Origin: a virus
Strand: one strand, 5' to 3'
IMG/VR virus record: IMGVR_UViG_3300042902_000087
Coordinates: 1 to 22,336 of that record
DNA length: 22,336 nt
The notes beneath the pieces were generated by a model, which was not told the DNA's origin, searched no databases, and saw nothing but the letters and a program-made list of their open reading frames with translations. The translations under genes were made by a program, and so were the position numbers. Below are positions 1 through 22,336 of this stretch, piece after piece (positions within the stretch are counted from its first letter, which is position 1; the number at the start of each line of letters is the position of its first letter).

Positions 1-77
1 CATACTTTAGCATCTCCCATTTTCTCATAATCTTCTTTGCTTACAAGTTCATAGGCTTTGAAATATTTTGATTTCAT
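1..77 (-). CDS. Phage endolysin, M15-type peptidase, N-terminal fragment (cut by window edge)
   Basis: Only the first 25 or so residues are present; the gene runs off the left edge. They read SKYFKAYELVSKEDYEKMG followed by a D-A-K stretch. This is the usual opening of phage peptidoglycan peptidases of the M15 (D-Ala-D-Ala carboxypeptidase-like) family, which start 'YF..yELV...vYe..G'. The zinc ligands that would prove the family lie outside the window. The ATG sits in an ATGA overlap with the stop of the upstream holin gene, so the two are translationally coupled and this is the last visible gene of the lysis cassette. Expected role: cleaving the peptide cross-links of the cell wall once the holin has opened the inner membrane. 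The family call is inferred from a short N-terminus and its position. Confidence 0.6.
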   Translation of the reverse strand, partial: MKSKYFKAYELVSKEDYEKMGDAKV

Positions 78-580
78 TTTCTGCCCGCCTGCAACAACGC
101 ATCTGTTTTATCTTTTGAGCCTTTTGAAGAGCCAAAGAAATAAACTATAATGTTTGACAAGCCAACGCCCAACAAAAACCCGAGAATAGTATCTGCAAAT
201 CTTACATTTGCTTCCGGTATTTTCCCAAAAGTTATAAAGAAGATATAAGCAAACGACACAAAAGTAATAAATGAAGCATAGTAGTAAACGAATCTTTTAC
301 TAAATATATCTTCTTGGTTAAGTGCTGATACTTGCATATTGCGTGCATCACTTCTATCTTCTTTTTCAAGTTTTAGCTCTTCAAAGTCTAATTGCTTTAG
401 TTTAAATTCTGCCTCTTTTATCTTCATTACATCTTCTGGCGTAAGTTCTTTTTTCTTGTTTAAGTCTATGCCTGTAACTTTTTTGATTCCCTCTTTTACG
501 AGGTCTTCACCGTTGTCGGTTATTAAGTCTTTAATAAAGTCTATTCCTAGACCTGCTAACATTGGGAGTAGTGATATCAT
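74..580 (-). CDS. Holin, 3TM family (gene-transfer-release type)
   Basis: 168 aa. It has a hydrophobic N-terminus (residues 1-20), a long charged coiled stretch (about 40-80) carrying the family hallmark DRSDARNMQ (75-83), and two strong membrane segments (about 97-118 and 129-149). It ends with YFFGSSKGSKDK, which is typical of the Holin_3TM (GTA holin) family. Members sit in the inner membrane of the host and are thought to form lesions that let the endolysin reach the wall. The start is supported by AAAGGAT upstream and by the close fit after the preceding 34-aa gene. The stop overlaps the endolysin start (ATGA). The holin function is inferred from family and cassette context; some members of this family have not been tested. 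Confidence 0.8.
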   Translation of the reverse strand: MISLLPMLAGLGIDFIKDLITDNGEDLVKEGIKKVTGIDLNKKKELTPEDVMKIKEAEFKLKQLDFEELKLEKEDRSDARNMQVSALNQEDIFSKRFVYYYASFITFVSFAYIFFITFGKIPEANVRFADTILGFLLGVGLSNIIVYFFGSSKGSKDKTDALLQAGRK

Positions 581-581
581 T

Positions 582-686
582 TTAATCCTTTGAAAATGTT
601 TGGGTGACTGTTATCGGAAAATTATTTATGCAAACGATTGTCGCCATACATACGATAAGCAGTGCAATTATTATTTCGATTTTCAT
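582..686 (-). CDS. Small membrane peptide in lysis cassette
   Basis: 34 aa. It opens with a membrane segment (about residues 3-20) containing two cysteines (13 and 19), followed by a short polar tail ending in TFSKD. Its ATG overlaps the stop of the upstream XhlA-like gene (ATGA), and its stop lies one base before the holin start, so it is clearly part of the coupled chain. The location suggests a lysis accessory such as a small holin, an antiholin or a reduced outer spanin. The residues before each cysteine are valine, which does not fit a standard lipobox, so a lipoprotein spanin is not supported. I do not recognise a family. Confidence 0.6.
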   Translation of the reverse strand: MKIEIIIALLIVCMATIVCINNFPITVTQTFSKD

Positions 687-1096
687 TGTTTTATCCTGCC
701 TTTTAAGTATGTGATTTGGTTTTTATTATCATCCGCTTTTAGATTACAAAGCTCAAACTTAGTTTCAAGTGAAGTTGCTTTTACTTCGATATATACTCCA
801 AAGCCTATTATTACAACTGCTGCGTATATGAGTAAATTTTTAAGAGTGATAGGTCTGATTCCGTCTTTAATTTCTTTGTCAATTTCGTGTATGGCTTTAT
901 AGTCTTCTTTGTGTCGGTCAAGATGGCTCTCAAACTTTTGAGCAAGGAGTCTTAAGTCAAAAGAGGCTTCTACTTGCTTTTCAAGAGTTTCATCAATTTT
1001 GCCGAGAATCTTATTGGTTTGTTGTAGCTCTTGCTGCAATAAGTTAAAACTCCCCTCTAGTCTTGTAACTCTTGGCTCTATCTCTTGTCCGCTCAT
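683..1096 (-). CDS. Coiled-coil membrane protein, XhlA/spanin-like
   Basis: 137 aa. Residues 1-80 are a heptad-rich, charged coiled coil. A single membrane segment follows (about 85-103, core LLIYAAVVIIGFGVY), then a shorter charged helix to the C-terminus. This layout resembles the hemolysin XhlA family, whose members lie next to holin and endolysin genes and assist lysis; an inner-membrane spanin is the main alternative. The start has a good ribosome site (AAGGGG, 6 nt before ATG). It lies between the PLA2-like gene and the 34-aa membrane peptide and shares an ATGA overlap with the latter. Family placement is by architecture only. Confidence 0.6.
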   Translation of the reverse strand: MSGQEIEPRVTRLEGSFNLLQQELQQTNKILGKIDETLEKQVEASFDLRLLAQKFESHLDRHKEDYKAIHEIDKEIKDGIRPITLKNLLIYAAVVIIGFGVYIEVKATSLETKFELCNLKADDNKNQITYLKGRIKQ

Positions 1097-1105
1097 TATT
1101 GCCCC

Positions 1106-1297
1106 TTAACCGTTTTTAGTATTATACTTTATTTTTACCGCTTGTATCATTTTTTTAGTATATTTTACCCAGCACCCGACCGAAAGGCATAGATAAAATT
1201 GTCTGGTACTGCACGTCTCGTCATGAGAGCGGCAACATTCTGATATATCTACGCCTCTCCATTTTTCAGGAAACCAAGTGCAGAAGTCTTTTATCAT
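1106..1297 (-). CDS. Small phospholipase A2-like protein
   Basis: 63 aa with seven cysteines. Residues 21-29 read CCRSHDETC, matching the CCxxHDxxC active-site helix of secreted phospholipase A2, where the His is catalytic and the Asp next to it binds calcium. The preceding FPEKWRGVDI (9-18) is like the lead-in seen in short PLA2-like phage proteins. The second catalytic Asp of true PLA2 enzymes is not obvious in the following FYLCLSVGC stretch, so activity is uncertain. There is no signal peptide. The start overlaps the upstream stop (ATGA) with no strong ribosome site of its own, implying coupling to the fibre chaperone-like gene. It heads the lysis cassette, so a role in membrane damage or host exit is plausible but inferred. 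Confidence 0.55.
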   Translation of the reverse strand: MIKDFCTWFPEKWRGVDISECCRSHDETCSTRQFYLCLSVGCWVKYTKKMIQAVKIKYNTKNG

Positions 1298-1695
1298 AGC
1301 GTACTTGCCAACAAAAAGAAGTTATCAATAGCTATACTATCCATACCCAGTGATGTTGCCATTGTTATTAACTGTGTATTATCACGTTTCCACTCTAAAG
1401 CAAACTCATAGAAGTCTTTAACATCCTGAGTAGCTGTTAGCATTGAGTTTTCTACCTGCTGTCTAATACCCAACTGTGATAGAGCTAGTCTAGCTTGTAG
1501 TGGTGTGATTATTTTTGGTTTAGCATCTTCTTTTTGTTGCAACAACTCTGATTCTGTAAACTCTGGCATAACTTCTTTACCATCAGTTTTCCAAGTTTCT
1601 ACTTGACTATATAGAGCTTCCGTTGGATATGTTGGAATATACCCGTTGACTAAGTAGCCACCTTTAATTACTCTTACATTAAGAATTTCTATCAT
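1294..1695 (-). CDS. Tail-fibre-associated / tail assembly chaperone-like protein
   Basis: 133 aa, directly after the tail fibre gene with an ATGA overlap and a strong ribosome site (AGAGGAGA). The N-terminal third is beta-rich (GGYLVNGYIPTYPTEAL). The C-terminal half carries ITPLQARLALSQLGI and then a helical segment ending in SLGMDSIAIDNFF. This 'TPlQaRLaL' plus 'iDdlF' pattern is common in small phage proteins encoded next to fibre genes and often annotated as tail fibre assembly or chaperone proteins. It probably helps fold or attach the fibre. The exact biochemical role is not shown by the sequence. Confidence 0.5.
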   Translation of the reverse strand: MIEILNVRVIKGGYLVNGYIPTYPTEALYSQVETWKTDGKEVMPEFTESELLQQKEDAKPKIITPLQARLALSQLGIRQQVENSMLTATQDVKDFYEFALEWKRDNTQLITMATSLGMDSIAIDNFFLLASTL

Positions 1696-3437
1696 ACTAC
1701 TATCTCCTCTATTGTGATTGATGAAGCGATAGAACCGCCTAGTAATTGAGCCGCAGAGCGACCGTTGAATGTCAAAGTTGATGTAGCATCTGGTCCCATT
1801 CTTACTTTGAAAGTTGTTGCGGCAGTTGAACCACTGTCTACAAAAACCACAAACGAAAGTGAATTGCCGTAATTAGCAGTTTGTATAACCGCAAAACAAG
1901 AACCCACTGCATTTGCTGTGCTATCTCTAAACAAAGCAGTTGTTATATGTGCGGACAGCGAATTTGCGAAGTCTGCAACAACTGTTATTTTCAGCTTACT
2001 TGCAGCACTTAAAGGCGTTATTGCCAAACTCATAAACTGAGTACCTTCTGTATTTTGAGGAATAGTATTGTCGAGAGGTATTACTGCGGTTCCTGTTGCA
2101 AGTGTTCCAGTAGTGTAATTTACGACTTGAAGTAGCTTACCGCCTGCTCCTAATTCTACCCAAGAAGTCCATATTGTTCCGTTCCAAGCTCTAATATATG
2201 TTTTGCCATCTGCTCGATTTGTTGCTAGTTGTGAAAGAACAGTGTCATTTCCAAAGACTGAAAGAGAGTAGTATCCAGTTGCTGGCAAATTGGTAGCGGC
2301 TGAGTTAATAGCGTAATTACCCTGTGCTTTTATATTATTTAAGTCTCCAGAAAAATTTGTTGATAGTGTTGCAAAATAGTTAAAGCTATTTATAACACTT
2401 ACTCCGTCGCAGATTAATTCAACTATTATTCCGGGTTGTACAGATATTCCAGAGCCAGCACTTGTTTTAACTGTTGCAGTATAAGTTCCAGCTGAGTTGT
2501 CTACTAAGAAACTTCTCTCTGTGTTGTCTACTGTGATGTTGTGACCTGAAAGCCAAGAGCCGTCAACTAGAATCAATCGACCGTACTTATTTTCTGCTGC
2601 TGTTAGAGTGTAGTCGCTGTCTGCACTTGGCGTGATTGTTGTGGCTTGATTTTGCCATATTTGAGCAAACTCATCTATCTCGGTTTGTGTATAATAAAGC
2701 GCCGGATTAAATGTTGCAGCTTTTGCGGCCCAATGTAAAGCTGAATAGTCAGTTGTTGGAGTATAAGTAAAAGTACCGTCTCCATCAGAAGTTACTAGAT
2801 TTACAAAAGTATCTTCTGCTTCTGTTGCATAACTATCTGCTGTGAGTCTTTCTGCTTCTGCTTCCCATTCATATAGCTCTGCTTGTGTCGCGCTTGCTGA
2901 AGCTGCTGCCGCATTTGCCGCTGATGTTGTTACTGCATCAGGGATTGTTGTGTCATTTTCTATCGCATTTGCCGTGGCGTTCCATTTTATATAAGCGTCA
3001 CTTACAGGAGCAGGCAAAGAAGTAGATACGTTTTGTACTGAATCTGGTATTTTTATATATCTATTATCGTTTGATTCATTATCTGCTATCAAGTAAGTCT
3101 GATATTCTTGATCAGCATTTAAAGTTGAAGCAAGTAAGTCTCCATTTTGTTGATACTCTGTTGCTCTCGTTACACTAAGGTTTCTCGCTAGAGTTATTTT
3201 ATCATTTACGGCTGCTCCGGTATTTAAAGTAACCTCTCCTCCTGCATCACCGTTAATCGTAACAGTATAATCAGTCGTTAAGACTAGTATATCCGCTGTG
3301 TCATCTGGTGTTGCTCCTGCTAAAGTCTGATAAACTTTTATATCAGAAGTTGCAAAGATTTTAAATAAAAAAGGGAATACTGTTTGAGTTGCCGAAGCTG
3401 TGTATTCTGCTCTTGGTGTGTTAGTATTATATGCCAT
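1692..3437 (-). CDS. Tail fibre protein, T7 gp17-type N-terminus with pyocin-knob region
   Basis: 581 aa. Residues 1-125 match the T7 gp17 tail-attachment domain pattern: a 'Y.a...Q..FpFlFki' opening, a hydrophobic strand series, then 'ARNLSVTRATEYQQNG' and 'LNADQEYQTY'. An Ala-rich helical linker follows (about 165-205). Residues about 360-430 look like a pyocin-knob fold (SGDLNNIKAQGNYAI ... YIRAWNGTIWTSWVELG). The final 145 residues form a beta-rich domain typical of phage fibre tips. The protein should trimerise on the tail and bind the host surface. It begins in a TAATG overlap with the 947-aa ejection gene, with GGAGG upstream. The C-terminus would set host range. There is no C-type lectin or variable-repeat region. 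Confidence 0.85.
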   Translation of the reverse strand: MAYNTNTPRAEYTASATQTVFPFLFKIFATSDIKVYQTLAGATPDDTADILVLTTDYTVTINGDAGGEVTLNTGAAVNDKITLARNLSVTRATEYQQNGDLLASTLNADQEYQTYLIADNESNDNRYIKIPDSVQNVSTSLPAPVSDAYIKWNATANAIENDTTIPDAVTTSAANAAAASASATQAELYEWEAEAERLTADSYATEAEDTFVNLVTSDGDGTFTYTPTTDYSALHWAAKAATFNPALYYTQTEIDEFAQIWQNQATTITPSADSDYTLTAAENKYGRLILVDGSWLSGHNITVDNTERSFLVDNSAGTYTATVKTSAGSGISVQPGIIVELICDGVSVINSFNYFATLSTNFSGDLNNIKAQGNYAINSAATNLPATGYYSLSVFGNDTVLSQLATNRADGKTYIRAWNGTIWTSWVELGAGGKLLQVVNYTTGTLATGTAVIPLDNTIPQNTEGTQFMSLAITPLSAASKLKITVVADFANSLSAHITTALFRDSTANAVGSCFAVIQTANYGNSLSFVVFVDSGSTAATTFKVRMGPDATSTLTFNGRSAAQLLGGSIASSITIEEIVV

Positions 3438-6280
3438 TATTTTCCTCCATAGATTTGTTTAAGAGATTCAAACTCTGCCTCTTCTGTTGTGCCATTTTGT
3501 TTGGCGTTCCTTTTTGCTGCTTTAACAAAACTCCTTCTTTGTAGTTTTTCCATTACTGTTGGGTCTTCATTTGCTATAATTTTTCTTGCAGCTGTGTCAT
3601 ACTTCTGAGCGATAGATTTTAACATATCTACTTTGTCATCATCCATAAGTTTGTCATATCCATCTAGACTTATTACTTCTGTTATTTTATCTCTAAAGTT
3701 TTTACCACCAATTTGTAGCTCTTTTCTAGATAACAGCACAAAAGCATCATATTCTTTCGGACTCATTTCTACTCCGCCAAGCCTATTACTTCCTTTTGGT
3801 ATTGGCGCTCTCTTTGTTGTTTGTGCTAGTCTGCCAATCTCAAAATAAACAAAGTCTGATTCTTCTGTCGATGTACTCCAAGGGTTAAGAACTGTGTCAT
3901 ACTTCACTTCATTTCCAAAATTATCTCTTCTTGGGGGTAAACTACTCGCCCAGAAAATACTATTTGCTTGTATATACTCCGCTGTGTCTTTGTTTAATCT
4001 TTTTGTATCGTCGTTGAGTCTCGTAACATCTCTTCTTAATCCAGAGTAAGGAATAAAAGCGTTTACCGTTCTTGAAAACCATCCTGCTCCATATCTTTTA
4101 GGATCAGTCCAAACATTCATTAAGTCTCTCATCCCTGTCATAAAAGTTTTATTAAGCGTATTTTCTGCAAAAGAAATAACTAAAGCACTTGCCATTCTGT
4201 CTGCTCTGTCTTCGTCTTCTTCTCCAAGAGTAGTGTATTTTGTAGACTCCATATACTCGTGAAAGTCTGCTACCGCACCGATTAAATAAGAAAACGGCTC
4301 CATTCTATCATAGCTAACATATTCTTTTGTGCCGTCTGCTGATTCAAACACTACAGAGCGAGGTCTCCATCCAGCTTCTCTTCTTGCTAGTGATACATCT
4401 CTATCTTGTGGCTCTGAGCCAGTAATGCTACCGTTTGATGCAGCCATATAAGCCATATACCCAAGTGCTGTGCCGGTAGCGATTTTTGATTTAGCCATCT
4501 GTGCCTTGACACCACCGCCCATAATGTCGCTTCTTATCTTCTCCGATAGAAAGCCAAGTGGTGTTCTTTCTAAAAACCCTTGCTTTAATAGGTTTGCTGG
4601 TGTCTTAACAAAAGGAAAAATATATCTTGCACCGGGTATATTGGCAACTTGCTTTTGGAAGCCTCTTCCCATTTTTCCAAGAGGTGTTTGAAATGTTACA
4701 TCTGATGCAAAGTCTGATGCTTCTGCTCTTATTTTTGCTGTTGGGTTTTCAATCAAGTCATTAAGAAGCGCTAAAGATTGTGCCTCATCCAGACTATTTT
4801 TTTCAGCTAAGTATTGAGCCTCTCTGTATGCCGCTTTTACGATATGGACTCTTTCTGCTTGGTGTCTCATTAGAGCATCTGTGCCAGCCATTAATCGCTC
4901 TGTTGGCGCTCTTACTACTTCGCCCATCCAATGAATAACATTAGCTAACATCCCATCTGGGTCTAGCCCAAAAGTTTGAGCATAAACATTTTTGTCAAGA
5001 GATTTTCTCATAGCAGTTTCTTGCTTACTTATTCCCTGATACGGTGCTGCTGTTTTCATAGTCTGCATTGCTATTTTAATTGACTCAAGTGAAACAATGT
5101 TTTGTGCAAATATCGCAGCTTTCCACTCATCTGTATTTACTTTATCCATTGGACTAACATCGCCAGCACTCATCCAAGAAGCTACTTTTGTATCAACAAC
5201 GTCAGCCCATAATCTTAATTTTGAACCTGCAAGGTTTACAATGTGAGTTTTAAAGCCACTTAGAATAGAGTTAATATACACTTCATAGATAGAGTCAAAC
5301 GCTACATTTGTTTTACTTCTGCTCATTGTATCAACTATTCCATTGATTCCTCTTGCGTCTTCTGCTGCATTAATACTCGCTGCTGCTGTTTCTATATCAA
5401 CACCACGTTCCATAGCCGTAAGCATCTCCATAGTTTTTTCCATATTGGCTTGCTCTGTTCCAGTTGGTACACCTGTCGCCCACATACTTCTTCCCATCTC
5501 AGCTCTTGCGCCCATAAACTGAGTTTGAAACTCTTGATGAAATAAGAACTGTTTTTGAAACGCTACTTTGTCAGTATCTTTTGCTTCTTTACCATCTATT
5601 ACAAGTTGCTTAGAAAGTCTTTTTAGTGCCGTTGCTGATTGCTCTAATACTTGCCTTACTGCAAGCATCTTTTCGGCAGGGAATAACTCGCCAGTCTTTC
5701 GCTCTAATACTGAACGGATAAACTCAGGGTCACGTCCTAAGTCTGCTGCAAGTCCTCTTAGTTGTTCTTCTTTAAAAGTGCCTCTTCTTGCTTCATCTAT
5801 CTTGCCCTTATTAGCTTCCGCCATTGCACCAATAACACCTGATACGTCATCGGGAGTTTCTAGCGTGCTAAAGTTCATTTGAAAGCTATCAGTAGTGTCG
5901 AATTGAGAAATGTCGGACTCTGCTAACCCCAATGCTTCTCTCTCTGTATTGAATGAATATGGCACTTCTATTTCTGGAAGAGTGCCAGTATCTCCATCAA
6001 GAGGTCTTAAGTCGTTTGTCGTCTGAGGTGTTACAACTTCTGGCTTCTTTTCAACTGCTGGTTTTTCTTCTGGCTTAATATTATATTTCTTGTAAATCAA
6101 ATCGCTTGAAATTACGTCATCGGCTGGTTTAGGCTTTGCACCTTTGATTATCTTTCTTGCAGCCCACGAGCCAAGTCCTGCATATTTTTCCTCTGGCATC
6201 GCCATTGTTTGAGCCTCTTGCTGTCCTTGCACGTCTGCGGTTTGTAGTTCTTCCATAGAGAAGCTGTTAGTCATTTCCAT
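3437..6280 (-). CDS. Large internal virion / DNA-ejection protein
   Basis: 947 aa, the largest protein here. The first ~110 residues are charged and Pro-rich. A long helical region follows, with SILSGFKTHIVNLAGSKLR at about 335-355 and IPGARYIFPFVKTPANLLKQ at about 545-565. Both are recurrent in the big internal proteins of podoviruses that leave the capsid to form a DNA conduit across the envelope. No lysozyme or transglycosylase active site is visible, unlike T7 gp16. It sits where T7 gp16 would, after gp14- and gp15-like genes and before the tail fibre, and starts in a TAATG overlap with the 259-aa gene. The role is inferred from order, size and these motifs. Confidence 0.7.
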   Translation of the reverse strand: MEMTNSFSMEELQTADVQGQQEAQTMAMPEEKYAGLGSWAARKIIKGAKPKPADDVISSDLIYKKYNIKPEEKPAVEKKPEVVTPQTTNDLRPLDGDTGTLPEIEVPYSFNTEREALGLAESDISQFDTTDSFQMNFSTLETPDDVSGVIGAMAEANKGKIDEARRGTFKEEQLRGLAADLGRDPEFIRSVLERKTGELFPAEKMLAVRQVLEQSATALKRLSKQLVIDGKEAKDTDKVAFQKQFLFHQEFQTQFMGARAEMGRSMWATGVPTGTEQANMEKTMEMLTAMERGVDIETAAASINAAEDARGINGIVDTMSRSKTNVAFDSIYEVYINSILSGFKTHIVNLAGSKLRLWADVVDTKVASWMSAGDVSPMDKVNTDEWKAAIFAQNIVSLESIKIAMQTMKTAAPYQGISKQETAMRKSLDKNVYAQTFGLDPDGMLANVIHWMGEVVRAPTERLMAGTDALMRHQAERVHIVKAAYREAQYLAEKNSLDEAQSLALLNDLIENPTAKIRAEASDFASDVTFQTPLGKMGRGFQKQVANIPGARYIFPFVKTPANLLKQGFLERTPLGFLSEKIRSDIMGGGVKAQMAKSKIATGTALGYMAYMAASNGSITGSEPQDRDVSLARREAGWRPRSVVFESADGTKEYVSYDRMEPFSYLIGAVADFHEYMESTKYTTLGEEDEDRADRMASALVISFAENTLNKTFMTGMRDLMNVWTDPKRYGAGWFSRTVNAFIPYSGLRRDVTRLNDDTKRLNKDTAEYIQANSIFWASSLPPRRDNFGNEVKYDTVLNPWSTSTEESDFVYFEIGRLAQTTKRAPIPKGSNRLGGVEMSPKEYDAFVLLSRKELQIGGKNFRDKITEVISLDGYDKLMDDDKVDMLKSIAQKYDTAARKIIANEDPTVMEKLQRRSFVKAAKRNAKQNGTTEEAEFESLKQIYGGK

Positions 6281-7059
6281 TATTTACTTCCTTTGGCGTA
6301 TTTAGCTAGTTCATCTCTTAGAAACCCACCGCCTTTAGTTATCTGTTGCCCTGCCATAGACAAGCCTTTAACCGCTGTTGGTGCTACTACTGCACCGATT
6401 GTTCCTGCTACTGCTGTTTGAGATGGAGAGTAATTATCTTGCTCGCCAGTACCCATTCTTATGTTTTGAAATGCTGCATCATCTGCTGCTGAATAAACTG
6501 CACCCTCAAATGCTGCTGCTCCATAGCTACTCTTTGCAAACTCTTTTACATTTAGCTTAGTTGCTTCCCATAAGCCTTTTTTTGCCATTGCTTTAGCGCC
6601 TGTTTTAGCAGCCATTCCCCAGCCTAATGTACCTACTCCGATATATGTACTTGGATCTTTGCCTATCTCTTTGCCAAAGCGTAATATGCCATCCATTGTG
6701 ATATCTTTTGCATCGTATGTTTCAAACATATATCTTGTTGCAATTTTCTGAACGTCTGTCAAGTCTTGCGTTGCCATCTTTGAAGCAAAAGGGATTGTGC
6801 CAAGAGTTAAATTATAGTTTAAGTGACTCATTAAGTCTAAGCCCATTTTTGCGGCAGATTCGTCATCGCCTTCATATGGAGTATCATTCTCTATTTGATA
6901 GAGAATTTTAGAGGCTTCTATCCAATTCTTGTCAGTTTTCAATCCCTCTTCTTGGATATCTCTTTCTTTCTTGTTTATCTCTGATGCAAGGTTTCTTTTT
7001 AGTTCATCTCTATTGTCTGGCTCTGGAGTATAGGTTAAATTACTTTTTATCTCTTCCAT
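6280..7059 (-). CDS. Putative internal virion / ejection protein (259 aa)
   Basis: The chosen start is the ATG at 7059, not an earlier in-frame ATG at 7086. It has AAGGAG eight bases upstream and forms a TAATG overlap with the previous stop, the same junction used by the next gene. The 259-aa product begins with a charged helical part. About residues 130-240 are Gly/Ala-rich amphipathic segments (STYIGVGTLGWGMAAKTGAK, TAVAGTIGAVVAPTAVKGLS) that could insert into or cross membranes. Such stretches are typical of ejectosome proteins. It may be a detached N-terminal module of the 947-aa protein that follows. I do not recognise a named family. Confidence 0.5.
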   Translation of the reverse strand: MEEIKSNLTYTPEPDNRDELKRNLASEINKKERDIQEEGLKTDKNWIEASKILYQIENDTPYEGDDESAAKMGLDLMSHLNYNLTLGTIPFASKMATQDLTDVQKIATRYMFETYDAKDITMDGILRFGKEIGKDPSTYIGVGTLGWGMAAKTGAKAMAKKGLWEATKLNVKEFAKSSYGAAAFEGAVYSAADDAAFQNIRMGTGEQDNYSPSQTAVAGTIGAVVAPTAVKGLSMAGQQITKGGGFLRDELAKYAKGSK

Positions 7060-8759
7060 TACTTCTTCTCCTTTGCTCTGTACCATTCTGCATTTCGTTC
7101 TTCTTCGCCAATGATGCTTTTCATATAGCCAGTTATTGAGCCATTATAAGCATCAGCCTTTGTTTTCCAAATAGCTTCTTGCCTTTTTTCTTTGGCTTCT
7201 TTTTCTTTTTCGGACTTGTCTTTCTTCTTGTTATTATACTCTGATATCAATCTGTTTGCAATAGGTATGGCGTTTCTAGACTGCTCTGTTTCTGGCAGCA
7301 TTGAAACCTCATCGTAAAATGCTGTTCTCATTGCATTATACTCTTGACTTAAAACATTATCCATATCAAATGATGCGTTAATTGTACCCTCTTCGAAACC
7401 AAATAAGCCTTTGATTCTCTGTGTTGCTTGTCTTCCATCTTGTGAAGTAGTCCACTTGTATTCTTTAGATAGTGCAGAATCTCTTTCTTTGTATAGTTCT
7501 ATTTTATCTTTAAAGCTTAGTGATCTATCCTCTCTAATTTCTTCATCTGTTAATTCAAGATATTTCTTGTCTCTGTAATACCATTCCATTTTTGATGGAT
7601 TATCAGGGCTAGTTCCATCTGATACGAGTTTAATTAACTTGTTTGCATCTGAGTCTTTTAGCTCTCCATTTCTTACTGCTGTGTGAAGTTCTGCTACTGA
7701 TATACTTTTATCTAGCACTTGCCCGTAAAACTCTACATAGTTATCATCTTGCTCTTTTGCTTGTTCTGCTTTAGCTTTCTTTGCATCATCGTCAAATAAG
7801 CTATTTTTAGCTTTAACGTCTGATATCATCGCAGATATTAGTTTCTCTTGTTTCTCTTTTGGCAATTGCTTGAATTGTTTATTTCCCACAACTGATTGAA
7901 TATACTCCGGAGCTGTTACACCGCTCTCTACTTTATCGTATAAAATGTTTCTAAAGTCGTCATAAACTCTACCGATTACTGCGTCTTCTTTAACTATGTC
8001 AAATTGTATATTTGCTTGTTCTTGTGTTATAAATCTATTCGCTACCGCACTTTGTAATTTTACTTTTAATTTTGTTTCTATTTGAAATTGATCTGGATTA
8101 TCATCCATAACAGAAGTTATGTAGTCATTACTTATGCTTGTTATTGCATCATCTGAGGACTTTCTTTGTCTTGTGTCTTCTGCTTTCCATTCTGCTGTTG
8201 CAAGAGTCTTAAAGTGTGAAGCGCCTTGCTTATAAAGCGTTGTCTTTGCTGCTGCTGCAAGTGCTGGCGATGGTGCTGATTCGATTATCTCTTTAGAGTA
8301 TGAACTCCAATTAGTTGCGAACTTTCTACTATCTCCTCCAGCTAAACCATTCATTACGTCTGCTGATGCTGCCGCTTCATTAGTAACGATATCCATAAAT
8401 GAAGCATCAAACTTACTTTGATATGCTTGTGTGTAAGTTTGTCCCCATCCTCTATATTCGTGTTCTGCTGCAATTTCTTTTATTCTAGTAGATTTGTCTG
8501 CTTCTGTAATTGAATTATCTTGCATAATAGATGTTACTTTCTGATTATACTTTGCAACATCATCCATTGCATCTTGGGCTGCTTGGAAGTTAGCACTTTT
8601 TGCTGCCATATTTAGAGAAGTTGTAGTAAACTGCTCTAGTCTTTGGCTTAGTGTTCCAAGATTGTTTGAAGCGGCTTGTACTGATGCCATAGCACCTTGA
8701 CTTCCACCACCTCCTGATGCTTTTGGAGTTATCCCTTGATATCCTTGTAATGCAGCCAT
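7059..8759 (-). CDS. Internal virion protein, T7 gp15-like by position
   Basis: 566 aa, almost entirely helical. It has a Gly/Ser-rich N-terminus (ASGGGGSQGAM) and long Asp/Lys/Gln-rich helices, including QAAQDAMDDVAKYNQKV. The C-terminus is a highly charged coil (KKKDKSEKEKEAKEKRQ). Length and composition fit the middle component of a podovirus ejection complex (gp15 of T7 is about 750 aa, so this is shorter). It follows directly on the gp14-like gene: the upstream TAA and this ATG abut, with AAGGGAG upstream. It probably stacks in the capsid above the portal and is injected with the DNA. The assignment rests on order and helical architecture, not on a clear motif. Confidence 0.6.
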   Translation of the reverse strand: MAALQGYQGITPKASGGGGSQGAMASVQAASNNLGTLSQRLEQFTTTSLNMAAKSANFQAAQDAMDDVAKYNQKVTSIMQDNSITEADKSTRIKEIAAEHEYRGWGQTYTQAYQSKFDASFMDIVTNEAAASADVMNGLAGGDSRKFATNWSSYSKEIIESAPSPALAAAAKTTLYKQGASHFKTLATAEWKAEDTRQRKSSDDAITSISNDYITSVMDDNPDQFQIETKLKVKLQSAVANRFITQEQANIQFDIVKEDAVIGRVYDDFRNILYDKVESGVTAPEYIQSVVGNKQFKQLPKEKQEKLISAMISDVKAKNSLFDDDAKKAKAEQAKEQDDNYVEFYGQVLDKSISVAELHTAVRNGELKDSDANKLIKLVSDGTSPDNPSKMEWYYRDKKYLELTDEEIREDRSLSFKDKIELYKERDSALSKEYKWTTSQDGRQATQRIKGLFGFEEGTINASFDMDNVLSQEYNAMRTAFYDEVSMLPETEQSRNAIPIANRLISEYNNKKKDKSEKEKEAKEKRQEAIWKTKADAYNGSITGYMKSIIGEEERNAEWYRAKEKK

Positions 8760-9299
8760 TTAGTTGCTCCCTTTTGTGCTTCCGCCAATACTATAAAGCT
8801 TCGTTGCTCCCGATACAAGAGATGCTCCTGCAGTAGCGATTGCACCTGATTTTGCTGTCTTGTATGCTGTTGCATATCCTTCTGCATTTGCAATTGCTGA
8901 TGCGTAAGACATATCATTTGATAGTTTCATAAAAGTCATATCCCAATTAAGTTGGCTTGTTGCTGCTCTTGCTACCGCTGATACACTCTCTCCGCTACGT
9001 CCTTGTGCTGCTGCCATTACTGCGTTACTCGCTTGAGTTGAGTTGTACTGTCTGATAAGTTGTAATGCGTCTGCACTACCTTGAAGTTTCGCTCTTGCCG
9101 CTGCAACCTTTGCTTCTTCTTCTTGAATTTTATATTGACTTGCCGCCGCTTTTGCTCCAAAATAAGACTGAGCAACTGATAGTCCAACCCCTGCGATTGA
9201 TGCGTAACCTGCTGCTCCCATTCCTGCTGATGCTGTTGGAGTTGTAAAAGCCATTCCTGGAGAAGAAACGGGAAGCGTTGGGAGTGATGATATTGCCAT
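8760..9299 (-). CDS. Internal virion protein, T7 gp14-like
   Basis: 179 aa. An Ala/Gly-rich hydrophobic region (about residues 25-50, ASIAGVGLSVAQSYFGAKAA) leads into a long helix. That helix contains RAKLQGSADALQLIRQYNS and then AAAQGRSGESVSAVAR. This 'hydrophobic N-terminus, YFGAKAAA, then A..GrSG.SV' layout is shared by gp14-type core proteins of many podoviruses. In T7, gp14 localises to the outer membrane during infection and starts the DNA channel. The start has AAAGGAC upstream. It is the first gene of the ejection-protein block, just after the tail nozzle gene. Confidence 0.75.
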   Translation of the reverse strand: MAISSLPTLPVSSPGMAFTTPTASAGMGAAGYASIAGVGLSVAQSYFGAKAAASQYKIQEEEAKVAAARAKLQGSADALQLIRQYNSTQASNAVMAAAQGRSGESVSAVARAATSQLNWDMTFMKLSNDMSYASAIANAEGYATAYKTAKSGAIATAGASLVSGATKLYSIGGSTKGSN

Positions 9300-9309
9300 T
9301 TGTTGTCCT

Positions 9310-11100
9310 TTACATTTCTACTTCGTAGCCGATTGCTCTTATAAGCATCGGTAACGGATTCTTTTGACTTATTTCTATTTGTACAATTCTACCATAACCT
9401 AGTAGATACATTTCTTTAAAGCCCGTAAAAGGTGTAGGTGCTTCATCTAACACAACTGTAAACTGTCTGTCTGATGCGTAGATGTTGTTAGCAAATACTC
9501 CAAGACTTTGTTCTACGTTTATATCAACCTTTACAACTCTTTTTCTCTTATGTAGTGTAGGTCCTGTCTTTAGTGCTGCATTTAACGGAAGAGTTACAAC
9601 CTTCGTGGCAAAGTCTAAACCAACTTCTATTCTGAAAGCATCTCTTACTGTTGTAAAGTAATTTACTCCAGGGGAAACTACTGTCGGCATTGCATCATCT
9701 TGCATAGAGAAATCTGCTATAACTTTAAAATATGTATTGTCAAATATCGCATCAAAGTCTGTGTCTATTTGAGTTACTGCAACACCCGTAGAGAAGTCTG
9801 TATAAACTACATTATTAAGTCCATATACTACGTTGTTGATACTATATGCCACATTATATGTTGTCGGCTTAGTTCCTTTTATAATAACATTGTGGTCTGT
9901 GTATGTATCTTCTTCTAATACTTCTATAAAATAGTTATTCTCTCTCAATACTAAGAAATAAACCGCTTTATCTACGACGCAAACATTTACAAAAGTTCCG
10001 GCAGTAGTCCAATGCGTCCAACCTAAAACACCTTCGCTTCTAAGTGTATTCATAACCGCTACCGTTCCATCTGTATTCACGATATAAACGTAATCAGATA
10101 CATCGAGAGAAGTACCTTTTATCGCTCCAATATCAATAATGTCAGTCATTAAATGAGAGGCTAATAATGTTATATTATTTGATACATAGGCATCTTCGTT
10201 GAAGTCAAAGATAAACTGTCTTATCGTTCTGCCTGAGCTGTCGATAAATAGTGTTGCTCCATCAATTGAAATAGGTCTAATTCTCTTTGAGCCATAGTTT
10301 GTTTGCTTTGCCCAAGAAGAAGCGTTTGGAGTGATTATCTCCGTAGTATTTACATACTCTGCTCCCGATGTAAATACTTGTAAAGCTCTACCGCTAAATA
10401 TGCTTAGTATTTGATTGTATTGATTTGATTCGATTGTGTCAAAGATTCCATGGTCGTCTGGAATAACGCCTAAAGTCTCTACCCAAGTGAAATCAAAGAA
10501 GCCATTTACACGACTACCCCATACACTTGTCGGCTTAGATGGGCTTCCTGCAAACCATAATCTACCCATGTGAAAAGTACAAGCTACCGGATAACCTCTT
10601 GTAACGCTCCACACTGGTTCTGCTCCTGTGCCAAAGTCGTATGTAGGGATAGTTAGACTTATTGCTGAGATAGTCCAGTCTGCATCTGTCGCTCCTCTAA
10701 CTAACTTCTGAGGTGCAATATCTGGATGAGTGATTATAACTGTATCAGCACTCTGTATAATATCAAAGGCTTCAACTACAACATTCGTTAAATATGGAGA
10801 AACTAAGTTTGCCTTAACAACCACTCCTGCTCTTATAACATCTATAAAGCCCTCTTTGAACACTAATAGATATTGCTGAGTCTTATTAAATACAAAAGGC
10901 TCTAGTCTTGCTTTTCCGCTTAATTTCGTATCGGTTATCTTGCTTAAACCCGGTCTTCTTCTTAATCCACCCTGAGGAACAATAACAACATTCTCTGCTT
11001 CTGCAACTGATGTATTATACTTATCAATATCAACTCTTGCGTGAAGCGTTGGTGCTAATTCTCCACCGGTTAGATTGGACTGTATCGTTTCCATTCCCAT
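9310..11100 (-). CDS. Tail nozzle / tail tubular protein B-like
   Basis: 596 aa. The N-terminus carries LTGGELAPTLHARVDIDKYN and then VVIVPQGGLRRRPGL, the signature of podovirus tail nozzle proteins ('GElsP.l..R.D..kY ... GG..rRpG'). The rest is beta-rich, consistent with propeller and barrel domains, and includes WSVTRGYPVACTFHMGRLWF around residue 170. It should form the hexameric tube end to which fibres attach. It follows the gp11-like gene by one base. The first ATG (11100) was kept because GTGAG lies about nine bases upstream; a second ATG two codons on is possible. The order gp11-like then gp12-like matches T7. Confidence 0.8.
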   Translation of the reverse strand: MGMETIQSNLTGGELAPTLHARVDIDKYNTSVAEAENVVIVPQGGLRRRPGLSKITDTKLSGKARLEPFVFNKTQQYLLVFKEGFIDVIRAGVVVKANLVSPYLTNVVVEAFDIIQSADTVIITHPDIAPQKLVRGATDADWTISAISLTIPTYDFGTGAEPVWSVTRGYPVACTFHMGRLWFAGSPSKPTSVWGSRVNGFFDFTWVETLGVIPDDHGIFDTIESNQYNQILSIFSGRALQVFTSGAEYVNTTEIITPNASSWAKQTNYGSKRIRPISIDGATLFIDSSGRTIRQFIFDFNEDAYVSNNITLLASHLMTDIIDIGAIKGTSLDVSDYVYIVNTDGTVAVMNTLRSEGVLGWTHWTTAGTFVNVCVVDKAVYFLVLRENNYFIEVLEEDTYTDHNVIIKGTKPTTYNVAYSINNVVYGLNNVVYTDFSTGVAVTQIDTDFDAIFDNTYFKVIADFSMQDDAMPTVVSPGVNYFTTVRDAFRIEVGLDFATKVVTLPLNAALKTGPTLHKRKRVVKVDINVEQSLGVFANNIYASDRQFTVVLDEAPTPFTGFKEMYLLGYGRIVQIEISQKNPLPMLIRAIGYEVEM

Positions 11101-11101
11101 T

Positions 11102-11653
11102 TTAGTATCTCACATTTACATAAGGACTGTCTGTAAATGAATCTTGCGGTCTTTGTGTTGAGTCTGCAAACTTAGCTTTTCTTTGTTGATCCACAAATAG
11201 TTTAGCATAAAAGTTACCTTTGTCTATGCTTCCTGCTAATGGTATTGCAAATTGAGCAGCTAAAAAGAACTCTAACATCTTCACATAATATGCTGGCAGT
11301 TTATCCTCACTTACTCTGTAAATATAATCAAGTTTTATCGCTGTGTCGTTACAGTAGATTAGAGAGCCATATATCTCATAATCTGTAGTTGTTGGAGTGA
11401 TTACATATAAGCAGTCACTTGGTATCTGAAAAGCATAGCTATATCCGTTTAAAGGCGCTGCAGATAGTCTTGCTAGTTGTGTTTTTTTTGTTGCGAATCT
11501 CCATCTGTGGGTAGTAAGCATACTTTGATAAGATGATTCATATAGGTTTGATGCTATTGTTGCGCCTGTACTACCATCAGTAAAAGAAGCTATCGGCTCT
11601 GCACCTAGCAAGATTAAAGCGTTTGATGAAATTGTGATTGATGATACTGTCAT
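11102..11653 (-). CDS. Tail tubular protein A-like (T7 gp11-type gatekeeper)
   Basis: 183 aa. The N-terminus (SSITISSNALILLGAEPIAS) and the segment LYESSYQSMLTTHRWRFATK are the usual features of gp11-type adaptor proteins: an N-terminal helix with 'aL..lG.epI', then 'Y......lL....W.fA.k'. LNGYSYAFQIPSDCL follows. These proteins form a ring under the portal and connect it to the nozzle. The start has TAAGGAG upstream, and the gene lies just downstream of a strong UUCG hairpin. The next gene, the nozzle, begins one base after its stop. Confidence 0.85.
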   Translation of the reverse strand: MTVSSITISSNALILLGAEPIASFTDGSTGATIASNLYESSYQSMLTTHRWRFATKKTQLARLSAAPLNGYSYAFQIPSDCLYVITPTTTDYEIYGSLIYCNDTAIKLDYIYRVSEDKLPAYYVKMLEFFLAAQFAIPLAGSIDKGNFYAKLFVDQQRKAKFADSTQRPQDSFTDSPYVNVRY

Positions 11654-11676
11654 AGAAGCTCCTTAAAATACGATGA

Positions 11677-11694
11677 TATCTCCCGAAGGAGATA
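11677..11694 (-). other. C(UUCG)G tetraloop hairpin between decoration and tail genes
   Basis: On the minus-strand RNA, TATCTCC, loop TTCG and GGAGATA give a perfect 7-bp stem closed by C-G around UUCG, an exceptionally stable tetraloop. It lies in the 50-bp gap between the 84-aa gene and the tail tubular A-like gene. No U-run follows, so it is not a standard intrinsic terminator. An RNA processing, 3'-end protection or partial-attenuation role is more likely. A second hairpin of the same type is at 14224-14245. Confidence 0.75.
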
Positions 11695-11703
11695 CTGCTT
11701 ATA

Positions 11704-11958
11704 TTAAGCTGTTGTTACTTCAAGTAATTCTGTTGTTACCGTTAATGCCGTTGCTGATACAACGAACAAGATGATTGAACCATCTGAACAAGCACACACA
11801 ATTCCATCATTAGCTTTTAAAACACCAGTAATTGGCAGAAAGTAATCCGCTGCTGCTACTTGTGCCTTAGTCGATGCTGTGTCTTTATGCACATAAAAAG
11901 ATATTGAGCTTGAACCAGCGCCTATATTTCCCGAAAAGTTTTTTTTACTAAAAGCCAT
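11704..11958 (-). CDS. Small capsid decoration-like protein
   Basis: 84 aa, beta-rich, with no charged clusters. The pattern DYFLPITGVLKANDGIV, then CACSDGSIILFVV, then alternating Thr/Val strands to the end looks like a small beta-barrel. Proteins of this size and kind directly after the major capsid gene usually decorate or cement the head, or join capsomers. It starts with AAAGGAG six bases upstream, 27 bases after the capsid stop, so it should be made at a high level along with the capsid. No specific family is recognised; the function is inferred from position and composition. Confidence 0.5.
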   Translation of the reverse strand: MAFSKKNFSGNIGAGSSSISFYVHKDTASTKAQVAAADYFLPITGVLKANDGIVCACSDGSIILFVVSATALTVTTELLEVTTA

Positions 11959-11985
11959 TTAGTCTCCTTTATTTATACCTAAACT

Positions 11986-12813
11986 CTAAGAGTTCAGATA
12001 TTTAACTTCTACGATACCAGTTACATCAATAGCAACTGACCCAGCTTTCCACATACCCATTGACAACCAAGAAGCTTTATGTGGTACATAATCAACTTTA
12101 GTTTTCATGTCAATACCTACGGCATGACCGATTGAGGCTTTATGAAATGCAAAACCTGAACGAACAGTAGTAGTTAGTGGTAAGCCACCCTCAGTACGAC
12201 CTGAGCCAATTATTTTCCACTTAAAGCCCATAAATGAGTCTATTGTTCCACTCATTAAAAGACGAACTGAATTTTTATCAATTGTGTTAATGTTAGCATC
12301 TTTTAGTAAGTCGTTTAAGCCGCCCTCGTGAATAACAAAATATCTGTCTTCCATTGGTGCTTCAACTGCATTAAGTTTCTTTGATGCTGCTGTGATTGTT
12401 GCTAAATCAAGTGCTTGCGTTCCTGCTCCAACTGTTGTAGTGGTTGTTGCTAGTGCGTTGATGATTGATTGGTCATCACGTCTGCCCATTGCTCCTGCAA
12501 TTGTTGTTGCTAATTCTACAACCTCATCAAAGTTTACTGTCTGAGCATCAAATAAATCTGTGTACTCTGGAGCTTCGTAATCTAAAAGCGTTGCTGTTAC
12601 TAAAGCGTGTGTTGTACCCATTGGCACTACGTCTGCTGAACTACCCGTTCTAAGTGTTGCTGCACCTTTGCTCATTGTACGGAAATCGTACTTGTCTCCG
12701 ACTACATTTAGACGTGTTTTTACACACTCTCTCAATGTTCTCATTCCTTGATACGCGTGTTTTACTTCGGTGTCAAATTCTGTTTTTGCTACCGTGCTTA
12801 ATGTTGCTGACAT
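11986..12813 (-). CDS. Major capsid protein (HK97-fold type)
   Basis: 275 aa. The layout is an N-terminal helix region (VKHAYQGMRTLRECVKTR), a loop and E-loop-like strand part (GDKYDFRTMSKGAATLRTG), then VVELATTIAGAMGRRDDQSI (spine helix), RYFVIHEGGLNDLLKD, and a C-terminal strand domain including FHKASIGHAVGIDMKTKVDY and VEVKYLNS. This order is typical of HK97-fold podovirus capsid proteins related to those of BPP-1-like phages. It follows the scaffold in transcription order but is separated from it by an inserted plus-strand operon. It therefore has its own apparent promoter and about 160-nt leader. The ribosome site is AAGGA six bases before ATG. Confidence 0.85.
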   Translation of the reverse strand: MSATLSTVAKTEFDTEVKHAYQGMRTLRECVKTRLNVVGDKYDFRTMSKGAATLRTGSSADVVPMGTTHALVTATLLDYEAPEYTDLFDAQTVNFDEVVELATTIAGAMGRRDDQSIINALATTTTTVGAGTQALDLATITAASKKLNAVEAPMEDRYFVIHEGGLNDLLKDANINTIDKNSVRLLMSGTIDSFMGFKWKIIGSGRTEGGLPLTTTVRSGFAFHKASIGHAVGIDMKTKVDYVPHKASWLSMGMWKAGSVAIDVTGIVEVKYLNS

Positions 12814-12875
12814 ATTAATTCCTTGTCATTAAATTTTTGATTTGGTTTCAATATTTGCTGTGGCTTTTAAGGTAT

Positions 12876-12953
12876 CCCTGAACAATCTCAGGGCTTATTG
12901 CTACTGCAACAAACTTCCATAAACTGTTCAGGCTCTTTTGAAGAGGTGTCTGA
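12876..12953 (-). promoter_or_regulatory. Capsid-gene leader with mutually exclusive hairpins
   Basis: On the minus-strand RNA, GTTCAGGG (12883-12876) can pair with the nearby CCCTGA (12893-12888, 6-nt loop) or with the upstream CCTGAAC (12932-12926, 7 bp). The upstream CCTGAAC also lies beside its own hairpin (CTCTT/AAGAG, loop CAA, 12945-12933), which is extended by TCAG/CTGA. A possible 10-codon reading frame (12920-12888, MEVCCSSNKP) has its stop inside the CCCTGA arm. The topology resembles an attenuator, but no U-run follows the last stem. It could be a regulatory leader or an RNA processing site. Confidence 0.4.
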
Positions 12954-12981
12954 GGTTTTTGTAGTTTTAATATCTGTTGCT

Positions 12982-12987
12982 ATTATA
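12982..12987 (-). promoter_or_regulatory. Putative capsid-gene promoter, -10 box
   Basis: The minus strand reads TTTGTATAATAG, a perfect TATAAT preceded directly by TG, about 170 bp upstream of the capsid start codon. No TTGACA-type -35 is present at the usual distance, which is common in low-GC Campylobacterota-like promoters. The inserted plus-strand operon cuts the capsid gene off from easy read-through, which makes a local promoter likely. Confidence 0.45.
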
Positions 12988-13048
12988 CAAATAATCTTAA
13001 TTTAAGTATAGGTACGATAAGATACAAGAAAGTACATAAGGAATAAGT

Positions 13049-13372
13049 ATGGCAAGAATATTAGAATCGCAAGAAGAGATAGCGCTCAATTTAATTATAA
13101 GACATATATCAATTGCTTACAGTGTAGAGTTTATGGATAGTGTGCTTAGAATAGAGGTGGGTGAGGATAAGCTGCTCGAGTTGGCGAAAAAAATTGTTGA
13201 GTCACTTCCACCCGCTATTAAAAACTATACAGGCAGTCAGCAAAAAGTTGAAGTAGATAGACTTCATATTAAAATTGGAGAATATAATTTAAAGGCTAAA
13301 TGGATAGAAAAAAAAGAACAACACACTGTAGTAACGGAAAGAGGATTTAAAAAGGAAAATAATGGAAAATAA
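13049..13372 (+). CDS. Unknown 107-aa protein, first gene of antisense accessory operon
   Basis: 107 aa on the strand opposite to all neighbouring genes. It starts with ATG six bases after AAGGA. The N-terminal half is helical (SQEEIALNLIIRHISIAYSV, then LLELAKKIVESLPPAI). The C-terminal half looks strand-rich (QQKVEVDRLHIKIGEYNLKA) and ends in a basic, charged tail. There is no signal peptide, membrane segment or enzyme motif. It overlaps by 11 bases the gene for a ribbon-helix-helix protein, so the pair is one operon. The location between scaffold and capsid genes shows it is not needed for head assembly order. An anti-defence, anti-CRISPR, superinfection-exclusion or toxin-antitoxin role is possible. 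I do not recognise the family. Confidence 0.7.
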   Translation: MARILESQEEIALNLIIRHISIAYSVEFMDSVLRIEVGEDKLLELAKKIVESLPPAIKNYTGSQQKVEVDRLHIKIGEYNLKAKWIEKKEQHTVVTERGFKKENNGK

Positions 13373-13505
13373 AACACAATCTGTCAAAGTAACGTTACGT
13401 CCTAGCCACATAAAGAAAGTTAAGAAGTTAGCAAAAGAGAAGTTTGAGGATAACTTTTCAATGGCTTTGAGATTTATGATTGATAGTTATGGGAAAGGGG
13501 AATAA
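13362..13505 (+). CDS. Ribbon-helix-helix (Arc/MetJ-type) DNA-binding protein, 47 aa
   Basis: 47 aa: an N-terminal strand (SVKVTLRPSHIKKVKKLA), then a turn and a second helix (NFSMALRFMIDSYGK). This is the strand-helix-helix plan of ribbon-helix-helix repressors, in which the dimer's paired strands (alternating V-K-V-T-L-R) enter the major groove. The ATG lies six bases after AGGA and 11 bases inside the upstream 107-aa gene, so the two are co-translated. It ends four bases from the scaffold stop on the other strand. Likely role: autorepression of this two-gene operon through sites in 12990-13048, and possibly of the capsid promoter. It is short but complete for an Arc-like protein. Confidence 0.65.
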   Translation: MENKTQSVKVTLRPSHIKKVKKLAKEKFEDNFSMALRFMIDSYGKGE

Positions 13506-13509
13506 CCCC

Positions 13510-14184
13510 CTAACCTAGTTGTTCTTCAAGTGCGATAACTTTAGCTCTGTACGCAGGGTCGGAACTCATTCGTCTATTTCCAAACTCATCTTTAGCGAAT
13601 CTCATCTGATTTAAAGTATCTCTATCCACACTTTTTGCCGCTGGTGCTTGTGCTGGTGCTGTGCCTTGTGAGTTCTTAATAATTGTTTCAAACAGTTTAA
13701 CGCTCTCTGCTGATACAAGCATATTTTCTAGTGCTTTAATGCTATCAGGACCAACGTTAGCTTTTACCCAATCAGAAACATTGTTGATTCTGGTATCTGC
13801 TTCTTTTCCAAGTAGTCCCTTTTGTTCAGCTATGTAGCTCTCCATCTCTGCCGTTTGCGTAGCCATATCCATACTGATAATTTCATTTAATGCCTCATTA
13901 CTTAGTTGGTTTGTTTTGCCCCAAGTTTGTAGTGCTTCAATTCTACTATTGCTTTCTATTCCCTCTGCAAGTTCGTATGCTTCTGGTGCTCCTTTAAAAC
14001 CGCCTAGTTTCTTGGAATAGCTAGACTGTAACTCCTTGTATCCGTTTTCTAAGTCGCTTACTGATTTGTATTTACCATCTAGGTATGAAGTAGTGCTAAC
14101 TGTTTCTCCGTTATCTCCTACTACTGATGCGACTGCTTCTGCTGCCGATGCCGTGTCTGTTGTCTGGGTTGCTTCTGTTTCCAT
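13510..14184 (-). CDS. Capsid scaffolding protein
   Basis: 224 aa from the ATG at 14184 (AGGA nine bases upstream); a TTG two codons earlier is too close to that site. The protein is acidic, helical and without cysteine. KYKSVSDLENGYKELQSSY and then GGFKGAPEAYEL (about residues 38-75) are the standard scaffold signature of T7 gp9-like and related podovirus proteins. An Ala/Pro linker follows, then a C-terminal basic helix (RFAKDEFGNRRMSSDPAYRA) that would bind the capsid inner surface. It directs procapsid assembly and then exits. It is the last minus-strand gene before the inserted plus-strand operon, which separates it from the capsid gene. Confidence 0.85.
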   Translation of the reverse strand: METEATQTTDTASAAEAVASVVGDNGETVSTTSYLDGKYKSVSDLENGYKELQSSYSKKLGGFKGAPEAYELAEGIESNSRIEALQTWGKTNQLSNEALNEIISMDMATQTAEMESYIAEQKGLLGKEADTRINNVSDWVKANVGPDSIKALENMLVSAESVKLFETIIKNSQGTAPAQAPAAKSVDRDTLNQMRFAKDEFGNRRMSSDPAYRAKVIALEEQLG

Positions 14185-14223
14185 TTGCAAGTATCCTTTA
14201 AATTAATTTGAGCTAGGCTCTAT

Positions 14224-14245
14224 AACTACCTCCGAAGAGATAGCT
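14224..14245 (-). other. C(UUCG)G tetraloop hairpin between head-fibre and scaffold genes
   Basis: The minus-strand RNA reads AGCTATCTC, loop TTCG, GAGGTAGTT: a 9-bp stem with two G-U pairs, closed by C-G around UUCG. It lies in the 70-bp gap between the 348-aa gene and the scaffold. No U-run follows. It matches the 11677-11694 hairpin in loop and in the CTATCTC/TATCTCC core, suggesting a shared function such as setting message stability or processing between structural genes. Confidence 0.7.
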
Positions 14246-14254
14246 AAGAACTTA

Positions 14255-15301
14255 CTATAAACTTATTGATGTAATGTCGTATGCAACGTCTACAAAAGTA
14301 ATAGCAATCGCCACGCTTGACTTAAGCCTGATTTTTTGAATATTGCCTGTTGTCGTTGATAACGGCCAGCTAAAACTAAACGCATCATCTGTCGCATCTC
14401 TTGGAATATTCTTAGTATAGGAGTATAAAATAGCTGAATTTGTAGCATCATATACTTCTGCTATAACACTTCTAGTTGATGTTGCTGATGGGAAAGTTAT
14501 TGATGCCGTCAATGAAGCTTTATATTGCCCGTCTAGTGGTAAGGTAATTGTCCCCGTAGTTATATTGGCAGTTGTTATTATCTCATTTTTTGAAGAGAAG
14601 TTTATTAAGTCTTGAGCAGTAGTAGTGAGGTTATAAACGCCTCCGGCTGATTGACCTTTCAGCACTGCGAAAACTGATGGTATTGCTCGAATATTAGTAA
14701 TGTTCACAAACAATCTTCCTGTTGTTGCATCTGCGACTAACACGCCTCCGACAACTGTCTTTATTGCTGGAACTATTGATGAGTATGTCCCTGCTGTTGT
14801 ATCGCTTAGGTACATTGGTGTTCCAACTGCTAACCCAAGAGTATCTATGTTGTAGACTTCTCCAAAAGTTGTAATGGCTGTTTCTTCTCCATTATTTACA
14901 TCTTTGACTGTTATCCCTCTTACTATTGCAGTTGCGAAAGAATTTGCCAGAGCTTTTTCTATTTGAGGGATGCCGCCTGCTGATACGCCGTTAATTCTTA
15001 CCGCCATACCTTTTTCAATTAATGCACCAGAATTATTAATAACGTGCATATGATTCTCATGCCCTGCCCTTAATTCTATCCCGTCCAGTGGACCTTGCAT
15101 ATTAAAAGTCTTTGTATTGCTATTATAATAAAACTGCCCCTCTACGTGAGGAACAACAGAAGCCTGTGGGAGATACGCTGTTTTAACCTGCGAGATTGTT
15201 CCATCTGCTTTAAGTACTTTGTCAGTTGTCGCAGTACCGCCTATATTAATATTGGTTATCCCTCCACTATTCAGTATCGTTTGTAGTTGCTGGTCAGCCA
15301 T
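14255..15301 (-). CDS. Head-fibre / capsid-decorating beta protein
   Basis: 348 aa. Residues about 50-215 show a repeat-rich module found in many phage head or tail fibres: 'EGQFYYNSNTKTFN', 'HVINNSGALIEKGMAVRING', 'EVYNIDTLGLAVGTPMYLSD', 'GGVLVADATTGRLFV'. The last 125 residues are Thr/Ile/Ser-rich strands resembling a jelly-roll (TNF/C1q-like) tip. The position between portal-associated Bbp19-like and scaffold genes, instead of the tail block, points to a fibre on the head or neck. It overlaps the upstream gene by 8 bases, with AAGGAG ten bases before ATG. A surface-adhesion function is inferred; a tailspike role cannot be excluded. Confidence 0.55.
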   Translation of the reverse strand: MADQQLQTILNSGGITNINIGGTATTDKVLKADGTISQVKTAYLPQASVVPHVEGQFYYNSNTKTFNMQGPLDGIELRAGHENHMHVINNSGALIEKGMAVRINGVSAGGIPQIEKALANSFATAIVRGITVKDVNNGEETAITTFGEVYNIDTLGLAVGTPMYLSDTTAGTYSSIVPAIKTVVGGVLVADATTGRLFVNITNIRAIPSVFAVLKGQSAGGVYNLTTTAQDLINFSSKNEIITTANITTGTITLPLDGQYKASLTASITFPSATSTRSVIAEVYDATNSAILYSYTKNIPRDATDDAFSFSWPLSTTTGNIQKIRLKSSVAIAITFVDVAYDITSISL

Positions 15302-15539
15302 TGTTATTAATCTCCTTTAGTATTTTTTTGATAACGCTTGCTTCGCCTTGACGAAAAGCAGCCTCTTCAAGTGTCATCCCCACCTTATAGATATCTCTGT
15401 TCACAAAAGTTGCTTCTAAATGCCTGATACACTTCTGCCCAAGTTCAGTTCCAAAAGCGCCTTTAAACAAGATTGTAATCTCTTTGGCTTTGTTTTTTAG
15501 GTTTAAAAGTTCTTCACTTTCTAAATCATCGTCAAACAT
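15294..15539 (-). CDS. Bbp19-like phage head protein
   Basis: 81 aa. After an acidic N-terminus comes LFKGAFGTELGQKCIRHLEA and then EEAAFRQGEASVIKKILKEI. This 'F...F.t..G..vl..L ... a.R.G...vv..i' pattern is that of the Bbp19-like domain named after a Bordetella phage BPP-1 protein, usually encoded next to the portal. The exact function is unknown, but it is thought to belong to the head or head-tail region. It starts in a TAATG overlap with the portal stop, and its own stop lies inside the next gene. Confidence 0.7.
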   Translation of the reverse strand: MFDDDLESEELLNLKNKAKEITILFKGAFGTELGQKCIRHLEATFVNRDIYKVGMTLEEAAFRQGEASVIKKILKEINNNG

Positions 15540-17092
15540 TACCTAGCTCCTTGCTGTTGCTGAACATTTACTGCGGCTTGTTCTAGTTGTGCTTGTTGTT
15601 GTTGTGCCGCCGCTTCTTCTCTTTGTTGTTTCTCTGCGTCCGTTCGTTTTAATGAAGCAGGAAGTCCTAAAATGTCTGCGACTTCTGTTGGAAACTTCTC
15701 CATTCTCATTTCGTTATTAACCATTTCGGGAGGGAATACAGCCATTATCTCTAAGAATCTGCCAATCGCTGCAAGTGTCTGTTCATCTTGGCTTCTACTT
15801 GAAGGACTTGTGAATTTTATAGCTACTTGTCTTCCATCTACTTTAAATTCAGCTATCTTACCTGCTTTTCTAAGTACATAAACACATCTTGCTACTATCG
15901 TTTCAAGTAGTTCGTTCTGAATACGTCCTGATGCTCCAAGTGAAGTCTTTGCCATATCTGCGTTACGGATACTCATCTCTGTTGCAGTCCTTACAGGAGT
16001 TTCTTCTACGTTTCCAAAAGGCTTAGATATCATTATGCGTCTGATATTGTCTTGCAATGCTCTGATATCATATTGAAGTACGCTGTAATCTCCTGCTGTT
16101 GGAAGAGGTCTTAGAGTAGGGTTTGTGTTATCGTTTGAGCCTACCGGAATAACAGTACCCGGTCTTAGTCTGATAGTGTAAGGGTTAATAACTCCATCGT
16201 CTGTCGCTGTGTAAATAGGATTTGCTGTAAATGCCGCCGCTGTTAAGTGGTCTTTTACCATTAGGTTTAAAGTCTTGATATCTGGCAATGCACGCATAAC
16301 TCTACCACGCCCATATACTTCGCCCGGTATTGTTGATTCTCTAAAGATTACCCACGAACTTGACTCTAAGCTCTCTTCTAATAGAAAAGCTTTTTCTTCC
16401 GGATAGATAACTAGGTTAAAGAAGTTTTCATCATCATTTTTTGGGCTTTTATTCTCAACACAACACTCAATAAAAGTTGCTTCTGTCGTCGGGTCTTTCT
16501 CAATCATTTGTTTTAGTTTGTCAGTTAGCTTTGCTTTCGCCCAAGTGCTTGCGATATCTCCAACGGGTATTTTAATCTCTCTGAATACTGTTTTAACGAT
16601 ACCTCTGCTTGATTTTTCAAGGTATAACTCTGATAAGCTCACGCATCTAAAGTTAAGTGCTGATTGAATACCATCGCCTGCTTCAACGATTACTGCGCCC
16701 GTAGATATGCCTAAGTCCAAAAAGGCTTCATGTATCTGTGATGAGAAGTTTGATGAGTTTATGTGATTGAATACAGTGTCGGTTGTTTGCTCTAAATACT
16801 CTGTAGTTTGGTCTTGTTCTTCTTTTGGTATTTCAACACCAGCTTCTAGTTTCATCCAGTTAATGTTTGGTGGCACAAGTTCTGACTCCATACGAGTGGC
16901 AAAGTCTTCAAGACTATCTTCCGCCGTTGAGTCAAATACCCACTCACGCTTCTTTTGTCCGGGGCTATAATCGTCAATAGTATTTCTTTGAGGCATAGCA
17001 TAGCGATAACATTCTCTTAAATGAGATTCCCACAGCTGCTTATTGGCTTTAGCGGAACTAAACCGCTTTATTACTTCTTCATATGATATCAT
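15539..17092 (-). CDS. Portal protein (head-to-tail connector, T7 gp8-type)
   Basis: 517 aa. The N-terminus has the family pattern: FSSAKANKQLWESHLRECYR, then KREWVFDSTAEDSLEDFATR and SELVPPNINWMKLE. Later come ESTIPGEVYGRGRVMRALPD (about 255-275) and IMISKPFGNVEETPVRTATE (about 345-365), both typical of podovirus head-tail connectors. Twelve copies form the ring through which DNA enters and leaves. The last ~35 residues are Gln/Ala-rich (QQQQ repeats), a flexible tail probably facing the capsid interior. The start lies in an ATGA overlap with the 78-aa gene, with AGAGGA upstream. Length is normal for the family. Confidence 0.9.
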   Translation of the reverse strand: MISYEEVIKRFSSAKANKQLWESHLRECYRYAMPQRNTIDDYSPGQKKREWVFDSTAEDSLEDFATRMESELVPPNINWMKLEAGVEIPKEEQDQTTEYLEQTTDTVFNHINSSNFSSQIHEAFLDLGISTGAVIVEAGDGIQSALNFRCVSLSELYLEKSSRGIVKTVFREIKIPVGDIASTWAKAKLTDKLKQMIEKDPTTEATFIECCVENKSPKNDDENFFNLVIYPEEKAFLLEESLESSSWVIFRESTIPGEVYGRGRVMRALPDIKTLNLMVKDHLTAAAFTANPIYTATDDGVINPYTIRLRPGTVIPVGSNDNTNPTLRPLPTAGDYSVLQYDIRALQDNIRRIMISKPFGNVEETPVRTATEMSIRNADMAKTSLGASGRIQNELLETIVARCVYVLRKAGKIAEFKVDGRQVAIKFTSPSSRSQDEQTLAAIGRFLEIMAVFPPEMVNNEMRMEKFPTEVADILGLPASLKRTDAEKQQREEAAAQQQQAQLEQAAVNVQQQQGAR

Positions 17093-17325
17093 TTAGTTGT
17101 CCTCTTTTTTGGGGTTACTTCTATCACGCCGACACCATCTATAAGCTTACCAACTTCTAGTTGACAAACTTGCTTGAGTGTTTCAGTATCTAGTATTCTT
17201 GCATAAGAAGTAGATATGAACTTACCTTCTATTGGCTCAAAGGCGTTTATTTTGCCGGGTTTGATTATTATGTCTTTGCCACCATCTTGTGACTTAAGTA
17301 TTGTGTACTCATTGGTGAATAGCAT
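17089..17325 (-). CDS. Unknown 78-aa protein before portal
   Basis: 78 aa, beta-rich, with a basic C-terminus (TPKKRTTK). Segments include DIIIKPGKINAFEPIEGKF and QLEVGKLIDGVGVIEV. No domain is recognised. It is locked into the operon: AAGGAG precedes its ATG, that ATG shares a base with the upstream stop (TAATG), and its own stop overlaps the portal start (ATGA). Small genes here often encode minor head or neck components. The reading frame is well supported; the role is unknown. Confidence 0.6.
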   Translation of the reverse strand: MLFTNEYTILKSQDGGKDIIIKPGKINAFEPIEGKFISTSYARILDTETLKQVCQLEVGKLIDGVGVIEVTPKKRTTK

Positions 17326-17651
17326 TATGCTCTCCTTAGAAGTGAGCCTTTAACGCCACCTGTTTCACTGCCCGATAGTAAAAGATTTTGAGCAAGTCTT
17401 CCTGCTCTCTCTGCTGCTACTTTGTCTTGCTTCTTTTGTTCATCTGCTATAAGCTTCTCTTGTTTGGCAATGTCTGCTTTTTGCTGTGCTGCTGTTTTCG
17501 CTGCTACTGCTGCTGCATCTTTAGCCGCTTCTGCTGCTGCAATTCCCGTAACACCTTTAGCTACACCCTTGATTGTTTCTGACTGCCCAAGGGTTACAAC
17601 ATCTAGTGTTGCGCCACCTACTTTTTTAATTAACTTTTTAGCACCGCCCAT
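17325..17651 (-). CDS. Ala-rich helical protein, putative minor virion component
   Basis: 108 aa. The N-terminus is basic and Gly-rich (GGAKKLIKKVGG), the middle is an Ala-rich amphipathic helix (AAEAAKDAAAVAAKTAAQQK) continuing as a Lys/Gln/Glu coil, and the end reads GSETGGVKGSLLRRA. Proteins with such a helix and a Gly-rich 'GGv.gsLL' C-terminus are frequent near terminase and portal genes of podoviruses and are often found in virions, but their role is unclear. The start has a strong AAAGGAG seven bases upstream and lies just below a putative promoter (17678-17686), so it may be the first gene of the structural transcript. Confidence 0.55.
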   Translation of the reverse strand: MGGAKKLIKKVGGATLDVVTLGQSETIKGVAKGVTGIAAAEAAKDAAAVAAKTAAQQKADIAKQEKLIADEQKKQDKVAAERAGRLAQNLLLSGSETGGVKGSLLRRA

Positions 17652-17677
17652 TCAAAGCTCCTTTAAATAATTGCCAC

Positions 17678-17686
17678 ATTATAACA
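17678..17686 (-). promoter_or_regulatory. Extended -10 promoter for the portal/structural operon
   Basis: The minus strand reads TGTTATAAT, a perfect TATAAT with an extended-10 TG, overlapping the stop codon of the upstream gene. The wider motif TTGTGTTATAATGT (17689-17676) matches 13 of 14 bases of the one at 19976-19963, in front of the terminase genes. A start site near 17671 would give a leader of about 20 nt carrying the AAAGGAG of the 108-aa gene. There is no recognisable -35. Confidence 0.55.
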
Positions 17687-18140
17687 CAAGTTTCATTACA
17701 TCTCCGTATTGCTCTGAGTTGTTTTTATAGTGGTCTTTATTGGGGAATGTATAATAAACCTCATTACCCTTTAGATATTTTACGATTGCTTTTGATATGG
17801 ATAGCGAGCCGGCGTTGTATAGGTATGCGACAAACAGTTTGCCGTCAAGATATTGCATACCGATATATCCTTTACCTACCCACACTATTTTATGCTTCGT
17901 GCTAAAGAATACATCTAAGTCCTCATCGGTTATCTCTGGTATAGTTCTCTTGACAAGCTCTCTAAAGTATTTCTCTTCAAACTTATCTCTGTCGTATCTG
18001 AGTGCTGCATTATTTCTGTCTGAATCTTTTAGCATCTGCTGAAGCTTTAGTCTTGAATGATGTTCTGACATAAACGCTTCATACACTTGTTCTTTAGAGT
18101 AGCTGTCAAACTCTTCTTGCTCGTATTTGTTAAACGTCAT
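17679..18140 (-). CDS. Unknown 153-aa protein downstream of terminase
   Basis: 153 aa from the ATG at 18140, which has GGAG five bases upstream and overlaps the terminase stop by 11 bases; an earlier in-frame ATG at 18167 lacks this support. The N-terminal 70 residues are a charged coiled coil (NKYEQEEFDSYSKEQVYEAF and onward). The C-terminal half is a compact alpha/beta region (KIVWVGKGYIGMQYLDGKLF, then GNEVYYTFPNKDHYKNN). The C-terminal part might be an acetyltransferase-like or other small alpha/beta fold, but I see no acetyl-CoA loop. No family is recognised. Context: packaging or head operon. Confidence 0.55.
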   Translation of the reverse strand: MTFNKYEQEEFDSYSKEQVYEAFMSEHHSRLKLQQMLKDSDRNNAALRYDRDKFEEKYFRELVKRTIPEITDEDLDVFFSTKHKIVWVGKGYIGMQYLDGKLFVAYLYNAGSLSISKAIVKYLKGNEVYYTFPNKDHYKNNSEQYGDVMKLVL

Positions 18141-19449
18141 AAGGACTCCATTCGTTTGATGTTCCATTACTTCTCGGTATCACATCTTTTGATAGATGTT
18201 CTGTCCACGCCAAGGCAAAGTATCTAAAGGCATCTGCTCCGTGTGAAGCCCAGTCGTGTAGCGCAGTATCTTTATATGTATTGCGCTTCTCGTCAAACTC
18301 TTTGCGATAATTCTTTAATGACTTAATACCATCTTTACAGTTCTCAGCATCAAACCAACACCTTCCAATTATATTTCTGGCAGCTTCTATACCGTCTGCT
18401 ATCCCTTTATTTGGCACTAACCTACAATTAATGCCCATCTTCCTTAATGCTACTTCTCTTGACTGTCCAGTTGATAACTCTCTCACTCTTATATCGTGTG
18501 GCAAATAGTGACCTTCATATGTGAAATTATATCTATCTCTTAGGTCGTGAAGATAATTCACATAGTGCTTTAATCCCTCCCCGCTGTTCTCGTAATAGTC
18601 CACTATTCTTATTTCTCTTCCATTTGCTTGAACTGTCCATATACTTGTTGCATCTGATATGCCTAGGTCCCAAAATGTATATGTCTTTAGTGATGATTCT
18701 ATTGGTATTGTAGTTATTCTATTGTCTTTTTCCGCTATGTTTATTTGTTTTATGTAATAAGCCCCATCAATTTCCATATCAGCCCACGAGCCATTGAGCC
18801 ATTGCTCTCTGAGTGTTCCAGGCAAACTTTCTAAATATTTTAAATATTGAGGGTCAGCTTTCATTAAATGTGGATTGTCTCTGATTGTTGCATTAATATA
18901 GATAAATGTTCTTCCATCGCTTGAAAACTTAATACGACTAGGCTTACTATCAATAGCAAAGCGTGCCTTTACCCATTCATGTCCAACACCGCCGGGATTA
19001 GTAGTTAAGAACACTTGCGTTGTTATTCCCGGAACAGTTGAACGTACTGAGCCTAAAAGCTTCTCGTATAGTTTCTCGCTCGGTATGTGAGTAACCTCTT
19101 CCATTAACAAGCGATGTATTTCCCATCCTTGATATTTTGTATAAGCATCTGGTGTTGCAAGGTGTCCTGTATATATAATCGCTCCAGAAGGAAATTTAAT
19201 TGTTGCTGGATTACCTGATACTGTTGCGCCTAGTTGATTATAAGTTGTTCTTGCTCTATCAATGAAGTCTGCTAAGTCTGTTGCATTACGTCTTATAACT
19301 AAACCACGATATGCTGGATTCTCTACATCATATAATAACCAATGTAAAGCTGTGTCTGTTTTTCCTCCACCACGCGAGCCACCAAATAATATCTCATCTG
19401 CTGTAGATGATAGTGCAATCTCTTGAACTGGAGTTGGTGTCCATCCCAT
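18130..19449 (-). CDS. terL: Terminase large subunit
   Basis: 439 aa. The N-terminal ATPase has Walker A GGSRGGGKT (23-31), Walker B LLMEE (114-118) and the coupling motif TTNPG (149-153). The C-terminal nuclease domain starts at YTFWDLGISDATSIW (about 260) with its first metal-binding Asp, continues with DYYENSGEGLKHY, and ends with the conserved ALHDWASHGADAFRYFALAW (about 398-417). The protein powers DNA packaging into the procapsid through the portal and cuts concatemers. It begins directly after the small subunit's stop with only a weak ribosome site, implying coupling. The length is normal. The packaging mode (cos or pac) cannot be read from this window. Confidence 0.93.
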   Translation of the reverse strand: MGWTPTPVQEIALSSTADEILFGGSRGGGKTDTALHWLLYDVENPAYRGLVIRRNATDLADFIDRARTTYNQLGATVSGNPATIKFPSGAIIYTGHLATPDAYTKYQGWEIHRLLMEEVTHIPSEKLYEKLLGSVRSTVPGITTQVFLTTNPGGVGHEWVKARFAIDSKPSRIKFSSDGRTFIYINATIRDNPHLMKADPQYLKYLESLPGTLREQWLNGSWADMEIDGAYYIKQINIAEKDNRITTIPIESSLKTYTFWDLGISDATSIWTVQANGREIRIVDYYENSGEGLKHYVNYLHDLRDRYNFTYEGHYLPHDIRVRELSTGQSREVALRKMGINCRLVPNKGIADGIEAARNIIGRCWFDAENCKDGIKSLKNYRKEFDEKRNTYKDTALHDWASHGADAFRYFALAWTEHLSKDVIPRSNGTSNEWSPYDV

Positions 19450-19842
19450 TTAGTTATCTTTGTTCTTTAGAGGTAAATAACACTTATCTATTATTTTTAC
19501 GTCTTGCTGTATCTTCTCTATGTAAATGCCCTCCATACGATTCAACATATCAAGTGCTTTATTATCTCCATTTATTGCTCTCTCAGATAATAACTTTTTT
19601 CTTTCTTCTATCGTTAATATGTGAGAAGTCAATGTCTTTAGTCTTAGTTCGTGTATCCTTGCTGAAACCTTGTTATGGTGGCGTAGCTCATAAGCGTTTC
19701 TCCATATTGTGCTTTCTTGCATATTATCATAGCTATAATTCTCTCTATATGCGGCGGAAGCATCTCCACCATTCATTACAAATGAAACAGCAAAGCCCTC
19801 CTGTTTATCTGTTAATGTCTGATGCTTTTTAGTTGCTGCCAT
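19450..19842 (-). CDS. terS: Terminase small subunit
   Basis: 130 aa. LTDKQEGFAVSFVMNGGDAS, then AAYRENYSYD (a helix-turn-helix), and RNAYELRHHNKVSARIHELR are the conserved blocks of the Terminase_2 small subunit family ('Lt.kQe.F...yl..g....AA..aGys ... a..Ll....v..ri..l'). It binds the packaging site and recruits the large subunit. A C-terminal helix and basic tail (YLPLKNKDN) probably contact TerL. The start lies two bases after the stop of the 37-aa membrane peptide gene, without a strong ribosome site, so translation probably depends on that upstream frame. Confidence 0.85.
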   Translation of the reverse strand: MAATKKHQTLTDKQEGFAVSFVMNGGDASAAYRENYSYDNMQESTIWRNAYELRHHNKVSARIHELRLKTLTSHILTIEERKKLLSERAINGDNKALDMLNRMEGIYIEKIQQDVKIIDKCYLPLKNKDN

Positions 19843-19844
19843 TT

Positions 19845-19958
19845 TTACCCAATTATCATTTTAAATAGTTTTACCACTTCTTGAAAGAAATAGAATATAC
19901 TTGAAATTAAGATAAGTTCAAAACCTATTCCGATATAAAACATTGCATCGTTTTTCAT
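19845..19958 (-). CDS. Small single-pass membrane peptide upstream of terS
   Basis: 37 aa. Residues 6-25 are hydrophobic (FYIGIGFELILISSIFYFF) and are followed by a short amphipathic basic end. It lies two bases before terS. The -10 box at 19965-19970 places the likely transcript start within a few bases of its ATG, and there is no ribosome site, so it may be read from a leaderless message. Such a peptide could act at the membrane (superinfection exclusion, small holin-like), or the frame might mainly serve to couple translation to terS. No family is recognised. Confidence 0.45.
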   Translation of the reverse strand: MKNDAMFYIGIGFELILISSIFYFFQEVVKLFKMIIG

Positions 19959-19964
19959 AATGAC

Positions 19965-19973
19965 ATTATATCA
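19965..19973 (-). promoter_or_regulatory. Extended -10 promoter for the terminase operon
   Basis: The minus strand reads TGATATAAT (TGN-TATAAT), in the 24-base gap between the 31-aa Cys protein and the 37-aa membrane peptide. It is part of TTGTGATATAATGT (19976-19963), nearly identical to the motif before the structural operon at 17689-17676. It marks the probable early-to-late boundary. No -35 box is seen, so the consensus may reflect a host-type extended -10 or a phage-specific activator. Confidence 0.55.
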
Positions 19974-19982
19974 CAATTTTGT

Positions 19983-20078
19983 TTAGTCTCCACCACGGGA
20001 GCATTTGGCATTTACACCCCTATTTATTCCATAAATCATTATCACGGTTTCTTGATTGCATTTAGGGCAGTTACTCAT
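19983..20078 (-). CDS. 31-aa zinc-ribbon-like microprotein
   Basis: 31 aa. It opens MSNCPKCNQE with a CxxC knuckle and has one more cysteine near the end (AKCSRGGD). Three cysteines could bind zinc in a half-ribbon or upon dimerising. Its ATG overlaps the stop of the upstream 83-aa gene (ATGA), the junction used repeatedly in this phage, which supports it as a true gene despite its size. Function unknown; small zinc peptides of this type often bind nucleic acid or a host enzyme. Confidence 0.55.
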   Translation of the reverse strand: MSNCPKCNQETVIMIYGINRGVNAKCSRGGD

Positions 20079-20326
20079 TGAATAATCCTTGATATGAAAT
20101 CGCCACTATTAACTTCTTTTGCTTCATCGATTTCAAAGTTGTGTTTATAAATGCCGTATTGTAGTGTATTCGATTTGGCGCGATAATATAAAAATTTAAA
20201 GCTTTCGCGATAGTATTGCCTTATGTTTCCTGAAAAATACCAATATACTCCGTTACTAAGCATTTTTTGCTGTATCTGCTCAAACTCTTCTTTCGTTATT
20301 TTTACTTTTAAATCTATCTTACTCAT
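20075..20326 (-). CDS. Unknown 83-aa early protein
   Basis: 83 aa. The ATG at 20326 was chosen because GGGAG lies eight bases upstream and it overlaps the previous stop by 8 bases; an ATG five codons earlier is also open. It begins with a Lys-rich strand-helix (KIDLKVKITKEEFEQIQQKM), then aromatic strands (GVYWYFSGNIRQYYRESF, FLYYRAKSNTLQYGIYKH), and ends in an acidic helix. Small proteins with a 'W.sg.....fiyy' core are common among phage early genes, but I cannot name a family. It is followed by the zinc microprotein via ATGA. Confidence 0.55.
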   Translation of the reverse strand: MSKIDLKVKITKEEFEQIQQKMLSNGVYWYFSGNIRQYYRESFKFLYYRAKSNTLQYGIYKHNFEIDEAKEVNSGDFISRIIQ

Positions 20327-20519
20327 CAAACAAACTCCCATTTTCCCTCACACTGATATATCCATTGCATACAAAACCGCTAGACCGTGTTTCTCTTAGC
20401 TCAAAGGTTTCATACTCGTTGTTGCTTGCCTCTCCGTTTCTCTTGCACTCTCTACATATTATCGCTTCTTGGTCTGGCTTGTAGCATTTGATTGGTTCTG
20501 ATTGTTGGCTCATCTTCAC
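20319..20519 (-). CDS. Small Cys-rich, putative zinc-binding protein
   Basis: Up to 66 aa from a GTG that overlaps the upstream stop (GTGA); an ATG two codons later (20513) would also serve. Cysteines occur at about 12, 22, 25 and 51 (KCYKPDQEAIICRECKRNGE and SGFVCNGYISVR), with one CxxC pair, consistent with a single zinc site. The rest is polar and acidic. It lies between the ACP-like and 83-aa genes in a tight chain of overlaps. No family recognised. Confidence 0.5.
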   Translation of the reverse strand: MKMSQQSEPIKCYKPDQEAIICRECKRNGEASNNEYETFELRETRSSGFVCNGYISVRENGSLFDE

Positions 20520-20791
20520 GCCCCCGCATCTTCAAGATAATCAACCATATCTTTAATTCTCTGCCACTCCATAACCTTTGAAAACTCTATGTATTCAAGC
20601 TCAAAGTTTTCAAGTAGCACCTCTGTAAACTCTCTGACATCATCTCGGCTTAAACCAAGTGCGTCAAATGATTCGCATTCGCTTTGAATGATGTTCGATA
20701 CTTCTTCTTCTGTGTCTTCGTCATCGTTGAGCCAAGAGAACTGTTGTTGTAGTAGCTCAATGACTTTTGTTTTTATGTCGTCTCTAAGCAT
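20516..20791 (-). CDS. Acyl-carrier-protein-like small acidic protein
   Basis: 91 aa, strongly acidic and helical. Residues about 37-90 follow the plan of an acyl carrier protein. SFDALGLSRDDV lies where ACPs have 'lGaDSLD.V', followed by a helix (REFTEVLLENFELEYIEF, compare 'vel...lE..fdieipd') and an end helix (WQRIKDMVDYLEDAGA, compare 'i.tv.d.vdyi'). The Ser of GLS is the candidate attachment point for a phosphopantetheine arm, but the DSL triad is not intact, so it may be an ACP-fold protein that binds a partner without the cofactor. It starts six bases after AAGGA, nine bases below the GIY-YIG gene. Moderate support only. Confidence 0.4.
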   Translation of the reverse strand: MLRDDIKTKVIELLQQQFSWLNDDEDTEEEVSNIIQSECESFDALGLSRDDVREFTEVLLENFELEYIEFSKVMEWQRIKDMVDYLEDAGA

Positions 20792-20800
20792 TTTAGTCCT

Positions 20801-21250
20801 TCATTTTATTATTGACATGTCATAATTATATGCCTTAACGTACACTATCCAAAGACCTTGTTTCTCTTTAGTCCACTTTTGTTTTAGTTGGTGCATCGCT
20901 TGTATTGTTTTATTGAAATGCTTTGCTAAGATTTTGTGGTCTATCGATAACAGCTCAATAGATATAGTGTCCTCTTTCATACTGTCATCTACTTTATTCT
21001 TTTCTTTGTATGTTTCAATAGCAAATATCTTTTTATTTAATACAGGTTGATATCTTAATATAAATGCTTCTTCTGTCTCTTTAAGTAAATTTTCATTACA
21101 AAGAACATAGTTATATCTATCAAAATCTTTTGTTCTTTCGTGTTGATATATTCTCATCTCAATGTTTTTAGATTGCCCAACATAAACAACTGTATCATTT
21201 TTGTATAGGAAATATACACCTATTAGATTTGGATTTATAAATTTTTTCAT
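20801..21250 (-). CDS. Free-standing GIY-YIG endonuclease
   Basis: 149 aa from the ATG at 21250, which has AGGA five to six bases upstream; earlier in-frame ATGs sit on top of that site. The nuclease core reads GVYFLY (11-16), VVYVGQSKN (21-29), Arg33, His37, and a Glu around 58-61 in KETEEAFILRYQPVLN, matching the catalytic set of the family. Residues about 103-127 (IDHKILAKHFNKTIQAMHQL) look like a helix-turn-helix DNA-binding tail. This is the build of a homing or free-standing phage endonuclease. It has its own -10 box and an inverted repeat upstream and interrupts a chain of overlapping genes, which suggests later insertion. Confidence 0.8.
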   Translation of the reverse strand: MKKFINPNLIGVYFLYKNDTVVYVGQSKNIEMRIYQHERTKDFDRYNYVLCNENLLKETEEAFILRYQPVLNKKIFAIETYKEKNKVDDSMKEDTISIELLSIDHKILAKHFNKTIQAMHQLKQKWTKEKQGLWIVYVKAYNYDMSIIK

Positions 21251-21274
21251 AAACATCCTTTTTGTTAATAGGTA

Positions 21275-21280
21275 ATTATA
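21275..21280 (-). promoter_or_regulatory. Putative promoter of the GIY-YIG gene, -10 box
   Basis: The minus strand reads TTGTATAATTACC: a perfect TATAAT preceded by TG, 25 bases before the chosen start codon. The core resembles the capsid-gene box (TTTGTATAAT). An inverted repeat lies directly upstream at 21289-21304. Confidence 0.5.
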
Positions 21281-21288
21281 CAATAATA

Positions 21289-21304
21289 ATTGATATTAAT
21301 CAAT
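21289..21304. repeat. Inverted repeat ATTGAT-ATTA-ATCAAT, possible operator
   Basis: Two perfect 6-bp half-sites around a 4-bp spacer, centred about 20 bp upstream of the TATAAT at 21275-21280, in the gap after the 40-aa gene. The placement fits a repressor or activator site for the endonuclease gene. As an RNA hairpin it would be weak and lacks a U-run, so a terminator is unlikely. Confidence 0.35.
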
Positions 21305-21310
21305 GTTTTG

Positions 21311-21433
21311 TCAAGCTTTATTGGTAATTTCTCTAAAGTATTCCCTAATTCTTTCACTAACTTCATCGTGCTTTTTGTGGTCGTATCTTTTCTTTTTGGT
21401 CGTCTTTACTTGTTCTTTGTATTTTGGTTTCAT
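21311..21433 (-). CDS. 40-aa highly basic peptide
   Basis: 40 aa, rich in Lys/Arg (YKEQVKTTKKKRYDHKKHDE) followed by an amphipathic helix (SERIREYFREITNK). Its ATG overlaps the upstream stop (ATGA), the usual coupled junction of this phage, so it is probably real. The charge suggests nucleic-acid binding or binding to an acidic partner. It is the last gene before the GIY-YIG insertion. No family recognised. Confidence 0.5.
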   Translation of the reverse strand: MKPKYKEQVKTTKKKRYDHKKHDEVSERIREYFREITNKA

Positions 21434-22011
21434 TTTGGCAATATCTTTTTAACTTCATAGCTTATCGCTGGTTGGTTGCTGTATTTTGTCATCACCGCGT
21501 CTTTTATCACTCTCTCTATTCTGTCGATTATGTCTTTAGAACTTAGTGCAAGTCGTATGCCTAAAAGAAACTCTCCACCGCCAAGAGCATTAAGCACATA
21601 GAGTTCTTGCTTAGTGTATGTCTGAGTGCCATCTTTGCGTTTTAGAGCCTCGTATGGCATATTCAAAAAGAACTCTGTGTCATTCGGGTGCTTCTCTCTG
21701 TTTTTGCAAGTATACTCAAGCATCGAGCAACATTCGCTGTAAAACTTATTGTACATTTCTTTTGCTTGGTCGTGTGTTCCGGCTAGTAAGTTATCGGTTT
21801 TTTCGGCTTTGTATTTCTCAGCTGTTTTTATAATGGCTTTCATTCCGTTTCCAAAACTTTCAGAGTTCATCACTTCTTTGTAGTAGCCTCTTAGCTGTTC
21901 GTTTGGTATGTGTTCGAGTTCGTCCTCTATCGTTGAATAGTTGAAGTTGCCTTGAGGTATCTTTAAAGTTAGCATCAACTCCTCTATGAGTGATTTTCTA
22001 AAGCTATCCAT
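21430..22011 (-). CDS. Unknown 193-aa protein of replication-type cluster
   Basis: 193 aa, helical, no membrane segment. Segments include DELEHIPNEQLRGYYKEVMN, YSECCSMLEYTCKNREKHPN and LNALGGGEFLLGIRLALSSK. The start has AAGGA seven bases upstream and overlaps by 8 bases the end of a replication-associated gene; its stop overlaps the 40-aa gene. By position it could be a helicase loader or another replisome accessory, but there is no Walker motif or recognised loader signature. The name is therefore left open. Confidence 0.55.
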   Translation of the reverse strand: MDSFRKSLIEELMLTLKIPQGNFNYSTIEDELEHIPNEQLRGYYKEVMNSESFGNGMKAIIKTAEKYKAEKTDNLLAGTHDQAKEMYNKFYSECCSMLEYTCKNREKHPNDTEFFLNMPYEALKRKDGTQTYTKQELYVLNALGGGEFLLGIRLALSSKDIIDRIERVIKDAVMTKYSNQPAISYEVKKILPK

Positions 22012-22336
22012 TTGTGATTCCTTTTCGCTCTATTGCATCCCACACATTTATGTTTGTGTTTAATATCTGCGATTTAGGAGTATTATATGGTTGTGACTGT
22101 TTTGGCTCGAATAAGCCTTTGTATTCGTTCATTATGCTTTTATCGACCATTTTCTGCTGAGTTTGGAAGTCATACTTATTGAGCATATTTAGCGTCTTTG
22201 TTATCGCTCCCTTGTTTTTATACTTCTTGTATGCTATCCACTCGTTAAAAGCATTTTGGTTTATGTTTGAGTATTCGTTTGGCACTTGAACGACTAAGGA
22301 TTTTTGCTCTTTCTTTATACATTCTATATGCAAGTC
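22004..22336 (-). CDS. Replication-associated protein, C-terminal part (runs off window)
   Basis: About 110 residues are visible. The frame stays open to the right edge, so the true start is probably outside; a TTG at 22333 is the only nearby start inside. NAFNEWIAYKKYKNKGAITK followed by DKSIMNEYKGLFEPK resembles the C-terminal segment of phage replisome organiser and DnaT/DnaD-like proteins ('f.eWi.yKk.k... t......L......q...vd.SI.ngwkGlf'). In those proteins this part sits after a DNA-binding domain and helps load the helicase or binds single-stranded DNA. The C-terminus (VWDAIERKGITNG) is short and polar. This assignment marks the region as early/replication. Confidence 0.5.
   Translation of the reverse strand, partial: DLHIECIKKEQKSLVVQVPNEYSNINQNAFNEWIAYKKYKNKGAITKTLNMLNKYDFQTQQKMVDKSIMNEYKGLFEPKQSQPYNTPKSQILNTNINVWDAIERKGITNG

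Follow-up and report, generated by a model that had tools for sequence, protein, structure and literature searches.

The 22,336-nt stretch of IMG/VR record IMGVR_UViG_3300042902_000087 analysed here (the window) raises the question of why two small plus-strand genes should lie between the scaffold and major capsid protein (MCP) genes of a phage. We consider it likely that they form a swappable early-type accessory cassette, of the host-takeover or anti-defence kind, which is governed by its own ribbon-helix-helix (RHH) autoregulator and is acr-aca-like.

Gene content of the antisense locus

The cargo gene U107 (13049..13372, plus strand, 107-aa protein) and the gene for the 47-aa RHH regulator (13362..13505, plus strand) both start with ATG and overlap by 11 bp, exactly as the earlier note had read them, and a Shine-Dalgarno-like AAGG lies ahead of U107 at 13038-13041. 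They are flanked by the MCP gene (11986..12813, minus strand; phrog_3437, E 6.6e-48; PF19821, E 2e-59) and by a putative scaffold or capsid assembly gene (13510..14184, minus strand, 224 aa), in whose place Methylophilales phage MEP301 has a gene annotated "capsid assembly protein". The portal, terminase and tail genes are also on the minus strand and complete the head-tail module together with MCP and scaffold. All gene-like ORFs surrounding the pair are minus-strand, the remaining plus-strand ORFs of the window being shadows of minus-strand genes, and the pair does stand alone as the earlier note had said. The nearest cellular matches of the MCP, in Methylophaga and Paraglaciecola MAGs, are only 45-49% identical. 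The stop codons of RHH and scaffold are 4 bp apart, tail-to-tail, and an inverted repeat read from the sequence, GGGG-AATAA-CCCC (13497..13510, no strand assigned), spans this junction. Elsewhere in the window, a minus-strand gene at 14255-15301 codes for a 348-aa protein, possibly head-fibre-like and modular, whose first ~31 residues are kept in many relatives while the remainder is replaced, and a GIY-YIG nuclease gene (20801-21283, minus strand; PF01541, E 8e-5) is found upstream of the terminase genes.

Both ORFs of the pair are real genes, as judged from the fact that dN is far below dS in RHH and that U107 has a homologue in the same place in L089, a locus of a distant relative. For RHH, comparison of the window with its nearest relative, L002, gives dN 0.009 and dS 0.32, and the values for L002 and L003 together (dN ~0.01, dS 0.32-0.46) indicate purifying selection; chance ORFs are thus disfavoured. 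The L089 homologue of U107 is 43% identical, and there too it precedes RHH and overlaps it by 11 bp, the RHH proteins of the two loci being only ~55% identical. It was the only copy recovered when phage records and viral contigs were searched with the DNA and the protein of U107, so that the gene occurs in 1 of ~80 relatives and is missing from L002 and L003. This distribution disfavours a virion structural protein, and the outcome that the earlier note had named as contrary to its reading, a 107-aa virion protein kept in all relatives, is not what we find. The AF2 structure of U107 (pLDDT 44) gave no usable model; neither a signal nor a TM segment is evident in the protein, and it matched no family. 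Its match to RegB-like nucleases is very weak (E 0.07-0.09) and was not used, and its PDB sequence matches (Lck kinases, E 0.5) were set aside as chance.

Exchange of cassettes at the scaffold-MCP junction

An IMG/VR search with the MCP yielded ~80 relatives and a second, profile search added more, giving a junction set of 83 distinct scaffold-MCP sites. At 47 of the 83, the gap is 121-291 bp long and empty, as it is in the isolates MEP301 (184 bp), SI2 (219 bp) and ZCVPP1 (128 bp), which agrees with the claim that scaffold and capsid genes are normally adjacent. The other 36 gaps measure 371-2113 bp. Within the window's clade (MCP identity >60%), all longer gaps contain small antisense genes, and insertions on the sense strand are limited to distant clades.

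Alignment of relatives across this interval, which the earlier note had proposed, revealed presence and absence of the operon at clean junctions. In L002 (MCP 99% identical), the flanks are near-identical to those of the window and RHH is present, but U107 is precisely missing between the ribosome-binding site and the RHH start; L003 also has no U107 and instead carries a 95-aa gene downstream of RHH. When the empty site L027 is compared with the 1330-bp gap of L133, homology ends at the scaffold stop and restarts at the MCP -10, from which point the two are 93% identical over 175 nt. On the supported branches of the MCP tree, at least 8 changes (gains or losses) are needed for the empty state and at least 7 for the RHH state. 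Often (in L022, L024, L033, L133 and others), the final gene of the cassette and the scaffold stop share 4 bp in a tail-to-tail overlap, and insertion is therefore flush with the stop codon. Two complete-looking relatives of 34.4 kb (G001 and G003) have the cassette as essentially the sole antisense block of the genome, and G002 and G004 additionally carry an early-type module in the same orientation as the cargo. These alignments show that exchangeable antisense cassettes, made up of small early-type accessory genes, dock between the scaffold stop and the MCP promoter.

The term early-type is used because some cargo families recur in the early-type modules, which are on the same strand in G002 and G004: the first-gene family of L136 recurs in the module of G002, the MTREEA family in those of G001, G002 and G003, and a Tat-signal protein in that of G003. 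Nearly half of the antisense cargo ORFs (27/57) have no relative in the set, and searches of U107 and the other cargo against Pfam, PHROGs, NCBIfam and PADLOC gave no convincing Acr, counter-defence or defence-related match. Twin-arginine-type signal peptides are seen in the cargo of L083 (about 2908-3262) and of the L044 cassette (MTRRNFFKLIGVG.. and MNRRNFLKSIIAVG..), and these proteins are therefore probably exported. Several RHH-less cassettes (L010-L013, L024, L033, L035) share a gene mosaic, in which one gene keeps its N-terminus (MLELIQKIK..TEAGIIL.HMELF) constant while its tail varies, and further parts include a constant ..NARTNTKD end with the next ribosome-binding site inside it and a two-TM protein, a pattern suggestive of recombination at short joints common to these cassettes.

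The cargo also bears on what moves the cassettes and on what they do. One RHH-less cassette, L018, includes an HNH protein (phrog_3118, E 3e-25), and another, L131, carries a single cargo gene, for a GIY-YIG-like endonuclease of 201 aa (phrog_681, E 4e-10). These two look more like selfish DNA than anti-defence and offer a possible route for cassette mobility. If free-standing nucleases had driven insertion between scaffold and MCP, with other genes hitch-hiking, the site would be a homing-endonuclease hot spot, and the GIY-YIG gene of the window could be added to the two cassette nucleases. We consider this improbable, since a nuclease occurs in only 2 of ~24 antisense cassettes and in none with RHH, and since homing could account for the mobility but not for the conserved regulator. 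The cargo might instead alter host transcription, membrane or surface, as host-takeover or superinfection-exclusion genes do, without countering defence. The two-TM protein, the Tat/Sec-signal proteins and an HNH/Srd-like protein of other cassettes point in this direction, as does the presence of cargo relatives in early-type modules, but U107 itself has no such signal, segment or family, and we hold this alternative to be possible but rather unlikely.

The RHH regulator and the two divergent promoters

The RHH gene is found in 12 distinct cassettes, the window and 11 others, with differing partners, in line with the expectation that other small genes would swap in beside it. It occurs at the scaffold-MCP site only, and never elsewhere in complete genomes. 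It is second, after one small gene, in the window, L089, L090, L022, L136 and L083, first in L003, L130, L061 and L044, last in L133, and alone in L002. This bears directly on the toxin-antitoxin pair that the earlier note had offered as an alternative, with U107 as toxin and RHH as antitoxin. RHH antitoxins do autoregulate small two-gene operons, and the RegB match of U107 would count on the same side. However, most copies of RHH are 47-49 aa long without a toxin-binding tail, the partner differs in nearly every cassette, the position may be first, middle or last, and RHH does without U107 in both L002 and L003. Because RHH is mostly tail-less, changes partners and occurs on its own in L002, we regard a toxin-antitoxin pair as very improbable.

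The AF2 model of RHH (pLDDT 86.6) has helices at 14-27 and 32-44, which together with a strand-like segment, VKVTLRP, give the beta-alpha-alpha arrangement of the RHH superfamily. Its top Foldseek matches were ArtA (3gxq, TM 0.83), NikR and Arc, with E of 0.1 or worse for this very small domain, and a Pfam search returned no RHH-family match. The Arc/ArtA-like fold in the model and in Foldseek upholds the assignment of the 47-aa protein as a ribbon-helix-helix protein.

Seven RHH cassettes with widely differing MCPs have the block AATTTAATAnTATGTGTGnTAAAGTACATA in common, in which a TATGT...ACATA palindrome frames the extended -10 of the cargo promoter (TGnTAAAGT). With a leave-one-out matrix, the operator-like site was top of the whole sequence in 7/7 cases (scores 30-37 vs 6-16 for the next best), and the block was not found in RHH-less genomes, the RHH-less cassettes carrying ordinary TATAAT promoters. 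The earlier note had named RHH binding to 12990-13048, ahead of the cargo gene, as a point to check; related cargo promoters carry the conserved, operator-like palindrome. This palindrome is conserved in 7/12 RHH cassettes and weak in the window, where the cargo promoter and putative operator (12999..13038, plus strand) read TATAGGTAC...GTACATA, a diverged form of TATGTGTGnTAAAGTACATA. The matrix from distant RHH cassettes puts 12999-13028 of the window first, barely over background (8.0 vs 7.0), and the putative operators of L044 and L136 were not ranked first. In the window lineage, the putative operator has diverged along with the RHH protein, to a weak consensus match.

The MCP promoter diverges from this site, with a -10 box TATAAT (12982..12987, minus strand) that is conserved in nearly all relatives. 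In RHH cassettes, the putative operator lies 21 nt from the MCP -10 (19 nt in the window lineage) and adjoins the MCP -35 region. An extended -10 (TGn) is present in the MCP promoter at 26/31 sites without RHH vs 1/11 with RHH (Fisher p 2e-5, relatedness ignored), tree-independent pairs favour its loss by 4 to 0 over 7 pairs (p 0.125, not significant), and the mean -35 score goes from 3.9 in empty sites down to 2.45 with RHH. RHH may thus take part in capsid transcription, and the influence of the operon on the divergent capsid promoter that had been suggested earlier is plausible from the geometry. A stronger form, in which RHH is a dual regulator that represses the cargo and activates or times an MCP promoter that has lost its extended -10 and -35, seems to us unlikely; if it were true, the cassette would be hard to lose once capsid synthesis needs RHH. 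The extended -10 trend could also be a by-product of cassettes recombining at the MCP -10 and importing their own upstream block.

The MCP mRNA leader (12864..12953, minus strand) has a long stem-loop that is kept in relatives with or without the cassette. Among 25 leaders, which have a median folding z of -4.0, most form a helix of 7-13 bp whose sequence varies, and Rfam gave no match. Unaligned pairing shows the long helix; RNAalifold did not recover it from the MAFFT alignment, in which the leaders are apparently misaligned. The stem-loop is a candidate RNase III-type or regulatory leader of the capsid mRNA.

Proposed function and comparison with known systems

We propose that cargo transcription would start at the promoter that is back-to-back with the MCP promoter, probably early in infection, and that the product U107 most likely serves host takeover or anti-defence, counter-defence being the leading candidate function of the cassette. 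RHH made from the same transcript would then bind the palindrome over the cargo -10 and silence the operon, as Aca proteins do; motif and fold both point to this. More speculatively, its binding may additionally tune capsid transcription, because the operator abuts the MCP -35 and the extended -10 is mostly absent in RHH cassettes.

In the strictest form of the anti-defence reading, U107 would inhibit host CRISPR-Cas and RHH would be a new Aca. The layout of a small gene, an overlapping DNA-binding gene and a palindrome in the core promoter matches acr-aca operons as described (PMC9410906), and partners swap beside a conserved regulator. But U107 has no Acr similarity, the Aca families given in that source are all helix-turn-helix (HTH), and a small gene plus regulator can also serve other anti-defence and host-takeover genes; a strict anti-CRISPR locus is accordingly doubtful, and the broader reading as an accessory cassette is preferred. 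Small genes in the scaffold-MCP slot, above all those beside RHH, become candidate counter-defence or takeover genes, and the slot can act as bait for guilt-by-association searches in a phage group with few cultured members. If the reading is true, the Aca concept would no longer be confined to HTH folds but would take in an RHH-type autoregulator, and, should that regulator also touch the capsid promoter, one could test directly how accessory genes become locked into a phage genome as cassettes.

Comparison with known systems suggests that the cassette works like an acr-aca locus but is set apart by the fold of its regulator. As in acr-aca operons, small diverse genes with swappable partners stand beside a conserved small DNA-binding protein, the regulator shares an operon with a small variable gene, and in seven RHH cassettes an inverted repeat, the putative operator, falls within the core promoter, where Aca autorepressors have theirs (PMC9410906). 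The Aca1-10 autorepressors are described as HTH proteins, whereas the regulator here is RHH and falls outside these Aca families; by this fold the cassette is a non-member, and no RHH-type Aca was found in the literature that was searched. In addition, RHH may be first, middle or last, the cassette is antisense to the capsid gene and divergent from its promoter, and no known acr is nearby. The conserved RHH regulator resembles the ArtA and Arc repressors in fold and size, but there is no detectable sequence relationship to them and the genetic context differs. In Pseudomonas phages such as JBD30, the Acr locus sits among the head genes. That locus is likewise an accessory one lodged among head morphogenesis genes, but the phages are unrelated and the present cassette runs antisense, directly beside the MCP promoter. 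Anti-defence gene sets of archaeal viruses have an early regulatory sequence in common (PMC11065993), which parallels the conserved motif upstream of diverse small genes seen here; there, however, a single motif stands ahead of many early genes, with Aca8 predicted to be a wHTH protein, whereas here there is one cassette with a linked RHH.
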